Shown: positions 1 to 64,000 of the stretch, piece by piece
Layout: each line of letters opens with the position of its first letter
How positions within the stretch are numbered: the first letter of the stretch is position 1
Assembly: GCA_902777125.1 (NCBI GenBank)
Contig: CACYSQ010000006.1
Coordinates: forward strand, 124,001-188,000
Direction: 5' to 3'
Length of the DNA: 64,000 nucleotides
From: Ruminococcus flavefaciens
Lineage (GTDB): Bacteria > Bacillota > Clostridia > Oscillospirales > Ruminococcaceae
Notes under the pieces: model-generated
The model's database searches: none
Seen by the model: the letters and a program-made list of their open reading frames with translations, nothing else
What the model was told of the DNA's origin: nothing
Translations under genes and position numbers: made by a program

Positions 1-735
1 GCGGATATCCTCCTAATCGACGATATCCAGTTCTTCTCCGGAAAAGAGCGTATGCAGGAGGAATTCTTCCACACCTTCTACAAGCTGCACCAGGAGGGTC
101 ACCAGATCGTTATCACCTCGGACAGACCTCCGAAGGAGCTCCTCACCCTCGAGGAAAGGCTCAGAACAAGGTTCGAGGGCGGTCTCATGGCTGATATCTC
201 TGCCCCTGACTACGAGACAAGGCTCGCTATCATCAACAGAAAGTCCGAGCTGCTCGACCTCAAAATGCCCAGCGAGGTATCTGAATTCATGGCAAACCGC
301 CTGAAATCCAATATTCGTCAGCTCGAAGGCGCCGTTGTAAGGCTCAAAGCCCTCAACCACTTCGCAGGCAGTCCGATCACCATTTCAATGGCTCAGAGCG
401 TCATAAGGGACGTTCTCACGGACGAGCAGCCTATCCCGATAACAGTCGAGAAGATCATCGCCGAGGTCTCCAACGTCTACGGCATATCTCCCGATGATAT
501 CCGCTCAAACAAGAGGAATTCCAACATATCTATAGCGAGAAAAGTCGCTATCTACGTTGTCCGTGCAGTTGTTGATATGCCGCTTCAGGTCATAGGAACA
601 GAATTCGGAAGCAGAGATCACTCCACCATAGTTTACTCTATCAACAGTCTGAAATCCGCAATGGAAAAAGATGCCGCCCTCAAAAATCTCGTTGATGACA
701 TCATAAAGGACATTCAGGATAAGAGCAAGAATTGA
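1..735 (+). CDS. dnaA: Chromosomal replication initiator DnaA (5' end outside window)
   Basis: The reading frame is open from the first base, so this is the C-terminal 244 residues of a longer protein. It starts just before the Walker B motif LLIDDIQ, continues through the AAA+ lid, and ends with the helix-turn-helix domain IV that reads DnaA boxes; the signature stretch GSRDHSTIVYS lies at about residues 203-213. DnaA binds 9-mer boxes at oriC and opens the duplex. The next gene is dnaN after a 441-bp gap, the standard bacterial order. An internal ATG at 52 is not the start, because homology extends upstream of it. The family assignment is certain; only the N-terminal part is missing. Confidence 0.98.
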   Translation, partial: ADILLIDDIQFFSGKERMQEEFFHTFYKLHQEGHQIVITSDRPPKELLTLEERLRTRFEGGLMADISAPDYETRLAIINRKSELLDLKMPSEVSEFMANRLKSNIRQLEGAVVRLKALNHFAGSPITISMAQSVIRDVLTDEQPIPITVEKIIAEVSNVYGISPDDIRSNKRNSNISIARKVAIYVVRAVVDMPLQVIGTEFGSRDHSTIVYSINSLKSAMEKDAALKNLVDDIIKDIQDKSKN

Positions 736-1176
736 ACTCCTGCTCAACGTTAAAATTGTTGAAAACCATCTTTTACACAGACTTTTCAACAAAAATGTTG
801 AAACTTGTGTTAGCGGATATCCGCTTGTCAGACTGAAATATTTCCCCGGAAAGATTTCTTTTAAACAGTTTTTGACATTCAACATCAAACACTTTCAAGA
901 CAAAGGATATCATCTGAGAAAAGTCTCCCGGTTTTTCCACCGGATATTTAACCTTTCCCCAACAATCACAAACAGCTTCAACACTTTTTCCGGCAAGAGG
1001 AAAAGCTTTCAAGATTTTCACAAATCTCACAACAGTCCCGTGTTGATGCTCTGAAGACCGTATAAATACAAAAACAGGCTGTTCCAACTTTTCCACAGCC
1101 TATACAACAACAACAATATCTATTCTTATCTTATCTTTTCTTAAAGATCACATTTTTCGTTTACGGAGGTAAATAA
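736..1176. promoter_or_regulatory. dnaA-dnaN intergenic region with degenerate DnaA-like boxes
   Basis: This 441-bp AT-rich gap holds no gene. Box-like sequences are TTTTCCACA at 1089-1097 (one mismatch to TTATCCACA), TTTTCCACC at 933-941, and weaker TTTTACACA at 771-779 and TTTTCACAA at 1015-1023. TTCAAC/GTTGAA motifs are frequent, including an inverted pair TTTCAAC (784-790) and GTTGAAA (797-803). The last part before dnaN is pyrimidine-rich. In Firmicutes oriC often lies in this gap or upstream of dnaA. No perfect TTATCCACA was found here, so the origin role is only an inference. Confidence 0.5.
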
Positions 1177-2280
1177 ATGAAATTCATTTGCAGCAAGGAA
1201 GCTATCAGTGAAGCAGTCACCAATGTTTCAAGAGCAGTATCACCTAAATCCACTATACCTGCCCTTGAAGGAATAAAGGTAAGGGTAGCTGACGGAAGCG
1301 TCGAGCTCACCGCATATAATCTCGAAATGGGTATACGCACATCTATCGCAGCCGAAACTGAGGGCTCAGGCGAATTCGTGGTAAGCGCAAGGCTTTTCAG
1401 TGAATTCACAAAGCGTATGTCCGGCGACGATATAACCTTTGACGTCAACGACGACCTCGTTATAAATATGTCATGCAGTGCTACAGAGTGCAGCTTCTCT
1501 GCAATGTCAGCCTATGAGTTCCCGGATCTCCCGAAGGTAGATGCCGAGAGGTCCTTCACCGTCAAGCAGACGCTCCTCCGCTCCATGATAAGCCAGACCA
1601 GCTATGCTGCATCAGTGAACGAGAGCAAGCCTGTTCTCACGGGCGAGCTTTTCGATATTGCTGACGGCACCTTCAACCTCGTTGCTATCGACGGCTTCCG
1701 TCTTGCTATCAGAAGCGAAAAGACCGACTGCTCAGAGGCTTACCACTTCGTAGTTCCGAAGAAGACCCTCATGGAGCTTTCAACACTTGTCAGGGACGAC
1801 GACGAAAAGCTTTGCAGGATATTCACGAACGACAGACATATAATATTCGAGCTTGATAATATCATTCTGATATCAAGACTTCTCGAGGGTACCTTCCATA
1901 ACTATAAGCTCAGCATTCCCGAGAGCTTCAAAACTGAGGTCATCATCAGCAAGAGAGACCTCACGAGCTGCATGGAACGCTGCTCGCTCCTTATCGACGA
2001 CAAGAACAAGTCTCCGATACGCTGCGAGGTCGGAAACGGCGTCATGAAGATAAGCTGCAAGACCGGCATAGGTAAGATCAACGATGCTATATCTGCCGAT
2101 ATTTCGGGCGAAACTGTTACTATCGGCTTCAATAACAGGCTCATGCTCGAGGCTCTGAAGGCTGCCGAGGGCGACAAGGTAAGGATTCGCTTCAACGGTG
2201 CGATGAAGGTCATAGAGCTGCTTCCGCTTGAGGGCGAGAGCTATATCTTCCTTGTAATGCCTATCCAGCTCAAAAACTGA
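1177..2280 (+). CDS. dnaN: DNA polymerase III beta subunit (sliding clamp)
   Basis: This 367-residue protein has the usual length and three-domain pattern of the beta clamp, beginning MKFICSKEAISEAV and ending with the family-typical VMPIQLKN tail (residues 360-367). It forms the ring that tethers the replicative polymerase to DNA. The ATG at 1177 follows GGAGGT with good spacing. It lies after dnaA and before yaaA and recF, the classic order. Confidence 0.98.
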   Translation: MKFICSKEAISEAVTNVSRAVSPKSTIPALEGIKVRVADGSVELTAYNLEMGIRTSIAAETEGSGEFVVSARLFSEFTKRMSGDDITFDVNDDLVINMSCSATECSFSAMSAYEFPDLPKVDAERSFTVKQTLLRSMISQTSYAASVNESKPVLTGELFDIADGTFNLVAIDGFRLAIRSEKTDCSEAYHFVVPKKTLMELSTLVRDDDEKLCRIFTNDRHIIFELDNIILISRLLEGTFHNYKLSIPESFKTEVIISKRDLTSCMERCSLLIDDKNKSPIRCEVGNGVMKISCKTGIGKINDAISADISGETVTIGFNNRLMLEALKAAEGDKVRIRFNGAMKVIELLPLEGESYIFLVMPIQLKN

Positions 2281-2313
2281 CATTTTCTGACATGATACAA
2301 AGGAAGTGAGAAT

Positions 2314-2751
2314 GTGAGATACAGAACTTTTCCCCACGCAAAAACCGCTACGGTCCTTTCATGGACTACCGGAATAATTTCTGCGGTATGCGGCATAGCA
2401 GCGATAGTTATAGGGATACTGCTCATATTCGCAAAGGTGCTTCACAAAATGGATATATCCCTGTTCGGCGTGAAATACAAGGTCAATTCCGACTGGATAA
2501 AGATCGAGATTATCCTCGCCGCAGCAGCACTGATACTCATGCTCGTATCAAAATTCGGCGGAAGAAAACTCGCCGAGGTCACTATCCGCAGAAAGATAAA
2601 GAAAAGCGTGAAATTCGCATATAACTACTGCTGCGAGGACCCGAGCTACTATAAATATGCGGCTTCTCTGAACAGGGACTTTGCAGTAAAATACGGTCTT
2701 GATCTGAATACTCTCACCATCGTTGAGAGAAGCAGATACAGAAGAAGATGA
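2314..2751 (+). CDS. Hypothetical two-segment membrane protein
   Basis: This 145-residue protein is not a recognised family. It starts at a GTG preceded by AGGAAG. Two hydrophobic segments (about residues 15-42 and 62-80) are followed by a basic cytosolic tail. The tail has the pattern K..YNYC..DP..Y......N..FA.KYGLD, which recurs in the 128-residue protein at 57659-58045, so the two look like paralogues. It sits between dnaN and the S4-domain gene, where B. subtilis has nothing comparable, and is probably cotranscribed with them. Function unknown. Confidence 0.75.
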   Translation: MRYRTFPHAKTATVLSWTTGIISAVCGIAAIVIGILLIFAKVLHKMDISLFGVKYKVNSDWIKIEIILAAAALILMLVSKFGGRKLAEVTIRRKIKKSVKFAYNYCCEDPSYYKYAASLNRDFAVKYGLDLNTLTIVERSRYRRR

Positions 2752-2761
2752 GGCGTAAGCT

Positions 2762-2974
2762 ATGAGTAAAAGCTCAGTTAAAATAACAACAGAATTCATA
2801 AAGCTCGATGCGCTGCTTAAATTCGCATCGCTGACCGGTTCCGGCGGAGAGGCAAAGGCTCTTATCCAGAACGGAGAGGTCCGCGTTAACGGCGAGGTAT
2901 GCACCATGAGAGGAAAAAAGATACGTCCTGGAGATACTGTTGCTCTCGGAGACAATGAGGTAACGGTGGAGTGA
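2762..2974 (+). CDS. yaaA: S4-domain RNA-binding protein (YaaA/RlbA family)
   Basis: This 70-residue protein is essentially one S4 RNA-binding fold, with [18 protein letters not shown] followed by [10 protein letters not shown] and the GD.V motif. The small S4 protein between dnaN and recF is conserved across Firmicutes (B. subtilis YaaA/RlbA). It is probably involved in ribosome assembly, an inference from homology. Its TGA overlaps the GTG start of recF, suggesting translational coupling. Confidence 0.9.
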
Positions 2975-4095
2975 ACATAACCTACGCCGAGATAGATGGC
3001 TTCCGCAACCTGAAAGGGATATCCTTCGAGCCCGACCCGAGATACAATATCATTGTAGGTCCCAACGCTCAGGGAAAGACCAACCTCCTTGAAGCAATGT
3101 GGATACTTTCCGGCTGCCGGAGCTTCCGCGGTTCAAAGGAAAAGGACTTCGTGGCACTTGACGGGAACCGTATGTACTCGCGGATACGCCTGCGTGACAG
3201 CGTCCGCGAGCATAAGATAAGCTATGAGATGACAAAGGGCTCGAATGCTCAGAAAACGGTCTTTCTCAACGGTGTCAAGCAGAAGGGTACAAGAGCGCTT
3301 TTCGATGTTTTCAAGTGCATAGCCTTTATCCCGGACGACGTCGATATCATCAAAGGCTCGCCCGAAAAAAGGCGTAATTTCGTGGATATGGCAGCTTCAC
3401 AGCTCAATCCGCTGTTCGTAGTCCATATCGCAAAGCACAATGCCATAATGAATCAGAGAAATGCCCTCCTCAAGGAGATAATGCAGGGCTCTGCAAACGG
3501 GAATATCCTCGAAATATGGGACAGACAGGCTGCTCATGAGGGCGTTCTGATATCCTATATGCGGAGTGAGTATATCACAAGGATAAATGAGATATGCGGA
3601 AGGCTCTATCAGACCATTTCAGGCGGCGATGAGAAGCTCGAGCTCGAATACAGGTCAAATGTTTTCCGTCCGGAGGACTTTGAAAAGCCATGCGGCGAGG
3701 AGGCTTTCGAGCGCTACTTCAGAAAGCTCAGGGAAACTGCCGAGTATGACATAAGGACAGGCTCGACGCATTCCGGAGTTAACCGCGATGAGATATCCAT
3801 AAAGATAAACGGCGTAAGTGCGCGGGATTTCGGCTCTCAGGGACAGGTCAAGAGCGCCGCGCTCGTCATGAAGCTCGCACAGGCAGAGATATTCACCAAG
3901 AGGTCAAAGGACCCTCCGGTAGTGTTTCTTGACGATGTCATGGGAGAGCTTGACGAGAAACGTCAGAAATTCGTGTTCGACATGATAAAGTCGATGCAGG
4001 TCTTCCTCACCACCCCGAACGAAAGTGCGCTTCTCCCCGAAATAAAGGGAAAGATCCTGCGTATAAGCGGCGGCAGCATAACGGAGGAAGCCTGA
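2971..4095 (+). CDS. recF: DNA replication and repair protein RecF
   Basis: RecF is an SMC-like ATPase that helps load RecA onto gapped DNA together with RecO and RecR. The 374-residue protein shows Walker [10 protein letters not shown] near residues 31-39, the family signature [11 protein letters not shown], and Walker [13 protein letters not shown]. The GTG start overlaps the yaaA stop (GTGA). Its own TGA overlaps the next ATG (ATGA), so yaaA-recF-remB form a tightly coupled unit. recR lies in this window at 22.3 kb. Confidence 0.97.
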
Positions 4096-4358
4096 TGTAT
4101 CTTCATATTGGAAACAACTATTCGGTAGATATCAGAGACATCGTAGGGATATTCGACATTGAGAATACGACCGTTGAAAAGTGGACGAAGCTGCTTCTCG
4201 AAAGAGCTGAAAAGGAAAGACACTGCGTCTATACCACCTACGAGATGCCGAAAAGCTTCATCATAACGGTGAAGAACGGCACGGAGAGGATATATATATC
4301 CCAGCTTTCGGCATCGACCCTGCGGAAACGCCTTGACAGCGGTAAATTTGGATATTGA
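4095..4358 (+). CDS. remB: RemB-like DUF370 protein (YaaB family)
   Basis: This 87-residue protein has the DUF370 hallmark N-terminus, with HIGNNYSVDIRDIVGIFDIE followed by a C-terminal part with YIS.LS..TL.KR. In B. subtilis RemB lies between recF and gyrB, as here, and its paralogue RemA is a DNA-binding regulator of matrix and osmolyte genes. It overlaps recF by one base, and its stop codon is directly followed by the ATG of the transposase gene, so the insertion left this gene intact. Confidence 0.88.
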   Translation: MYLHIGNNYSVDIRDIVGIFDIENTTVEKWTKLLLERAEKERHCVYTTYEMPKSFIITVKNGTERIYISQLSASTLRKRLDSGKFGY

Positions 4359-4886
4359 ATGGGATTTTATAATAGAAAACTGAACAGATTGAAATATTAT
4401 GATTATTCATTGAATGGAATGTACTATTTGACCATATGCACAAAAAACAGGATACAGTATTTATCAGAAATACGCGATCCTGTAGGGAACGCCGCCCTCG
4501 GCGTTCCTATAGTAGAACTAACAGGATATGGTAAAATTGTAAATGATAATATTTTAAAAATTAATGAGATCTATAGATATGTTTCTGTTGTTAATTATGT
4601 TATAATGCCGGATCATATTCATTTGATATTATTTGTTTCGGATTATGAAGAAAAACAGGAAACATCAGGAACGCCGCCCTCGGCGTTCCCTACAAAGTCG
4701 GTTTCCCAGATAGTTAACGGATTAAAGGCAATTTCATCAAAACAGATAGGTTTTTCGATATGGCAGAAATCCTTCCACGACCATATCATCAGAAACAAGG
4801 CAGAATTTCAGGAAATTTACCAATACATTGAAAATAACCCGATAAATTGGGCAAATAATAAATTCAACCAAAACCTTTGGAGGTAA
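4359..4886 (+). CDS. REP-associated tyrosine transposase (RAYT, TnpA-REP, Y1/HUH family)
   Basis: This 175-residue protein is a single-domain Y1 transposase of the IS200-like REP-associated group. It has the HUH metal motif PDHIHLIL (His86, His88) and the C-terminal block WQKSFHDHIIRN followed by YQYIENNPINW, in which Tyr155 aligns with the catalytic tyrosine of E. coli TnpA-REP. Such enzymes nick and join single-stranded hairpins. No IS ends flank it. The ATG directly follows the remB stop, and its last codons (TGG AGG TAA) supply the ribosome site of gyrB, so it is fitted into the operon. The gene is clearly more AT-rich than its neighbours, which suggests transfer. Two GTAG-foot palindromes lie inside its reading frame and encode an insertion around residues 42-50 and 103-112. 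Confidence 0.9.
   Translation: MGFYNRKLNRLKYYDYSLNGMYYLTICTKNRIQYLSEIRDPVGNAALGVPIVELTGYGKIVNDNILKINEIYRYVSVVNYVIMPDHIHLILFVSDYEEKQETSGTPPSAFPTKSVSQIVNGLKAISSKQIGFSIWQKSFHDHIIRNKAEFQEIYQYIENNPINWANNKFNQNLWR
4482..4507 (+). repeat. REP-like hairpin inside the RAYT gene, copy 1
   Basis: A GTAG foot (4482-4485) is followed by a perfect 9-bp hairpin, GGAACGCCG-CCCT-CGGCGTTCC (4486-4507). It lies in frame in the transposase gene, at residues of sequence VGNAALGVP. Its foot and palindrome match the family dispersed through the window. Confidence 0.85.
4668..4693 (-). repeat. REP-like hairpin inside the RAYT gene, copy 2 (inverted)
   Basis: The same 9-bp palindrome occurs at 4668-4689, followed by CTAC at 4690-4693, so this copy is in the opposite orientation to copy 1. 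Stem and foot match copy 1 exactly after reversal; only the four loop bases differ in sense. It encodes SGTPPSAFPT without breaking the frame. Confidence 0.85.
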
Positions 4887-4889
4887 AAA

Positions 4890-6857
4890 ATGAGTCAGCA
4901 GAATAATTACGACGAAAACGACATACAGGTCCTTGAAGGACTTGAGGCTGTACGGAAGCGTCCCGGAATGTACATAGGCTCGACGGGTCCCGGAGGACTT
5001 CACCACCTTGTGTACGAAATAGTGGACAACTCCATTGACGAGGCTCTTGCAGGCTACTGTACCGAGATAACGGTCGAGATACTTCCCGGCGATATTATCC
5101 GTGTATCTGACAACGGACGAGGCATACCCGTCGGCATACACCCTAAGGAGGGTATCTCTGCGGCAACAGTCGTATACACCATACTCCACGCAGGCGGAAA
5201 GTTCGGCGGTGGCGGCTACAAGGTCTCCGGAGGTCTCCACGGCGTAGGAGCCTCGGTAGTAAATGCGCTTTCGGAGTGGCTCGAGCTGACCGTAAGGGAC
5301 GGCAAGAACGTGTGGTTCCAGCGTTTTGAACGCGGCCACTATGACGAGCAGCTGAAGATAATCGACACTACCGATGTTACCGGAACAACAGTAATGTTCA
5401 AGGCTGACCCCGAGATATTCGAGAGCACGGTCTATGATTACGAGACTCTTCTGAGAAGGCTTCGTGAGCAGGCATTCCTCAATGCAGGAATAAAGATAGT
5501 ATTCACTGACAAGCGTGACGAGGAGAACATTCAGGGCGAAACCCTGCACTACGAGGGCGGTATACGCCAGTTTGTAGAGCATATCCACAAGGTAAGGGAG
5601 TATGAACCTCTCAGCAATGAGGTAATATATGTTTCGGGAATGCAGGGAGACTCCTTTGCTGAGATAGCCATGCAGTACAATGACAGCTACAACGAGGTAG
5701 TTCTGTCCTTTGCGAACAATATCCACACAAAGGACGGCGGCTCGCATGAGACCGGCTTCAAGAACGCTCTTGTGAAGGTAATAAACGAATACGGCAAGAA
5801 ATTCGGCAAATTCAAGGAAAAGGAAAGCTCCAAGAAGGGCAAGGACGCTCCAAAGAAGGAGATCGAAAGTCTCAGGCGTGAGGACGTTTTAGAGGGACTT
5901 ACAGCAATAGTCTCCGTCAAGCTCACCGAGTGTGAATTTGAGGGACAGACAAAGGGACGTCTCGGAAATCCCGAAGTAAAGCCTTTTGTAGAAAAGCTCG
6001 TTACCGAGAAGCTGATGAATTTCCTTGAGGAAAACCCGGATACAGCAAATATAATCTTTGAGAAGTGCCTTTCCGCCTACAGGGCGAGAGAGGCTGCAAA
6101 GAGGGCAAGGGAAGCCGAGCGCAAGAAGAACGCATTCGGAAGCAACTCCATGCCCGAAAAGCTCGCAGACTGTGCAGAGCGTGACAACCGCTACACCGAG
6201 GTCTACATCGTCGAGGGAGACTCTGCGGGAGGCTCCGCAAAGCAGGGACGTGACCGCCGCTATCAGGCGATACTTCCCCTCTGGGGCAAGATGCTCAACG
6301 TTGAGAAAGCCCGTATCGACCGAATTTACGGCAACGACAAGCTCGAACCGGTAGTTACTGCCCTTGGAACAGGTATCGGTGAGGACTTCGATATCGAAAA
6401 GCTCCGTTACGGCAAGGTCATAATCATGGCTGATGCCGATGTTGACGGTATGCACATAAGAACACTCCTGCTGACCTTCTTCTTCCGCTACATGAGACCT
6501 CTCATAACCAACGGAAACGTCTATATAGCGCAGCCTCCGCTTTTCAGAGTTGAGCGCAAGAAGAAGATATACTACGCATTCTCAGATGAGGAACGCGACA
6601 GGTATATCGCCGAGCTCTCGGAGGACGGCAAGTACAAGGACGTCGAGGTTCAGCGCTACAAGGGTCTTGGTGAAATGGACCCCGAACAGCTCTGGGAGAC
6701 AACTATGAACCCTGAAAGCCGTACTATCGTGAAGATAGGCATGGAGGACGCGCTCAGAGCAGATGAGACATTCACCATACTCATGGGCGACAAGGTCGAG
6801 CCAAGACGCGCTTTCATCGAAAAGAACGCAAAATTCGCGCAGGATCTGGATATATAA
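4890..6857 (+). CDS. gyrB: DNA gyrase subunit B
   Basis: This 655-residue ATPase subunit of gyrase carries the GHKL ATP-binding motifs ([33 protein letters not shown]) and the TOPRIM motifs [14 protein letters not shown] and [11 protein letters not shown]. It supplies ATP-driven strand passage for negative supercoiling. The ATG at 4890 follows TGGAGGT, which overlaps the end of the transposase gene. In the segment [10 protein letters not shown] a tryptophan replaces the lysine found at E. coli position 447; related Clostridia are recalled to share this. gyrA follows after three small membrane-protein genes. Confidence 0.98.
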
Positions 6858-6858
6858 T

Positions 6859-7461
6859 ATGGAAGAAAACTACAAGCTCGAAAAGGAATACCGTGTGCCG
6901 TATGAGACCTTCAAGGAGGCTTACAAGGCATACCAGAAAAAATTCGTAAGACCGAAAAGCATCATATTCACGATAATATTCCTGATACTTGCGGGGGATT
7001 TCGTCTATGCGGCGATAAAAGCTCCGGATAACCGTCTTGTTTACCTGCTGATAATGGTATGTATAGCGCTTGCATTCAGGGAATGGTACAATCCCAAGCG
7101 CATATTCAGGAACGTTTCCGATACGGTCCGCGAAATGGGCGAGCCGGTCTACAAAATAGGCATAGCTGAGGATCACATCGACATTTCGACCGTAGCGGTC
7201 GAGGAAGCTGAGGAGGAGGAGGCTCCGGCGGAAAGCTCTGAGGAGGAAGATGCTGCTGATGAGGCTGACCTCCCGGAGGACTTCGACCCATACCCGGAAA
7301 GATCAGTGCTGAAGCTCGACGAAGACTTCGGACTGCTTGAGTATGAGAAGTTCTTCCTTCTGCTCGAAGGCAAGAGAGTGTTCTATATACTGCCGAAGGA
7401 GGGCTTTTCCGAGGAAGAGCTGGAAACGGTAAGGGCTGCGAAAAAGGATAATGCGAAATGA
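6859..7461 (+). CDS. Hypothetical membrane protein with acidic insert (YcxB-like)
   Basis: The ATG at 6859, one base after the gyrB stop, gives a 200-residue product. Two hydrophobic segments lie at about residues 33-53 and 59-76. A cytosolic part follows with a strongly acidic run (residues 110-150, rich in Glu/Ala/Asp), then a fold ending FFLLLEGKRVFYILPKEGFSEEE. That last block resembles YcxB-type domains, where a short beta unit ends in a proline-rich turn. The assignment is tentative and the function unknown. It overlaps the next gene by ATGA. Confidence 0.7.
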   Translation: MEENYKLEKEYRVPYETFKEAYKAYQKKFVRPKSIIFTIIFLILAGDFVYAAIKAPDNRLVYLLIMVCIALAFREWYNPKRIFRNVSDTVREMGEPVYKIGIAEDHIDISTVAVEEAEEEEAPAESSEEEDAADEADLPEDFDPYPERSVLKLDEDFGLLEYEKFFLLLEGKRVFYILPKEGFSEEELETVRAAKKDNAK

Positions 7462-7766
7462 ACGATCAGAATGATAATAATGATGAAAATAATAACGGTT
7501 ATAACGGCATGAATAATGATGACCCGAGAAAGAAGTATTTCGTAAACGGCTTCGATATGAATGATAACCATAACTACGACAATTACAAGTACAATGAGAA
7601 TTACAAGAAAAACAAGATAAGAACAAATCTTGATCTTGTATTCCTGATATCTGTTCTGGTCGTGGTTCTTACCTGCCTCACCATGTGCTCAATAGGCTGT
7701 GAAGCTCTTGACGGGATATATCCGGACGAAGACTGTCTGCGGACATCTGTATCTATGATTGAATAA
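7458..7766 (+). CDS. Asn/Asp-rich small membrane protein
   Basis: This 102-residue protein has an extremely Asn/Asp-rich N-terminal half (residues 1-50), one hydrophobic segment (about 58-77), and a short Cys-containing tail. It overlaps the preceding gene by ATGA, and the next gene begins 9 bp downstream after AAGGAG, so it is part of a small cassette between gyrB and gyrA. No family is recognised. Confidence 0.65.
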   Translation: MNDQNDNNDENNNGYNGMNNDDPRKKYFVNGFDMNDNHNYDNYKYNENYKKNKIRTNLDLVFLISVLVVVLTCLTMCSIGCEALDGIYPDEDCLRTSVSMIE

Positions 7767-7775
7767 GGAGCAATT

Positions 7776-8558
7776 ATGCTGAGAAAGGATAAAAACGACG
7801 AGGATCATTATTATCAGTATGATGACAGTGATTTCAATGATTACGGTCTGGACAGGGATTTTGACAAGATAAAGCCTCAGAAGGCAAAAATAAAGGTATC
7901 ACGCATTAGTAAAGCGCTTGTCATATCCCTTGTATTCATCGGCTTGGCATTCGTATCCTGCGTAAGATCATGCTCTCCGAAATCATCAAAAGACGTGGAA
8001 AAAGAACTCGAAAAAAAGTACGGCAAAAGTTTCAGCTATGTCGGAGAAGATAAAGAGTACGGTACTACATATTTAGATGAAGGAAACAATGAACGGCGCG
8101 GAAGTGATACCACCATCTACTATTACAAAGATGATGAAGGCAATGAATTTGAAGTAAGATGCAATGAGAACGGTTTTTTCGGAAATGACTTCTACTACAT
8201 GGATAACTATGAGGCAGCTTATTTCAATGCCCATGCCGGTGAATTCCTGTCTGATTTTGAAAAAGCAGGGATAGAAACAAAATATAATATGACCAAGGCA
8301 ATATATTTCAATATCGAAAGCTACGAACAGCTTGAAGGGCTTACTGATGAAGACAAAAAGCTCAGACAGAAACTAAGTGAAACATTTACAAAAAAGGATT
8401 CCTATATACATTCCGAACCGAATATGTCCAATGCTGTTCTGATGTTCTGCCACGAAGATATAATGATAACCTATAACTGTTTTGATATAGACGATGTTAA
8501 GGAAGATTATATCGACCATGTAAGAAAAGGTGAAATAAAAGAGAAGCTCCCGGAGTAA
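7776..8558 (+). CDS. Hypothetical membrane-anchored protein
   Basis: The 260-residue product begins with a charged Asp-rich cytosolic stretch (residues 1-45) and has one hydrophobic segment (about 46-65, ALVISLVFIGLAFVSC). A soluble domain follows, probably outside the membrane, with many Tyr, Asp and Glu residues. The start is preceded by AAGGAG. Its general plan (acidic N-terminus, single segment, Cys pair) resembles the smaller gene upstream. No known family was recognised. The codon use is somewhat more AT-rich than in gyrA. Confidence 0.65.
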   Translation: MLRKDKNDEDHYYQYDDSDFNDYGLDRDFDKIKPQKAKIKVSRISKALVISLVFIGLAFVSCVRSCSPKSSKDVEKELEKKYGKSFSYVGEDKEYGTTYLDEGNNERRGSDTTIYYYKDDEGNEFEVRCNENGFFGNDFYYMDNYEAAYFNAHAGEFLSDFEKAGIETKYNMTKAIYFNIESYEQLEGLTDEDKKLRQKLSETFTKKDSYIHSEPNMSNAVLMFCHEDIMITYNCFDIDDVKEDYIDHVRKGEIKEKLPE

Positions 8559-8620
8559 GCTCTCCGGCAGTTCCCAAAAAAATAAATTGAATTCAAATCT
8601 CTCTACAGGAGGTAAAAAAC

Positions 8621-11248
8621 TTGCTTTATCAGGACAATTCAAAGATAATCAATACCGAAATAGTCAACGAAATGGAAAATTCCATGCTCAATTACGCTAT
8701 GTCGGTAATTGTATCGCGAGCTCTCCCCGATGTAAGGGACGGTCTGAAGCCGGTACACAGGCGTATACTGTATACCCTTCATGAAAACGGTCTTACTCCG
8801 GAAAAGGCTTACCGTAAGTGCGCGGACACCGTTGGTGCCGTGCTCGGACGCTATCACCCGCACGGTGACGCTTCTGTATATGACGCTCTCGTAAGACTTG
8901 CACAGGATTTCTCCATGCGCTATCCCCTTGTTGACGGTCACGGAAACTTCGGCTCGATAGACGGAGACGGTCCTGCGGCTTACCGTTATACAGAGGCTAA
9001 AATGGCCAAGCTCACCCTTGAGATGCTCACCGATATCAACAAGGAGACGGTCGATTTCACCTCCAACTACGACGACCGTCTGAAAGAGCCTACCGTTCTG
9101 CCCTCACGCTTCCCGAACCTCCTTGTGAACGGCTCTGTGGGCATCGCAGTAGGTATGGCTACGAATATACCTCCCCACAATCTCGGCGAGGTCATAGACG
9201 CACTCGCCCTCCTTATTGAGGACCCCGACTGTACTCTCGAACAGATAATGGAGCACATCAAGGGACCCGATTTCCCGACAGGCGGCATTATCATGGGCAA
9301 GGCAGGCATTCGTGCTGCCTATGCGACCGGAAAGGGCAAGATAATCCTCCGCAGCCGCACACATTTTGAGGAGATAAAGGGAAGAAACTGCATAATTGTT
9401 GACGAGATACCATATATGCTCAGAAAGGAACGTCTCCTCAAGAGCATAATCCAGCTCGTCCGCGACAAGAAGATAGAGGGAATTTACGACCTCCGCGACG
9501 AGTCCGACAAGGACGGTATGAGAGTAGTTATCGAGCTGAAAAAGGACGCAATGCCTGAGATAGTCCTCAACAAGCTCTTTGCGCTCACACAGCTTCAGGA
9601 CACGGTCGGCATAATCATGCTTGCCCTCGTGAACAATGAGCCTAAGATACTCACTCTGAAGCAGATGCTTCAGGATTACCTTGATTTCCAGGTTGACGTT
9701 ATTCAGAGAAGGACACGCTTCGACCTGAGAAAGGCTCTCGAAAGGGCTCATATTTTGCAGGGCTTCGTGCTCGCAGCGGACTATATCGACGAGGTCATCG
9801 CGATAATCCGTGCAAGCGCAACGGTCGGAGAGGCTAAAGCGAAAATGATAGAGCGCTTCAAGGACGTTGATATGTCCGCACTTCTCGACCGCGCACAGTA
9901 CGACCTTACAGGCCTCCATATAGAGGCTCAGACGGGTCTTTCCGACGAACAGGCTGAGGCTATCGTTCAGATGCGTCTCGGACAGCTCACAGGTCTCGAA
10001 AGACAGAAGATAACCGATGAGCTCTACGGTCTCCTCACGAAGATTTCGGACTATGAGGATATCCTCGCGGACGTCAACCGCGTTTATCAGATAATCATGG
10101 AGGACCTCAACGCTATCCGCAAGAAGTTCAGCGATCCGCGCCGTACAGACATCGAAAATGTAAGCGGCGAGGTCGATATCGAGGACCTTATCCCCGAGGA
10201 GGACTGCGTTGTAACCCTCACCAGCAACGGCTACATCAAGCGTATGCCGGTAGCTGAATACAAGACCCAGAGACGCGGCGGACGCGGTATCACCGGCATG
10301 AAGCAGCGCGAGGAGGACTTCGTAGAGGAAATGTTCATCTGCGGCTCGCATGACAATATCCTCTTCATCTCCAATAAGGGCATAATGTACAAGCTCAAAT
10401 GCTATGAGGTCCCGGACGGCTCAAAGGCTTCACGCGGCTTCAATCTGATAAATCTCCTTCCTCTCTCCGAGGGCGAGAAGATCGCCGCCATGATAAAGAC
10501 GACCGATTTCAGCGATGAAAAGTTCATCGTCATGGCTACAAAGAACGGCAAGATCAAGCGCACGAACCTCTCGCTCTACAAGAACGTCCGCAAGAACGGT
10601 CTTATCGCTATCGGTCTCGACGAGGGCGACGAGATAGAGGGAGTACGCATGACAGAGGGCGATGCTCAGCTCTTTGTTGCTACAAGGAACGGTATGGCTA
10701 TCCGTCTTGAGGAGAGCAAGATAAGAGCGCTTTCACGTTCCGCTCACGGTGTCAGGGCTATTAAGCTCCGCGACGGTGACTGCGTTGTCAGCATGGCAAG
10801 AGTCCGCGAGGGAGCTTCACTCCTCACAGTTACCGAAAACGGCTACGGCAAGCGCACTGAGCTTGAAAGCTACCGTATACAGAACCGCGGCGGCTACGGT
10901 CTCACGAACTACAAGGTCGATGATACAAGAGGTCATGTCTGCGGAATAAAGATAGTTGACGAGGAGGACGATATTATCCTCGTTTCCAGCGACGGCATAA
11001 TCATAAGGATACTTGCAAGCGACGTCCGTATCATGGGACGTATCGCAAAGGGAGTCCGCGTGATGAAGGTCAACGAGGGTGCACAGGTAGTTGCGTTCAC
11101 CCGTGCCGAGCATGACGATTCCGCTGAGACTGAAAAGGTCGAGCAGCTCACCGAGGAACAGGCTCGCGAGGCAGAAGCCGAGGCTGCACTTGAGGAGCAG
11201 AACGAGGTAATCATCGAGGCTGACCCCGACGATCAGGACGATGAATGA
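8621..11248 (+). CDS. gyrA: DNA gyrase subunit A
   Basis: This 875-residue breakage-reunion subunit starts at a TTG; AGGAGGT lies seven bases upstream, and no ATG with a ribosome site fits. The catalytic tyrosine is Tyr123 in YRYTEAK. The C-terminal beta-pinwheel carries the GyrA box QRRGGRG, which separates it from ParC. In the quinolone region the motif is HPHGDASVYD: Ala84 stands at the position of E. coli Ser83, while Asp88 (E. coli Asp87) is kept. The acidic C-terminal tail is typical. The TGA overlaps the next ATG. Confidence 0.98.
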   Translation: MLYQDNSKIINTEIVNEMENSMLNYAMSVIVSRALPDVRDGLKPVHRRILYTLHENGLTPEKAYRKCADTVGAVLGRYHPHGDASVYDALVRLAQDFSMRYPLVDGHGNFGSIDGDGPAAYRYTEAKMAKLTLEMLTDINKETVDFTSNYDDRLKEPTVLPSRFPNLLVNGSVGIAVGMATNIPPHNLGEVIDALALLIEDPDCTLEQIMEHIKGPDFPTGGIIMGKAGIRAAYATGKGKIILRSRTHFEEIKGRNCIIVDEIPYMLRKERLLKSIIQLVRDKKIEGIYDLRDESDKDGMRVVIELKKDAMPEIVLNKLFALTQLQDTVGIIMLALVNNEPKILTLKQMLQDYLDFQVDVIQRRTRFDLRKALERAHILQGFVLAADYIDEVIAIIRASATVGEAKAKMIERFKDVDMSALLDRAQYDLTGLHIEAQTGLSDEQAEAIVQMRLGQLTGLERQKITDELYGLLTKISDYEDILADVNRVYQIIMEDLNAIRKKFSDPRRTDIENVSGEVDIEDLIPEEDCVVTLTSNGYIKRMPVAEYKTQRRGGRGITGMKQREEDFVEEMFICGSHDNILFISNKGIMYKLKCYEVPDGSKASRGFNLINLLPLSEGEKIAAMIKTTDFSDEKFIVMATKNGKIKRTNLSLYKNVRKNGLIAIGLDEGDEIEGVRMTEGDAQLFVATRNGMAIRLEESKIRALSRSAHGVRAIKLRDGDCVVSMARVREGASLLTVTENGYGKRTELESYRIQNRGGYGLTNYKVDDTRGHVCGIKIVDEEDDIILVSSDGIIIRILASDVRIMGRIAKGVRVMKVNEGAQVVAFTRAEHDDSAETEKVEQLTEEQAREAEAEAALEEQNEVIIEADPDDQDDE

Positions 11249-12054
11249 CGGTGACAGCAGCTGTTCTCATCGCGATCGCGGCAGTATTTACGGTCTATTT
11301 CTTATGGGAGAACGCTTTTGTGCTGAATATCAGGCATGAGGATCTCGGAGGAAATATCAGGGTGCTGCATATCTCCGACCTTCACAAAAGGAGGTTCGGG
11401 AGGGATAATTCCCGGATATGCAGTGCCGCAGAGGCTGAAAAGCCGGACATGATAATCATAAGCGGCGATATCGTAACGCGGAATGAGACCGATTTCACGG
11501 CGGTCAGGAATATGCTCCGCCGTCTTTGCAAAACAGCGCCGGTCTACATGATCTACGGCAACCATGAGCAGAGCCTTCCGCCGGAAATGGAGGAGGATTT
11601 TCTCAGAGCGCTGGGTGAGACCGATGTCGTGCTGCTGAGGAACGAGAGCGTGAGCATATCACTGAAAGGACGCAGAATAGAGCTTTTCGGACTTAAAGAG
11701 AGCTACGGCACCTATAAGAAGAACGGCAGCTACCGCGGACTTGAGAGGATAACTCCGGCTGATATGGAGAGGTACCTCGGGAGGCGTCCGGAGAGCGAAA
11801 CATTCCTCATCGCGCATAATCCGCTTTTTGCGGAGGCTTACGCGGAATGGGGAGCCGACAAGGTGTTCAGCGGACACGTTCACGGCGGTGCAGTGAGGCT
11901 TTTCGGGGTAGGAATGCTCTCACCGGAGAGAAAGCTGTTCCCGGAATATTCCAAGGGCGTCTATACGGTAGGCGGAACAAAGCTGCTTGTCTCGGCAGGA
12001 CTGGGAAAGCTGCGGCTTTTCGACCCGCCTGAAATAGTGATTTACGAAATATGA
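11245..12054 (+). CDS. Metallophosphoesterase (calcineurin-like, YkuE type)
   Basis: This 269-residue protein has an N-terminal membrane anchor (about residues 3-22) and then the full set of dinuclear-metal motifs: ISDLH, GDIV, GNHE, AHNP and GHVHGG. The YkuE-like group acts outside the membrane on phosphoesters; the substrate cannot be told from sequence. The ATG overlaps the gyrA stop (ATGA), so it is the last gene of the operon, followed by a strong terminator. Confidence 0.88.
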   Translation: MTVTAAVLIAIAAVFTVYFLWENAFVLNIRHEDLGGNIRVLHISDLHKRRFGRDNSRICSAAEAEKPDMIIISGDIVTRNETDFTAVRNMLRRLCKTAPVYMIYGNHEQSLPPEMEEDFLRALGETDVVLLRNESVSISLKGRRIELFGLKESYGTYKKNGSYRGLERITPADMERYLGRRPESETFLIAHNPLFAEAYAEWGADKVFSGHVHGGAVRLFGVGMLSPERKLFPEYSKGVYTVGGTKLLVSAGLGKLRLFDPPEIVIYEI

Positions 12055-12086
12055 GCAGGGGCGCACATTGTGCGCTCCTGCTTTTT
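12055..12086 (+). terminator. Intrinsic terminator of the gyrA-phosphoesterase unit
   Basis: A hairpin GCAGGGGCGCACA/TGTGCGCTCCTGC (one G-T pair) directly follows the stop codon and is followed by TTTTT. Confidence 0.9.
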
Positions 12087-12130
12087 CAGAATGGCAAGAC
12101 GGGCGGCGAAACGGCGTCCCTCAAAAACTG

Positions 12131-12206
12131 CGGGCGAGCGGAACTCGCCCCTACACGAAACGATGGTATATAGCCGAATTGTAGGGGCGCTTTCCGAGCG
12201 CCCGTG
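12131..12206. repeat. Inverted pair of GTAG-foot hairpins (BIME-like), copy A
   Basis: Hairpin GGGCGAG-CGGAA-CTCGCCC is followed by CTAC (12151-12154). After a 26-bp spacer comes GTAG (12181-12184) and hairpin GGGCGCT-TTCCG-AGCGCCC. The two units face each other, like the paired REPs called BIMEs. A nearly identical 76-bp copy lies at 29197-29272. The element sits between two convergent genes. Confidence 0.85.
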
Positions 12207-12258
12207 TTGTTTTAAACGGTTAATCTGCTTTTAAGAAGAACTGTTTTGGAACTTTTCG

Positions 12259-12864
12259 TCAGAAAACAAATGCAAAAATGATAAGAACCACTCCGCCTGT
12301 CCATGAGAGGTCGTGTTTCAGGGAAGCGACGCGCTTACCGGTAAGATTGCCCAGAAACAGTGCCAGACAGCCGCAGGTGAACGTCATCGCCGCCAGTGCT
12401 GCGGTATTCAGCGAGTGCGTGCCTGCACCGATACCGGTCGCTGCACAGTCAAATGAGCTCACAAAGGCGATCGCGAGTGCCTCTGAAAGCGAAAGCGTTT
12501 TTGAGCCGTCTATATCGGCAGCGGTATCGTCAAGGTAGAGCCTTATCACAAGAGAGCCTTTTTTCAGCGATATACCGCCGTTTGAAGATATCTTCCGGGC
12601 AATGCTCCTTGCAGCGCTCTTAACTATGGTCAGAACTCCGATCGTTGTCAGGACGGCAACTCCGCATTTATGGAAAACTGCCGCCGGGATATGTCTGCCG
12701 AGCATGGCGGAAAAGCTTACCGTCGACCATATAACTGCCGCCCCGACAAGGCTGATGACAACGGCTGAAAGGGGCGGAATCCTTATGCCGCTGTTGCAGT
12801 AGGCGGCTGCGGCGAGATATATGTCTATGCTCATGATGAACGCGAGGAATATTTCTTCAATCAA
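12259..12864 (-). CDS. MntP/YtaF-like multi-pass membrane protein
   Basis: This 201-residue, six-segment hydrophobic protein begins with IEEIFLAFIMSIDIYLAAAAY and GIRIP, which matches the start of the sporulation-associated YtaF branch of the MntP manganese-exporter superfamily. The second repeat contains the matching FVSSFDCAATGIGAG (Asp in a membrane helix). The two Asp-bearing repeats are the family's likely ion path. Whether the substrate is Mn2+ is unknown. It is a single gene convergent with the gyrA operon. Confidence 0.7.
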   Translation of the reverse strand: MIEEIFLAFIMSIDIYLAAAAYCNSGIRIPPLSAVVISLVGAAVIWSTVSFSAMLGRHIPAAVFHKCGVAVLTTIGVLTIVKSAARSIARKISSNGGISLKKGSLVIRLYLDDTAADIDGSKTLSLSEALAIAFVSSFDCAATGIGAGTHSLNTAALAAMTFTCGCLALFLGNLTGKRVASLKHDLSWTGGVVLIIFAFVF

Positions 12865-12918
12865 TGCCTAACACCTCCGGGATATTATATTCCCCGGGAC
12901 GGTAAGGCGTGAAAATCC

Positions 12919-13062
12919 TTGCTATTTTTTCATATTTATGGTATAATAAATGCAAATGCATTTATTATAATTTATCTAAATGCCCTTGCAGATACGCAAA
13001 TCAGAGATTTGCTCCCTGCAATCGGGCGATTATACCATAACGTTCCGCTTTTATGGTATAAT
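12919..13062 (+). promoter_or_regulatory. Promoter with overlapping palindrome and structured leader
   Basis: TTGCTA (12919-12924), a 17-bp spacer and TATAAT (12942-12947) form a good promoter. The -10 box is the left end of a near-perfect palindrome with 13-bp arms TATAATAAATGCA / TGCATTTATTATA (12942-12969). Then comes a nested hairpin at 12982-13027 (GCCC...GGGC, TTGCAG...CTGCAA, GCAAATC...GATTTGC). TTATGGTATAAT occurs at 12936-12947, inverted at 13029-13040, and again direct at 13051-13062, where it gives a second -10 close to the epimerase gene. The block is either a mobile palindrome carrying promoters or a regulated leader. Confidence 0.65.
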
Positions 13063-13094
13063 TGTAAAGTAAAATATGCGAAGGGAGTGAGAAT

Positions 13095-13889
13095 ATGATA
13101 GCCGGCGTATCAACAGCCTGTCTTTTTCCGAAGCCGCTGGAGGAAAGTCTCTATGAGCTTGCGGTCAACGGCATATCGGCTGTCGAAATATTCGTAAACT
13201 CCCATTCTGAGCTGAAAAGAGGCTTTGCACACGGTGCGGCAGCTCTGCTGAAACGCTTCGATATGAAGTGCCTGTCCGTTCACCCGTTCACCTGCGAAAT
13301 GGAACAGCAGATGTTCTTCTCCGAGTACGAACGCAGGATAGAGGATATGCTGGAGTATTACAAGCTCTATTTTCGGTTCATGAACACGGTCGGTGCTGAT
13401 GTTTTCGTCTTTCACGGCGCAAAATATGCCCTGAAGGAGCTTTACTGTGAGCGCTACAGCAGGCTCTACAGGCTCGGCAGGGAGTTCGGCGTTACGGTAG
13501 CCGTTGAGAACGTTTCGCGCTGTCAGAGTGCTTCCTCGGCTTATATCAGGGAGATTGCAAAGCTGCTCGGAAACGAGTTCGCATTCGTCCTTGACACGAA
13601 GCAGGCTGTCCGCTCGGGAGAGGACCCCTTCCGCTTTCTTGATGCGGCAGGAAAAAGCACGGTCCACGTTCACATAAGCGACAGCGGCGAGCTTGGAGAC
13701 TGCCTGCTGATAGGCAGGGGAAGCTTTCATTTCCGGCAGTTTTTCGAGCGTCTCGGCAAGCTCAATCCGGACTGCGGCGTTGTGCTGGAGCTGTACAGAA
13801 GCGGCTTCCGCGGGATAAGCGACCTTGTTTCGAGCTACAATATACTAACAAATATGACTGAGCCTTACGGCGGGGAGAGCAGCCTATGA
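13095..13889 (+). CDS. Sugar phosphate isomerase/epimerase-type TIM-barrel protein
   Basis: This 264-residue protein has the AP-endonuclease-2 / xylose-isomerase-like TIM-barrel pattern: strand ends with metal ligands in VFHGAKYAL, VAVENVSR, FVLDTKQAVRSGEDP, VHVHISDS and VVLELYRSGF. Members isomerise or epimerise sugars or inositols, but the substrate here cannot be told. The ATG follows AAGGGAGTGAG. It overlaps nrdR by ATGA, an unusual partner that gives no functional hint. Confidence 0.82.
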   Translation: MIAGVSTACLFPKPLEESLYELAVNGISAVEIFVNSHSELKRGFAHGAAALLKRFDMKCLSVHPFTCEMEQQMFFSEYERRIEDMLEYYKLYFRFMNTVGADVFVFHGAKYALKELYCERYSRLYRLGREFGVTVAVENVSRCQSASSAYIREIAKLLGNEFAFVLDTKQAVRSGEDPFRFLDAAGKSTVHVHISDSGELGDCLLIGRGSFHFRQFFERLGKLNPDCGVVLELYRSGFRGISDLVSSYNILTNMTEPYGGESSL

Positions 13890-14326
13890 AATGTCCATTC
13901 TGCGGTTATGAAGACACAAAGGTAATTGATTCGAGACCGAACGATGAGAAGATAAAGCGGCGCAGGGAATGCGTGAAATGCGGCGGAAGGTTTACCACAT
14001 ACGAATCTGTTGAGATGCCGCAGCTTCTTGTCGAGAAGCGTTCGGGAGGCTTTGAGCCGTTTGACAAGCAGAAGCTCATCAAGGGCATATTCACGGCGAT
14101 AAAGAAGCGGCCGGTGACGAAAGCGCAGGTCGATGAGATAGCGGATCACATAGAAAATCTCTGTGCAGACCAGTTGAGGAGCTACATAAAATCGCGTGAG
14201 ATAGGCGAGATAGTGCTGGAGAAGCTGCGCGACATCGACCCGGTGGCTTATATACGGTTTGCGTCTGTATACGAGAATTTCACGGACGTCAAGAGCTTTG
14301 TAGCGGCAATCAGCAAGTTTGACTGA
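13886..14326 (+). CDS. nrdR: Transcriptional repressor NrdR
   Basis: The 146-residue protein has the NrdR layout: an N-terminal zinc ribbon (CPFCGYEDTKVIDSR ... CVKCGGRF) followed by an ATP-cone domain with LVEKRSGGFEPFDKQKLIKGI. NrdR senses ATP/dATP and represses ribonucleotide reductase genes through NrdR boxes. No reductase gene lies in the window. It is translationally coupled to the epimerase gene upstream. Confidence 0.97.
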   Translation: MKCPFCGYEDTKVIDSRPNDEKIKRRRECVKCGGRFTTYESVEMPQLLVEKRSGGFEPFDKQKLIKGIFTAIKKRPVTKAQVDEIADHIENLCADQLRSYIKSREIGEIVLEKLRDIDPVAYIRFASVYENFTDVKSFVAAISKFD

Positions 14327-14327
14327 A

Positions 14328-14374
14328 AAACCTCCGGTCGAGCAGATTTTTGTCCGGACTTAGTCCGGAGGTAT
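14328..14374 (+). terminator. Possible terminator after nrdR
   Basis: ACCTCCGG (14330-14337) pairs with CCGGAGGT (14365-14372) around an inner TCCGGAC/GTCCGGA hairpin, followed by a short T-containing stretch. It is the first of several hairpins in this gap. Confidence 0.55.
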
Positions 14375-14396
14375 CGTTGTTTTAAAAGGCAAGTAA

Positions 14397-14576
14397 GGGG
14401 ACGCCTTCTCTTACAAGGCGTCCCCTCTTGAAAAACAGTCCACTGGACTGTTTTTCAATTCACCCCTTGCGAGGCGTTTTGCGGAATGTGGGGCGCTGCC
14501 CCACACCCTGCCAGAGGCGCCGCCTCTGGACTCCGCTAAAGGGACGAAGTCCCTTTAGAATCCCATTATCGTGGGA
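14397..14576. repeat. Composite element of six consecutive hairpins
   Basis: Six palindromes follow one another with little space: GGGGACGCCT/AGGCGTCCCC (14397-14425), GAAAAACAGTCC/GGACTGTTTTTC (14430-14456), TGTGGGGC-GCT-GCCCCACA (14487-14505), CCAGAGGCG/CGCCTCTGG (14511-14529), AAAGGGAC-GAA-GTCCCTTT (14538-14556) and TCCCA/TGGGA (14561-14576). The end of this block reappears at 62394-62434, so it is a dispersed repeat, not a unique terminator. Confidence 0.8.
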
Positions 14577-14616
14577 AAGTATGAACAAGCCGTCAATTAA
14601 GTCTCGACCGGTGGTT

Positions 14617-15042
14617 TCAGCTCACCGCGAGCTTCAGCGAGCCGCCGTCCTCGCTGTATACCATTGACGCAACAGCGGTATTGTCGCAGACAAGCAGCTC
14701 CGCAAGCATTTTCCTGCTCTCGGGGCTGTAATTTTTCACCTCGTAAACATAAAGCTGTGCGTTCCTGCCGGCGTATTCCCGCAGAGGAAGCCCCTGTTTG
14801 TCCTGAATGGCGGCGTATTCCTCGTAAACCGTGGAAAAATCGGAGGGTATGGTTATCTCCTTGCCGGCGATCTCCTCGACCTCCCAGCCATGGGAGGCGA
14901 AGTATTCGAGACGTTCGGCAACGTTCGATGCTGCGACCTTTGCGCTCTCCGGAACTCGCTTTCCCCTGCCCTCGTCAGGGGCTATGAATATCGCGGCAGT
15001 CAGCACGGCTGCCGAAATAATGGCAAATGTAAGCTTTTTCAT
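14617..15042 (-). CDS. DUF4830-type secreted or anchored protein
   Basis: This 141-residue protein has an N-terminal signal or anchor segment (residues 4-20) and a small domain with LEYFASHGWEVEE, an IP.DF..VYEEY..IQ..QG stretch, YAG....Y.YEV.NY and a final L.V.....A. This matches the pattern recalled for DUF4830 proteins of Clostridia; function unknown. It is a single gene, divergent from the pseudouridine synthase gene. Confidence 0.72.
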   Translation of the reverse strand: MKKLTFAIISAAVLTAAIFIAPDEGRGKRVPESAKVAASNVAERLEYFASHGWEVEEIAGKEITIPSDFSTVYEEYAAIQDKQGLPLREYAGRNAQLYVYEVKNYSPESRKMLAELLVCDNTAVASMVYSEDGGSLKLAVS

Positions 15043-15082
15043 AAGATCACCTCAATACAATCTATGCAGAATGGAGAATAAT

Positions 15083-15868
15083 ATGCCGCAGATTCGTCTT
15101 GACAAATTCATATCCGAGCGGACCGAATACTCCCGCAGTCAGATAAAGCAGCTCGCAGCCGCCGGAAAGATACTCCTGAACGGTCAGATCACCCGCAAGA
15201 CCGACGTCAAAACTGACCCGGAAAGCGACACGGTTGAGGTCTGCGGGGAGGTAGTCCGCAGTGAAAAATACAGGTACATACTGCTCAACAAACCGGCAGG
15301 CTATGTTTCCTCAACGGAGGAAAAAGACGGTCCCTCAGTGCTCGGACTTGTGCCTCCCGGAATGCGGACAAAGGGCTTGTTTCCGGCAGGCAGACTGGAT
15401 AAGGACTCCCTCGGAGCACTGCTCATAACGGACGACGGAGAGCTTGCTCACAGGATACTGTCACCGCGCAGTCACATACCCAAAATATATATTGTGAAAC
15501 TTGACAGACCTTTTGAAAATAATTATATTAACAAATTTGAGAGTGGCATTGTCCTCGCTGACGGGGAAGCCTGTCTTCCGGCATTGGTCAGACCTGTTGA
15601 AAACTCCGAAAAACTGGCTTTTATACAGCTTCATGAGGGAAAGTATCATCAGGTGAAAAGAATGTTCGCCTCTGTGGAAAATCATGTCGAGCAGCTCATG
15701 AGAGTTTCACTTGGAGGACTGGTTTTGCCCGAAAAACTGGCGTTTGGAGAGTGTATGGGATTATTGCACAAAGATGTTGAAAACTTGTTCGAGACACCCG
15801 ATTTCGACGATTTTTGTGCCGAATTTTCCGGCTTTTTTTCGGCAATTCTAATAAACAACCAATTGTAA
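15083..15868 (+). CDS. 16S rRNA pseudouridine synthase (RsuA family)
   Basis: The 261-residue product starts MPQIRLDKFI at an ATG preceded by GGAG; longer in-frame starts lack a ribosome site and run into the divergent gene. An N-terminal S4 RNA-binding domain (residues 3-60) is followed by the catalytic domain with AGRLDKDSLGALL, whose Asp is the catalytic residue. RsuA-type enzymes modify U516-like positions in 16S rRNA. It appears monocistronic. Confidence 0.88.
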   Translation: MPQIRLDKFISERTEYSRSQIKQLAAAGKILLNGQITRKTDVKTDPESDTVEVCGEVVRSEKYRYILLNKPAGYVSSTEEKDGPSVLGLVPPGMRTKGLFPAGRLDKDSLGALLITDDGELAHRILSPRSHIPKIYIVKLDRPFENNYINKFESGIVLADGEACLPALVRPVENSEKLAFIQLHEGKYHQVKRMFASVENHVEQLMRVSLGGLVLPEKLAFGECMGLLHKDVENLFETPDFDDFCAEFSGFFSAILINNQL

Positions 15869-15886
15869 CTTTGGCAATTTAGCAAC

Positions 15887-15915
15887 TTGAAATATTTTTT
15901 TTTTTGTGGTATTAT
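15887..15915 (+). promoter_or_regulatory. Promoter of the multi-sugar ABC ATPase gene
   Basis: TTGAAA (15887-15892), a 17-bp T-rich spacer and TATTAT (15910-15915) lie 68 bp before the start codon, in the gap right after the pseudouridine synthase stop. Confidence 0.75.
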
Positions 15916-15982
15916 ATTAACATAGCTGATAGCGTATAGAAATAATATCGGCGCAAAAATATGAACTGGAGGACTGGACTAA

Positions 15983-17122
15983 ATGGCAGGCTTAACACTT
16001 AAAGGCATTTATAAGAAGTATCCGGGCGGCGTTGTTGCAGTTTCGGATGTTAATTTAGAGATAAGAGATAAGGAGTTCATCGTACTGGTAGGACCTTCCG
16101 GATGCGGTAAGTCAACTACTCTCCGTATGATCGCAGGTCTCGAGGAGATCTCAGAGGGCGAGCTTTATATCGGCGACCGCCTCGTAAACGATATCGCCCC
16201 CAAGGACAGAGATATCGCAATGGTTTTCCAGAACTACGCTCTTTATCCGCATATGACTGTTTTCGATAATATGGCTTTCGGACTCAAGCTCCGCAAGGTT
16301 CCGAAGGACGAAATAGAGAGAAAGGTTAACGAGGCTGCTAAGATCCTCGACCTTACTCACCTCCTCGACAGAAAGCCGAAGGCTATGTCCGGTGGTCAGA
16401 GACAGAGAGTTGCTCTCGGTCGTGCTATCGTTCGTTCACCTAAGGTATTCCTCCTCGATGAGCCTCTCTCAAACCTCGATGCTAAGCTCCGTGCTCAGAT
16501 GAGAACCGAGATCTCCAAGATCCACAAGAAGCTCGGTACTACATTTATCTACGTTACTCATGACCAGACTGAGGCTATGACAATGGGCGACAGAATCGTT
16601 TGTATGAAGGACGGCTTCGTTCAGCAGATAGATACTCCTCAGCACCTCTATGAGAACCCTGTAAACAAGTTCGTTGCAGGCTTCCTCGGTTCACCTCAGA
16701 TGAACTTCATCGACGCTACCCTCAAGGAGGAGTACGGCCAGTATATCGTTGAATTCGGCTCTGAGGATTCAAGAAATCACCAGGGCGTTAAGTACCAGAT
16801 CATCGTTCCCGAGTCCAAGGTAAACGACGAGCTCGGTAACTATGTAGGCAAGGATATTATCCTCGGCGTTCGTCCTGAGAGTATCCACGATGAGGAAATG
16901 TACCTCTCCAACGCTTCCACCGGCGTTATCGACGCTTATGTCGAGATCACCGAAATGATGGGCGCTGAGACATATCTCTACCTCCTTTGCGAAGGCAATT
17001 CTCTTACCGCAAGAGTAAGCCCGAGATCAACAGCTAAGTCCGGTGACAACATCAGAGTTGCTATTGATCCCAACAGGATCCACATCTTCGACAAGGAGAC
17101 AGAAAAGGCTATCGTCAACTGA
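15983..17122 (+). CDS. Multi-sugar ABC transporter ATPase (MsmX/UgpC type)
   Basis: This 379-residue ATPase has Walker A GPSGCGKST, signature MSGGQRQR, Walker B VFLLDEPLSNLDA and the H-loop THDQTEA, then a C-terminal MOI/TOBE-type regulatory domain (residues 240-370). No permease or binding protein lies beside it. That fits the shared MsmX-like ATPases that energise several carbohydrate importers. It has its own promoter and terminator, and its codon use is strongly biased, which suggests high expression. Confidence 0.92.
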   Translation: MAGLTLKGIYKKYPGGVVAVSDVNLEIRDKEFIVLVGPSGCGKSTTLRMIAGLEEISEGELYIGDRLVNDIAPKDRDIAMVFQNYALYPHMTVFDNMAFGLKLRKVPKDEIERKVNEAAKILDLTHLLDRKPKAMSGGQRQRVALGRAIVRSPKVFLLDEPLSNLDAKLRAQMRTEISKIHKKLGTTFIYVTHDQTEAMTMGDRIVCMKDGFVQQIDTPQHLYENPVNKFVAGFLGSPQMNFIDATLKEEYGQYIVEFGSEDSRNHQGVKYQIIVPESKVNDELGNYVGKDIILGVRPESIHDEEMYLSNASTGVIDAYVEITEMMGAETYLYLLCEGNSLTARVSPRSTAKSGDNIRVAIDPNRIHIFDKETEKAIVN

Positions 17123-17183
17123 TTAATTTTCTTTTCATATTTATCCTTTCTTTCTTGTGCAGGCGAAAGCTTGTACGCAGAGG

Positions 17184-17210
17184 ACCGCAGTAGTGATACT
17201 GCGGTTTTTT
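17184..17210 (+). terminator. Intrinsic terminator of the ABC ATPase gene
   Basis: Hairpin ACCGCAGTA-GTGA-TACTGCGGT (17184-17205) is followed by TTTTT. Confidence 0.9.
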
Positions 17211-17330
17211 GTTTTCCCGGACATTGTTCATAATATATTCACGAAAACTTAACCGATTAATTTTAGTGTGTGATATAATATAATAAACTCGTTGAAATTC
17301 GGGTCAAAATTGTTATACAAGGGTGATGTT

Positions 17331-17687
17331 ATGAAAAAAAGGATTATCGCATTTGTAATGGCGGCGATGTGCTGTTTCGGCTCAATGACCTGCATGACCT
17401 CATGTAAGGGAGGAGATAAATCAAGCTCTCCAAAATATACTAAATCAGATTATTACCGGCGGGCTGAGGATTTCTACAAGCGTCATGTGCAGGTCAATAA
17501 CTCATTAGCTTATAAAGACGGACAATCCATTCCCATACAATTTGACAGCAAAATAGAATCTGAAACGGACGATTATTGTATTATCAGTGTTAAAGGCTAT
17601 TATGATGTAAACGGCGAAAGACATGAATGCAGAGAACGAAAATTCAAGGTATATAAATCGACTCTTGATTTGGAGGAGGTAAAGTGA
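17331..17687 (+). CDS. Small putative lipoprotein
   Basis: The ATG at 17331, after AGGGTGA, gives 118 residues with a signal peptide and a lipobox-like MTSC (Cys23). The mature part is small and soluble, with KSDYYRRAEDFY and a beta-rich C-terminal half. A TATAAT box lies at about 17272-17277. No known family; probably anchored outside the membrane. Confidence 0.7.
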   Translation: MKKRIIAFVMAAMCCFGSMTCMTSCKGGDKSSSPKYTKSDYYRRAEDFYKRHVQVNNSLAYKDGQSIPIQFDSKIESETDDYCIISVKGYYDVNGERHECRERKFKVYKSTLDLEEVK

Positions 17688-17693
17688 TCTATG

Positions 17694-17718
17694 TAAGGAC
17701 GGCACGAAGCCGTCCTTA
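17694..17718. terminator. Hairpin terminator between convergent lipoprotein genes
   Basis: TAAGGACGGC/GCCGTCCTTA with a short loop lies between the two stops. The T-run is on the + strand side, so it mainly ends the upstream gene. Confidence 0.85.
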
Positions 17719-17722
17719 TTTT

Positions 17723-18007
17723 TTACCGTCTTGTGGTTTTGGTGCGGGTGGTGGTATGGCTGTCATCCTCACCGTCGAGACCGTCAACGATGTCTCCGGC
17801 AGCGTCAGTGATACCCTCGATGATATCGCCGCCAGCCTCACCGGCGCCGTTAATAGCGTCACTGACGTGCTCACCGACGGAGTTGTCGTCCATAGTGGAG
17901 GTGATGCTTTCGGGGTTGGAATCGTAGGTCGTATCGTCAGAGCCGCACGATGTGAAGGCTGTACAAACGGTAAAAAATATGGAGCATATTGCTAAAAGCT
18001 TTTTCAT
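17723..18007 (-). CDS. Small acidic putative lipoprotein
   Basis: The start with AAGGAT upstream is at 18007, giving 94 residues: signal peptide, lipobox FTSC (Cys21), then an Asp/Gly-rich mature part with a repeated pattern DAI.GAGEAGGDI / DAAGDIVDGLDGED and a Thr/Arg-rich end. The function is unknown. Its upstream region is the DnaA-box cluster at 18.0-18.2 kb. Confidence 0.7.
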   Translation of the reverse strand: MKKLLAICSIFFTVCTAFTSCGSDDTTYDSNPESITSTMDDNSVGEHVSDAINGAGEAGGDIIEGITDAAGDIVDGLDGEDDSHTTTRTKTTRR

Positions 18008-18044
18008 ACAATCATATCCTTTACATTTGTTGACTGTGGAGTGC

Positions 18045-18223
18045 TTTTCCACAGCGTAAGTTTATTGTTTACGCATTTTTCTTGATTATCCACAAGCTTT
18101 CAAAGTTTTTTTCACCATTTGAACGTGAATATACCGTTGTTTTCCACTTTTTCAACAGAGTTTTAAACATATGCGGAGATATCTCCACAGTGGTTTCAAC
18201 AGCGTGTGGAAAACTTATCCACA
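18045..18223. promoter_or_regulatory. DnaA-box cluster
   Basis: Within 180 bp lie two perfect TTATCCACA boxes (18086-18094 and 18215-18223), TTTTCCACA at 18045-18053, its inverse TGTGGAAAA at 18205-18213, TTTTCCACT at 18140-18148 and a weaker ATCTCCACA at 18181-18189. Several TTCAACA motifs are interspersed, as in the dnaA-dnaN gap. This is richer in consensus boxes than the gap beside dnaA. It may be part of a bipartite origin, a DnaA-titration site or a reactivation site; sequence alone cannot choose. Confidence 0.75.
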
Positions 18224-18387
18224 GTTCAACAGGCGAAATTAGGATTATATTGCTCAGAAAAAACGTCCCGGACGTTCATATCCCGGGACGGTGTGAAAAC
18301 TGATTGTATAATCGGAAAATCATGCAAAAATCATTTTCATGCCAATAATGATATTTTGCAGCAGTGATGCCGGAAAGGTGTCCGAAG

Positions 18388-18417
18388 ATAAAAAAGCTCC
18401 CGGTGAACCGGGAGCTT
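18388..18417 (-). terminator. Intrinsic terminator of carB
   Basis: On the minus strand AAGCTCCCGG-TTCA-CCGGGAGCTT is followed by a T-run. A second hairpin CGTCCCGG/CCGGGACG lies farther downstream, within 18264-18292. Confidence 0.9.
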
Positions 18418-18424
18418 CGCTGCC

Positions 18425-21400
18425 TTACTTTATATCGCCGTGGTGAGCCTGGAGTGACTTAACACCGAAGTGCTTGTTGTCTCTGTGAGCCTTGATGCCC
18501 TCAGCGCTTGCCTTAGCGGCAGCCATAGTGGTGATATAGGGAACGCGGTGCTTGATAGCAGCCTTGCGGATATAGCTGTCGTCGTGAACGCTTGTCTTGC
18601 CGGCAGGAGTATTGATAATGAGCTGTATCTCGCCGTTTGCGATCTCGTCCGCGATATTGGGACGTCCCTCATACATCTTGAATATCTTCTTGCAGGGAAT
18701 TCCCTCGTCCTTTATCATCTCATAGCTCTTGCCTGTTGCAAGGATATTGAAGCCGAGGTCGTTGAAAGCGTGAGCGATCTCGAGGAGCTCAGCCTTATCT
18801 CTGTCGCAAACGCTGAGGAGAACAGTGCCGCCGTCAGGAAGTCTTGTCTGAGTAGCTTCCTGAGCCTTGTAGTAAGCCTCGCCGAATGTGGGAGCGATAC
18901 CGAGAACTTCACCGGTTGAACGCATCTCAGGTCCGAGGACAGGATCGACCTCCTGGAACATATTGAACGGGAATACAGCCTCCTTGACGCCGTAGTGGTT
19001 GATCTGACGGTCGTGGAGCTCCGGAACAGGCGAGGGTCTGCCTGTGAGCGAGGAGGTGATGATATCGGTAGCGATCTTTACCATGTTGATGTCGCATACC
19101 TTTGATACGAGCGGAACGGTACGCGAAGCACGCGGATTAGCCTCAAGAACGTATACCGTATCGCCCTCGATAGCGTACTGCATATTCATAAGACCGCATA
19201 CGTTCATCTCAACGGCTATCTTCTTGGTGTACTCCTTGATAGTAGCTACCTGCTTCTCGGTGAGGTTCATGGAGGGCAGTATACAAGCGGAGTCGCCCGA
19301 GTGAACGCCTGCGAGCTCGATATGCTCCATAACAGCGGGAACGAAGCAGTGTGTGCCGTCGGAGATAGCGTCAGCCTCGCACTCGGTAGCGTGGTTGAGG
19401 AAGCGGTCGATGAGGATAGGTCTGTCGGGAGTTACGCCGACTGCTGCGGACATATAAACTCTCATCATATCGTCATCGTGAACTATCTCCATGCCGCGTC
19501 CGCCGAGAACGTAGGAAGGACGAACCATTACTGGGTAGCCGATGCGGTTTGCAATCTCAAGAGCCTCGTCAACGTTAACAGCCATGCCAGCCTCGGGCAT
19601 AGGAATGCCGAGCTTGTCCATCATAGCACGGAAGTGGTCACGGTCCTCAGCGAGGTCAATGGTCTCGGGAGTTGTGCCGAGGATATTGACGCCGTACTTT
19701 TTGAGGTCGCTTGCGAGGTTAAGAGGAGTCTGACCGCCGAACTGAGCGATAACGCCGACCGGCTTCTCCTTTTCGTGGATAGAGAGAACGTCCTCGAGGG
19801 TAAGAGGCTCGAAATAGAGCTTATCGGAGGTGTCGTAGTCAGTGGAAACGGTCTCCGGGTTGCAGTTTACGATAATGGACTCAAAGCCGAGCTTTTTGAG
19901 TGCGAGTGCAGCGTGAACGCAGCAGTAGTCGAATTCGATACCCTGACCGATACGGTTAGGACCGCCGCCGAGTATCATTATCTTGGGCTTGTCGGTATTT
20001 ACGGGGCTGTTGTCCTTGTCAAGGTGGTAAGTGGAGTAGTAGTAAGCCGCATTCTGAGTACCGCTTACATGAACGCCCTCCCAAGCCTCCTTGATGCCGA
20101 AGCCGATGCGGGCATTGCGTATCTCCTCCTCTGTAACTTCGAGGAGAGAGCTGAGGTAGCGGTCTGAGAAGCCGTCGAGCTTAGCCTGTTTGAGGACGTT
20201 TTCAGCAGGAACGCTGCCCTTCATTGTGAGGAGAGCCTCCTCCTCGTCAACAAGCTCCTTCATCTGCTCGATGAAGTACTTCTTTATCTTTGTGAGGTCG
20301 TGGAGCTCGTCGATAGTAGCGCCCTTGCGGAGAGCCTCATACATAACGAACTGTCTCTCGCTGGTGGGGAAACGGAGCTGATCGAGGAGCTGTTCCTTTG
20401 TCATTTCGTGGAAATTCTTAGCGAAGCCGAGACCGTATCTGTCCTTTTCGAGGGAACGGATAGCCTTCTGGAAAGCCTCCTTGTAGGTCTTGCCGATGCT
20501 CATTACCTCGCCGACAGCTCTCATCTGAGTGCCGAGCTTGTCCTCAGCGCCCTTGAACTTCTCGAATGCCCAGCGAGCGAACTTGATAACGATGTAATCG
20601 CCGTCCGGATAGTACTTATCGAGAGTGCCGTACTTGCCGCAGGGAATTTCCTTGAGTGTGAGACCGCAGGCGAGCATTGCCGATACGAGAGCTATCGGGA
20701 AGCCTGTTGCCTTTGAAGCAAGTGCGGAGGAACGAGAGGTTCTGGGGTTGATCTCGATAACAACGATGCGTCCTGTCTCAGGATCGCGGGCAAACTGGCA
20801 GTTGCAGCCGCCGATGACCTGAATGGACTCTATAATGCGGTAGGACATCTCCTGGAGCTCCTTCTGAACGTCCTCGGGGATAGTGAGCATAGGTGCAGAG
20901 CAGAAGGAATCACCGGTGTGAACGCCGATAGGGTCGATGTTCTCGATGAAGCAAACGGTTATCTTGTTGTTCTCAGCATCGCGGACAACCTCGAGCTCGA
21001 GCTCCTCCCAGCCGAAGATGCACTCCTCAACGAGTACCTGTCCTACGAGAGAAGCCTGAAGTCCTCTTGCACAAACGACCTTGAGCTCGTCAACGTTGTA
21101 GACCATACCGCCGCCGGCACCGCCCATTGTGTAAGCCGGACGGAGAACTACGGGGTATTTGAGCTTTTCAGCGATCTTAACAGCCTCGTCAACGGAATAA
21201 GCAACCTCACTGCGGGGCATACCGATGCCGAGAGCCTTCATAGCGTTCTTGAACTCGATACGGTCCTCGCCGCGCTCGATAGCGTCGACCTGAACGCCGA
21301 TTACCTGAACGTTGTACTCCTTGAGTACGCCAGCCTTGTCGAGCTCAGAGCAGAGGTTAAGTCCTGACTGACCGCCGAGATTGGGAAGGAGAGCGTCGGG

Positions 21401-21646
21401 ACGTTCCTTCTTGATTATCTGGGTAAGTCTTGAAAGGTTGAGCGGCTCGATATAGGTGATATCCGCAACATCTGGGTCTGTCATGATGGTAGCGGGGTTA
21501 GAGTTTACGAGAACGATCTCGTAGCCCAGTTTTTTGAGGGCTTTGCAAGCCTGGGTTCCGGAATAGTCGAATTCACACGCCTGACCGATGATGATAGGAC
21601 CTGAACCTATTATCATGATCTTGTTGATGTCCTGTCTTTTTGGCAT
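18425..21646 (-). CDS. carB: Carbamoyl-phosphate synthase large subunit
   Basis: This 1073-residue enzyme has the full family length: two ATP-grasp halves (about residues 1-400 and 550-935) and a C-terminal MGS-like allosteric domain (about 935-1073, with NILATGKSYEMI). It makes carbamoyl phosphate from ammonia (from the CarA glutaminase), bicarbonate and 2 ATP for pyrimidine and arginine synthesis. Motifs include GSGPIIIGQACEFDYSG and GGGPNRIGQGIEFDY. The small subunit carA, normally just upstream, is not there; upstream lies recR. It has its own promoter and terminator. Confidence 0.98.
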   Translation of the reverse strand: MPKRQDINKIMIIGSGPIIIGQACEFDYSGTQACKALKKLGYEIVLVNSNPATIMTDPDVADITYIEPLNLSRLTQIIKKERPDALLPNLGGQSGLNLCSELDKAGVLKEYNVQVIGVQVDAIERGEDRIEFKNAMKALGIGMPRSEVAYSVDEAVKIAEKLKYPVVLRPAYTMGGAGGGMVYNVDELKVVCARGLQASLVGQVLVEECIFGWEELELEVVRDAENNKITVCFIENIDPIGVHTGDSFCSAPMLTIPEDVQKELQEMSYRIIESIQVIGGCNCQFARDPETGRIVVIEINPRTSRSSALASKATGFPIALVSAMLACGLTLKEIPCGKYGTLDKYYPDGDYIVIKFARWAFEKFKGAEDKLGTQMRAVGEVMSIGKTYKEAFQKAIRSLEKDRYGLGFAKNFHEMTKEQLLDQLRFPTSERQFVMYEALRKGATIDELHDLTKIKKYFIEQMKELVDEEEALLTMKGSVPAENVLKQAKLDGFSDRYLSSLLEVTEEEIRNARIGFGIKEAWEGVHVSGTQNAAYYYSTYHLDKDNSPVNTDKPKIMILGGGPNRIGQGIEFDYCCVHAALALKKLGFESIIVNCNPETVSTDYDTSDKLYFEPLTLEDVLSIHEKEKPVGVIAQFGGQTPLNLASDLKKYGVNILGTTPETIDLAEDRDHFRAMMDKLGIPMPEAGMAVNVDEALEIANRIGYPVMVRPSYVLGGRGMEIVHDDDMMRVYMSAAVGVTPDRPILIDRFLNHATECEADAISDGTHCFVPAVMEHIELAGVHSGDSACILPSMNLTEKQVATIKEYTKKIAVEMNVCGLMNMQYAIEGDTVYVLEANPRASRTVPLVSKVCDINMVKIATDIITSSLTGRPSPVPELHDRQINHYGVKEAVFPFNMFQEVDPVLGPEMRSTGEVLGIAPTFGEAYYKAQEATQTRLPDGGTVLLSVCDRDKAELLEIAHAFNDLGFNILATGKSYEMIKDEGIPCKKIFKMYEGRPNIADEIANGEIQLIINTPAGKTSVHDDSYIRKAAIKHRVPYITTMAAAKASAEGIKAHRDNKHFGVKSLQAHHGDIK

Positions 21647-21735
21647 ACTTGATCTCCCAACCCGTACAAATAGTACGATAAAATTCAGATGTGCATTTTC
21701 GCTTTAAAGCGTCATTGCACAACTTCTTACCTTAT

Positions 21736-21764
21736 ATTGTAACACAAAACGATATGAAATGCAA
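21736..21764 (-). promoter_or_regulatory. carB promoter
   Basis: Read on the minus strand, TTGCAT (21764-21759), a 17-bp spacer and TACAAT (21741-21736) lie about 90 bp before the carB ATG. The leader has a CGCTTTAAAGCG palindrome but no terminator-like hairpin, so a PyrR-type attenuator is not evident. Confidence 0.75.
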
Positions 21765-21830
21765 GATAAAATTGAAAAAAGAGTAAGAAATCGAAGTGCA
21801 TAGCAGTTTGCCGCATCGAAAGTCTCTGAT

Positions 21831-22238
21831 GTGTGCGATGTAAAAAAGCCGTCCGCAAGAACTGAGCGAGCTTGCGAGCGACAGTGTGGAATATGGCGGT
21901 ATCGCATTTGTTAATTGTTTCCGTTTTATTGTTCTGCCGTGTGCGATGTAAAAAGAAGCCGTCCGCAAGAACTGAGCGAGCTTGCGAGCGGCATTATTGT
22001 TCTGCCGTGTGCGATGTAAAAAAAGCCGTCCGCAAGAACTGAGCGAGCTTGCGAGCGGCAACGGTGGGCACCGCTTTTTATCCTGAGCGGTGTACCACTC
22101 GGTCTCAGACAGGATCCTACCTCGACCTCGGGCAAAAACGGCGGTATCGCATTTGTTAATTGTTTCCGTTTTATTGTTCTGCCGTGTGCGATGTAAAAAG
22201 AAGCCGTCCGCAAGAACTGAGCGAGCTTGCGAGCGGCA
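21831..22238 (-). repeat. Four copies of a terminator-like repeat downstream of recR
   Basis: A unit of about 54 bp occurs at 21831-21882, 21939-21993, 22007-22060 and 22184-22238. Read on the minus strand each is a hairpin GCCGCTCGCAAG ... CTTGCGGACGGC followed by a run of 5-7 T, so each looks like an intrinsic terminator for recR. Copies 2 and 4 lie in a larger direct duplication of about 99 bp (21895-21993 and 22140-22238) that also includes an ATCGCATTTGTTAATTG stretch. A diverged fifth unit lies at 55097-55154. Confidence 0.88.
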
Positions 22239-22250
22239 GGTATCGCCGCG

Positions 22251-22853
22251 TTACATATCGTTTCTGTTTTCGAGGGCTTTGTAGAGCGTGACCTCGTCGG
22301 CATATTCGAGGATACCTCCGACCGGCAGACCAAAGGCGAGCCTTGTCACCTTTACGCCGAGGGGTTTCAGCAGACCTGCCGCGTACATAGCGGTAGCATC
22401 GCCCTCAACGGTGGGATTGGTAGCCATTATGACCTCCTGCACACCGCCCTCGGAAATACGCGCGAGGAGCTCCTTGAAGCGGAGCTTATCCGGGGTAATG
22501 CCGTCCATAGGCGAGAGCAGACCGTGGAGCACATGGTAGACGCCGTTGTACTCGCGGGTGCGCTCAAAGGCGGTAACGTCCTTGGGACCCTCGACCACGC
22601 AGATGACGCTTTTGTCTCTGTCGTCGTCGCTGCAAATGGGACATATCTCCCTTTCAGTGAGGTTCTGACAGCACTTGCAGCAGCGGACGTTGCGTTTTGC
22701 ATCGAGGAGGGCGTTTGCGAAGTCCTCGACCGCAGTCTCGTCCATAGACATGACATGGTAGGCGAGTCTTTGTGCGGACTTCATGCCGATACCCGGCAGA
22801 GAGGCGAACTTTTCCGCGAGAATTACAAGCGGAAGAGCATTATGGTCAGCCAT
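22251..22853 (-). CDS. recR: Recombination protein RecR
   Basis: This 200-residue protein has the helix-hairpin-helix LPGIGMKSAQRLAYH, the C4 zinc finger CCKCCQNLTEREICPIC and the Toprim motif CVVEGPKDV. RecR works with RecF and RecO in loading RecA at gaps. It follows ybaB by 5 bp in the conserved dnaX-ybaB-recR order. The last 83 residues are nearly duplicated at 57182-57433. Confidence 0.97.
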   Translation of the reverse strand: MADHNALPLVILAEKFASLPGIGMKSAQRLAYHVMSMDETAVEDFANALLDAKRNVRCCKCCQNLTEREICPICSDDDRDKSVICVVEGPKDVTAFERTREYNGVYHVLHGLLSPMDGITPDKLRFKELLARISEGGVQEVIMATNPTVEGDATAMYAAGLLKPLGVKVTRLAFGLPVGGILEYADEVTLYKALENRNDM

Positions 22854-22858
22854 TATCC

Positions 22859-23206
22859 TTAAAACAGACCGGGAAGTGCAACTCCTCCGGTGATCTTGCT
22901 CATTTCGGTCTCGGTAGTGGTCTCAACGTTGTTGACAGCCTCGTTGACAGCACTGATGATGAGGTCCTGGAGCATCTCGATATCCTCGGGATCAACGACC
23001 TCGGGCTTTATAGTGAGGGACTTGATAGTCTTCTTGCCGGTAACAACGACCTCAACAGCGCCGCCGCCAACGACAGCAGAGAACTCTCTGCCCTCGATAT
23101 CCTCCTGAAGAACAGTGATCTGATCCTGCATCTTCTGAGCCTGCTTTATCATTGAGTTCATATTCTGAGCGCCGCCGCCCATATTCTTGGGTATTCTTGC
23201 TTTCAT
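22859..23206 (-). CDS. ybaB: YbaB/EbfC nucleoid-associated protein
   Basis: This 115-residue protein shows the YbaB pattern: an N-terminal helix MNSMIKQAQKMQDQI, a central strand set with VVGGGAVEVVVTGKK, and DPEDIEMLQDLIISAVNEA. Members bind DNA as dimers. The ATG follows AAGGAG. It is cotranscribed with recR and separated from dnaX by 223 bp containing a terminator-like hairpin, so it may have its own promoter. Confidence 0.95.
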   Translation of the reverse strand: MKARIPKNMGGGAQNMNSMIKQAQKMQDQITVLQEDIEGREFSAVVGGGAVEVVVTGKKTIKSLTIKPEVVDPEDIEMLQDLIISAVNEAVNNVETTTETEMSKITGGVALPGLF

Positions 23207-23312
23207 TTCAAATTCTCCTTCGGAATGTTTTTTTATTATTCAAAGCAATGACTTGCTTTTTAACATTATTAAATAAGCCGATAGCTTTGTAGGGTCTGCC
23301 TTTGGAAGTCCG

Positions 23313-23415
23313 CAAAAAACAAACCGCCTCCCGCATTGGACGCCCGAAAGGCGGCTCAACACATCGTTGTTGGTGATATATTCTTTGTCCACGGGCGGAT
23401 GATATCCGCCCCTAC
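23313..23415 (-). repeat. dnaX terminator hairpin and GTAG-foot REP
   Basis: On the minus strand the first structure after dnaX is GTAG plus hairpin GGGCGGATATCATCCGCCC (23415-23393). It is followed by a CCGCCT/AGGCGG hairpin with a TTTGTTTTTT tail (about 23355-23313), a likely terminator. The remaining 100 bp before ybaB are AT-rich with no clear element. Confidence 0.7.
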
Positions 23416-23429
23416 AGATAAGCTAAAGC

Positions 23430-25046
23430 TTAATTGACGCCCTGTCCGTTTTCAACGGCAGTTTCGATATTATTCGCCTGAGCCTTTTTTATAAGCTCCT
23501 CAGCCATATTCCTCTGCTGATCGACCGTTGTGGTGCATCTTGCCTTTATGACGTAACGCTGTCCGAGCACACGGCTGATAGTCTCGCTGAGGTGGATCGC
23601 GTTCTCCTTGTTCTTGAACAGCGTTATGAAGAAGCGGTTCTGTGAGGTTATGAAGATGATATTGCCGGCTGTAGCGGCAAAGGAACCGTCAAGGCTTCCG
23701 GCAACGGCAGGGTTGACCTTCCGGAATTCCTCCAGCACCTCGTCCCAGCGGTTGCAGGGGATAAGGTCCTCCGGTCTGAGCTTCTTGATGTCCACAGTAG
23801 GCTGAGGCTCGGTGTCCGGAGCAGGATTTCTTGCGGTAAGGACCTCCGGCTCGGCAGGTCTCCCTCCGGAGAGGGGAACGTTCTGAACGGAGCTGAGCTT
23901 ATCCTCCAGCTTTTTTATTTTATCATAAATCTCAGAATTGTCAATAGTTTCGGCGGTTTTATTTACATTTCCGCAAAGTCTGATAAGCGTCATCTCGAAT
24001 TCGACGCGCTTGTTCATGACCTTCATCATGCGTTCACGGCACTCCTGCAAAGCGGAGAGCCTTGCCATAACGGTATCGAGGTCGGTGCTTTCGGCGAGTT
24101 CCCGGAGCTTTTCGAGCTCGTCCGGCATACACACGATGAGGCTCGCGGCATTTTCGGGCGAGACCTTAATGAGCATGATGTTCCGGAGCTGAGCGATGAG
24201 CTCCTCGCAGAGCCTTGAAAGATCCTTTGACATATCGTAGAGGCTTCCGGTAATGCCGAGAGCCTTCGCGGTATCGGAGCTGTTTATCGCAGAGAGCATA
24301 TCGTAGAGGTAGTCCCTTCCGGCGATACCGGCAGTGTCAGAAACCGCCGCTGCGTCAATGGTCTCGGCACAGGCAGAGCACTGGTCGAGGAGGGATACCG
24401 CATCACGCATACCGCCGTCGGCAAGCTTCGCTATCATAGCGGCACCGTCGTCGGTGAGGGAGATGTTCTCCTGCTGGGCGATATATTTGAGCCTTGCGGC
24501 GATATCCTCCGCCTTGATGCGCCGGAAATCGTATCTCTGGCAGCGTGAGGCGATAGTAGCCGGGACCTTGTGTATCTCGGTCGTCGCAAGAATGAATTTG
24601 ACGTAAGGAGGGGGCTCCTCCATAATTTTCAGAAGCGCATTGAAAGCGCCCTGCGAGAGCATATGCACCTCGTCGATGATGTAGATCTTGTAAGCGCCGC
24701 GTTCGGGGGTATAGACCGCACCGTCACGCAGGTCGCGGATATTGTCAACGCCGTTGTTGGAGGCAGCGTCTATCTCGACAATATCGGTAAGTGCGCCGCT
24801 GTCTGCATCACGGCAGATGTCGCATTCAAGGCAGGGGTTGCCGTTTTTCATATTGCGGCAGTTGACAGCCTTGGCGAGGATACGCGCACAGGTGGTCTTA
24901 CCCGTACCGCGGGAGCCTGTGAACAGGTAGGCGTGGGCAGTTCTGCCGCTGATTATCTGATTTTTCAGCGTATCGGTAGTATGCTGCTGTGAGATGACGT
25001 CATCGAAGGTGAGCGGACGCCATTTGCGGTAGAGTGCCTTGTACAA
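23430..25046 (-). CDS. dnaX: DNA polymerase III gamma/tau subunit
   Basis: This 538-residue clamp-loader ATPase has Walker A GSRGTGKTT (about residue 44), a zinc module CRNMKNGNPCLECDIC, Walker B IYIIDEVHML, and the SRC motif in TIASRCQRY. The start is TTG: AGGAGG lies eight bases upstream and no ATG fits. Domain III and a C-terminal tau-like region (after about residue 370) are present, so the product is tau-type. It is followed by ybaB and recR, and preceded by a TPR gene only 16 bp away. Confidence 0.97.
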   Translation of the reverse strand: MYKALYRKWRPLTFDDVISQQHTTDTLKNQIISGRTAHAYLFTGSRGTGKTTCARILAKAVNCRNMKNGNPCLECDICRDADSGALTDIVEIDAASNNGVDNIRDLRDGAVYTPERGAYKIYIIDEVHMLSQGAFNALLKIMEEPPPYVKFILATTEIHKVPATIASRCQRYDFRRIKAEDIAARLKYIAQQENISLTDDGAAMIAKLADGGMRDAVSLLDQCSACAETIDAAAVSDTAGIAGRDYLYDMLSAINSSDTAKALGITGSLYDMSKDLSRLCEELIAQLRNIMLIKVSPENAASLIVCMPDELEKLRELAESTDLDTVMARLSALQECRERMMKVMNKRVEFEMTLIRLCGNVNKTAETIDNSEIYDKIKKLEDKLSSVQNVPLSGGRPAEPEVLTARNPAPDTEPQPTVDIKKLRPEDLIPCNRWDEVLEEFRKVNPAVAGSLDGSFAATAGNIIFITSQNRFFITLFKNKENAIHLSETISRVLGQRYVIKARCTTTVDQQRNMAEELIKKAQANNIETAVENGQGVN

Positions 25047-25062
25047 ATGCAGCGCCTCCTTT

Positions 25063-25971
25063 TCAGCTCTTGGAAGAGTCTGACGAGGAACGGTTGCCGA
25101 GCATTACGGCAGCCTGTACCTCCTCGAAATAGTTGGTGAAGCCGTGAGGGTCTTCGATATTATTGAGCATGGCAAGGCGGAAATATTCCGAAGCCTTGTC
25201 AAAATCCTTCAGAAGGTTATACGCGATGGCAGCTCCTCCGAGTGCAGAGGCATAGCTCTCGCGGCGTTCGATAGCCTCATTGTACCATTTCAGGGCAGTT
25301 TCGCCGTCATTGAGCTTGAGGTAGATATTGCCTATTTCGAGCCTTGCACGGCTGCTGTACTGGTGGTCGGAGTCAACGAGCTTCAGGAGTATATCGACAG
25401 CCCGCTTCGTATCGCCGCTCTCCGCGAGGCAGCGTGCTCTGAAAACCGGCATTTCCGCAAGAGTGAAGCCGTTTTCCTCAGCCTTGTCGTAATTTATGAT
25501 AGCATTGGGGTAGATGCCCATTATCTGGTAGCAGCGTCCGCGGTAGAATGAGACGATCGCCTGTTCCTCGCGGCTCCTTGGGAGGTCTGAGGCATCGAGC
25601 TCGGTGAAGATATCGAGCGCTCCCCTGAAATCTCCGGAATGGAAGGTGTGGACACCCGCCTCGAAGATACGGGATTTCTTGTCGAGACCTGTAAAAGCGC
25701 CGCCGATGATGTCCTCATCGTAGCGGTGGAAGATCTTCAGCCCGTACTTTCTCACTTCAAGGAAGAAGAATATCAGCCACAGTGGGAGAAGTATCGTGAA
25801 CATTATAATGAGAGCATCGCCGAGCATTATGCTGCGGCAGCCCGATGCGAAGCAGAGTATCGCGAAAGCGGCGGCAGAGAGGACTGCATCGGCGGCAAAC
25901 GCCTTAACAGCGGCTCTTCCGAGAGAGAGCATGACCCTCTTTGTTCTTCTTGCGGCAAGCGTAAACAGCAC
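25063..25971 (-). CDS. Membrane-anchored TPR-repeat protein
   Basis: The best start is a GTG at 25971, with AGGAGGG six bases upstream, giving 302 residues. A longer frame reaches 26091, but that part reads through the SRP RNA. Two hydrophobic segments (about residues 22-41 and 47-66) are followed by about five tetratricopeptide repeats (residues 95-285; for example AIVSFYRGRCYQIMGIYPNAI). TPRs mediate protein contacts; the partner is unknown. It lies between SRP RNA and dnaX and is probably in the same transcript. Confidence 0.8.
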   Translation of the reverse strand: MLFTLAARRTKRVMLSLGRAAVKAFAADAVLSAAAFAILCFASGCRSIMLGDALIIMFTILLPLWLIFFFLEVRKYGLKIFHRYDEDIIGGAFTGLDKKSRIFEAGVHTFHSGDFRGALDIFTELDASDLPRSREEQAIVSFYRGRCYQIMGIYPNAIINYDKAEENGFTLAEMPVFRARCLAESGDTKRAVDILLKLVDSDHQYSSRARLEIGNIYLKLNDGETALKWYNEAIERRESYASALGGAAIAYNLLKDFDKASEYFRLAMLNNIEDPHGFTNYFEEVQAAVMLGNRSSSDSSKS

Positions 25972-26015
25972 GATGATCCCTCCTTTGCGTGAGTTTCGTT
26001 TCAGCACAAAAAATT

Positions 26016-26137
26016 CCGGAACATAGATGTGCGGGCTTGCTGCGGCACACAAAGCGATCCGCTTAATGCTGCTCGGTCTCCCGCCTGACATGGTTCACGG
26101 GGCGATGTTGCACAGGGCCCACACATCTATATTTCGG
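26016..26137 (-). ncRNA. ffs: Signal recognition particle RNA (small SRP RNA)
   Basis: The minus strand carries the conserved SRP core: GTGAACCATGTCAGG, then CGG-GAGA-CCG, then AGCAGCATTAAGCGG. The GAGA tetraloop is a GNRA variant of the usual GGAA. The ends pair over about 20 bases (26137-26117 with 26036-26016), closing a long hairpin. SRP RNA binds Ffh and targets membrane proteins to SecYEG. The place upstream of dnaX-ybaB-recR is conserved in Firmicutes. The exact ends are estimated from the terminal helix. Confidence 0.92.
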
Positions 26138-26178
26138 AATTTCTCCTGAATTATGAGCAGACATACGCTCTATTGTTT

Positions 26179-26207
26179 ATTATAACACACCTCCGGAGAT
26201 TTGTCAA
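26179..26207 (-). promoter_or_regulatory. Consensus promoter for SRP RNA
   Basis: On the minus strand a perfect TTGACA (26207-26202), a 17-bp spacer and a perfect TATAAT (26184-26179) drive the SRP RNA and probably the downstream dnaX operon. Transcription would begin near 26172, so a short leader precedes the mature RNA. Confidence 0.88.
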
Positions 26208-26260
26208 GCATTTATTTTTTGAGAAGGTAACGGCGTCCCCTTGTCCTGCCATGCCCTCTT

Positions 26261-26506
26261 TCAGCGCAGGGAACATAAATCCGCGCCAGCCGATCTCCTT
26301 GAAAAGTCGGGCTTCCAGCCCATATCGCGGAATTTTCCGCCTGCAAAGAGAACTCCGAGCGTGGGCATGAACATAGCCAGTGCGAGCATACGTCCGAAGC
26401 TCATATCGCCAGCCGTACTGCCGGGATTTCGGTCATGAATGCCTATTGCCATCAGTATCCACGCTGATATGAACGTGAAAAGAAGATATTTCGCAAATTT
26501 CGACAT
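26261..26506 (-). pseudogene. Truncated CPBP-family intramembrane protease remnant
   Basis: Starting at an ATG behind GGAGGTGA, the 81-residue product has two hydrophobic segments with SAWILMAIGI, then the block ML.LAMF.PTLGVLFAGGKFRDMGWKP. This matches the N-terminal part of CPBP (Abi) proteases, which normally run over 230 residues with EE..R and H motifs. All catalytic motifs are missing: the frame ends after an unrelated basic stretch. It is probably a decayed gene; an expressed short protein is less likely. Confidence 0.55.
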
Positions 26507-26610
26507 AACACGCCTCACCTCCGCACAACAAAGCCCTTGCCTATAATGTTAACACATATATCATCTTATGTCAATAGCGATATAACTTGTATTATCAGTG
26601 CTAAATAGTG

Positions 26611-26639
26611 TTGACTTTGGAAGGAATATATTGTATAAT
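26611..26639 (+). promoter_or_regulatory. Promoter of the FHA-PP2C operon
   Basis: TTGACT (26611-26616), a 17-bp spacer and TATAAT (26634-26639) lie 47 bp before the start codon. Confidence 0.88.
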
Positions 26640-26686
26640 TATTATGATAACTTCTAAATATATTTTTTTACTATGAGGTGATATCT

Positions 26687-27991
26687 ATGGCTAAATTCAA
26701 GGTTATCGAAAGACAGGGTCAGATCGGCATTCGCTGTAAGCTCGGTTCGTCTGAGGCTATAAACAGCAACGAGATACTCTACTTCTCACAGCACTACATC
26801 AGAGGTCTCATGCAGCCCACGGTCGAGGACGCCGGAAGACTTTTCTTCATCGGCGCACAGGGAGTTCCGCTGAGCAGATTTCTCCGCACCCCTATCGGCA
26901 AGGACCATTTCTTCATGATGGCTGCACAGATAATGGAGACCTATAAATCCGCCGTCAACAACGGTCTCAACCCCAGCAACATCGTTTACGACCCGGACAG
27001 CATTATCATCGACAGCTCAAGCGGAGAGCTCTTCTTCGTATATGCCGCAATATACGGCAATCCGCCCCTCAACGGCGGCTGTGCCTATGCTATGAACCTC
27101 ATAGCCTCCGGCGTTTCCTATGCTTCTCAGGAGGACTACAACGCCGTTGTGAACTTCATGAACTTCGTAAACAGCAATCCCCAGTTCTCCATAACGGCGA
27201 CCGAGGAATATATAATGAACGTTTCACCGGTAACATACAGCATTATCCCCAGACAGGAATTCAACGAGGCTGCTGCGGCTCCGGCAGCGTTACCTTCGGC
27301 TGACCCCTATGCGGCTCCGGCTCCTGATGCTTCCATGGCACCTCCGCCTGCCGCACCTCCCGTATCTGCCGCACCTGCTGAGATGTTCTCTCCCGGCGAG
27401 ATGTTCTCGCCCGCACCACCGGAAGCTCCTGTTCCTCCCGCAAATAATGCCGACGAGGGACGTCTTAAAATAAATATGGGCACAGCCGCCGCCGCTGTAC
27501 CGGAAAGTGTCATCAATGCTCCGACTGCTGAGGAGGCACCTGCGCCGGAAGCACCTGCTGAACCTGCTGTGCCGGAAGCACCTGCCGTTGCGGAAGAGCC
27601 TCCGCTGAGCGCAGAGACTACAGCCTCCGAAAACGCGCCCACTATTGACCGCGAAGACGAAATGAGCGAGACCATGCCCGCTGCTATGCCTGTTGAACCC
27701 GAGGCTGTACTTACACGCCGTTCAACAGGACAGTCCTTTCGCATCGACAAGCCAGTATTCCGCATCGGAAAGGAACGCGCAAAGGTCGATCTCTGCGTCA
27801 CCGATAACAGGACCGTCAGCCGTGTCCACGCCACAGTATACAAACGCGGCAGCGATTGCTTCATCGCCGATAACAACTCCACAAACCGCACCTTCGTCAA
27901 CGGTACCCCTATCCCCGTCCAGACCGAGATCAAGCTCAAAAACGGGGACGTTATCAGGTTTTCAAACGAGGAGTTTGATTTCACCTGCTGA
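26687..27991 (+). CDS. FHA-domain protein with DUF6382-like N-terminus
   Basis: The ATG at 26687 follows AGGTGAT and gives 434 residues. Residues 1-190 form a domain with N.NEILYFS, IRGLMQP, PLSRFL and NIVYDPDSIII. It recalls the DUF6382 / EssB-like pseudokinase fold found before FHA domains in Clostridia (recalled, not verified). Residues 195-340 are a Pro/Ala-rich linker. The C-terminal FHA domain (about 345-434) has FRIGKE, SRVHATV and NNSTNRTFVNG, and should bind phosphothreonine. The PP2C phosphatase gene follows 19 bp downstream, so the pair probably form a Ser/Thr phosphorylation module; no kinase gene is adjacent. Confidence 0.82.
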   Translation: MAKFKVIERQGQIGIRCKLGSSEAINSNEILYFSQHYIRGLMQPTVEDAGRLFFIGAQGVPLSRFLRTPIGKDHFFMMAAQIMETYKSAVNNGLNPSNIVYDPDSIIIDSSSGELFFVYAAIYGNPPLNGGCAYAMNLIASGVSYASQEDYNAVVNFMNFVNSNPQFSITATEEYIMNVSPVTYSIIPRQEFNEAAAAPAALPSADPYAAPAPDASMAPPPAAPPVSAAPAEMFSPGEMFSPAPPEAPVPPANNADEGRLKINMGTAAAAVPESVINAPTAEEAPAPEAPAEPAVPEAPAVAEEPPLSAETTASENAPTIDREDEMSETMPAAMPVEPEAVLTRRSTGQSFRIDKPVFRIGKERAKVDLCVTDNRTVSRVHATVYKRGSDCFIADNNSTNRTFVNGTPIPVQTEIKLKNGDVIRFSNEEFDFTC

Positions 27992-28010
27992 GCTGCAAGG
28001 AGATCTTATT

Positions 28011-28778
28011 ATGGATTACATCGTCGTAGCCGATACGGATATCGGCATCTCAAAGAAGGTCAATCAGGATAGTCTCTGCGTTAAGCTTGCCGAGAATTCC
28101 TTCTGCAAGTCTGCAATGGTCATGGTCTGCGACGGTATGGGAGGTCTCTCAAAGGGCGAGGTCGCAAGCGCTGAGGTAGTCCGCAGCTTCTCCGAATGGT
28201 TCGATACAAGCTTCGAGAGTGAGCTGCACAACTGGAGCTGGGACAGGATAGCCCGGATAACCGTTGACCGCCTCAAGGAGCTGAATGCGCGTATCATAGC
28301 CTACGGCGACAGTCAGGGAATAAAGCTCGGAACTACTGCTACCGGTATGATAGCCGTGAACAAGCAGTATATGATCTTCCATGTCGGAGATACAAGAGTG
28401 TATAAGATAGCAGATGACGTCCAGCAGCTCACGGACGACCATACCTTCGTGAACCGTGAGATCAAGCTCGGAAGAATGACCCGCGAGCAGGCACTCACCG
28501 ACCCGCGCCGCAATGCCCTGATACAGTGCATAGGCGTTACCGGTGAGGTATCGCCGGAGATAAGCTTCGGTATACTCGAAAACGGAGCACACTACCTGAT
28601 ATGCTCGGACGGCCTCCGCCATGACGTCACTAACGAGGAAATACTCGATATCCTTTCCCCTGATCTCATAACCACAAGGTCTTCGCTCGAAGCAAGACTC
28701 CGCATGATGATAGAGCTCGTAAAGATAAGGGACGAAAAGGACAATATTTCAGGCGCAGTTCTCCGCGCCGATTTCTGA
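28011..28778 (+). CDS. PP2C-family protein serine/threonine phosphatase
   Basis: The ATG at 28011, after AAGGAG, gives 255 residues; upstream extensions lie inside the FHA gene. The metal-binding motifs are present: VNQDS, VCDGMGG, HVGDTRVYKI, LTDDHT, and LICSDGL..DV...E. The enzyme should dephosphorylate Thr/Ser on proteins, plausibly ligands of the FHA protein upstream. It is a short catalytic domain with no membrane segment. Confidence 0.9.
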   Translation: MDYIVVADTDIGISKKVNQDSLCVKLAENSFCKSAMVMVCDGMGGLSKGEVASAEVVRSFSEWFDTSFESELHNWSWDRIARITVDRLKELNARIIAYGDSQGIKLGTTATGMIAVNKQYMIFHVGDTRVYKIADDVQQLTDDHTFVNREIKLGRMTREQALTDPRRNALIQCIGVTGEVSPEISFGILENGAHYLICSDGLRHDVTNEEILDILSPDLITTRSSLEARLRMMIELVKIRDEKDNISGAVLRADF

Positions 28779-28810
28779 GCTTTTCCGCATTCTATAAGGA
28801 GGTGAGAGCT

Positions 28811-29137
28811 TTGCCGTCAGATGTAAAGGGCGTTATCATCGCCGCCATAGGAGTATTCATCGTACTCAATATGATAATGTGGACTGCTATCGGCCTTATC
28901 AACCGCAGAAAGCGTAAAAAGCGCAGGATCACAGTCCCGGACGTCAGCCTTCCGGTCTCAACAAAGGGCGACAGAGTTCTGCTCATACAGCCCGGCAGAC
29001 AGAATGAGCTCCAGCAGGCTTTCAACGTCCACAAGAATATCCCTCCGACCGACCCGAAGCTGCTACAGGCTAAACCGGATAACAGCTTCCGCATTGTCAG
29101 AAGCGAGATCATCGTTCATACAAAGGATAAGATCTAA
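28811..29137 (+). CDS. Small single-pass membrane protein of the FHA-PP2C operon
   Basis: AGGAGGTGA is followed by TTG at 28811, giving 108 residues. A hydrophobic segment (about 8-28) is followed by a run of Arg/Lys (NRRKRKKRR), then a cytosolic tail. It is the third gene of the operon and ends in a terminator. No family is recognised; it may be the membrane partner of the signalling pair. Confidence 0.65.
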   Translation: MPSDVKGVIIAAIGVFIVLNMIMWTAIGLINRRKRKKRRITVPDVSLPVSTKGDRVLLIQPGRQNELQQAFNVHKNIPPTDPKLLQAKPDNSFRIVRSEIIVHTKDKI

Positions 29138-29157
29138 GGGCGCACTGCTGTGCGCCC
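29138..29157 (+). terminator. Terminator hairpin after the FHA operon, copy 1
   Basis: The perfect palindrome GGGCGCACTGCTGTGCGCCC directly follows the stop. Copy 2, identical, lies at 29312-29331 and is the one with a long T-run. Confidence 0.8.
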
Positions 29158-29196
29158 TTGAGCTTGTTGATAAACCTGCTTTTATTTGTGCATTTT

Positions 29197-29272
29197 CGGG
29201 CGAGCGGAACTCGCCCCTACACAAAACGATGGTATATAGCCGAATTGTAGGGACGCTTTCCGAGCACCCGTG
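29197..29272. repeat. Inverted pair of GTAG-foot hairpins (BIME-like), copy B
   Basis: This 76-bp element matches 12131-12206 with only a few differences, including GTAGGGAC for GTAGGGGC and GAGCACCC for GAGCGCCC, so one stem of the second hairpin is weakened. The centre ACGATGGTATATAGCCGAATT is shared. It sits between two identical terminator palindromes. Confidence 0.85.
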
Positions 29273-29311
29273 CTGCTGTTTGGATTAAAACTGTCTTTTT
29301 GACAAATTGAA

Positions 29312-29336
29312 GGGCGCACTGCTGTGCGCCCTTTTT
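29312..29336 (+). terminator. Terminator hairpin, copy 2
   Basis: The same 20-base palindrome as at 29138-29157, here followed by CTTTTTTA. Confidence 0.85.
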
Positions 29337-29378
29337 TATGCGGTCTGCGAATTGCAAGGGCTGTCCTTGCAGCTCACT

Positions 29379-29406
29379 AAAAAAGGACGCCGGAGCGTCC
29401 TTTTTT
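29379..29406. terminator. Bidirectional terminator; ends secDF on the minus strand
   Basis: AAAAAAGGACGC-CGGA-GCGTCCTTTTTT has a T-run on both strands, just beyond the secF stop. Confidence 0.9.
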
Positions 29407-29408
29407 CA

Positions 29409-30386
29409 TTATGCCTTTGCGGGTTCGGATTTGCTTCTGCTTTTCCACCATGACCATGTTACAGGTGCAACGAAGAGTGAGGTGAAGGTACCGGAGATGA
29501 GACCTGCCATAAGCGGTACAGAGAAGCTGAGGAGTGAAGTATAACCCTTTATCAGAACTACGATAGTGATGATGAGCATAGTGCTGATAGTTGTGATAGA
29601 TGTTCTTATCGAACGGGTGAGTGACTGTGAGCAGCCGGTATTGATGAGCTCATTGAGAGAAGCCTTCGGCATGAGCTTGCGGTTTTCTCTAATTCTGTCG
29701 TAGATAACGATGGTGTTATTGATAGAGTAGCCGAGTATGGTGAGTATAACAGCGACCATATTAGCGCTGAACTCGAAGCCGAAGAGGTAGGATACAGCCA
29801 TAGCTGTCACAAGATCCTGAACGAGTGCGAGTACCGAGCAGGCACCTGCCGACCAGCCGCCGATCTTGCGGAATCTTATCGCAACATAGATGATGATGAT
29901 GATAGCTGCGAATACAACTGCGATAACGCACTTGAGGAGGAACTCGTTACCTGTTGAGGAGGTAACGCTCATAGCCTCGCTGCCCTCGATGTTGAGATCG
30001 GGGTATTCAGCCTTGATAAGGTCTGTGAGCTTGTTCTGATCCTCGATATTGAAGCTGCCTGTTGCGAGGTTGATAGTGAACTGGGGCTTGCCGGTATTGA
30101 CGTCCTCGCCCTCTCTTACAGTCACCTTTGAGCTTGTGAGGGTACCTACGAGCTCCTTGATCCTGCCGGTGTCGATGTCGTTGCCCTTGTCGTAGGTGTA
30201 GGTCTTCATAGTACCGCCCTTGAACTCGATAGAACGGTTATCGCCGCGGATTATTATACCGATTATAAGTGCGATCAGCACGATGATACCAACAGCAAGT
30301 ATAATGGGCTTCTTTCCGCAGAAATCGTAAACTTTTCCGGTGTAAGCCGGCGCAGTCTGCTTGATGTTCTTTTTCTTTGCGCTCAT
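29409..30386 (-). CDS. secF: Protein translocase subunit SecF
   Basis: This 325-residue membrane protein has the SecF pattern: first segment near residues 28-47, the extracytoplasmic motif IEFKGGT, then five C-terminal segments with GYSINNTIVIYDRIREN. With SecD it uses the proton gradient to aid late export through SecYEG. It overlaps secD by 4 bp (ATGA) and ends at a bidirectional terminator. Confidence 0.97.
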   Translation of the reverse strand: MSAKKKNIKQTAPAYTGKVYDFCGKKPIILAVGIIVLIALIIGIIIRGDNRSIEFKGGTMKTYTYDKGNDIDTGRIKELVGTLTSSKVTVREGEDVNTGKPQFTINLATGSFNIEDQNKLTDLIKAEYPDLNIEGSEAMSVTSSTGNEFLLKCVIAVVFAAIIIIIYVAIRFRKIGGWSAGACSVLALVQDLVTAMAVSYLFGFEFSANMVAVILTILGYSINNTIVIYDRIRENRKLMPKASLNELINTGCSQSLTRSIRTSITTISTMLIITIVVLIKGYTSLLSFSVPLMAGLISGTFTSLFVAPVTWSWWKSRSKSEPAKA

Positions 30387-31774
30387 TTCACATTACCTCC
30401 GTAAAGCTTTCTGTTCTTGAAGCACTTGAACTTCGTAAGTGACGTTACCATAAGTCTTGAAGCGAAAACGCCCATGACGAAGTTGAGGATAACGCCGGCG
30501 AGGAGAGTGAAGCCGAAGGAATAAACGAAGCCCTCAGCTGTAGCGCCGAATGCGAAGAAAATGGTCTTGTTGAGGATCTTGGAGAAGAGGCTCGAGGGAA
30601 CGCCGAATGCGCCCATGAGGATAACGGCGATGATAACGTTTGTAACGTTGCCGTCGAGGATAGCGGAGAAAGCTCTCTTATAGGCTATCCTTACAGCGGA
30701 ATCAAGGGACTTTCCGGAACGGAGCTCCTCCTTGATACGCTCGCCTGTGATGATGTTGGCGTCAACGCCCATACCGACGGCAAGGATAATACCTGCGATA
30801 CCGGGGATAGTGAGCGTAGAGCCGCTCATGAAGCCGAACCAGCCTGATACAGCCGCGATGCTTCCTGCGACCTGACCGATAAGGGCGATAACAGCAACCA
30901 TACCGGGGAGTCTGTAGAGGACTATCATATAGATCGCGATGAAGATGAAAGCGATGATTGCTGCGAGGACCATAGCCTCGAGCGAGCCCTCACCGAGAGT
31001 AGAGGATATCCTGTTTACGCTTACGGTATCCATTTTGAAGGGAAGCGCACCGCCGTTGATCTGGTCGGCGAGCTTCTTAGCGCTCTCGTTAGTGAACTGA
31101 CCTGTGATGATAGCGGAACCGTCAGTGATAACGCTGCTTACGGTAGGAGACGAGATCATAACATCGTCCATCCATATCGAAATGGGGGTATCTGTACCTG
31201 CGAGTTCTCTTGTAGCGTTAGCGAACTTGGTAACGCCGCTGTCGTTGAGCTTGAGGTCAACGAGCCATTCCTTGTTTCCGTAATCCTTGGTCTGTCTGTA
31301 ATCGTAGTCAGCTTTTTCAACGTCCGCACCGGTGAGAACGAGCTTGCTTTCATCGGTATTGTCGGTGCCCTTGTAGAAAGAGAGCTGAGCCATGCTTCCG
31401 AGCTCCTCAACGGCGCTCTCAGGGTCGAAGTCCTCGTCCTTCTGAGTGGGGAAGCGAACGATGATCCTGTTGCTCTTGCTGTCGCTGTAAACCTCATTGT
31501 CGGTGATACCAAGGTTAGCGAGACGGGTCTTCATTATCTGTACTGCCGCATCGAGCTGGGAGGACGAAACATCTCCGTCATAGTCCTCAGCGGGCTCGAA
31601 GGTAGCGTCGATACCGCCCTGAATGTCGATACCCTTCTTGATATCGTCAACGCCCTTGATATAGGTCTTTGTGTTGTCGCCGTACGCATAGTCGAGTCCG
31701 ACAACAGCCGTAAAAGAAAACAATGCGATTATAGCAACGACAATGAAGAAAGTCGATTTTCCTATTTTTTTCAC
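30383..31774 (-). CDS. secD: Protein translocase subunit SecD
   Basis: This SecD protein of about 463 residues has one N-terminal segment (about 10-30), a periplasmic-type domain with GIDIQGGIDATF and a C-terminal six-segment part containing GMGVDANIITGERIKEELRSG. An ATG at 31780 is only one base from AGGAGG; the GTG at 31774 is seven bases away and is the better start. secF follows with a 4-bp overlap. Confidence 0.95.
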   Translation of the reverse strand: MKKIGKSTFFIVVAIIALFSFTAVVGLDYAYGDNTKTYIKGVDDIKKGIDIQGGIDATFEPAEDYDGDVSSSQLDAAVQIMKTRLANLGITDNEVYSDSKSNRIIVRFPTQKDEDFDPESAVEELGSMAQLSFYKGTDNTDESKLVLTGADVEKADYDYRQTKDYGNKEWLVDLKLNDSGVTKFANATRELAGTDTPISIWMDDVMISSPTVSSVITDGSAIITGQFTNESAKKLADQINGGALPFKMDTVSVNRISSTLGEGSLEAMVLAAIIAFIFIAIYMIVLYRLPGMVAVIALIGQVAGSIAAVSGWFGFMSGSTLTIPGIAGIILAVGMGVDANIITGERIKEELRSGKSLDSAVRIAYKRAFSAILDGNVTNVIIAVILMGAFGVPSSLFSKILNKTIFFAFGATAEGFVYSFGFTLLAGVILNFVMGVFASRLMVTSLTKFKCFKNRKLYGGNVK

Positions 31775-31894
31775 AGTCATGCCTCCTATTAATTTTGTGT
31801 CTCTACGACAATTACTATTATTTTACTATATTTCTGCCAAAAAGTCAATAGCCTGCGCGAAATTTTTAGCATTACGATGAAATAACCTCAAATC

Positions 31895-31963
31895 GTAGGG
31901 GCGGATATTATCCGCCCGCAATATACCGCAAACTCCTGACCTGTAGGGGACGCTGCCCCTACA
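31895..31963. repeat. Two GTAG-foot palindromes between atpC and secD
   Basis: GTAG (31895-31898) plus GGGCGGATATTATCCGCCC forms one hairpin; the same unit occurs at 47581-47603. A second palindrome, TGTAGGGG-ACGCTG-CCCCTACA, covers 31942-31963. Confidence 0.85.
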
Positions 31964-31981
31964 CTCAATTTAATTACGCAT

Positions 31982-32008
31982 TAAAAAAGCGCCCGCAGCG
32001 GAGCGCTT
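31982..32008 (-). terminator. Terminator of the ATP synthase operon
   Basis: On the minus strand AGCGCTCCGC-TG-CGGGCGCT (imperfect stem) is followed by TTTTTTA, directly after the atpC stop. Confidence 0.85.
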
Positions 32009-32013
32009 TTGTC

Positions 32014-32424
32014 CTATTTGAAATGCTTCTGCGATACCTTCAGACGGTTCATTGCGCGGTTGAGAGCAGCCTGAGTCTGGTAATACTCCTTGATGCTCTG
32101 CTTCTGACGGAGACGTTCCTGAGCGCGTTCACGGGCTTCCTCGGCACGTTTTATGTCGATCTCCTCCGGCAGCTCGCAGTTATCCGCGAGAATTATCGAG
32201 GATTCGGGCATTACCTGTATGAAACCGCCTGATATAGCCGCATAGTGCCACTTGCCGTCCACCATGTATTTCAGCTCTCCGGCAGGGAGAGTGGTCACGA
32301 CAGGCTCATGGCCTGCCATGATGCCGACAAGACCGTCTATAGCCGTAATTACAAGGTGCTCGCAGTCGCCCTTGTAGAAAATGCGGTCTGTAGCGATTAT
32401 TTCAAGGTGAAATTTCCTCGGCAT
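32014..32424 (-). CDS. atpC: ATP synthase epsilon subunit
   Basis: This 136-residue protein has the N-terminal beta-barrel with GDCEHLVITAIDGLVGIMAGHEP and AELPEEI-like motifs, then the helical hairpin with KRAEEARERAQERL. Epsilon sits on the central stalk and inhibits hydrolysis. It is the last gene of the operon, 4 bp after atpD. Confidence 0.96.
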   Translation of the reverse strand: MPRKFHLEIIATDRIFYKGDCEHLVITAIDGLVGIMAGHEPVVTTLPAGELKYMVDGKWHYAAISGGFIQVMPESSIILADNCELPEEIDIKRAEEARERAQERLRQKQSIKEYYQTQAALNRAMNRLKVSQKHFK

Positions 32425-32428
32425 AGTA

Positions 32429-33960
<1,532 letters not shown>

Positions 33961-33962
33961 GG

Positions 33963-34355
33963 TTATATGAGGCTTTCTCCCTCTCCCATGACCGCGATAT
34001 CGACCGCCTTGGCGTCCTCAAGGTGGAAGGTCATGAGCTTATTGCCGGTCTTTTCGCCGTATATAGCCTCAAGTCCTGCATTTTTTATAATGGTCTGAGC
34101 ATATTTCTCATCGGTCTCGAAAACAGCTTTACCGGTGTATCTGAGCCAGTGACCGTCCGGCTTGCAGGCAGCGATCTCAACGAGTGGATTGGCGCAGAGC
34201 TGTCTGTAGACCGCCTTGAAATCACCGACGCCGAAGATTATCTTGCCGTCCTCTTCGAGAAAAGCGCCGAGCGGACGGAGCTTTGGCTGATCGCCGTCTG
34301 TAGTTGCGAGGAAGAATACACCTGTTTCCTTTAAGAAGTCGCCTATTTTGCTCAT
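33963..34355 (-). CDS. Pyridoxamine 5'-phosphate oxidase-fold (flavin-binding) protein inside the atp operon
   Basis: The ATG behind AGGAGT at 34355 gives 130 residues. The split-barrel pattern is clear: FLATTDGDQPKLRPLGAFLEEDGKIIFGVG, then NPLVEIAACKPDGHWLRYTGKAVFETD. Such proteins bind FMN or F420-like cofactors; the catalytic role cannot be told. It is flanked by a GTAG-foot palindrome upstream and a hairpin-rich spacer downstream, which suggests an insertion between atpG and atpD. Confidence 0.85.
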   Translation of the reverse strand: MSKIGDFLKETGVFFLATTDGDQPKLRPLGAFLEEDGKIIFGVGDFKAVYRQLCANPLVEIAACKPDGHWLRYTGKAVFETDEKYAQTIIKNAGLEAIYGEKTGNKLMTFHLEDAKAVDIAVMGEGESLI

Positions 34356-34381
34356 AATAACACTCCTTTTGCCGTTCATCT

Positions 34382-34412
34382 GTAGGGGCGGCGTTCCGCC
34401 GCCCGCCCCTAC
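34382..34412. repeat. Double-ended GTAG palindrome between atpG and the oxidase gene
   Basis: GTAGGGGCG ... CGCCCCTAC forms an outer stem around an inner GGCG-TTC-CGCC hairpin, so it has a foot at both ends. Confidence 0.85.
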
Positions 34413-34459
34413 GATTTGGGTTTATTTCATCGTAAAGCGTGGGACGCCGTCCCGACGCA

Positions 34460-35356
34460 TCAATCGTTGACGGAAGCCGCACCTCCGCAGACCTCGGTTA
34501 TCTCCTGAGTGATAGCCGCCTGTCTTGCGCGGTTGTAGAGAAGTGAAAGGTCCTTTATCATGTCCTTTGCACTGTTGGTGGCAGCGTCCATAGCCGTCAT
34601 TCGCGACTGCTGCTCACAGCAGAACGCCTCGACCATAGCGCCGTATATAACGCCCTTGGCGTAGTTGGGTATGAGGTTTTCCATTACGACCTCCGGCGAG
34701 GGCAGGAACGAAGCCTTCGGGAGCTTCTTAATCGTGCCGTCGGGAGCCTTTCCGAAGTGTCTGCGCTCGAACGGGAGAAGTCTTAGCTTGCGGGGCTCCT
34801 GAACGTTAGATGTGACCATGTCGGTATATATGAGGTAGACCTCATCGAGCTCGCCAGCCTCGAACTTATCGAGGACGAGCTGTGCTATCTCCATAGCGCG
34901 GTAGAGAGTCGGGTTCTGGGTAGTGTAGAGGAATTCGCTGTCAACGGAGGTCTTTCTGCGGTTCTGGAAGTACATTCTCCCGACCTGTCCCATAACAAAG
35001 AGCTGACAGTTATCGAGGTTAGCCTGCTCTGAGAGCTCCTGTTCGGTAAAGCGGAGGACGTTATGGTTATAGCTCCCGCACAGACCCTTATCGGCGGTAA
35101 TGACGATATATCCCTTTTTGCGGTTCTCCTCAGCGATACCGGAACGGCGGTCGAAGTAGAACTGTCTTGTGTGGGGGGTATGCTCGAGGATACTGTCGAT
35201 AGTTTCCTGCAATTTATAGAAGTAGGGCTCAGTGTCCTCGAGGGATTTACGCGCTTTTTTGAGCTTTGACGAGGACATGAGGTACATAGCGTTCGTTATC
35301 TTGAGTATCTGCTTGATACTGTTGATACGCTCGCGTATTTCTCTTATATTAGCCAT
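34460..35356 (-). CDS. atpG: ATP synthase gamma subunit
   Basis: This 298-residue protein has the N-terminal IREIRERINSIKQILKITNAM helix, ITADKGLCGSYN and the C-terminal helix with AMDAATNSAKDMI..L.L.YNRARQAAITQEITEV. Gamma is the rotor shaft of F1. It follows the delta-alpha fusion gene by 3 bp. Confidence 0.97.
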   Translation of the reverse strand: MANIREIRERINSIKQILKITNAMYLMSSSKLKKARKSLEDTEPYFYKLQETIDSILEHTPHTRQFYFDRRSGIAEENRKKGYIVITADKGLCGSYNHNVLRFTEQELSEQANLDNCQLFVMGQVGRMYFQNRRKTSVDSEFLYTTQNPTLYRAMEIAQLVLDKFEAGELDEVYLIYTDMVTSNVQEPRKLRLLPFERRHFGKAPDGTIKKLPKASFLPSPEVVMENLIPNYAKGVIYGAMVEAFCCEQQSRMTAMDAATNSAKDMIKDLSLLYNRARQAAITQEITEVCGGAASVND

Positions 35357-35359
35357 GAT

Positions 35360-37381
35360 TTATTCCTCAAAGGCAGTGACGATACGCTCGATACGCTCAG
35401 CGAGGTCGTCCGTGAGGACCTTCTTCTCCTCTATCTCCTCGATGATATCCTGACCGTAGGTGCGGATATAGTTCATCAGCTCGGTACGGTATTCGCGCAG
35501 CTCCTTGAGCGGAATGCCCTTGAACAGGTCATGCTGAGCGGCATAGAGGAGAATCACCTGCTCATAGTGCGGAAGCGGATTGTAGAGGGGCTGTTTCAGC
35601 AGCTCTGTGAGCATATGACCGTGGTCGAGGAGGTCAGTGGTAGCCTGATCGAGCTCGGACGAGAACTGAGTGAATATCTCCATTTCCTTGAACTGTGCAA
35701 GGTCGATACGGAGGTTTCCGGCAGCCTTTTTCATAGCCTTTGTCTGAGCGGCACCGCCTACACGCGAAACGGAAAGACCGTAGTTAACGGCAGGTCTGAG
35801 ACCGGAGTTGAAAAGCTCGCTCTCGAGGAATATCTGACCGTCGGTGATAGATATAACGTTTGTCGGGATATAGGCGGAGATATCTCCGGCGAGAGTCTCT
35901 ATGATAGGCAGAGCTGTCAGCGAACCGCCGCCGTGCTCATCATCGAGACGGCTCGAACGTTCGAGAAGTCTCGAATGGAGGTAGAAAACATCGCCGGGGT
36001 AAGCCTCACGTCCCGGAGGGCGGTGCAGCAGCAGTGACATTGCACGGTAAGCTACAGCGTGTTTGGAGAGGTCGTCGTAAACGATAAGAACGTCCCTGCC
36101 CTTAGCCATGAAGTATTCAGCCATAGCCGTACCGGAATAGGGGGCGATGTACTGGAAGGGCGCCGGGTCGCTCGCAGAAGCGCACACAACAATGGAATAG
36201 TCCATAGCGCCGTACTTTTTGAGGGTATTGACGACCTGAGCAACGGTCGAGGACTTCTGACCTATGGCAACATAGATGCAGATCATGTCCTTGTCCTTCT
36301 GGTTGATGATAGTATCGAGTGCGATAGAGGTCTTACCGGTCTGACGGTCGCCGATGATGAGCTCACGCTGACCGCGTCCTATCGGGAACATTGAGTCTAT
36401 CGCAAGGATACCTGTCTGTAACGGCACGTTTACGGGCTTACGCTCGATAACGCCGGGAGCCTCACGCTCAATGGGGAAGTAGTCCTCCGCCTTGATAGAG
36501 CCGAGACCGTCTATGGGAGCGCCGAGTGCGTCAACGACTCTGCCGAGGAGCTCATCGCTCACGCCTACACCGGCACGTTTGCCTGTTCTGATGACGGAGG
36601 AGCCCTCCGTGAGACCGTGGTCGTCACCGAGAAGAACTACGCCTACGGAGTTTTCCTCAAGGTTCTGGACGATGCCTCTGATGCCTGTCTCGAATTCGAC
36701 AAGCTCGCCGTACATAACAGCGTTCATGCCTCTGACTGTCGCGATACCGTCGCCGATACGGGTTATGAAGCCCGTTTCGGTAGCACCGGAACGCACATCG
36801 AAGTCCCTGACCTCTGTTCTGAGGACGGAGATGATGTCGCCGTGAGTATCAGAGGTATCACGCTCTGCAAGCTCGGCAGCCTTTCCGTGGAGTGTCTCCC
36901 TGAGAGCGCGGAGGCTTGTACGGTAGCTCTTGTCGTACTCAACATCGCCTGCATTGAGGATAAAACCGCCTATGATATCGGGATCCTGAATGTACTCGAT
37001 AGAAACGTCGTTCTTACCGAATTTTTCGATTATGAATTTTCTGAGATCAGCCTGCTGGAGCTCGGTAAGGGGCGTAACATAGCGGACTGAAGCTCTGATA
37101 CTGCCCTCCTGTTCGATGAGGAAGTCAGTGTAGAGCTCCATTATCTCGGGGAGTTTCTCCACGAGACCGCTGCGGACAGCGCTCATCAGTGGCTTCTGCA
37201 TACTCTCCGGGAAGAGCTTTGCTATAACGGCTTTCTTTTCCTCGTGGGTAACGAGGGGGTTGCCGAGGGTATCGGAAACGTCTCCGCAAGATGCGAGAAC
37301 AGCGGAGGTCTCATTGATATCAGCCTGCGGTATCTTAGCGCTTTTCAGCTCATCAAGGAGCAGTTTTTCCTTGTCATTCAC
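35360..37381 (-). CDS. atpHA: Fused ATP synthase delta-alpha subunit
   Basis: One uninterrupted frame encodes 673 residues. Residues about 1-175 match the delta (OSCP) subunit from its second helix on, with [14 protein letters not shown], a helix ending [20 protein letters not shown] and [14 protein letters not shown]. Residues from about 183 match a complete alpha subunit: EISxxL-type start [16 protein letters not shown]-like [11 protein letters not shown], Walker [10 protein letters not shown] and the alpha signature [17 protein letters not shown]. Delta normally crowns alpha N-termini at the top of F1, so a fusion places both parts where they already meet. The first delta helix seems to be missing (about 20 residues). 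It overlaps atpF by 4 bp. No stop or frameshift was seen at the joint. Confidence 0.93.
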
Positions 37382-37869
37382 CTGCCGATCCCCTCCTCTT
37401 CCTCGAGGAACTTGTCAACAAGACGGCGGTTCTTTTCATCGTCAACGTTTTCGCCGATTATCCTTGAAGCAGCCTCAACAGCGAGGTCAGCGATCTGGGT
37501 CTGAGCCTGTGCGAGAACGCGCTTGCGTTCATTCTCGATAGTTTTTCCGGCGTCGGCAACGATGCGTTCCGCCTCCTCCTGAGACCTCTTGATGATAGCG
37601 GCACGTTCGGTCTCAGCGTCCTCATGGGCCTTGTCGATGATCTTCTGAGCCTCGTCCTTAGCGGAGCCGAGCTCATTGTCGTACTGTTCCCTGAGCTGTT
37701 CAGCCTCCTCGCGGTTTTTTTTGGCGGAATCGAGCTCGTCCTGCACCATCTGAGTGCGTTTCTCCATCATCTTCCTTATGGGCTTAAAGAGGAAGATCTT
37801 CATAAGTATCAGCAGCAGGATAAGGTTTATGCCTGCCCAGATGAAATTCCATATATTAATATCCAGCAT
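37378..37869 (-). CDS. atpF: ATP synthase b subunit
   Basis: This 163-residue protein has an N-terminal membrane segment (about 5-25) and a long charged coiled-coil (30-130, rich in Glu/Lys/Ala), then [20 protein letters not shown] near the end. It forms the outer stalk. It overlaps the delta-alpha fusion gene by ATGA. Between it and atpE lies a 119-bp palindrome. Confidence 0.95.
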
Positions 37870-37936
37870 AGGTCGTCCTCCTGTTCTTGACTAAAAATAA
37901 GAGGGTATGTAACTTTTAGGCGGTCGAGAGGCGGCG

Positions 37937-38055
37937 GACGTTTGCGTAATTGCCCCACATCACAAACACGCAGTCTGTCAAGACCGCTGTTTGCAGCGCT
38001 CGTTTCAGTCTTGACAGACTAAGTGTTTGTGGTAAAATAGGCAATTGCGAACGTC
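37937..38055. repeat. 119-bp palindromic element between atpE and atpF
   Basis: Arms match from outside in: GACGTTTGCG...AATTGCC / GGCAATT.GCGAACGTC, CACAAACAC / GTGTTTGTG, and a perfect inner AGTCTGTCAAGAC / GTCTTGACAGACT, around a 23-base centre with its own GC-rich hairpin. Downstream of atpE, 38100-38145 also holds GCTCCC/GGGAGC. In RNA the whole element would form one long hairpin. Confidence 0.88.
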
Positions 38056-38150
38056 TCCTGTCGGTCAGACCACCTGATATATTATTTACCCAAATAAGAA
38101 AGCTCCCGCACACACTTCTCCGCAGAGACGTCCGGGGAGCAATTTCTGCA

Positions 38151-38372
38151 TTATTTGAGGAACAGGATAATGAGGATAGCGATAACGAAGCCGTAGATAG
38201 CGGTCGCCTCAGCGAGGGCACAACCGAGAAGGAGCGCCTTGTTGATATCGCCCTTTGCTTCAGGCTGACGGGCGATAGCCTCAGCAGCCTTAGATGTTGC
38301 TATACCTATACCTATACCTGCGCCAAGTCCGGTGAGAACAGCCAGACCTGCACCTATTGCCAAAAGTCCCAT
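38151..38372 (-). CDS. atpE: ATP synthase c subunit
   Basis: The ATG at 38372, behind GGAGGT, gives 73 residues; a TTG five codons upstream would put the ribosome site inside the gene. Two membrane helices are joined by the polar loop ARQPEAKGD. The ion-binding carboxylate is in helix 2 (AEATAIYGFVIA). The c-ring turns with ion flow. Compared with Na+-type c subunits, Thr and Tyr of ET..Y are kept, but the helix-1 Gln is replaced by Ile and Ser after Glu by Ala, which points to H+. Confidence 0.97.
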   Translation of the reverse strand: MGLLAIGAGLAVLTGLGAGIGIGIATSKAAEAIARQPEAKGDINKALLLGCALAEATAIYGFVIAILIILFLK

Positions 38373-38387
38373 AATATTGACCTCCAA

Positions 38388-38503
38388 TAATTAGTTCTTA
38401 GTTTTTAGTGCTTAGTGCATAGCATAGAAGAAAAAGCCTTTACCGGATACGTCTCCGGAGGAGACACCTCAACTAAGAACTATGCACTTATAACTTGTAA
38501 CTA
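38388..38503. repeat. Inverted-repeat element between atpB and atpE
   Basis: AGTTCTTAG and AGTGCATAG on the left are matched by CTAAGAACT and CTATGCACT on the right, around GTCTCC-GGAG-GAGAC. It resembles the AATTGAGAAT-bounded elements at 44782 and 52823 in plan but not in sequence. Confidence 0.65.
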
Positions 38504-39193
38504 TTATTCCTCCTCCATAGCCTCGGACATAAAGAGCGAGGTGAGGAATACGAATACATATGCCTGTATCGCGCCGTCAAACACATCGAAGTAGAAGCTG
38601 AATGCGAGCGGTACGCCGACCGGTACAAGGAGCTTTATGAACTCCATGATGACGAAAGCACCGAGAACGTTTCCGAAAAGTCGCATACAGAGCGAAAGCG
38701 GCTTGATAACGAGCTCCATGAGATTGAGCGGGAGCATGAAAGCCATAGGCTCGCAGAAGCCCTTCAGCCATTTTCTCACGCCCTTCTGCCTGATACCGCT
38801 GTACTGTATCAGGAGTATCGCGAATATCGCGAGCGTTGCGGTAACGCCGAGATCCTTTGTCGGGGGTCTTAGACCTACCAGACCTATAAGGTTTGATATA
38901 CCGATATACAGCAGCAGCGTTTCGAGTATGGGGAGGTATTTTTTCCCCTTGCTGCCGAGTATCTCGAGGAAGAAGTTATCCATCCAGAGCACGAAGCTCT
39001 CGACAAGGCACTGGAAGCCCGTCGGCACTACCTTCATTCTCTTTGTGAATATAATGGAGCCGATGACCAGAAGTCCCATGATGAACCATGTCATGACGCA
39101 GGACTCCGGAACGGGTATCCCTCCGAATACAGGTATTGTAAAGGACGTCCGGCACTCAAGCTCTTCCATGAGCTTGTCTGCAAGATCACCCAT
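38504..39193 (-). CDS. atpB: ATP synthase a subunit
   Basis: The ATG at 39193, behind AAGGTGGG, gives 229 residues; an upstream GTG lies within the ribosome site. It is a multi-span protein with the essential Arg in the helix SLCMRLFGNVLGAF and a C-terminal hydrophobic block ending QAYVFVFLTSLFMSEAMEEE. It forms the ion half-channels facing the c-ring. It is the first Fo gene behind the operon promoter. Confidence 0.95.
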   Translation of the reverse strand: MGDLADKLMEELECRTSFTIPVFGGIPVPESCVMTWFIMGLLVIGSIIFTKRMKVVPTGFQCLVESFVLWMDNFFLEILGSKGKKYLPILETLLLYIGISNLIGLVGLRPPTKDLGVTATLAIFAILLIQYSGIRQKGVRKWLKGFCEPMAFMLPLNLMELVIKPLSLCMRLFGNVLGAFVIMEFIKLLVPVGVPLAFSFYFDVFDGAIQAYVFVFLTSLFMSEAMEEE

Positions 39194-39237
39194 TTTCCCA
39201 CCTTCTTTCACGAATGTGAATTTGATCCTATATGATA

Positions 39238-39266
39238 ATAATATATCAATTACGCTCCAAAGTCAA
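39238..39266 (-). promoter_or_regulatory. Promoter of the ATP synthase operon
   Basis: On the minus strand TTGACT (39266-39261), 17 bp and TATTAT (39243-39238) lie about 45 bp before the atpB start. Confidence 0.85.
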
Positions 39267-39327
39267 GAGCTTTGGGGCAATTTCAACGAATTATGCAATA
39301 AATTTTCGTATATATTGCTATTCAGGC

Positions 39328-39660
39328 TTATGAATTTTCCTCCGCGAGCCTGAGTGCATTACTGAGGCGTTCGATAGTACCGGAATTGAGCTTTTCCGAG
39401 AGCCTTACCCTGTCGAGCTCCTTCTTGAAAGCGGAAAGCTCCTTTGCGATAGCCTGCAAAGCCTCCTCACTGCGGTTCTGACGTTCCTCCAGTGAAGCGA
39501 TGCGGTCTCCGAGAGCCGCGATAGCCTCTGCGAGAAGCTCGTTGGCTTCATTCTGACGTTCGCCGAAGTCCGTGAGCTTGGCGGCAGCTTTCAGAGCGCT
39601 TATCTTTTCGTGGCCGTCGAAGGTCACGAGCTTTTTCTTATTCAGCCCTGTATCAGCCAT
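39328..39660 (-). CDS. Small coiled-coil protein
   Basis: This 110-residue protein is hydrophilic, with a continuous heptad-rich stretch (about residues 45-108: LLAEAIAALGDRIASLEERQNRSEEALQ...). It has no membrane segment, so it is not AtpI. It is just upstream of the atp operon promoter and downstream of a lipoprotein gene, with 30 bp between. No family is recognised. Confidence 0.65.
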   Translation of the reverse strand: MADTGLNKKKLVTFDGHEKISALKAAAKLTDFGERQNEANELLAEAIAALGDRIASLEERQNRSEEALQAIAKELSAFKKELDRVRLSEKLNSGTIERLSNALRLAEENS

Positions 39661-39690
39661 AGTTTACATCCTTTCTCATGTCCGGGAGGC

Positions 39691-40368
39691 TCATTTCAGG
39701 CGCTTGAGCTCCTTGTTATCGCCCTTGTCGTTGGTTATCGTCATAACATCGCCGTCAACAGAATATGTACCGTTCAATGTCTGACCGCCGATCTCTATCC
39801 TGAGAGTGTTGTCGGAGGATATCTCGCCGATAGTATAGAGGATATTGATATCGGTATTGTTTTCGGCGATATCGACCAGTATGCTGAGGGCGTCCGTATC
39901 CAGCTTTTCGTCCGAACCGCTCTGAGCAGCGCGTTTGTTATAGCCTTTTTCCATTGAATCGTAAACAACTCCGCTGACAAGCTCATATTTTCCGAAAAAC
40001 TCGGTACCGTCATTGGGCTCGAGCCTTTTCAGCGTCATATTATCGTCATTGTCGATGTGGAGACAGTAGGTCTCGCCGTCGAAATCGAACATACCGGGTT
40101 CGATCTCGTGGTTTTCGAGAGTACCGGTACCGTCGTTGTTGAATTTCATCATAGAGGTAACGGGCAGGGTAGCCTCCATTCTGATAGTACCGGATTCGGT
40201 TATATTCAGAAAGGAACTGTCGTCCCATTCCCACCTGCCGGCGTAGTCAGCCTTAGCCTGAGAAGCCGGGGTATCAGCGTTTTTGCTGCTGCTGTCACTG
40301 CTTCCGCATGAAACGAAAGCACCTGTTATCATTGTGCAGGCGATAAGCGCCGCGATAATTCTTTTCAT
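39691..40368 (-). CDS. Putative lipoprotein, DUF5640-like
   Basis: This 225-residue protein has a signal peptide and lipobox FVSC (Cys21), a Ser/Asp linker, and two beta-rich units each of the type GKYEL...G....D....YSVDGDVMTIT. Such units occur in many Ruminococcus lipoproteins. Function unknown. The start follows GGGAGAACTACC on the minus strand. Confidence 0.72.
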   Translation of the reverse strand: MKRIIAALIACTMITGAFVSCGSSDSSSKNADTPASQAKADYAGRWEWDDSSFLNITESGTIRMEATLPVTSMMKFNNDGTGTLENHEIEPGMFDFDGETYCLHIDNDDNMTLKRLEPNDGTEFFGKYELVSGVVYDSMEKGYNKRAAQSGSDEKLDTDALSILVDIAENNTDINILYTIGEISSDNTLRIEIGGQTLNGTYSVDGDVMTITNDKGDNKELKRLK

Positions 40369-40409
40369 GGTAGTTCTCCCTTTTGATATTTCTGCCGGGA
40401 CACTGTCCC

Positions 40410-41348
40410 TTAAAGTCTCAGATTTTCGCGCCAGTAATTGAGCGTATCAGCGATAGTTTTCTCCATAGATATCTCAGCCTGCCAGCCGGTATCGTTCCTT
40501 ATGAGTGAGACGTCCGGCTCGATAATGGGGATATCCGAGGCTCTCATACGCGCCGGGTCTCTCACGACCTCTATCGGTGTTTCCGACATTTTCAGCGCAG
40601 TATCGAGGATAAACTGTATATCAACAGCTTTTCCGCGTCCGACATTGTAGGTCCTTCCGGAAACGCCCTTCTCGCCGAGCAGCCGGTAGGCTCTGACGAC
40701 ATCGCGGACGTCCGTGAAATCGCGTTTTGCCGAGAGGTTGCCGACCTTCATCAAAGGCTCACGCAGACCCTTTTCCGCCTCGGCTATCTGCTTGCAGAAG
40801 TCCGAAATAACGAAGATATCAGCCTGTTTTGGACCGGAATGGTTGAAAGCCCTGACCATTACGATATCCATTTTGTAGGCACGGGCGTATATCTCGCCGA
40901 TCATGCCCTGACAGGCCTTTGTTGCGGCATAGATATTGCCCGGACGCAGAGGCTCCTCCTCGCTGAGAGGACAGCTGCCCTCCCTGATGAAGCCGTACTC
41001 CTCGCCCGAGCCAATGAGGACGGTCCTCACGCCCTCGCCGTACTCTCTGAGCGCCTCGAGGACGTTGATAGTGCCGATGACGTTTATCTCAGCCGTGAGC
41101 TGAGGACGCTTCCATGAAACCGCAACAGAGCTCTGTGCGGCAAGATGATAGACGATATCCGGTCTGAAATCACTCAGCACCGCAGAGATATCGTCTTTTT
41201 TCAGTATATCGAGCGTAAGCGCGGCACATTCTCCGGAGAGAGTCTCCGACGGGAGACAGGTCGCGCCGACCTCCCAGCCGGCAGAAGCAAGCTCGCTGAT
41301 GAGATAGCCTCCGACAAAGCCTGCACCGCCAATTATCAAAGCCCGCAT
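40410..41348 (-). CDS. rmd: GDP-4-keto-6-deoxy-D-mannose reductase (Rmd type)
   Basis: This 312-residue short-chain dehydrogenase has GGAGFVGGYL (NAD(P) binding), the active-site Tyr-Lys in IYAATKACQ and a C-terminal substrate part. With gmd and manC in the same cluster, the most likely reaction is reduction of GDP-4-keto-6-deoxy-D-mannose to GDP-D-rhamnose. It lacks the GDP-fucose-synthase N-terminal style (VAGHRGMVGSA). It is the last gene of the polysaccharide cluster. Confidence 0.78.
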   Translation of the reverse strand: MRALIIGGAGFVGGYLISELASAGWEVGATCLPSETLSGECAALTLDILKKDDISAVLSDFRPDIVYHLAAQSSVAVSWKRPQLTAEINVIGTINVLEALREYGEGVRTVLIGSGEEYGFIREGSCPLSEEEPLRPGNIYAATKACQGMIGEIYARAYKMDIVMVRAFNHSGPKQADIFVISDFCKQIAEAEKGLREPLMKVGNLSAKRDFTDVRDVVRAYRLLGEKGVSGRTYNVGRGKAVDIQFILDTALKMSETPIEVVRDPARMRASDIPIIEPDVSLIRNDTGWQAEISMEKTIADTLNYWRENLRL

Positions 41349-41357
41349 AGTTTCACC

Positions 41358-42488
41358 TCAGAGCCTTCCGGAAAGAACTCCGCAAAGCCTTTCTATAACT
41401 ATTTTTTCATTGAACACCTTATCCACGCGTTCTGCGGCAGCCTCGCCCATTTCCTCGCGGAGCTCCCTGTCATCGGCGAGCCTGTTTATCGCGAAGGCGA
41501 GCGCACCTGCGTCAGAGGGCGGAACGGTCATGCCGGTATCTCCGTGGAGGCTGACATAAGGCACTCCGGAGGGCAGAGCCGTGTTTATGACGGGCTTGCC
41601 GTAGACCATAGCCTCAAGCTGGACTATGCCGAAAGCCTCGCTGCGTTCAACGGACGGAAGCACAAAGATATCGCAGTCGGCAAAAGCCCTGCGGAGCTCC
41701 TTCTGCGGAAGGAAGCCCAGAAAATGCACTCTGTCCTCGATCTCCGAATGTTTTACTCTTGCTTTCAGCTCAGCCTCGAGCTCGCCGGCGCCTGAAATGA
41801 ACAGCTCGCAGCCCTTGACGTCCCTGAAAGCCTCAATGAGGACGTCAATGCCCTTGTAGTAGACCAGTCTGCCGCTGAAGAGCACCTTGACGCTGTTCTC
41901 GTAGCAGCATTTTTCCTCGAGGAAGCCGTCGCGCACCGTTTTCCGGTAATCCTCCGGCACGATGCCGTAGGGGACGACGACGCACTTGTCCCAGTAGCCG
42001 GGGAGGTATTCCGAGCCGATGATGTGACCCTCTGTTGCAACGAGAATGCGGTCGGCTCTTTCGAGGAGCCTGTGCATGAACGGCTTGTAGAGCCTCATGA
42101 GTTTTTTCTGCTTGACGACGTCGCTGTGCCATGAGACCACGACCTTGCCCTTAAAGCCGGAAAACAGCAGAGCTGCGTCCGCGAGCGGGAACGGCACATG
42201 GATATGGACAACGTCAGCTTTTGCAGCCATTTCGCGGAATTTCCGGATAAACTGCATGGAAAGCGGACAGGAGAAGTAAGTTCCGAGGCTGCCGCAGCGT
42301 GTAACGTCAACGCCGTTGATCTTTTCGCGGCGCATATCGCCTCTGTCATCGCGGCAGACGAGGACTTTGACATCGAAGCCGCCGGTCCTGCCGAGCTCCT
42401 CGGCGTACTGCCGGATAACGGTCTCGATGCCGCCGATATGGGGATAATAAGCCTTATTAACTTCAAGCACTCTCAGCTTGCCGCTCAT
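41358..42488 (-). CDS. Glycosyltransferase family 4, probable rhamnosyltransferase
   Basis: The ATG behind AAGGAG at 42488 gives 376 residues. It is a GT-B fold protein: N-terminal VNKAYYPHIGGIETVIRQYAEEL, then the C-terminal SGRLVYYKGIDVLI and E-x7-E motif PSVERSEAFGIVQLEAM. Placed between gmd and rmd, it may use GDP-D-rhamnose, as WbpZ-type enzymes do. The acceptor is unknown. Confidence 0.85.
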   Translation of the reverse strand: MSGKLRVLEVNKAYYPHIGGIETVIRQYAEELGRTGGFDVKVLVCRDDRGDMRREKINGVDVTRCGSLGTYFSCPLSMQFIRKFREMAAKADVVHIHVPFPLADAALLFSGFKGKVVVSWHSDVVKQKKLMRLYKPFMHRLLERADRILVATEGHIIGSEYLPGYWDKCVVVPYGIVPEDYRKTVRDGFLEEKCCYENSVKVLFSGRLVYYKGIDVLIEAFRDVKGCELFISGAGELEAELKARVKHSEIEDRVHFLGFLPQKELRRAFADCDIFVLPSVERSEAFGIVQLEAMVYGKPVINTALPSGVPYVSLHGDTGMTVPPSDAGALAFAINRLADDRELREEMGEAAAERVDKVFNEKIVIERLCGVLSGRL

Positions 42489-42574
42489 ACTTTTCCACTC
42501 CTTTCCGTAAAAATCGTTTCGTGGGGGACGCAATAGCCCCTGTTTATGGGACGCTTTGCCCTGTAACTGCCGGT

Positions 42575-43723
42575 TCAGACCAGCGCCGAATAGATATCGT
42601 AGAGCATTTCAGCCGAACGCTCCCAAGTGAACTGCTTTGCGCGTTCAAGGCCTCTTGCAGAGAGGTCTCTGCGGAGCTTTTCGTCGGCATATAGCCTGTA
42701 AAGTCCCTCCGCAATGCTTTTGGGGGAATACGCATCGCAGATAACGGCACAGTCGCCTGTCACCTCGGGAAGCGATGCCTCACCGGAGGTCAGCACCGGT
42801 ACTCCGCAGGCCATAGCCTCCAGCGGCGGCATACCGAAGCCCTCGTAGAGCGACGGGAAAACGAATGCCAGAGCCCCGCACATGAGGGGGTTCATGTCCT
42901 CAGCCGGAACATATTTCGTGAATATGACCTTATCCTGCAAGCCGAGCCTTTCCACACGGGCGAATATCCCGTCATAGAGCCAGCCCTTTCCGCCGGCGAG
43001 CACGAGCTTCGGTGACTTCTCCCCGAGCTTGTTCACAAGCGCCTTGTAGGCAGTAATAAGCCTTTCGAGGTTCTTGCGGGGCTCGATAGTGCCGAGGTAG
43101 AGGAAGTAGTCGCCCCCGATGCCGAGCGACTCCTTCACGGCAGGGATACGTTCCGGCTCAGTGCAGGGGTGAAATCTATCGGTATCCACACCGCACGGGA
43201 CTACTCTTATCTTCGCCTCATGCTGCGGAAAATACCTGATTATCTCGCTTTTTGAGAATTCGGAATCAGTGACGATGACGTCCGCACGTTTCATCGAACG
43301 CTTCAGACCCATATTGAGCATGAGCTTTGTGCGTCCGCGGACGGTCTCCGGAAAAGCCTTGTAGACCATGTCGTGTACTGTTACCACGGTCTTTCCGTGA
43401 ACTCCCGGCGGCACGATGTAGTTGAAGAAATGGGTAACGTCCGCCTTTTTGCCGAAGAAGGAGGAGTAAGGCACAGGCACGAAGGTGCTTGATGCGCGGT
43501 ACATATAGCCCGAGAACTTCGCCATTTTAACAGCGATGCTGTCGCCGGCAAAGGGCATTATGCGTTCCATTTTCGCGGCATTGTCCTTGCCGGAGAAGAA
43601 ATTGTAGCGGAAGCTGTCCTCCGGGTGAAGTCTTGCGAGGGCGGTAGTCTGACCAGCCTCGCACCAGCCGATGCCGGTCATTTTCTCGCTCACCAGAGGC
43701 AGAGCGTCAAATTCTATCCTCAT
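42575..43723 (-). CDS. Glycosyltransferase family 4, probable D-rhamnosyltransferase
   Basis: This 382-residue GT-B enzyme has VHDMVYKAFPE and FLYLGTIEPRKNLERLI, then PSLYEGFGMPPLEAMACG, a pattern seen in WbpY/mannosyl- or rhamnosyl-transferases. The ATG starts just after the gmd stop (one base between), so translation is coupled. Neighbouring genes supply GDP-6-deoxy-hexose. Confidence 0.87.
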   Translation of the reverse strand: MRIEFDALPLVSEKMTGIGWCEAGQTTALARLHPEDSFRYNFFSGKDNAAKMERIMPFAGDSIAVKMAKFSGYMYRASSTFVPVPYSSFFGKKADVTHFFNYIVPPGVHGKTVVTVHDMVYKAFPETVRGRTKLMLNMGLKRSMKRADVIVTDSEFSKSEIIRYFPQHEAKIRVVPCGVDTDRFHPCTEPERIPAVKESLGIGGDYFLYLGTIEPRKNLERLITAYKALVNKLGEKSPKLVLAGGKGWLYDGIFARVERLGLQDKVIFTKYVPAEDMNPLMCGALAFVFPSLYEGFGMPPLEAMACGVPVLTSGEASLPEVTGDCAVICDAYSPKSIAEGLYRLYADEKLRRDLSARGLERAKQFTWERSAEMLYDIYSALV

Positions 43724-43724
43724 C

Positions 43725-44777
<1,053 letters not shown>

Positions 44778-44781
44778 TCAT

Positions 44782-44872
44782 GAATTGAGAATTGAGAATT
44801 GTGTTAATTTTGATTCGTCTGCCGGTAGGCAGATACAATAAATCTCCATTCTCCATTCTGCATTCTCAATTT
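44782..44872. repeat. AATTGAGAAT-bounded palindromic element, copy 1
   Basis: GAATTGAGAATTGAGAATT on the left and ATTCTCCATTCTGCATTCTC on the right flank an internal GTCTGCC-GGTA-GGCAGA hairpin. A related element lies at 52823-52940 between grpE and dnaK. Here it lies between manC and gmd. Confidence 0.75.
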
Positions 44873-45935
44873 ATATAAGTTCTGTTCTTCCCTGCTCTTT
44901 GAGCTGTGCGATAGCCTTCTTTACGTCCTGAGTGTTGTTCTTGGAGCATACGAGCAGGACATCGTCCGTATCGACGATGATGACATCGCGCGTACCGATA
45001 GCGGCAATGAGACGTTTTCCGCCGCATACGGTGGTTCTCTTCGAGTCAACGGCAACGACGTCGCCGGAGAAGTAGTTCTTGAGGTCGTCGGTCTGATTGA
45101 TGCGTTCGATAGCGAGCCAGCTTCCGACGTCGTCCCAGCCGAAGCTGCCTGGGATAGTGTAGATGTTCTCAGCCTTTTCCATAACGCCGAAGTCTATTGA
45201 CTCGGACGGGAAAGCTGTGAATTCCTTGACAAGCACCTCGCCGAAGCTTTCCGTACCGAAGCTCTCGCCTATGCGTACCGCGCCCTCATATACCTCAGGC
45301 ATGAGGGTACGGAGGTTTCCGAGGATAGAGGAGGTCTTCCACACGAACATACCGCTGTTCCAGAGGTAATTTCCGGAGGCGAGATAGCTCTTGGCAGTAG
45401 CGAGGTCGGGCTTTTCGACAAAGCGCTCGACTGCAAAGGCACTGCCAGCCTCATCGCCGAAGCAGATGTAGCCGTAGCCGGTCTCGGGGTAGGTGGGAGT
45501 TATGCCGATAGTAACGAGGTTCGAGCCCTCCTCCGCAACGGATATCGCTTTCCGGAGGGTGCTGATATAGATTTTCTCATAGCTTATGAGGTGGTCGGAG
45601 GGCAGGACGAGCATTACCGCATCGCCGTACTTCTTCTCTATGACCGCTGCCGCAAATGCGATACAGGGAGCCGTGTTTCTTGCACAGGGCTCAGCGAGGA
45701 TATTCTCCTCGGGTATCTGCGGGAGCTGTTCTTTTACGAGCCCGATATAAGAGCTGTTGGTGACGATGAAGATATCCTCCGCCTCAACGAGGGGGCTGAG
45801 CCTTCTGACGGTCTTCTGTATCATGGTTTCGCCGTCTGAGGTGAGGGAGAGGAACTGTTTCGGGCAGGAATTCCTGCTCTTTGGCCAGAAACGCTCGCCG
45901 CGTCCGCCGGCCATGATAACTGCTGTAGTTTTCAT
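44871..45935 (-). CDS. manC: Mannose-1-phosphate guanylyltransferase
   Basis: This 354-residue nucleotidyltransferase has the signature GGRGERFWPKSRNSCPKQF (residues about 10-28) and FVEKPD. It makes GDP-mannose from mannose-1-phosphate and GTP, the first step to GDP-D-rhamnose. It lacks the phosphomannose isomerase domain of bifunctional forms. It overlaps the sugar-transferase gene upstream by 4 bp. Confidence 0.95.
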   Translation of the reverse strand: MKTTAVIMAGGRGERFWPKSRNSCPKQFLSLTSDGETMIQKTVRRLSPLVEAEDIFIVTNSSYIGLVKEQLPQIPEENILAEPCARNTAPCIAFAAAVIEKKYGDAVMLVLPSDHLISYEKIYISTLRKAISVAEEGSNLVTIGITPTYPETGYGYICFGDEAGSAFAVERFVEKPDLATAKSYLASGNYLWNSGMFVWKTSSILGNLRTLMPEVYEGAVRIGESFGTESFGEVLVKEFTAFPSESIDFGVMEKAENIYTIPGSFGWDDVGSWLAIERINQTDDLKNYFSGDVVAVDSKRTTVCGGKRLIAAIGTRDVIIVDTDDVLLVCSKNNTQDVKKAIAQLKEQGRTELI

Positions 45936-47323
45936 TTGCCTGTCTCCTTATCGTTTTCTTTCATGGCTTCTCCGAGAAGAATGCCCTCGCCCGTCTGAGC
46001 GTTGGTCTTTCCGGGGGCTATCATAGTTTTGAGAGTCATGAGGATTATCTGTATATCCATGAGTATCGAGTAATTCTCGATGTACATGAGATCCATTTTC
46101 AGCTTGTCGTAGGGCGAGGTGTCGTAAACGCCGTTCACCTGTGCATAGCCTGTGAGACCCGCCTTTACCTTGAGACGGTACTCAAATTCCGGCATCTGCT
46201 TCTTGTATTCCTCGGTGAGCTCGGGACGCTCGGGACGCGGTCCGACAAGGGACATATCGCCTTTGAGGATATTGAAGAGCTGCGGGAGCTCGTCTATGCG
46301 GAATTTTCTCAGCACCTTGCCGACGGGAGTAATGCGGTCGTCCTCGTCGGCGGCAAGTCTGGGCTTGCCGTCCTTTTCAGCATCGACTATCATGCTGCGG
46401 AACTTGTAGACGTAGAACTCCTTGTGGTCGATAGTGAGACGCTTCTGCTTGTAGAGAACCGGTCCGCGGTCGCAGAGCTTCACCGCGATGGCGGATATCA
46501 GCATCACCGGGAGTGCCGGGACAAGCACGATAAGCGTGAATATAAGGTCGAATGCACGTTTCACGAGCCTCTGCTCATAGTCGAGGCCGTAATTCCTGCA
46601 AAGCAGGAGAGGTGTGTCGAAAAGGCGGATATCGTCAGCACCTCTTACTATAATATCGGAAATCTTCGGCGCGATATACGCACGAATTGAATTTTCAAAG
46701 CAGAATTTGAGATAATCGTTGCGGAGTCCGGCAGGGATATCGCAGATGATGACGCCCTCATAGCGGAGGAGCTGCTCCTTGATGAATTCGGGGTCCTCAT
46801 TGATGCTGACGGATTCGCATATCATGTATTTATCGACACGCTGGCTCATTTTAAGGACGAGCGAGGCAGCCTGACCGCTTCCGTAGAGGATAACGAGCTT
46901 TCGCGGAGGATATATCAGGAAGTATATCTTTCCGGTGGTGAAAGTCCATAGCGTAATGAAAATGAAGTCCGCGAGGGTCATAAGGGCTATCGGGGTAACG
47001 CTCATGAAATGTCTGCCGATGAGGCTGACCACGAAATACGCGACGACGTTCACACAAATCATGGATATGACCTGCGAATAGAGCATATCGGTCTTTTTGA
47101 GGTAGCCGACCTTGAAGCCGCCGTAGGCCTTGAAGAAAAGGGCAGTCAGGAGGCAGTATATGCCGATGAGCACCCAGTTACCGCGTCGGTAGTAGGGCTC
47201 GATGATAGAGCCGCTGTAGTAATTGTACCACACAAAGGCGAACATACCGGTGAGCGCTCCGAGGAGGAGCATCGCCGCACCAAAGGTGATAAAGCGTTTG
47301 TATAAGTCTCTTTTACTGTTCAT
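45932..47323 (-). CDS. Undecaprenyl-phosphate sugar phosphotransferase (WbaP/CpsE-like)
   Basis: This 463-residue protein has four N-terminal membrane segments (within residues 12-135), a CoA-binding-like middle part, a reentrant hydrophobic helix (about 255-285), and the catalytic domain with KFRSM, DELPQLFNILKGDMSLVGPRPE and AGLTGYAQVNG. It puts the first sugar phosphate on the lipid carrier for surface polysaccharide assembly. It is the first gene of the cluster: sugar transfer, manC, gmd, two glycosyltransferases, rmd. A flippase and polymerase are not in the window. Confidence 0.93.
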   Translation of the reverse strand: MNSKRDLYKRFITFGAAMLLLGALTGMFAFVWYNYYSGSIIEPYYRRGNWVLIGIYCLLTALFFKAYGGFKVGYLKKTDMLYSQVISMICVNVVAYFVVSLIGRHFMSVTPIALMTLADFIFITLWTFTTGKIYFLIYPPRKLVILYGSGQAASLVLKMSQRVDKYMICESVSINEDPEFIKEQLLRYEGVIICDIPAGLRNDYLKFCFENSIRAYIAPKISDIIVRGADDIRLFDTPLLLCRNYGLDYEQRLVKRAFDLIFTLIVLVPALPVMLISAIAVKLCDRGPVLYKQKRLTIDHKEFYVYKFRSMIVDAEKDGKPRLAADEDDRITPVGKVLRKFRIDELPQLFNILKGDMSLVGPRPERPELTEEYKKQMPEFEYRLKVKAGLTGYAQVNGVYDTSPYDKLKMDLMYIENYSILMDIQIILMTLKTMIAPGKTNAQTGEGILLGEAMKENDKETGK

Positions 47324-47523
47324 ATCTTTTCCCGGGAGGAGGGTGAAGTCCTCTGCGGGTCTCCTTTTTCTGTATATGAGGAAGTCCTGAAAAGGCGTAT
47401 TTTCCGGCGGAAGATACGTCTCCGCAAACTAACTCAGAATAATTATACCAAATTCCGGAGCATATGTCAAGGAAACGGACGCAGTTTTCAACATATTTTA
47501 ATTTCGGAATTGAAAACTAAGAC

Positions 47524-47603
47524 TGTAGGGAACGGCGTCCCCGGCGTCCCATGCCTTACGGTGAGTCCTTCCTAAGAAACGTAGGGGCGGATATTATCCG
47601 CCC
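47524..47603. repeat. Two GTAG-foot palindromes in the gap upstream of the polysaccharide cluster
   Basis: The gap 47324-47687 holds no gene. GTAG at 47524-47527 leads an imperfect GC-rich hairpin (to about 47550). GTAG at 47581-47584 leads GGGCGGATATTATCCGCCC, identical to the unit at 31895. The rest is AT-rich and may hold the promoter of the cluster near 47430-47520. Confidence 0.8.
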
Positions 47604-47687
47604 GCGTATCAACGAACTCGATGCCGTTCTCTACATCATGTTCCCGGTGATTTATCCATAATTTGGCGGGCTGCAAATTCTGACAAA

Positions 47688-47714
47688 GAAAAAATCCCGG
47701 CAGCTCTGCCGGGA
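47688..47714 (-). terminator. Terminator of the SleB-like hydrolase gene
   Basis: On the minus strand TCCCGGCAG-AG-CTGCCGGGA is followed by TTTTTTC. Confidence 0.9.
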
Positions 47715-47762
47715 CTCTCTTTATCTGTTAGCATTTTTTCAGTTTACCGGACAGTGCTCCGA

Positions 47763-48638
47763 TCAACTGAAATGGTTCTGGTAGCCATCGCCCCAGAAGT
47801 AGAAGTAGCCGTGATTGAACTGGCTGGGATCGCTGAAGTAAAGTCTTACAGCGTTCTTGACGGACTCGGTGCAGTAGGGCACATAAGTACCGTTGAAAGC
47901 GTAGCTCGGTGCTCCTGTGAACTGATAGGGCTGCGAAAGAACAGCGGTTATCGTATTCGGGAACAGGGGGCTGTAAACGCGGTTCATGATGACCTCAACG
48001 ACCTTAGCTTTGTCGTACTCAGTTATCCATGAGCAGCCTGCTTCGTGTGCGACCACGTTGCAGAGGATAACGAACTCGCTGTCTGTTATCGGGAGTGAAC
48101 TCTTGACAGTCGTTGTGACCGGAGCTGTCGTGGTAACAGAAGTTGTCGTTGTCGCGGAAGTCGTTGTGGTGGTAGTAGTTGTGGTCTCTGACGTCGTAGT
48201 AGTTGTAGTCTCCTCAGACGTCGTAGTCACAGGGATTGTAGTAGTTGCAGTCGTGGTGGAAGCAGCATCGAGTCTAACGCCGTAGTAAACGTTGAGCTCC
48301 TTGCTGATCTTCTCCTCGAGGACTAATTCCTCCTCCTCAGACTTAGCAGCAGCCGATGTGACCGGTGCCGCCGCAGCCTTTGTTGTCGGTGCAGCAGTAG
48401 TTGTTGTAACAGTAATATTCTTAGTAGTTTTGGGTGCGGTTGTAACGATTGCGGTTGTTGTTGTGCTAACAGAAGTTTCATTTGCAGCAACAGTCGACTC
48501 AGTGCTTGCGGGCTCTGCGATTTCCACGTTATTACCTGAAGTCATTTGGGGTGTCGATTTGTAAGCGATACCCAACCCGCCGAACAGACAAACAGCAACA
48601 GCGCCGAGGACAGTCACTACGTTTTTGGCTTCTCTCAT
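47763..48638 (-). CDS. SleB-like cell wall hydrolase with Thr-rich linker
   Basis: The ATG behind AAAGGATG at 48638 gives 291 residues. There is an N-terminal membrane anchor or signal (about 8-26), then about 160 residues extremely rich in Thr with Val/Ser/Ala, and a C-terminal Hydrolase_2 domain (about 190-291) beginning LCNVVAHEAGCSW with EVIMNRVYSP. SleB-type enzymes cleave peptidoglycan as lytic transglycosylases. The linker probably spans the wall and may be glycosylated. It is monocistronic. Confidence 0.85.
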   Translation of the reverse strand: MREAKNVVTVLGAVAVCLFGGLGIAYKSTPQMTSGNNVEIAEPASTESTVAANETSVSTTTTAIVTTAPKTTKNITVTTTTAAPTTKAAAAPVTSAAAKSEEEELVLEEKISKELNVYYGVRLDAASTTTATTTIPVTTTSEETTTTTTSETTTTTTTTTSATTTTSVTTTAPVTTTVKSSLPITDSEFVILCNVVAHEAGCSWITEYDKAKVVEVIMNRVYSPLFPNTITAVLSQPYQFTGAPSYAFNGTYVPYCTESVKNAVRLYFSDPSQFNHGYFYFWGDGYQNHFS

Positions 48639-49261
48639 CAACTCATCCTTTCGTATAGAATAAATGTTTTTTTTGGCTCTCTTTTTCTGAACCGTGCTAA
48701 TGATACCATATTTAGCTGGAAATGGCAATAGTTTTGAAGATTTTTCCATTTTGCCACCAAAAATGATTGATGAAAACCGGGACATTAGTGTAAAACAGCA
48801 CATATTATATGTACAAACTGTGTCCTAATTGTTAATTCAATATTAAGCCGACAAAATAAATAACGGTTAAAAATTACAAAATCGTAACAAAATCTACAGT
48901 TTCATTAAAACTCTCGGTATAATTTGAGCCTTTTCAGGCAGGCATTTATGGCTGACTTTTCAGAAAAAAAGTCTCCGGAAAACTATTTTTCTGACCTTTC
49001 AGGTGTTTTACCTCCCTGTAAAATATTATTCAGAAGCGCTTCAAAAAATGACAATGCGGTTAAATTTTATCCTGACAGGCATATTCATTTTTTCGTCAAA
49101 ATGCCCACCGCAATAAATGGTCAGTGACATAAAAAACAGGTCCGGATAAAAGTCGGCAGGCGTCGGAACGGCGTCCCTGCATATCTTGCGTAACATCAAA
49201 TCTGTAGGGGCTGATGCCCACATCAGCCCCCTTTTTTAATTGAATATGACTTCTCCAGAAA
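48639..49261. other. AT-rich intergenic region with a GTAG palindrome
   Basis: No convincing gene is seen in these 620 bp; a 67-codon + strand frame at 48924-49127 has no ribosome site. There is a TATAAT at about 48920-48925 (+ strand) and poly-T tracts near the hydrolase gene. A GTAG (49204-49207) with hairpin GGGCTGATG-CCCA-CATCAGCCC lies at its end, followed by a T-run, so it could also work as a + strand terminator. Confidence 0.6.
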
Positions 49262-49296
49262 ATAAAACGGCAGAACCGAGGTTCTGCCGTTATTTT
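49262..49296. terminator. Bidirectional terminator; ends glyQS on the minus strand
   Basis: AACGGCAGAAC-CGAG-GTTCTGCCGTT has A-rich and T-rich flanks on the two sides, just after the glyQS stop. Confidence 0.88.
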
Positions 49297-49314
49297 TATG
49301 ATGTGACCCTGTTA

Positions 49315-50721
49315 TCAGAGCTGGATCTTTGCCTCGATGAAAGCAATGAGGTCGTCTATTGCGACTCTTTCCTGCTGCATGGTATCGCGGTCACGGACAG
49401 TCACGCAGTTATCCTTTTCGAGGGTATCGAAGTCGTAGGTGATGCAGAAGGGGGTACCGATCTCGTCCTGACGGCGGTATCTCTTACCGATAGTACCGGC
49501 CTCGTCGAAGTCCACCATGAACCTCTTGGAGAGCATATCGTAAACCTCCTCAGCCTTGGGGGAAAGCTTCTTCACGAGGGGCAGAACAGCGCACTTATAG
49601 GGAGCGAGAGCCGGGTGGAAGTGCATAACTGTGCGGACCTCCTTCTTCTCCTTGCCGTCCTTGTCAGTAGAAACGAGCTCCTCCTCGTCGTAAGCCTCGG
49701 TAACAACGGAGAGGAACAGTCTCTCAACGCCGAGCGAGGGCTCGATAACGTAGGGAATGTACTTCTCGTTTGTCTCGGGATCGAAGTATTCGAGTGATTT
49801 TCCGCTGGTCTTGATGTGCTGGGTGAGGTCGTAGTCGGTTCTGTCGGCAACGCCCCAGAGCTCGCCCCAGCCGAACGGGAAGAGGTACTCGAAGTCTGTG
49901 GTAGCCTTTGAGTAGAAGCAGAGCTCCTCCTGATCGTGGTCACGGAGACGGAGGTTTTCCTCCTTGAGACCGAGTGTGAGGAGGAAGTTCTTGCAGTAGC
50001 TTCTCCAGTAGTCGAACCACTCGAGGTCTGTGCCGGGCTTGCAGAAGAATTCGAGCTCCATCTGCTCGAACTCACGAACGCGGAAGATGAAGTTTCCGGG
50101 AGTTATCTCGTTACGGAAGGACTTGCCCACCTGAGCAACGCCGAAGGGTACCTTTTTGCGGGTAGTTCTCTGGATATTTGCGAAGTTTACGAAGATGCCC
50201 TGTGCGGTCTCGGGACGGAGATAGAGCTCGGACTTGCTGTCCTCAGTAACGCCCTGGAATGTCTTGAACATGAGGTTGAACTGGCGGATATCGGTGAAAT
50301 TGTGCTTGCCGCAGTTCGGACAGGGGATATTTTTCTCCTTGATATAGTCCATCATCTTCTCGTTTGACCAGCCGGCAACGTTAGTACCGTCGAAGTCCTC
50401 GATGAGGTTGTCGGCACGGTGACGGGTCTTGCACTCCTTGCAGTCCATGAGAGGGTCGGAGAAGCCGCCGATATGACCGGAAGCGACCCAAGTCTGGGGA
50501 TTCATGAGGATAGCGGAATCAAGACCGACGTTGTACTTGTTTTCCTGAACGAATTTCTTGAGCCAAGCCTTCTTGATGTTGTTTTTGAGCTCAACACCGA
50601 GAGGACCGTAGTCCCATGTATTAGCGAGACCTCCGTAGATCTCAGAGCCGGGGTAAACAAAGCCCTTAGATTTGCAGAGATCAACGATCTTATCCATTAC
50701 CTTTTCACTGTTTTTCAGCAT
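49315..50721 (-). CDS. glyQS: Glycyl-tRNA synthetase (homodimeric class II type)
   Basis: This 468-residue enzyme charges tRNA-Gly. It begins with the GlyRS block [25 protein letters not shown] and has class II motifs (motif 2 [25 protein letters not shown]; motif 3 [10 protein letters not shown]). It is the single-chain eukaryote/Gram-positive type, not the alpha2-beta2 form. The leader is only about 40 bases, so no T-box is present. Confidence 0.97.
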
Positions 50722-50768
50722 AAATAGACCTCATTTCTGATTATTTCCGGAATATCCGTATCTATTAT

Positions 50769-50797
50769 ATTGTAAGACAAAATCTCCGGATTGTCAA
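50769..50797 (-). promoter_or_regulatory. glyQS promoter
   Basis: On the minus strand TTGACA (50797-50792), 17 bp and TACAAT (50774-50769). The rest of the gap up to 51023 holds a GGGG...CCCC hairpin and a TATTATAATAG stretch, but no gene. Confidence 0.85.
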
Positions 50798-51023
50798 GTA
50801 GTTACACGACATAACTTGGGGCACAGATCCCCGGACCTGCATTTGAGCGCGTATGCAGAAAGAGTGCCGGCTGTCTTTTGTTCAAAAATCATACCGGATA
50901 CGAGCCTCCCTATATTATAATAGTATACCTCCGGAACGGCTTATGACGAGAGGATATAATGCACTATAGCGCGTGGTTTCAAGAGGTAAAAACTGTTAAA
51001 AACGCCGAAAATGTATAAATCCC

Positions 51024-51083
51024 TTGACAAAGTGCCATAATAGTGATAAATTATAGTTAGCACTCAGAGAGTTAGAGTGCTAA
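51024..51083 (+). promoter_or_regulatory. Promoter with CIRCE operator of the hrcA operon
   Basis: TTGACA (51024-51029) and a -10-like TAAATT 17 bp later are followed by a perfect CIRCE: TTAGCACTC (51057-51065), 9-bp spacer, GAGTGCTAA (51075-51083). HrcA binds CIRCE and represses the operon until heat stress titrates GroEL. The site lies over the expected transcription start. Confidence 0.97.
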
Positions 51084-51129
51084 CACTCAGCAGCTTAAAG
51101 TGCTTGCTCCAGAGAAAGGTGGGAACGCC

Positions 51130-52182
51130 ATGGACGACAGGAAGCTGAAAATACTCGCCGCCGTTGTCGATGAGTACGTCAGAACAGGCGAACCGGTCGG
51201 CTCAAAGGCGATCTCCAAGCTCGAAAATATAAATGTCTCGTCCGCTACTATCAGGAACGATATGGCTGCCCTCGAACAGATGGGCTACCTCGAACAGCCC
51301 CATACCTCAGCCGGAAGGATTCCTACCTTCGCCGGCTACAGGCTGTATATCGACGAGCTGATGACTCCCCCTGACCTCCCGGACGAGGAAAAATCCCGGC
51401 TCGACGAAATGCTCGGCGGAAAGGATACCCCCGAGGAACTGCTCGTTCAGAACGTTGCCGCTGCCCTCACTGAGATAACCCAGTGCGCCGCGGTAGTAAC
51501 AAACGCAGTCCCGAGATTTTCAGTCATCTCGAAGGTCGAGGTCATACCGACAGGAAAAAGACTCTACGTCATTCTCCTGATAACCTCGAACGGAAGCATC
51601 AAAAACAAGGCTTGCAGGCTTGAATTTGACCTCAGCCACGAACAGCTCGACTTCTTCACGAGGTATGTCGAGGAAAACCTCAGCGGTGTTTCCGTTGATG
51701 AGCTCTCCGACGATATGTTCGACAAAATGGTCGCGGCAGTGAGCGCCTATATGGTATCGCTCTCACCGCTCGTCAAGGGCATCTGTGAGCTCTCCGAGGA
51801 CCTCCGCCAGCAGGAATTGACGATAAGCGGCGGCGAAAAGCTGCTCTCCTGCGAGGACCTCGATAAAATGGAGGTCGTCCGTTTCATCGAGCACAAGCAC
51901 GAACTCTCAGAACTGCTCGAAGGCACATTCAGCGGAATACAGGTCAAATTCGGTTCGGAAAGCGAAAGCTTTGCGATAGGCAATTCGAGCCTGATAGTCT
52001 CCAAGTACCGCAAGGACGGCAAGGAGGCGGGCTCTCTCGGAGTTATCGGTCCGATGAGAATTGACTATAAAAAGATAATCCCCTACGTCGATTATCTGAC
52101 AAAGAAGATATCGTATCTCATGTCAGAGGGCGAAGGCGACATAATTTCCGGCAAAGTCGATGACCTCGACCCTAAGCCGTAG
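51130..52182 (+). CDS. hrcA: Heat-inducible transcription repressor HrcA
   Basis: The ATG at 51130, after AAGGTGGG, gives 350 residues; a longer frame has no ribosome site. The winged-helix N-terminus reads RKLKILAAVVDEYVRTGEPVGSKAI and SSATIRNDMAALE; the C-terminal HrcA domain is complete. It represses its own operon through the CIRCE site. grpE follows 16 bp downstream. Confidence 0.97.
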   Translation: MDDRKLKILAAVVDEYVRTGEPVGSKAISKLENINVSSATIRNDMAALEQMGYLEQPHTSAGRIPTFAGYRLYIDELMTPPDLPDEEKSRLDEMLGGKDTPEELLVQNVAAALTEITQCAAVVTNAVPRFSVISKVEVIPTGKRLYVILLITSNGSIKNKACRLEFDLSHEQLDFFTRYVEENLSGVSVDELSDDMFDKMVAAVSAYMVSLSPLVKGICELSEDLRQQELTISGGEKLLSCEDLDKMEVVRFIEHKHELSELLEGTFSGIQVKFGSESESFAIGNSSLIVSKYRKDGKEAGSLGVIGPMRIDYKKIIPYVDYLTKKISYLMSEGEGDIISGKVDDLDPKP

Positions 52183-52198
52183 GAAAGGAGAATGACAG

Positions 52199-52807
52199 AT
52201 GGAAGATAATATCCCGAATGAGGAGCTTGATGAAACTGCGGAAAATATAGAATCCGTGGATATCGACAGCGACCTCATCGAAAAGGCTCTTGAGGCTGAG
52301 GCTTCCACCGATGAGGACGACGAGGTCAGCGAGTATAACGATACCGCTACCAAGTTCGCAGAGCTCGAAGAGCAGGTGGAAAAGCTCGAAGCTCAGAACG
52401 AGGAGTGGAGCGACAAGTTCACACGCCTCTACGCCGAATACGACAACTACCGCAAGCGTACTGCAAAGGAAAAGACAGAGACCTATCAGAACGCCTCGGT
52501 CAAGTGCATCGAGGACCTTCTCCCCGTTGTTGACAGCTTTGAAAGAGCTCTCGGGGCGGAATGTGCCGATGAGAATTTCAAGAACGGTATGCAGATGATC
52601 TTCGGACAGCTGAAGGGCTTCCTCGATAAGATGAACGTCTCCGAGATAGAAGCGCTCGGTGCGGAGTTCGACCCGAATTTCCACAACGCGATACAGCAGC
52701 AGGAGGGTACGGATTACGCCGAAAACCATGTGTGTGCTGTGTTCCAGAAGGGCTATATGCTGGGCGATAAGCTCATCAGACCCGCTATGGTGGCAGTTGC
52801 AGTTTAG
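52199..52807 (+). CDS. grpE: Nucleotide exchange factor GrpE
   Basis: This 202-residue protein has an acidic N-terminus (1-55), a long coiled-coil (about 60-115, KFAELEEQVEKLEAQNEEW) and the C-terminal beta domain with PNFHNAIQQQEG and LIRPAMVAV. It releases ADP from DnaK. An AATTGAGAAT-type element separates it from dnaK. Confidence 0.97.
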   Translation: MEDNIPNEELDETAENIESVDIDSDLIEKALEAEASTDEDDEVSEYNDTATKFAELEEQVEKLEAQNEEWSDKFTRLYAEYDNYRKRTAKEKTETYQNASVKCIEDLLPVVDSFERALGAECADENFKNGMQMIFGQLKGFLDKMNVSEIEALGAEFDPNFHNAIQQQEGTDYAENHVCAVFQKGYMLGDKLIRPAMVAVAV

Positions 52808-52822
52808 CGCGAGGCGCCAAAC

Positions 52823-52940
52823 AATTGAGAATGTAGAATGTAGAATTGAGAATTAAGGTGTCTGCCTGACGGCAGACAGAGCTTAAATAATATCGCCGTA
52901 AGGCGATACCGCCATTCTCAGTTCTCAATTTTCAATTCTT
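52823..52940. repeat. AATTGAGAAT-bounded palindromic element, copy 2, between grpE and dnaK
   Basis: AATTGAGAATGTAGAATG on the left and ATTCTCAGTTCTCAATTTTC on the right flank two hairpins, GTCTGCC-TGAC-GGCAGAC and ATCGCC-GTAA-GGCGAT. It is a non-autonomous element by its structure; no transposase is near. Confidence 0.8.
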
Positions 52941-52988
52941 CACAAGTCAGTAATACAAATAATATAAAGATTTCAGGAGGAAATAATT

Positions 52989-54842
52989 ATGAGCAAGATT
53001 ATAGGTATCGACCTTGGTACAACCAACTCCTGCGTAGCCGTTATGGAAGGCGGCAACGCTGTAGTAATCCCCAACAGCGAGGGTGCAAGAACCACTCCGT
53101 CTGTTGTAGCTTTCACAAATAACGGTGAGCGTCTCGTAGGTCAGGTGGCTAAGAGACAGGCTATCACCAACCACGACAGGACCGTTTCCTCGATCAAGAG
53201 ACACATGGGCTCTGATTACAAGGTAAACATCGACGGCAAGAACTACACTCCTCAGGAGATCTCCGCTATGATTCTCCAGAAGCTCAAGGCTGACGCTGAG
53301 GCTTACCTCGGTGAGCCCGTAACTGAGGCTGTTATCACTGTTCCTGCTTACTTCACAGACTCTCAGAGACAGGCTACTAAGGACGCAGGTCAGATCGCAG
53401 GTCTCACAGTTAAGCGTATCATCAACGAGCCTACCGCAGCCGCTCTCTCCTACGGCATCGACAAGGAAGAGGAACAGACCGTTATGGTTTACGACCTCGG
53501 CGGCGGTACATTCGATGTATCTATCATCGAAATGGGTGAGGACGTTCAGCAGGTTCTCGCTACAGCCGGTAACAACCGTCTCGGCGGCGACGACTTCGAC
53601 CAGCGTATCATCAACTGGATAGTTGAGGAGTTCAAGAAGGCTGAGGGCATCGACCTTTCACAGGACAAGATGGCTGCTCAGAGACTCAAGGACGCTGCTG
53701 AAAAGTCCAAGATAGAGCTCTCCTCGACAACTACTTCCAATATCAATATCCCGTTCATCACTGTTGATGCAAACGGCACTCCGAAGCACCTCGACCTCAC
53801 TCTCACACAGGCTAAGTTCAATGAGCTCACAGCCGACCTCGTAGAGTCCACAATGGGACCTGTACGTCAGGCTCTCAGCGACAGCGGACTCAATATCTCC
53901 GAGATCAGCAAGGTGCTCATGGTCGGCGGTTCTTCAAGAATACCCGCTGTTCAGGAGGCTGTAAAGAAGCTCATCGGCAAGGATCCCTTCAAGGGCATCA
54001 ACCCTGATGAGTGCGTAGCTCTCGGTGCTGCATACCAGGGCGGCGTTCTCGGCGGCGACGTCAAGAACGGTCTGCTTCTCCTTGATGTAACTCCGCTTTC
54101 ACTCGGTATCGAGACAGCAGGCGGCGTATGCACAAAAATGATCGAGAGAAACACAACTATCCCGACAAAGAAGTCTCAGGTATTCTCCACCTACTCCGAC
54201 AATCAGCCTGCCGTTGATATCAACGTCCTCCAGGGTGAGCGTGAGTTCGCAAGAGACAACAAGCAGCTCGGTACATTCCGTCTCGACGGCATCGCTCCCG
54301 CTCCGAGAGGAGTCCCTCAGATCGAGGTAACATTCGATATCGACCAGAACGGTATCGTTCATGTTTCCGCTAAGGACCTCGGCACAGGCAAGGAGCAGAA
54401 CATCACTATCACTTCTTCCACAAATATGTCCAAGGAAGACATCGAGAAGGCTGTCAAGGAGGCAGAGCAGTACGCTGCCGAGGATAAGAAGCGCCGTGAG
54501 GCTGTTGACAACAAGAACGAGGCTGAGAACCTTGTATTCCAGTGCGAGAAGGCTCTCACAGACTTCGGCGACAAGGTTTCCGCTGACGAAAAGGCTAATA
54601 TCGAGGCTAAGTGTACAGCTCTCAAGTCCGCTATCGCAGCCGACAACAACGACGAGATCAGCAAGCTCAAGGAGGAGCTCCAGAAGGCGTTCTACGACCT
54701 CTCTGCCAAGATCTACCAGCAGGCTAATCCCAACGGCGGCGGCATTGATCCTTCACAGTTCGCTAATATGGGCGGAGCTGCTGCACAGGACAGCGGCAAT
54801 AACGACGACGGAGTAGTTGACGCAGACTTCACCGAGGTCTGA
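52989..54842 (+). CDS. dnaK: Chaperone DnaK (Hsp70)
   Basis: This 617-residue Hsp70 has [26 protein letters not shown] and [11 protein letters not shown] in the ATPase half, then the substrate domain from about residue 385. It starts after AGGAGG. The usual C-terminal Gly-rich tail ends in an acidic VDADFTEV. Codon use is strongly biased, as expected for an abundant protein. Confidence 0.98.
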
Positions 54843-54845
54843 TAA

Positions 54846-55010
54846 ATGAGCCGCGATACTAAAAAGAAGCTGTTCACTGTCATAGTCATAGCACTGCTTG
54901 CTGTGGCAGTATGGTACGGTCTGAAATGGTTCGGTGTGACGTCCGGAGACAATTCGGATAACACCGGACACCAGCAGTACGAGCAGCAGGTAGGCGATAC
55001 AGCAAAATAA
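54846..55010 (+). CDS. 54-residue single-pass membrane protein between dnaK and dnaJ
   Basis: ATG at 54846 lies three bases after the dnaK stop, with GAGGT seven bases upstream. The product has a basic start (SRDTKKK), one hydrophobic helix (about residues 9-28, ending in a Trp-Tyr pair), and a polar tail rich in Gln, Asp and Gly. Translational coupling to dnaK and the clear start suggest a real gene. No known family. Confidence 0.68.
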   Translation: MSRDTKKKLFTVIVIALLAVAVWYGLKWFGVTSGDNSDNTGHQQYEQQVGDTAK

Positions 55011-55014
55011 AATT

Positions 55015-55042
55015 TTTAGGGCGAAACTTGTTTCGCCCTAAA
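55015..55042 (+). terminator. Hairpin after the 54-aa gene
   Basis: TTTAGGGCGAAAC-TT-GTTTCGCCCTAAA is a perfect stem with T's in front of it but only a short T-run later, so it may be a partial terminator or a processing site between dnaK and dnaJ. Confidence 0.6.
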
Positions 55043-55096
55043 GGTGTATCTTTTAGAAATTTGAGATTAGAGGTTGGAAAAGCCCTTTCGGATATA

Positions 55097-55193
55097 CTGC
55101 CGTGTGCGAACGAAGACTTCCGTTTTGCAGATAGCAAGCGAGCTTGCGAGCGGCATCGTGGAAGGGCGCGGCACCTCGCCGCTCCGCCCCTAC
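55097..55193. repeat. Diverged recR-type terminator unit plus inverted GTAG-foot palindrome
   Basis: CTGCCGTGTGCGA ... GCGAGCTTGCGAGCGGCA (55097-55154) is related to the four units downstream of recR. Next to it an imperfect GGGCG...CGCCC hairpin ends with CTAC at 55190-55193. Both lie just before dnaJ. Confidence 0.7.
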
Positions 55194-55235
55194 AACATCT
55201 TCATTGCCCGCAGCAATGAAAGAACGGAGAAAAAT

Positions 55236-56387
55236 ATGGCTGAAAACAAAAGAGATTACTACGAAGTGCTTGGCATAGAAAAAGGCGCTTCCGAGGAAGA
55301 GATCAAAAAGGCTTACAGAAAAAAGGCAAGGGAATGCCACCCCGATCTTCACCCCGATGACCCCTCCTATGTCGAGAAATTCCAGGAGGTCAACGAGGCG
55401 AACGAGGTGCTTTCCGACCCCGAAAAACGTGCCCGCTACGACCAGTACGGTCATGCAGGCGTTGACCCCAATTACGGCGGAGGCGAGGGCTTCGGCGGTA
55501 TGGGCGGCTTCGGCGATATCGGAGATATCCTCGAGAATATCTTCGGCGGCGGCTTCGGCTTCGGCGGAGGTTCGAGCCGTTCAAATTCAGCTAACGCTCC
55601 ACGCCGCGGCAACGACCTCCAGGAGAGCGTTACCCTCGAATTCATGGAGGCTTGCACAGGCAAAAAGGTCGAGATAAAGGTGAACCGTATGTGTACCTGC
55701 GATTCCTGTAAGGGTTCAGGTGCAGATGCCGGTACTACTGCTGAGATATGTCCCGACTGTCAGGGCAGAGGTACCGTTAAATCCACACAGCGTACTCCTT
55801 TCGGCGCAATTTCCTCGACCAAGCCCTGTCCGCACTGTTCAGGCAAGGGCAAGATAATCAAGAATCCCTGTCCGAAATGCCGCGGTCTCGGCAGAGTAAG
55901 GGCTCAGAAGATAGTTCCGATAGATATTCCCGGCGGTGTTCAGGACGGTCAGACGCTCAGAAGCTCGGGCAACGGCGACTGCGGCATCAACGGAGGACCT
56001 TCCGGCGACCTCCTCATCAGCGTAAATGTCAGGCCGCATCCCGTTTTCAGACGCGAGGGCTATGACGTATACTGCGATGTCCCGATAACATACACCGAGG
56101 CTGTTCTCGGCGGCGAGATAACCATACCTACCATTGACGGCGACGAAAAGTACACTCTCAGCGAGGGTACTCAGACCGGAACCGTTTTCCGCTTCAAGGG
56201 CAAGGGCGTCAAGAAGCTCAACCGCAATGAGCGCGGAAACCAGTACGTCAAGGTCTATGTCGAAGTGCCGAAGAACCTCTCAAAGAAGCAGAAGGACCTC
56301 CTCAAGCAGTTCGAGTCCTCGCTCACCGAGAAGAACTATACCAAGCGCGAGAGCTTCTTCGAGAAGCTGAGATCAAAGCTTAGCTGA
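55236..56387 (+). CDS. dnaJ: Chaperone DnaJ (Hsp40)
   Basis: The ATG at 55236, after GGAGA, gives 383 residues; a frame open farther upstream reads through repeats. The J domain (1-70) has YRKKARECHPD with HPD, then a Gly/Phe-rich region and four zinc motifs CDSCKGSG, CPDCQGRG, CPHCSGKG, CPKCRGLG. It stimulates DnaK ATPase. It is the last gene of the heat-shock block. Confidence 0.97.
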   Translation: MAENKRDYYEVLGIEKGASEEEIKKAYRKKARECHPDLHPDDPSYVEKFQEVNEANEVLSDPEKRARYDQYGHAGVDPNYGGGEGFGGMGGFGDIGDILENIFGGGFGFGGGSSRSNSANAPRRGNDLQESVTLEFMEACTGKKVEIKVNRMCTCDSCKGSGADAGTTAEICPDCQGRGTVKSTQRTPFGAISSTKPCPHCSGKGKIIKNPCPKCRGLGRVRAQKIVPIDIPGGVQDGQTLRSSGNGDCGINGGPSGDLLISVNVRPHPVFRREGYDVYCDVPITYTEAVLGGEITIPTIDGDEKYTLSEGTQTGTVFRFKGKGVKKLNRNERGNQYVKVYVEVPKNLSKKQKDLLKQFESSLTEKNYTKRESFFEKLRSKLS

Positions 56388-56487
56388 TTTAGCTGTACTA
56401 TTTATACAGAGATATATGAGATTTATCGGGGAAAACCTTTCTGAGGAAAAGTTCTTCCCCGAACCCCTTTCCAAAGACTTTATTCTG

Positions 56488-56578
56488 GTTTTTTCCACAA
56501 TGGTATAATCTTCACGCCAAAAAAACAATCCGGAAGCCGTTATGCTTCCGGATATTTTTATACCATTGTGGAAAAAAC
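56488..56578. repeat. 91-bp palindrome with 21-bp perfect arms
   Basis: The left arm (56488-56508) begins GTTTTTTCCACAATGG; its perfect reverse complement is at 56558-56578. Inside is a second hairpin ATCCGGAAG ... CTTCCGGAT (56528-56552) followed by ATTTTTA. Each arm holds a TTTTCCACA, a one-mismatch DnaA box. It may end dnaJ transcription and has the shape of a small non-autonomous element. Confidence 0.8.
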
Positions 56579-56687
56579 TAAAGACAAGCCTCAGAATAGA
56601 AATCGAAAGCACTTTCATCAAAGGGGGTTGCTCAATAATTCTCAAAATGTTCTATATGAATAGCAAACTGCATCAACCTAAGTGAAT

Positions 56688-56730
56688 AACACCTCCTGAA
56701 ACGGGCATAATACCTGTATCAGGAGGTGTT
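56688..56730 (+). promoter_or_regulatory. Hairpin that sequesters the ribosome site (and is followed by TTTTT)
   Basis: AACACCTCCTGA (56688-56699) pairs perfectly with TCAGGAGGTGTT (56719-56730). The loop side pairs further (ACGGG with CCTGT, one G-T). The 3' arm contains the AGGAGGTG ribosome site of the gene at 56734, and TTTTT-ATG follows at once. It can act as a terminator or as a switch on translation. Confidence 0.85.
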
Positions 56731-56733
56731 TTT

Positions 56734-57168
56734 ATGATCGAAAACGATACGATAAAGCTGCTCCGGGAGTGCGATTCCGGCGCAAAAATGGGCGTTACCG
56801 CCATTGACGACGTCCTCGGCAGCGTGAAGAACGCCCAGCTCCGCGAAAGTCTCATGAAGAGCCGCGAGGAGAACATGAGCATCGCAAAGGATATCCAGTC
56901 GCTTCTCGGGGACTACCACGATGACGGCAAGGGCCCTTCCGCTATGCTGAAAAGCATGGCTTGGCTGAAAACTAAGTCCAAGCTCGCGGTAAACGGCTCC
57001 GACAGCACGGTCGCCGACCTCATGACGGACGGCTGCAACATGGGCATAAAGTCGATAAACAAGTATTTCAACCAGTACAAGGCGGCTGACGAGAAGTCGA
57101 AGGATATCGCAAAGCGTCTCATCGGCGCGGAGGAACGTCTCGCGTATGAGATGAGGACGTTCCTGTGA
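56734..57168 (+). CDS. DUF2383/PA2169-type four-helix protein
   Basis: This 144-residue, all-helical protein has [23 protein letters not shown], then [29 protein letters not shown] and a last long helix. This is the ferritin-like four-helix pattern of DUF2383 (PA2169-like) proteins; the function is unknown, with stress links reported for relatives. The ATG is directly behind the strong hairpin. It follows dnaJ on the same strand. Confidence 0.72.
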
Positions 57169-57181
57169 TTCGGACAGGGGC

Positions 57182-57433
57182 GGCGTTACACCGGACAAGC
57201 TCCGCTTCAAGGAGCTGCTTGCGAGGATATCCGAGGGCGGTGTGGAGGAGGTCATAATGGCTACCAATCCCACTGTCGAGGGTGATGCTACCGCGATGTA
57301 TGCGGCAGGGCTCCTCAAGCCGCTCGGTGTCAAGGTGACGAGGCTCGCCTTTGGCCTGCCGGTCGGAGGAATTCTCGAATATGCCGATGAGGTGACGCTC
57401 TATAAGGCTCTCGAAAACAGAAACGATATGTGA
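57182..57433 (+). pseudogene. 3' fragment of recR (83 codons)
   Basis: The sequence encodes the last 83 residues of RecR from [13 protein letters not shown] to KALENRNDM. Compared with recR at 22251-22853, 27 codons differ synonymously and only two residues change (Ile to Val, Gln to Glu); the stop is TGA instead of TAA. There is no 5' part and no clear ribosome site. An ATG at 57257 could start a 58-residue product. The pattern means the fragment descends from a recR that was under selection. Confidence 0.88.
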
Positions 57434-57436
57434 AAA

Positions 57437-57463
57437 AGCTGTCCGTAAGGACGGCTTTTTTGT
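57437..57463 (+). terminator. Terminator behind the recR fragment
   Basis: AGCTGTCC-GTAA-GGACGGCTTTTTTG resembles the GGACGGCTTTTTT end of the units behind the complete recR. Confidence 0.85.
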
Positions 57464-57470
57464 GTCGGTA

Positions 57471-57499
57471 TTGACAAATTTTCCGGAAAGAGCTATAAT
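57471..57499 (+). promoter_or_regulatory. Perfect consensus promoter
   Basis: TTGACA (57471-57476), 17 bp, TATAAT (57494-57499). Transcription should begin near 57506. Confidence 0.92.
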
Positions 57500-57505
57500 A
57501 AAATT

Positions 57506-57641
57506 GCGACGCAACTTAATATTTATCCGATAACAGGTGTACACTTTTTTCGTATGCCTGTTTATTGGAAAACGAAGTTGTGTCGTAGCAATTGGAGTTA
57601 TGCATTTTTCGGTGCGTAGCTTTGGCTGCGCACTTTTTTTT
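57506..57641 (+). ncRNA. Structured RNA or leader with own promoter and terminator
   Basis: ATTGCGACGCAACTT (57503-57517) pairs with AAGTTGTGTCGTAGCAAT (57575-57592) except for a small bulge; inside, AACAGG pairs with CCTGTT. A terminator GTGCGTAGC-TTTG-GCTGCGCAC plus eight T (57612-57641) ends the unit, 17 bp before the next start codon. It may be a small RNA or an attenuating leader of the following gene. No known family (6S, T-box, riboswitch) was recognised. Confidence 0.7.
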
Positions 57642-57658
57642 GTGGAGGAGGTGAAAAA

Positions 57659-58045
57659 ATGATATTTGTAAGTCATGAGAAATATCCCTATTCTCCTATG
57701 GCAACACTTCTCTCTCAGCTCAATCTCATTGCTGTTGCGATACTCTTTATAGCAACATTTGTTTCAGGAATTATGGTGATATCGCATTTTTCGGTAAAGG
57801 TTCTGGTGATCTTCCTTGTAATTCTTGCAATTACTCTTGCCGACGTATTTGTCTATAACGATAAGATCCTTCCGAAACTCGCTGCAAGGGAAATGGAAAA
57901 GTGCCTGAGAAAAAAGCAGAACATCGCCCTGAAATACTGCCAGAACCATCCGGAGGAATTCAACAGGATAATCGGGATAAATCCAAATTTCGCAAGCAGA
58001 TACGAAATGGACGGAAACGGAAATATCGTTAAAAAAAATAAGTAA
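57659..58045 (+). CDS. Small two-segment membrane protein, paralogue of 2314-2751
   Basis: This 128-residue protein starts five bases after AGGAGGTG. Two hydrophobic segments (about residues 22-42 and 48-66) are followed by a tail with ALKYCQNHPEEFNRIIGINPNFASRYEMD, whose spacing of Tyr-Cys, Pro, Asn, Phe-Ala and Tyr matches the tail of the dnaN-adjacent protein. Function unknown. It lies behind a structured leader and before a lipoprotein gene. Confidence 0.7.
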   Translation: MIFVSHEKYPYSPMATLLSQLNLIAVAILFIATFVSGIMVISHFSVKVLVIFLVILAITLADVFVYNDKILPKLAAREMEKCLRKKQNIALKYCQNHPEEFNRIIGINPNFASRYEMDGNGNIVKKNK

Positions 58046-58058
58046 AGGTGGAATCAAC

Positions 58059-58751
58059 ATGAAAAAATCATTGGCATTAGCCTTGTCAGCCGCGATTCTC
58101 TGCGGCAGTATGGCAGGCTGTGCAGACAGCTCTGACAGTTCTTCATCTGCTCCAGTCACAACTGCCGCACCCACTACAACTGAGACAACGACAGCAGAAC
58201 CAACTACTGCTGAACCGACTACGGAGCCGCTGGTCGCAAAGACACCTCCTACGGGCGTTGTTCACGTCATTGATGATGATAACTGCAATGTTATGGATTT
58301 CAAGCCCGGCGATACGGTCTCAGGAAAAGTGAACAGAGGCTATGGTGCCTTTGCTTACATCGCAGATTTTTATGGTGATATTCCTATGGGTGTTCGTATA
58401 AGCGATGAACAAGGGAATGAAGTGGAAAGTCATGAATTAAACTTCTGTCCCATAAGGATAGGTAACTGCTTTGTTGTTTACGGTAATATAGATCCATTAA
58501 AAGTTGAAGTTAATGAAAATGGCTGGGAAACATACAATAAGAAAGAAGCCGAAGGTCTCAGCGAAGAGGAGCTTGAGCAGTACCGACCGAAGCCTTTTGA
58601 TGTTGAAGGCAGGATAGAACCGATGCCTGAAGATGTTGAGGGCTGGTTCAAGGAATGGTTCTTAAATCATTTTTCTGATGCCACTGAGGAAAATTACACC
58701 GAATACTGCCAGAATACAGTCTGCATCATTGATAAAAATTATGATTCGTAA
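58059..58751 (+). CDS. Putative lipoprotein with Thr-rich linker
   Basis: This 230-residue protein has a signal peptide with lipobox MAGC (Cys21), a Ser/Thr/Pro-rich linker (22-60) and a mature domain of unknown type (65-230) with FKPGDTVSGKV and VEGWFKEWF. It is 13 bp after the membrane-protein gene, and probably in the same transcript. Confidence 0.7.
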   Translation: MKKSLALALSAAILCGSMAGCADSSDSSSSAPVTTAAPTTTETTTAEPTTAEPTTEPLVAKTPPTGVVHVIDDDNCNVMDFKPGDTVSGKVNRGYGAFAYIADFYGDIPMGVRISDEQGNEVESHELNFCPIRIGNCFVVYGNIDPLKVEVNENGWETYNKKEAEGLSEEELEQYRPKPFDVEGRIEPMPEDVEGWFKEWFLNHFSDATEENYTEYCQNTVCIIDKNYDS

Positions 58752-58757
58752 ACGAAA

Positions 58758-58790
58758 AAACCGGAAGTCCAGATGACTTCCGGTTTCGTT
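58758..58790. terminator. Terminator between lipoprotein gene and mscL
   Basis: AAACCGGAAGTC-CAGAT-GACTTCCGGTTT with T-rich flank; it lies between convergent genes and may serve both. Confidence 0.85.
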
Positions 58791-58817
58791 TTATGAAAGA
58801 TTATCGAAGCATTCAGG

Positions 58818-59216
58818 TCACTGCTTGTTTGCCTGCTGCTTGAGAAGGTCTCTGATCTCTGTGAGGAGAACTTCTTCCTTCGGAGGCTCAGCGGGCTTTT
58901 CCTCTTCCTTCTTCTTGCCCATGTTCATGAGAGCGTTCATACCCTTGAGCATGAGGAATACACAGAATGCCATGATGAGGAAGTTGATAACGGCTGTGAT
59001 GAAGTGGCCCCACTCTATGTAAGAGCCGGTATTGCCGATCTGGGTCCTTCCGGCAACCTCAGCGCCGCCGATAGCTGCGATGATAGGATTGATGAAGTCG
59101 TCGGTGAACGCTGTTACGATAGCGCCGAACGCTGCACCGATGATAACACCGATAGCCATGTCCATAACGTTGCCTTTGAGTGCGAATGCCTTGAATTCTG
59201 CGAGGAATTTCTTCAT
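58818..59216 (-). CDS. mscL: Large-conductance mechanosensitive channel
   Basis: This 132-residue protein has the MscL pattern: FALKGNVMDMAIGVIIGAAFGAIV (helix 1), a short loop with IEWGHFITAVINFLIMAFCVFL (helix 2), and a charged C-terminal helix (LLTEIRDLLKQQ). It opens on membrane tension to release solutes during osmotic downshock. It is monocistronic on the minus strand. Confidence 0.97.
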   Translation of the reverse strand: MKKFLAEFKAFALKGNVMDMAIGVIIGAAFGAIVTAFTDDFINPIIAAIGGAEVAGRTQIGNTGSYIEWGHFITAVINFLIMAFCVFLMLKGMNALMNMGKKKEEEKPAEPPKEEVLLTEIRDLLKQQANKQ

Positions 59217-59250
59217 TTTCGATTACTCCTTTTCCTTCATATACGTTATA

Positions 59251-60810
59251 TTAAATTTCCGGCAAGCCGGGAATTTCCGGTTGATCTTCCCTGACCGTCT
59301 TACGCGCCTGCATATAGTCCGGGAGCTCGATAGCGTCGATCTCGTCGTTATAGGTGGAACGCTTTTTGGGAAGGGCTTCTACTGCTTTGACATCGCCCGA
59401 CATAAGGGCTTCGCGGCGTTCAGGGACATAGGCTTCGAGCTCGCTTGCATCAGCCTCACCGGCTGCGCCCATAGTGACTCTTGACCTGATAGGTTCATAG
59501 GCATTGAGCCTGCTTACGTCAACTTCTCTTGTCGGTCTCATGATGTCGCGGGTGTGGGTCTCTTCTTTTGCAGCGAGGTCGTCAGCGTTGACGGCCGCGG
59601 TCTGCTTCATGTAGAGCTTGTTGTATTTTGCGGCGGTATTGGGGTTGAGCTTTTCGGCATCAACAATGGGGGTATCGCCCATATAATCCACGCGCTTCTT
59701 CTCAAATTTCTTCAGTCTGCCGAAATCACCGTTATCCTGCGAAGCACCGCCCATATCATTGCTGTGCTTGCCGAAGAAGTCGTCCATAGCATCGGGAGCG
59801 TGCTTGGTAGACTTTCCGCCGTCGAAGAACTCCCAGAAATCATCGGGGACGTCAACGCGGCTTTCCTCCTGCTTGGGAGGCTTTGGCTGCTGCGGCTGCG
59901 GGGTACCGTAAACTGGCATACCGCCGGCCATTTGCGGGGGCATACCGCCGAACATCATCGGCTGCGGGAAGGGCTGCTGTACAGGCTCGCCGTTCTCGTT
60001 TTTCATTTGCGGCTGTGCATACATCATCGGCTGAGGCTGACCGTAAACGGGCATACCGTTCTGATCGTAGCCGATAAGCTGGGGCTGAGCGAACATCATC
60101 GGCTGAGCCTGACCGTATATCGGCATACCGTTCTGATCGTAGCCGATGAGCTGAGGCTGAGCGTACATCATCGGCTGAGGCTGACCGTAAACCGGCATAC
60201 CGTTCTGATCGTAGCCGATTATCTGAGGCTGACCGTACATCATAGGCTGGGGCATACCGTTCATCTGAGGCATACCGCCCGGCTGGGGCATACCGTTCAT
60301 CTGAGGCATACCGCCCGGCTGGGACATACCGTTCATCTGAGGCATACCACCCGGCTGGGACATACCGTTCATCTGAGGCATACCGCCCGGCTGAGGCATA
60401 CCGCCCATCTGAGGCATACCGCCCATCTGTGGCATACCGCCCATCTGTGGCATACCGCCCGGCTGAGGCATACCGCCCGGCTGTCTGTGGGGCAATGCGA
60501 CTCGTTCTGTATCGAGCTTCGGGATAAAGGGTTCATCGAAGCTGCTGAAATCGAACTCCTCCTCATCGGCGTTGAGTTCATCGGCAGTATAGAGGTCTGA
60601 CGATGAAGAAGCTGTAGGAGGTCTGTCGCTGATAGTGAATGTACCGCTGCCGAATTTGAAGCCTCCGGCATTAGGTTCTTCTTCTGTATGATAGCCGCCC
60701 ATATCGACCGCTTCGTAATTGACTTCCTCAGGGTTATCCAGATTAGTACCGCAGCTGACGCAGAATTTGAGTTTCGGCGGATTTTCGTTTCCACACTTAG
60801 GACAAATCAT
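59251..60810 (-). CDS. Zinc-ribbon protein with Met/Pro/Gly-rich tandem repeats
   Basis: This 519-residue protein starts with a zinc ribbon (CPKCGNENPP ... CVSCGTNL, residues 3-21), then an acidic region. Residues about 110-190 are repeats of the type QMGGMP / QPGGMP / QMNGM. Residues 190-270 hold three longer repeats of the type GYDQNGMP.YGQ.QPMM.AQPQ. A charged C-terminal region (310-519) with ADELEAYVPERR-like units follows. No catalytic motif was seen, and no known family; such repeats suggest a scaffold or low-complexity condensate-forming part. It has its own consensus promoter. Confidence 0.72.
   Translation of the reverse strand: MICPKCGNENPPKLKFCVSCGTNLDNPEEVNYEAVDMGGYHTEEEPNAGGFKFGSGTFTISDRPPTASSSSDLYTADELNADEEEFDFSSFDEPFIPKLDTERVALPHRQPGGMPQPGGMPQMGGMPQMGGMPQMGGMPQPGGMPQMNGMSQPGGMPQMNGMSQPGGMPQMNGMPQPGGMPQMNGMPQPMMYGQPQIIGYDQNGMPVYGQPQPMMYAQPQLIGYDQNGMPIYGQAQPMMFAQPQLIGYDQNGMPVYGQPQPMMYAQPQMKNENGEPVQQPFPQPMMFGGMPPQMAGGMPVYGTPQPQQPKPPKQEESRVDVPDDFWEFFDGGKSTKHAPDAMDDFFGKHSNDMGGASQDNGDFGRLKKFEKKRVDYMGDTPIVDAEKLNPNTAAKYNKLYMKQTAAVNADDLAAKEETHTRDIMRPTREVDVSRLNAYEPIRSRVTMGAAGEADASELEAYVPERREALMSGDVKAVEALPKKRSTYNDEIDAIELPDYMQARKTVREDQPEIPGLPEI
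60012..60482 (-). repeat. Coding tandem repeats
   Basis: From about 60238 to 60482 an 18-bp unit (CATACCGCCCATCTGAGG and variants) is repeated about a dozen times. From 60012 to 60237 a unit of about 78 bp is repeated three times. All lie in frame in the zinc-ribbon gene. Confidence 0.85.
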
Positions 60811-60910
60811 TGAAAATCACTCCTTAACCGTAAATTATCCAGCCGCGAAAAACGGCTGGAAGCTGCTTATTATTATTATATTCCAATTCAGAACATACCT
60901 TTACATTATT

Positions 60911-60939
60911 ATTATAACATTAAAAACAGCGTATTTCAA
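60911..60939 (-). promoter_or_regulatory. Promoter of the zinc-ribbon repeat protein gene
   Basis: On the minus strand TTGAAA (60939-60934), 17 bp, TATAAT (60916-60911). A CCAGCCG/CGGCTGG hairpin follows in the leader. Confidence 0.85.
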
Positions 60940-61262
60940 GGGTTTTTTTAAATATTGTGCAATAAGTTCTAAACTGCCGGTCATTTTTTTACACTCTTGA
61001 CGGGGTGAACAATCCGGCAGGTCATAATGTGTGGAAGTTGTACAATTTCAAGCCGTTTGGAGCATTTTTGGATTAAGCAAAAATGACCGCGATTATAAAT
61101 TGTACAAAAAGTACAGATATGCCTGTGCAATTTACAGCATATCAACAAATATTTTACAGAGAGACTATATTTTTACGCGGATATGTGCTATAATATAATG
61201 AGCTGTACAATGCAGCAGAATATCGAAAAAAGAGAACAAAAGTTGATCGAACAGGAGTTAAT
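60940..61262. other. Intergenic region with TTGTACAA palindromes
   Basis: No gene is seen. TTGTACAATT lies at 61038-61047, AATTGTACAA at 61098-61107 and TGTACAA at 61204-61210. A TATAAT box at 61189-61194 is the likely -10 of the VanY-type gene, without a clear -35. The third motif overlaps the expected start region, so the palindromes may be operator sites. Confidence 0.5.
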
Positions 61263-62354
61263 ATGTCACAGAAAAAACTAAGCAAAGCCAAGAGCATCAG
61301 GCGTACAAAGCGGCTTACCGAGCTTGCAGTATGCGCTGTACTGCTCGTTACAGGCGCCTACCTCGTGAAAGGCGCTTTTGACAATAGCAAGAAGATCGGC
61401 GAGACCGATACCGCGATCCAGACCGAAACGGTCCCGGATATCACAGAGCCCGTTACCGAGCCCGCTGACCCTAACCGCATCATCTATTCGAGCAGTCAGG
61501 TCAGGACAAAGGACAAGTTCCGCGGCGACCTTATCCTCGTCAACAGCGACCACCAGTACTATACCAGCGGCGAGGAAGACCTCGTCAGCATTCTCGAACA
61601 GAACTACGCAAGCGATATTTCCTATTTCGGCACGGTGGATATGACCTATACTATCCTCCGTCCGGTCTATGAAAATATGGTGAAGATGATAGGCGATTTC
61701 TACGAGAAATACCACAACGACAGCCTTATAATCTACGGCTCCTACCGTACCACCGATTTCCAGAGACAGCTCTATGAGGCCGACCTTGCTGCTACAGGCA
61801 ATGAGGAGTCCACAAGGGTCGCAAAGCCCGGCTTCAGCGAGCACGAATCCGGCTACGCCTTCGATTTCTCGACGGTTCCGGACTATGACTACGACGGAAC
61901 GGGCGATTATGCGTGGTTCACGGAAAACAGCTACAAATACGGCTTTATCCTCCGCTATCCCGAGAGCAAGGAGAGCATAACCAAGATACAGTATGAGCCG
62001 TGGCATTTCCGGTATGTCGGCTATCCCCACGCCTACTACATGACCAAGAACAGCCTTTGCATGGAGGAATACATGAAGCTCATCGAGGAGCACCCCTATT
62101 CGGGCGAGCACCTCGAATTCACAGCCGATGACGGTCAGACCTACGAGGTATACTTTGTAGCGTCGGACGACAGTGCCGAGAACACGGACGTTCCTGTTCC
62201 GAGCGGACTGGAGTATACCGTTTCGGGCAATAACTACAGCGGATTTGTGGTAACAGCGAAGAAGAACGCAGCCGGAAATCAGCCTGCGGCAACCACCACT
62301 AACACAACGGCTGCCCCGACTGAAACGACCACAGAAGCACAGCCAGCGGAATAA
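61263..62354 (+). CDS. VanY-type D-alanyl-D-alanine carboxypeptidase (M15B)
   Basis: This 363-residue protein has an N-terminal membrane anchor (about 20-38), a short linker, and an M15B catalytic domain with GYRT-like GSYRTTDFQRQLY, the zinc ligands in SEHESGYAFDF (His, Asp), and the last ligands in YEPWHFRY (Glu, His). It trims the terminal D-Ala from peptidoglycan stem peptides. A C-terminal region (about 290-363) ends in a Thr-rich tail, like other exported proteins of the window. No vancomycin-resistance genes accompany it. Confidence 0.87.
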   Translation: MSQKKLSKAKSIRRTKRLTELAVCAVLLVTGAYLVKGAFDNSKKIGETDTAIQTETVPDITEPVTEPADPNRIIYSSSQVRTKDKFRGDLILVNSDHQYYTSGEEDLVSILEQNYASDISYFGTVDMTYTILRPVYENMVKMIGDFYEKYHNDSLIIYGSYRTTDFQRQLYEADLAATGNEESTRVAKPGFSEHESGYAFDFSTVPDYDYDGTGDYAWFTENSYKYGFILRYPESKESITKIQYEPWHFRYVGYPHAYYMTKNSLCMEEYMKLIEEHPYSGEHLEFTADDGQTYEVYFVASDDSAENTDVPVPSGLEYTVSGNNYSGFVVTAKKNAAGNQPAATTTNTTAAPTETTTEAQPAE

Positions 62355-62393
62355 AAAATAATGGGATTTTCAAGGGATATCAGTTATTGTCCG

Positions 62394-62434
62394 GACTCCG
62401 CTAAAAGGAGGACCTCCCTTTAGAATCCCATTCA
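62394..62434. repeat. Partial copy of the six-hairpin element
   Basis: GGACTCCGCTAAAAGGAGG...CCTCCCTTTAGAATCCCATT matches the end of the block at 14527-14566, with a changed inner stem. It lies between the carboxypeptidase and activase genes. Confidence 0.75.
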
Positions 62435-62565
62435 TGATTGCCGCCCGTTTATTACGGAACGGCAGCAGTGCGGCTGCCCTTTCCGAATACATTGCCGGTT
62501 CTGCTCCGGCTAAAGACATCTCGTCCGTATACGCGGACATATTTATCATTCTCTGAGGTGAAAAA

Positions 62566-64000
62566 ATGGCAAGTAAACTCTCACTCGGCATTGACGTTGG
62601 CTCGACTACCGTCAAGACCGTCATTACCGATACCGACGGAAATATCCTTTATTCCAAATACCAGCGCCACCTTTCAAAGGTCAAGGAGACCGTTACCGAC
62701 CAGCTCAAACTCATTCGCGCCGATTACCCCAATGAGACCTTCAATGCCTGTATAACCGGCTCGGCAGGTCTCGGCCTTGCGAATTCCTCCGGCGTTTCGT
62801 TCGTTCAGGAGGTACACGCGGCTTTTCTTGCGGTAAAGAAGTCCTATCCGGACGCCGATGCTGTTATCGAGCTCGGCGGTGAGGACGCAAAGATAATCTT
62901 CCTCACAGGCGGAGTTGAGCAGCGTATGAACGGCTCATGTGCCGGAGGTACGGGCGCTTTCATCGACCAGATGGCTACACTTCTCGGCATTACCGCCGAT
63001 GAGCTCGATGAGCTCTCACTCCGCGCACAGAAGGTCTACCCTATCGCATCACGCTGCGGAGTTTTTGCCAAGTCCGATATCCAGCCCCTCCTCAATCAGG
63101 GCGCAAGGCGTGAGGACATTGCCGCGAGCATCTTTCAGGCTGTTGTAGACCAGACCGTTTCCGGTCTTGCTCAGGGACGCTCTATCGAGGGAAAGGTACT
63201 CTTTCTCGGCGGACCGCTGTTCTTCCTGAAGGGTCTGAGAAAGGCTTTCGTGAACACCCTCGGTCTCGATGATGAACACGCACTGTTCCCGGACGCAGCT
63301 CCGGTTTTCGTGTCATACGGCTGCTCTCTCTATGCGGCGACCTCCGCGGACAGCTATGACATCGACGACCTTATCGAAAAAATATCCAAGGCTAAGGCAT
63401 CCGACAATATCGTTACCGGCGAGCCTCTTTTCCGTTCACAGGCTGAGTACGACGAATTCATCAGCCGCCACAAGAAATTCGACCTCGGATATGCCGATAT
63501 CCGTACATATGAGGGCGATGCCTACCTCGGCATAGACGCCGGCTCGACGACCACGAAGCTGGTCCTCATAACGGACGACGGACGCATTCTCTACCACTAC
63601 TACTCGTCAAATCAGGGTCAGCCCCTCGACAAGATATCCGAACAGCTCAGGCAGATATACTCCGTTATGAATCCCGGCATCACCATAAGGGGCTCGGCTG
63701 TAACAGGCTACGGCGAGGACCTCATAAAAGCCGGTCTTTCCGTGGATCACGGCATCGTCGAGACCGTTGCACACTTCAAGGCAGCCGCTTATTTCTGTCC
63801 GGACGTTGACTTCATCATCGACATCGGCGGTCAGGATATCAAGTGCTTCAAGATAAAGAACAAGAGCATCGACAGCATCATGCTCAACGAGGCTTGTTCC
63901 TCGGGCTGCGGCTCGTTCATACAGACCTTCGCAATGGCACTCGGCTACGATATCGCGGAATTCTCCCAGCTCGGACTTTTCGCGGAGCACCCGGTCGACC
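62566..64000 (+). CDS. Acyl-CoA dehydratase activase-like protein (HgdC/BadF family; 3' end outside window)
   Basis: The ATG at 62566, behind GAGGTG, opens a frame that runs off the window, so 478 residues are visible. Two ASKHA ATPase domains lie in tandem: the first with [22 protein letters not shown] and GGEDAKII plus a cluster [12 protein letters not shown]; the second with [32 protein letters not shown] and [10 protein letters not shown]. Cysteines in these motifs bind the [4Fe-4S] cluster of activators of 2-hydroxyacyl-CoA dehydratases. The double-domain form is the large (about 1,400-residue) activase-dehydratase fusion common in anaerobes; the substrate is unknown. Confidence 0.9.

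Follow-up and report, generated by a model that had tools for sequence, protein, structure and literature searches.

The window, that is, the whole stretch of 64,000 nucleotides of Ruminococcus flavefaciens DNA analyzed here, carries a complete F-type atp operon on the minus strand, in which the genes for subunits a, c and b are followed by a single frame for delta and alpha and then by gamma, a small pyridoxamine-oxidase-like frame, beta and epsilon (Table 1). The initial annotation had described delta and alpha as joined in one polypeptide of 673 residues, and this is borne out by the uninterrupted open reading frame, which starts with GTG, and by the family matches along it: PF00213 (OSCP/delta) covers residues 20-164 (89.8 bits, cut-off 22.3), the alpha domains PF02874, PF00006 and PF00306 cover residues 203-671, and TIGR00962 (atpA) covers residues 180-672 (765.1 bits, cut-off 484.45). 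Membership in the N-ATPases was rejected, as TIGR03324 scores 621.8 bits against a cut-off of 750.5 and delta is present. The delta/OSCP of the window is not encoded as a separate polypeptide, lying as it does in the same frame as alpha, and no OSCP match besides the fusion was obtained in the window genome at E 0.001. The operon has single genes for a and b. Its c gene is likewise single; among loci L115-L194, the 74 Ruminococcus loci with enough upstream sequence contain a tandem pair of c genes in 46 cases and a single one in 28. The genome also encodes the A subunit of a V/A-type ATPase, and the F-type enzyme may therefore not be its main ATPase.

Table 1. Genes and sequence features of the atp operon (window positions; residue numbers refer to the fusion protein).
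Feature	Position	Strand	Basis
Delta-alpha fusion gene (atpH-atpA, one frame), 673 aa, GTG start	35360..37381	-	ORF, Pfam, NCBIfam
Shine-Dalgarno AGGAGG, 10 bases upstream of GTG, within the end of atpF	37392..37397	-	sequence reading
Delta N-terminal domain (NTD), residues 1-95, six predicted helices	37097..37381	-	alignment, AlphaFold2
Delta C-terminal domain, residues 96-166	36884..37096	-	Pfam, alignment, AlphaFold2, PDB matches
Linker, residues 167-181	36839..36883	-	alignment, model
Alpha N-terminal helix region, residues 182-202, strongly conserved	36776..36838	-	alignment, model
Alpha body, residues 203-673 (barrel, nucleotide-binding, C-terminal domains)	35363..36775	-	Pfam, NCBIfam
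atpF, subunit b, 163 aa, separate gene, 4-base overlap with fusion start	37378..37869	-	ORF, Pfam
atpE, subunit c	38151..38387	-	ORF, Pfam
atpB, subunit a	38504..39211	-	ORF, Pfam
atpG, subunit gamma	34460..35356	-	ORF, Pfam
atpD, subunit beta	32429..33841	-	ORF, Pfam
atpC, subunit epsilon	32014..32424	-	ORF, Pfam
Pyridoxamine 5'-phosphate oxidase-like frame, between gamma and beta	33963..34379	-	Pfam
110-residue frame preceding atpB	39328..39660

The pyridoxamine 5'-phosphate oxidase-like frame matches PF01243 with 37.4 bits (cut-off 28.1), and a similar frame is present in 8 of 71 named loci. The frame of 110 residues occupies the position expected for AtpI and has a counterpart in all eight same-genus operons compared (L029-L036); it matches no Pfam family over cut-off and no NCBIfam family.

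In the initial annotation the delta part was thought to lack its first helix. This is not borne out, as AlphaFold2 models of the full-length protein and of delta alone both give six NTD helices, with helix 1 formed by residues 2-13/14 in either model. The model of delta alone (mean pLDDT 80.5) places the helices at residues 2-13, 18-30, 32-38, 45-55, 58-69 and 73-90 and continues with a C-terminal domain of the order strand-helix-strand-strand-strand-helix, which is the arrangement of a six-helix NTD and a beta-alpha C-terminal domain expected of delta/OSCP. Helix 1 is thus predicted to be short and diverged, and present; the Pfam match begins late because the helix no longer resembles the family there, and an NTD profile built from 22 separate deltas finds the NTD of the window at 5e-07 from the start of helix 2 onward. 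According to the alignment, residues missing relative to separate deltas fall mainly after helix 1 and around helix 4/5. Each of the 44 PDB fold matches with an E-value of up to 0.001 belongs to an ATP synthase entry, and those identified by name are delta, OSCP or b-delta; full-length matches have TM-scores of only about 0.3-0.55, which we attribute to domain orientation. In the full-length model the NTD reaches a pLDDT of about 83 and the alpha part is poor. By analogy with known alphas, residues 182-202 probably form the N-terminal helix of alpha, in a region where the structure model is of low confidence. The C-terminal domain of delta is the b2-binding domain in known enzymes.

The fusion in Ruminococcus and architectures among wider relatives

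Searching relatives for the join, as had been suggested with the initial annotation, revealed it in 32 of 35 genomes of the same genus, where the fused frame comprises 671-699 codons in 31 cases and 577 in one (G033). Among the remaining three, G016 has a separate delta only and G017 and G022, which are 82% and 64% complete, have no delta match; G021 and G034 encode both a fused and a separate delta. In a scan of named genomes, delta and alpha were fused in all 80 loci, a count that is biased towards window-like fusions because the scan ranked 325 relatives by their match to the delta of the window and retained the best 80. Again, one frame is short (L134, 577). The label Ruminococcus is carried by 75 of these loci, including those of the cultured R. 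flavefaciens strains FD-1, 007c, ATCC 19208 and MC2020, and two loci labelled Alistipes we take to be misnamed bins. The nearest named relative, L115, is 90% identical to the window in delta. The lengths of the NTD (95 residues) and of the delta C-terminal domain (71 residues) are fixed in all 80 aligned fusions. A sequencing or assembly error that hides a stop and a start at the joint is ruled out for practical purposes, with a probability that we regard as negligible, because the same join recurs in these genomes and loci, which stem from many isolates and metagenomes, with constant domain lengths. The join is therefore real and conserved, and the oddity for subunit stoichiometry to which the initial annotation had drawn attention persists. 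Two irregularities were observed along the way: in strain FD-1 the fusion gene occurs DNA-identical on two contigs (L151, L152), either as a repeat or through assembly doubling, and in L033 (G021) the beta gene beside the fusion is split into two frames of 314 and 169 codons, which may be real or an assembly fault.

Relatives beyond the genus were chosen by frame length and score and do not constitute a random sample. Among 245 genomes of the order, 112 contain an alpha over cut-off, in 35 cases within a frame of 579-781 codons; 34 of these long frames were read, and in the remaining one (G028) delta is matched within the frame of alpha. The class sample (391 genomes) yielded at least 30 further stop-free frames of at least 570 codons, 19 of which were read, and the phylum sample (299 genomes) at least five such frames outside the class, of which five were read. 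All 63 fused extensions analyzed match a profile of the delta C-terminal domain at a threshold of 0.01, and 61 still do so at 0.001; the NTD profile picks out exactly the 15 that are labelled NTD-retaining. NTD and C-terminal domain together are fused to alpha in Ruminococcus and also in L037, L041, L081, L083, L089 and L090, and the C-terminal domain alone in 40 of the 63 extensions. L043 has two tandem delta C-terminal domains ahead of alpha, recognizable as two Pfam stretches. In seven loci (L024, L025, L046, L048, L049, L050, L056) a b-type N terminus with a hydrophobic stretch, a delta C-terminal domain and alpha form a triple fusion of about 740 residues; PF00430 is over cut-off in three of four tested and PF00213 in all four. 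These loci also carry a separate b gene, and six of the seven genomes, one of which (G200) is 62% complete, have no other alpha over cut-off. Viral contigs were considered as a source of the triple fusions and discarded, as none of 40 pattern matches was a relative. In the triple-fusion loci, the place of epsilon after beta is taken by a short frame of 90-131 codons, which matches the epsilon of the window in L046 only. Finally, separate deltas of 73-78 residues that consist of the C-terminal domain only precede alpha in L059, L065, L066, L069, L072 and L074, six loci recognized by their frames, two of which were run against Pfam.

Some of these loci show further peculiarities. In L061, L063, L084 and L085 (G111, G165, G525, G403), which also hold a delta-alpha fusion, gamma and beta share a single open frame (795-802 codons) that no stop interrupts, and an in-frame start codon, ATG or GTG, lies ahead of beta together with a purine-rich stretch. 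As a fusion of rotor and stator such a frame would be very odd; rotation is reported to persist when the gamma C terminus is cross-linked (PMC3536650). Many loci with NTD-less fusions (L028, L038, L039, L052, L080 and others) contain c subunits with long N-terminal extensions, in frames of 110-191 codons, and a subunits that match weakly.

Order of events and divergence of the fused domains

A quick tree without bootstrap was calculated for 96 alphas, 63 rows of which are fused and 33 not, using architecture labels that we assigned; among the rows assigned to the separate-delta group, L070 comes from a short contig on which no delta was read, L073 has an odd delta of 161 aa, and in L102 a frame of 240 aa was matched to delta. 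On this tree at least nine changes between fused and not fused are required, and a single origin of all delta-alpha fusions, with the 63 fused rows forced into one clade, is rejected (p 1.9e-09). The triple fusions form their own clade with a support of 100, outside the largest fused group of 46 rows. NTD-less fusions from outside the window's class but within the phylum (L097-L100) do not group with the window's clade either. Within the group of 46, Ruminococcus and L089/L090 stand outside a starred fork (96) of 35 rows, which contains every remaining row of the group with a C-terminal-domain, tandem or near-deltaless architecture (30 rows) and, in addition, the NTD-retaining L041, L037, L081 and L083 and the separate short delta of L096. 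Inside this fork, 29 NTD-less rows are held together with a support of 89, and the NTD-less L058, on a long branch, falls just outside. Several inner forks of the tree have SH-aLRT values below 95. Placing the 15 NTD-retaining rows in one clade is rejected with an AU p of 0.021, a modest value. From the alpha tree it appears likely that fusion came first and that the NTD was lost later. As the NTD-retaining rows are placed mostly outside the NTD-less group, the fusion of the window looks like an intermediate stage, in which delta is already covalently attached and the NTD is still kept.

The domains of the fusion evolve at different rates. Across 325 sequence pairs, which are not independent and were drawn from 80 of 81 sequences (one was left out for length), dN/dS was lowest in alpha (0.045 in the N helix, 0.047 in the body), reached 0.078 in the delta C-terminal domain and 0.18 in the NTD, and was highest in the linker (0.26). 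The ratio of NTD to C-terminal-domain divergence amounted to 2.32 in Ruminococcus fusions (21 pairs of seven sequences) and to 1.05 in separate deltas (25 pairs with an alpha identity of at least 0.75; 1.07 for all 231 pairs). At alpha identities of 0.84-0.92 the ranges of NTD identity overlap (0.31-0.54 in separate, 0.40-0.60 in fused deltas), and C-terminal-domain identity is 0.73-0.86 in fused versus 0.41-0.55 in separate deltas, a comparison in which the separate-delta pairs are few, related and non-independent, with one near an alpha identity of 0.92. The idea of a decaying NTD finds no support in these values, as the domain is under purifying selection and its degree of conservation is close to that in the separate deltas compared.

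The joint, assembly of the enzyme and comparison with known systems

The linker between delta and alpha measures 13-21 residues and varies within the genus. It is hydrophilic, lies in a stretch of very low AlphaFold2 confidence and, in the aligned Ruminococcus fusions, no shared motif was seen. An internal ribosome site near position 36835, which the initial annotation had considered as a source of free alpha, is unsupported. Start codons at the joint were surveyed in 75 of 81 sequences (80 loci and the window), the other six being left out because the landmark pattern did not fit; the survey covered ATG, GTG and TTG. No in-frame codon of these three within 20 codons of the alpha start was common to more than 12 of the 75 sequences. 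In the same interval, nine single instances have a Shine-Dalgarno match of at least five bases, five of them at codon +14. Two ATGs that are common to all 75 sequences lie 37 and 41 codons downstream and are preceded by a ribosome-binding match in one and in no sequence, respectively. The native start has a match of at least five bases in 74 of 75 sequences, a figure that is favoured by the choice of the native start as the best-matching start codon in the first 40 codons. Around the start of alpha, matches of this length occur in 18 of the 26 loci that bear the separate-delta label and in five of six with a separate C-terminal-domain delta, versus none of the 15 NTD-retaining, 7 of the 40 C-terminal-domain and one of the seven triple fusions. 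Taken together, the variable linker without a visible shared motif and the start codons surveyed therefore support neither internal starts nor a conserved cleavage site.

F-type ATP synthases have, as a textbook rule, one peripheral stalk. The assembly towards which we lean with modest confidence is that of an inherited, working F1Fo subunit that is made as one uncleaved chain, so that the catalytic head would be (delta-alpha)3 beta3 gamma epsilon and contain three delta domains, as compared to one in other enzymes. The delta C-terminal domain of each chain would pack on its own alpha and provide a potential docking site for a b2 stalk, and all three of these domains are probably usable. The three-fold axis offers one position atop the head, which a single NTD would fill while the remaining two hang aside, and relatives would have moved on from this NTD-keeping stage to the loss of the domain. 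This account as a whole is weakened by the separate delta of G016, the V/A-type ATPase subunit in the genome, the modest AU value, the position of L058 and L096 among NTD-retaining rows, the small set of separate-delta pairs and the poor model of alpha.

Ueno et al. (2025) fused the C-terminal domain of delta to alpha in Bacillus PS3, and the relevant passages of their article report that the engineered enzyme assembles and works with up to three stalks, about two on average, that its H+/ATP ratio is 5.8, and that breaking the one-stalk rule doubles this ratio; the authors argue that the NTD is what ordinarily keeps the number of stalks at one (PMC12229609). The delta C-terminal domains of the engineered enzyme bind b2 stalks in the normal way. 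The engineered enzyme has no NTD and therefore does not show that three NTD-bearing chains fit one head. The Ruminococcus enzyme may have one stalk by virtue of the kept NTD or several by virtue of one site per alpha; it is quite possible, and we would stop just short of calling it probable, that the average number in the species of the window exceeds one. That nearly every head bears two to three full b2 stalks, each with its a subunit, and that the H+/ATP ratio is raised, is a more extreme version that we hold to be unlikely: the PS3 enzyme provides a precedent and the higher conservation of the fused C-terminal domain would fit the use of several copies, but the window keeps the very domain argued to limit stalks to one (PMC12229609), this domain has a constant length and is under purifying selection, and the operon offers single a and b genes.

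Two other explanations would reconcile the fusion with known numbers. The fused chain could be a precursor whose linker is cut by a protease, after which a normal enzyme with one delta forms and surplus delta is degraded. Known stoichiometry would be restored in this way, and a hydrophilic linker with very low model confidence could indeed be cut; yet the linker has no conserved motif or length, the loss of the NTD and the fusion of b in front in relatives would be left unexplained, and conservation of the C-terminal domain is higher in the fusions than in those separate deltas that were compared, which makes cleavage distinctly improbable in our view. Alternatively, internal starts could give mostly free alpha and some fused chains, such that each enzyme contains one fused and two free alphas. 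Here, too, the numbers come out right, and one may point to those C-terminal-domain fusions that have a start codon and a five-base ribosome-binding match near the alpha start and to the start with its purine-rich stretch before beta in the four relatives with a gamma-beta frame. We nevertheless consider this highly improbable given the lack of a widely shared ATG, GTG or TTG at the joint in the 75 sequences surveyed and the distribution of five-base matches, which are found in most loci labelled separate and are absent, or present once, in NTD-retaining and triple fusions.

If the chain stays whole, as in our preferred reading, every head in Ruminococcus would contain three deltas, each with an NTD, and the enzyme would be a natural test of the claim that the NTD limits the number of stalks. 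The cultured strains FD-1, 007c and ATCC 19208 carry the fusion, which makes the number of stalks, the H+/ATP ratio and the function of the NTD accessible to measurement in a natural enzyme. Judging from the relatives, delta-alpha joins could give rise to enzymes that have several side supports where one is usual. In the triple fusion each alpha would be tied to its own membrane anchor, and three membrane-anchored stalks would follow if the chain is uncut. The series that runs from separate delta via delta fused with NTD, fused without it and in tandem to the b-delta-alpha form would document the rewriting of a fixed stoichiometry in a nearly universal machine. More generally, and tentatively, many Clostridia and their kin may have repeatedly turned delta into a domain of alpha, some of them arriving at natural multi-stalk enzymes, with the window representing a surviving intermediate that keeps the symmetry-breaking NTD; we regard this as possible and somewhat doubtful.

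The initial annotation had called the delta-alpha fusion an unfamiliar form, and this holds in part. Natural NTD-less fusions have been published, the relevant passages noting those of Acidaminococcus fermentans, UniProt G4Q3K6 and A0A1I2C5T3 (PMC12229609); for a natural fusion that retains the NTD we found no report in the open-licence literature. Delta-alpha fusions do not appear in the relevant passages of PMC5706428, PMC5709465 and PMC6131620, and none of the terms sought occurs in the text of PMC10656485. The phrase "probably misannotated as part of ATPF1A" in PMC4154653 was considered as a reference to delta and dismissed, as the mark in the table concerned (Table 2) refers to subunit b of one N-ATPase. 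Neither triple b-delta-alpha nor tandem delta forms were met in the open-licence literature searched for delta-alpha fusions.

Among known systems, the mycobacterial b-delta fusion, which is present in one copy per enzyme, resembles the window in that delta is covalently tied to another stator subunit. There (PDB 7jg5, 9vkp and others), delta sits on b and alpha is free, whereas atpF is a separate gene in the window. In ordinary enzymes (PDB 6n2y and others) delta/OSCP and alpha are encoded by two genes, with one delta for three alphas; both domains of the fusion are recognizable members of these families. In a comparison by sequence, the engineered PS3 fusion (PDB 9jc1) ranks second among the PDB matches of the window protein, with chain 9jc1_I aligning over residues 100-667; by fold it is a weak match. 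As far as the description of its construction goes, it shares with the window the attachment of the delta C terminus to the alpha N terminus by a short linker and the presence of one delta C-terminal domain per alpha, and it differs in being devoid of residues 2-104, that is, the NTD, and of the epsilon C-terminal domain. Compared by published description only, the proteins of Acidaminococcus fermentans, G4Q3K6 and A0A1I2C5T3 are, like that of the window, natural delta-alpha fusions; in these the NTD is missing, whereas the fusion in the window has joined the delta C-terminal domain to alpha and kept the NTD.
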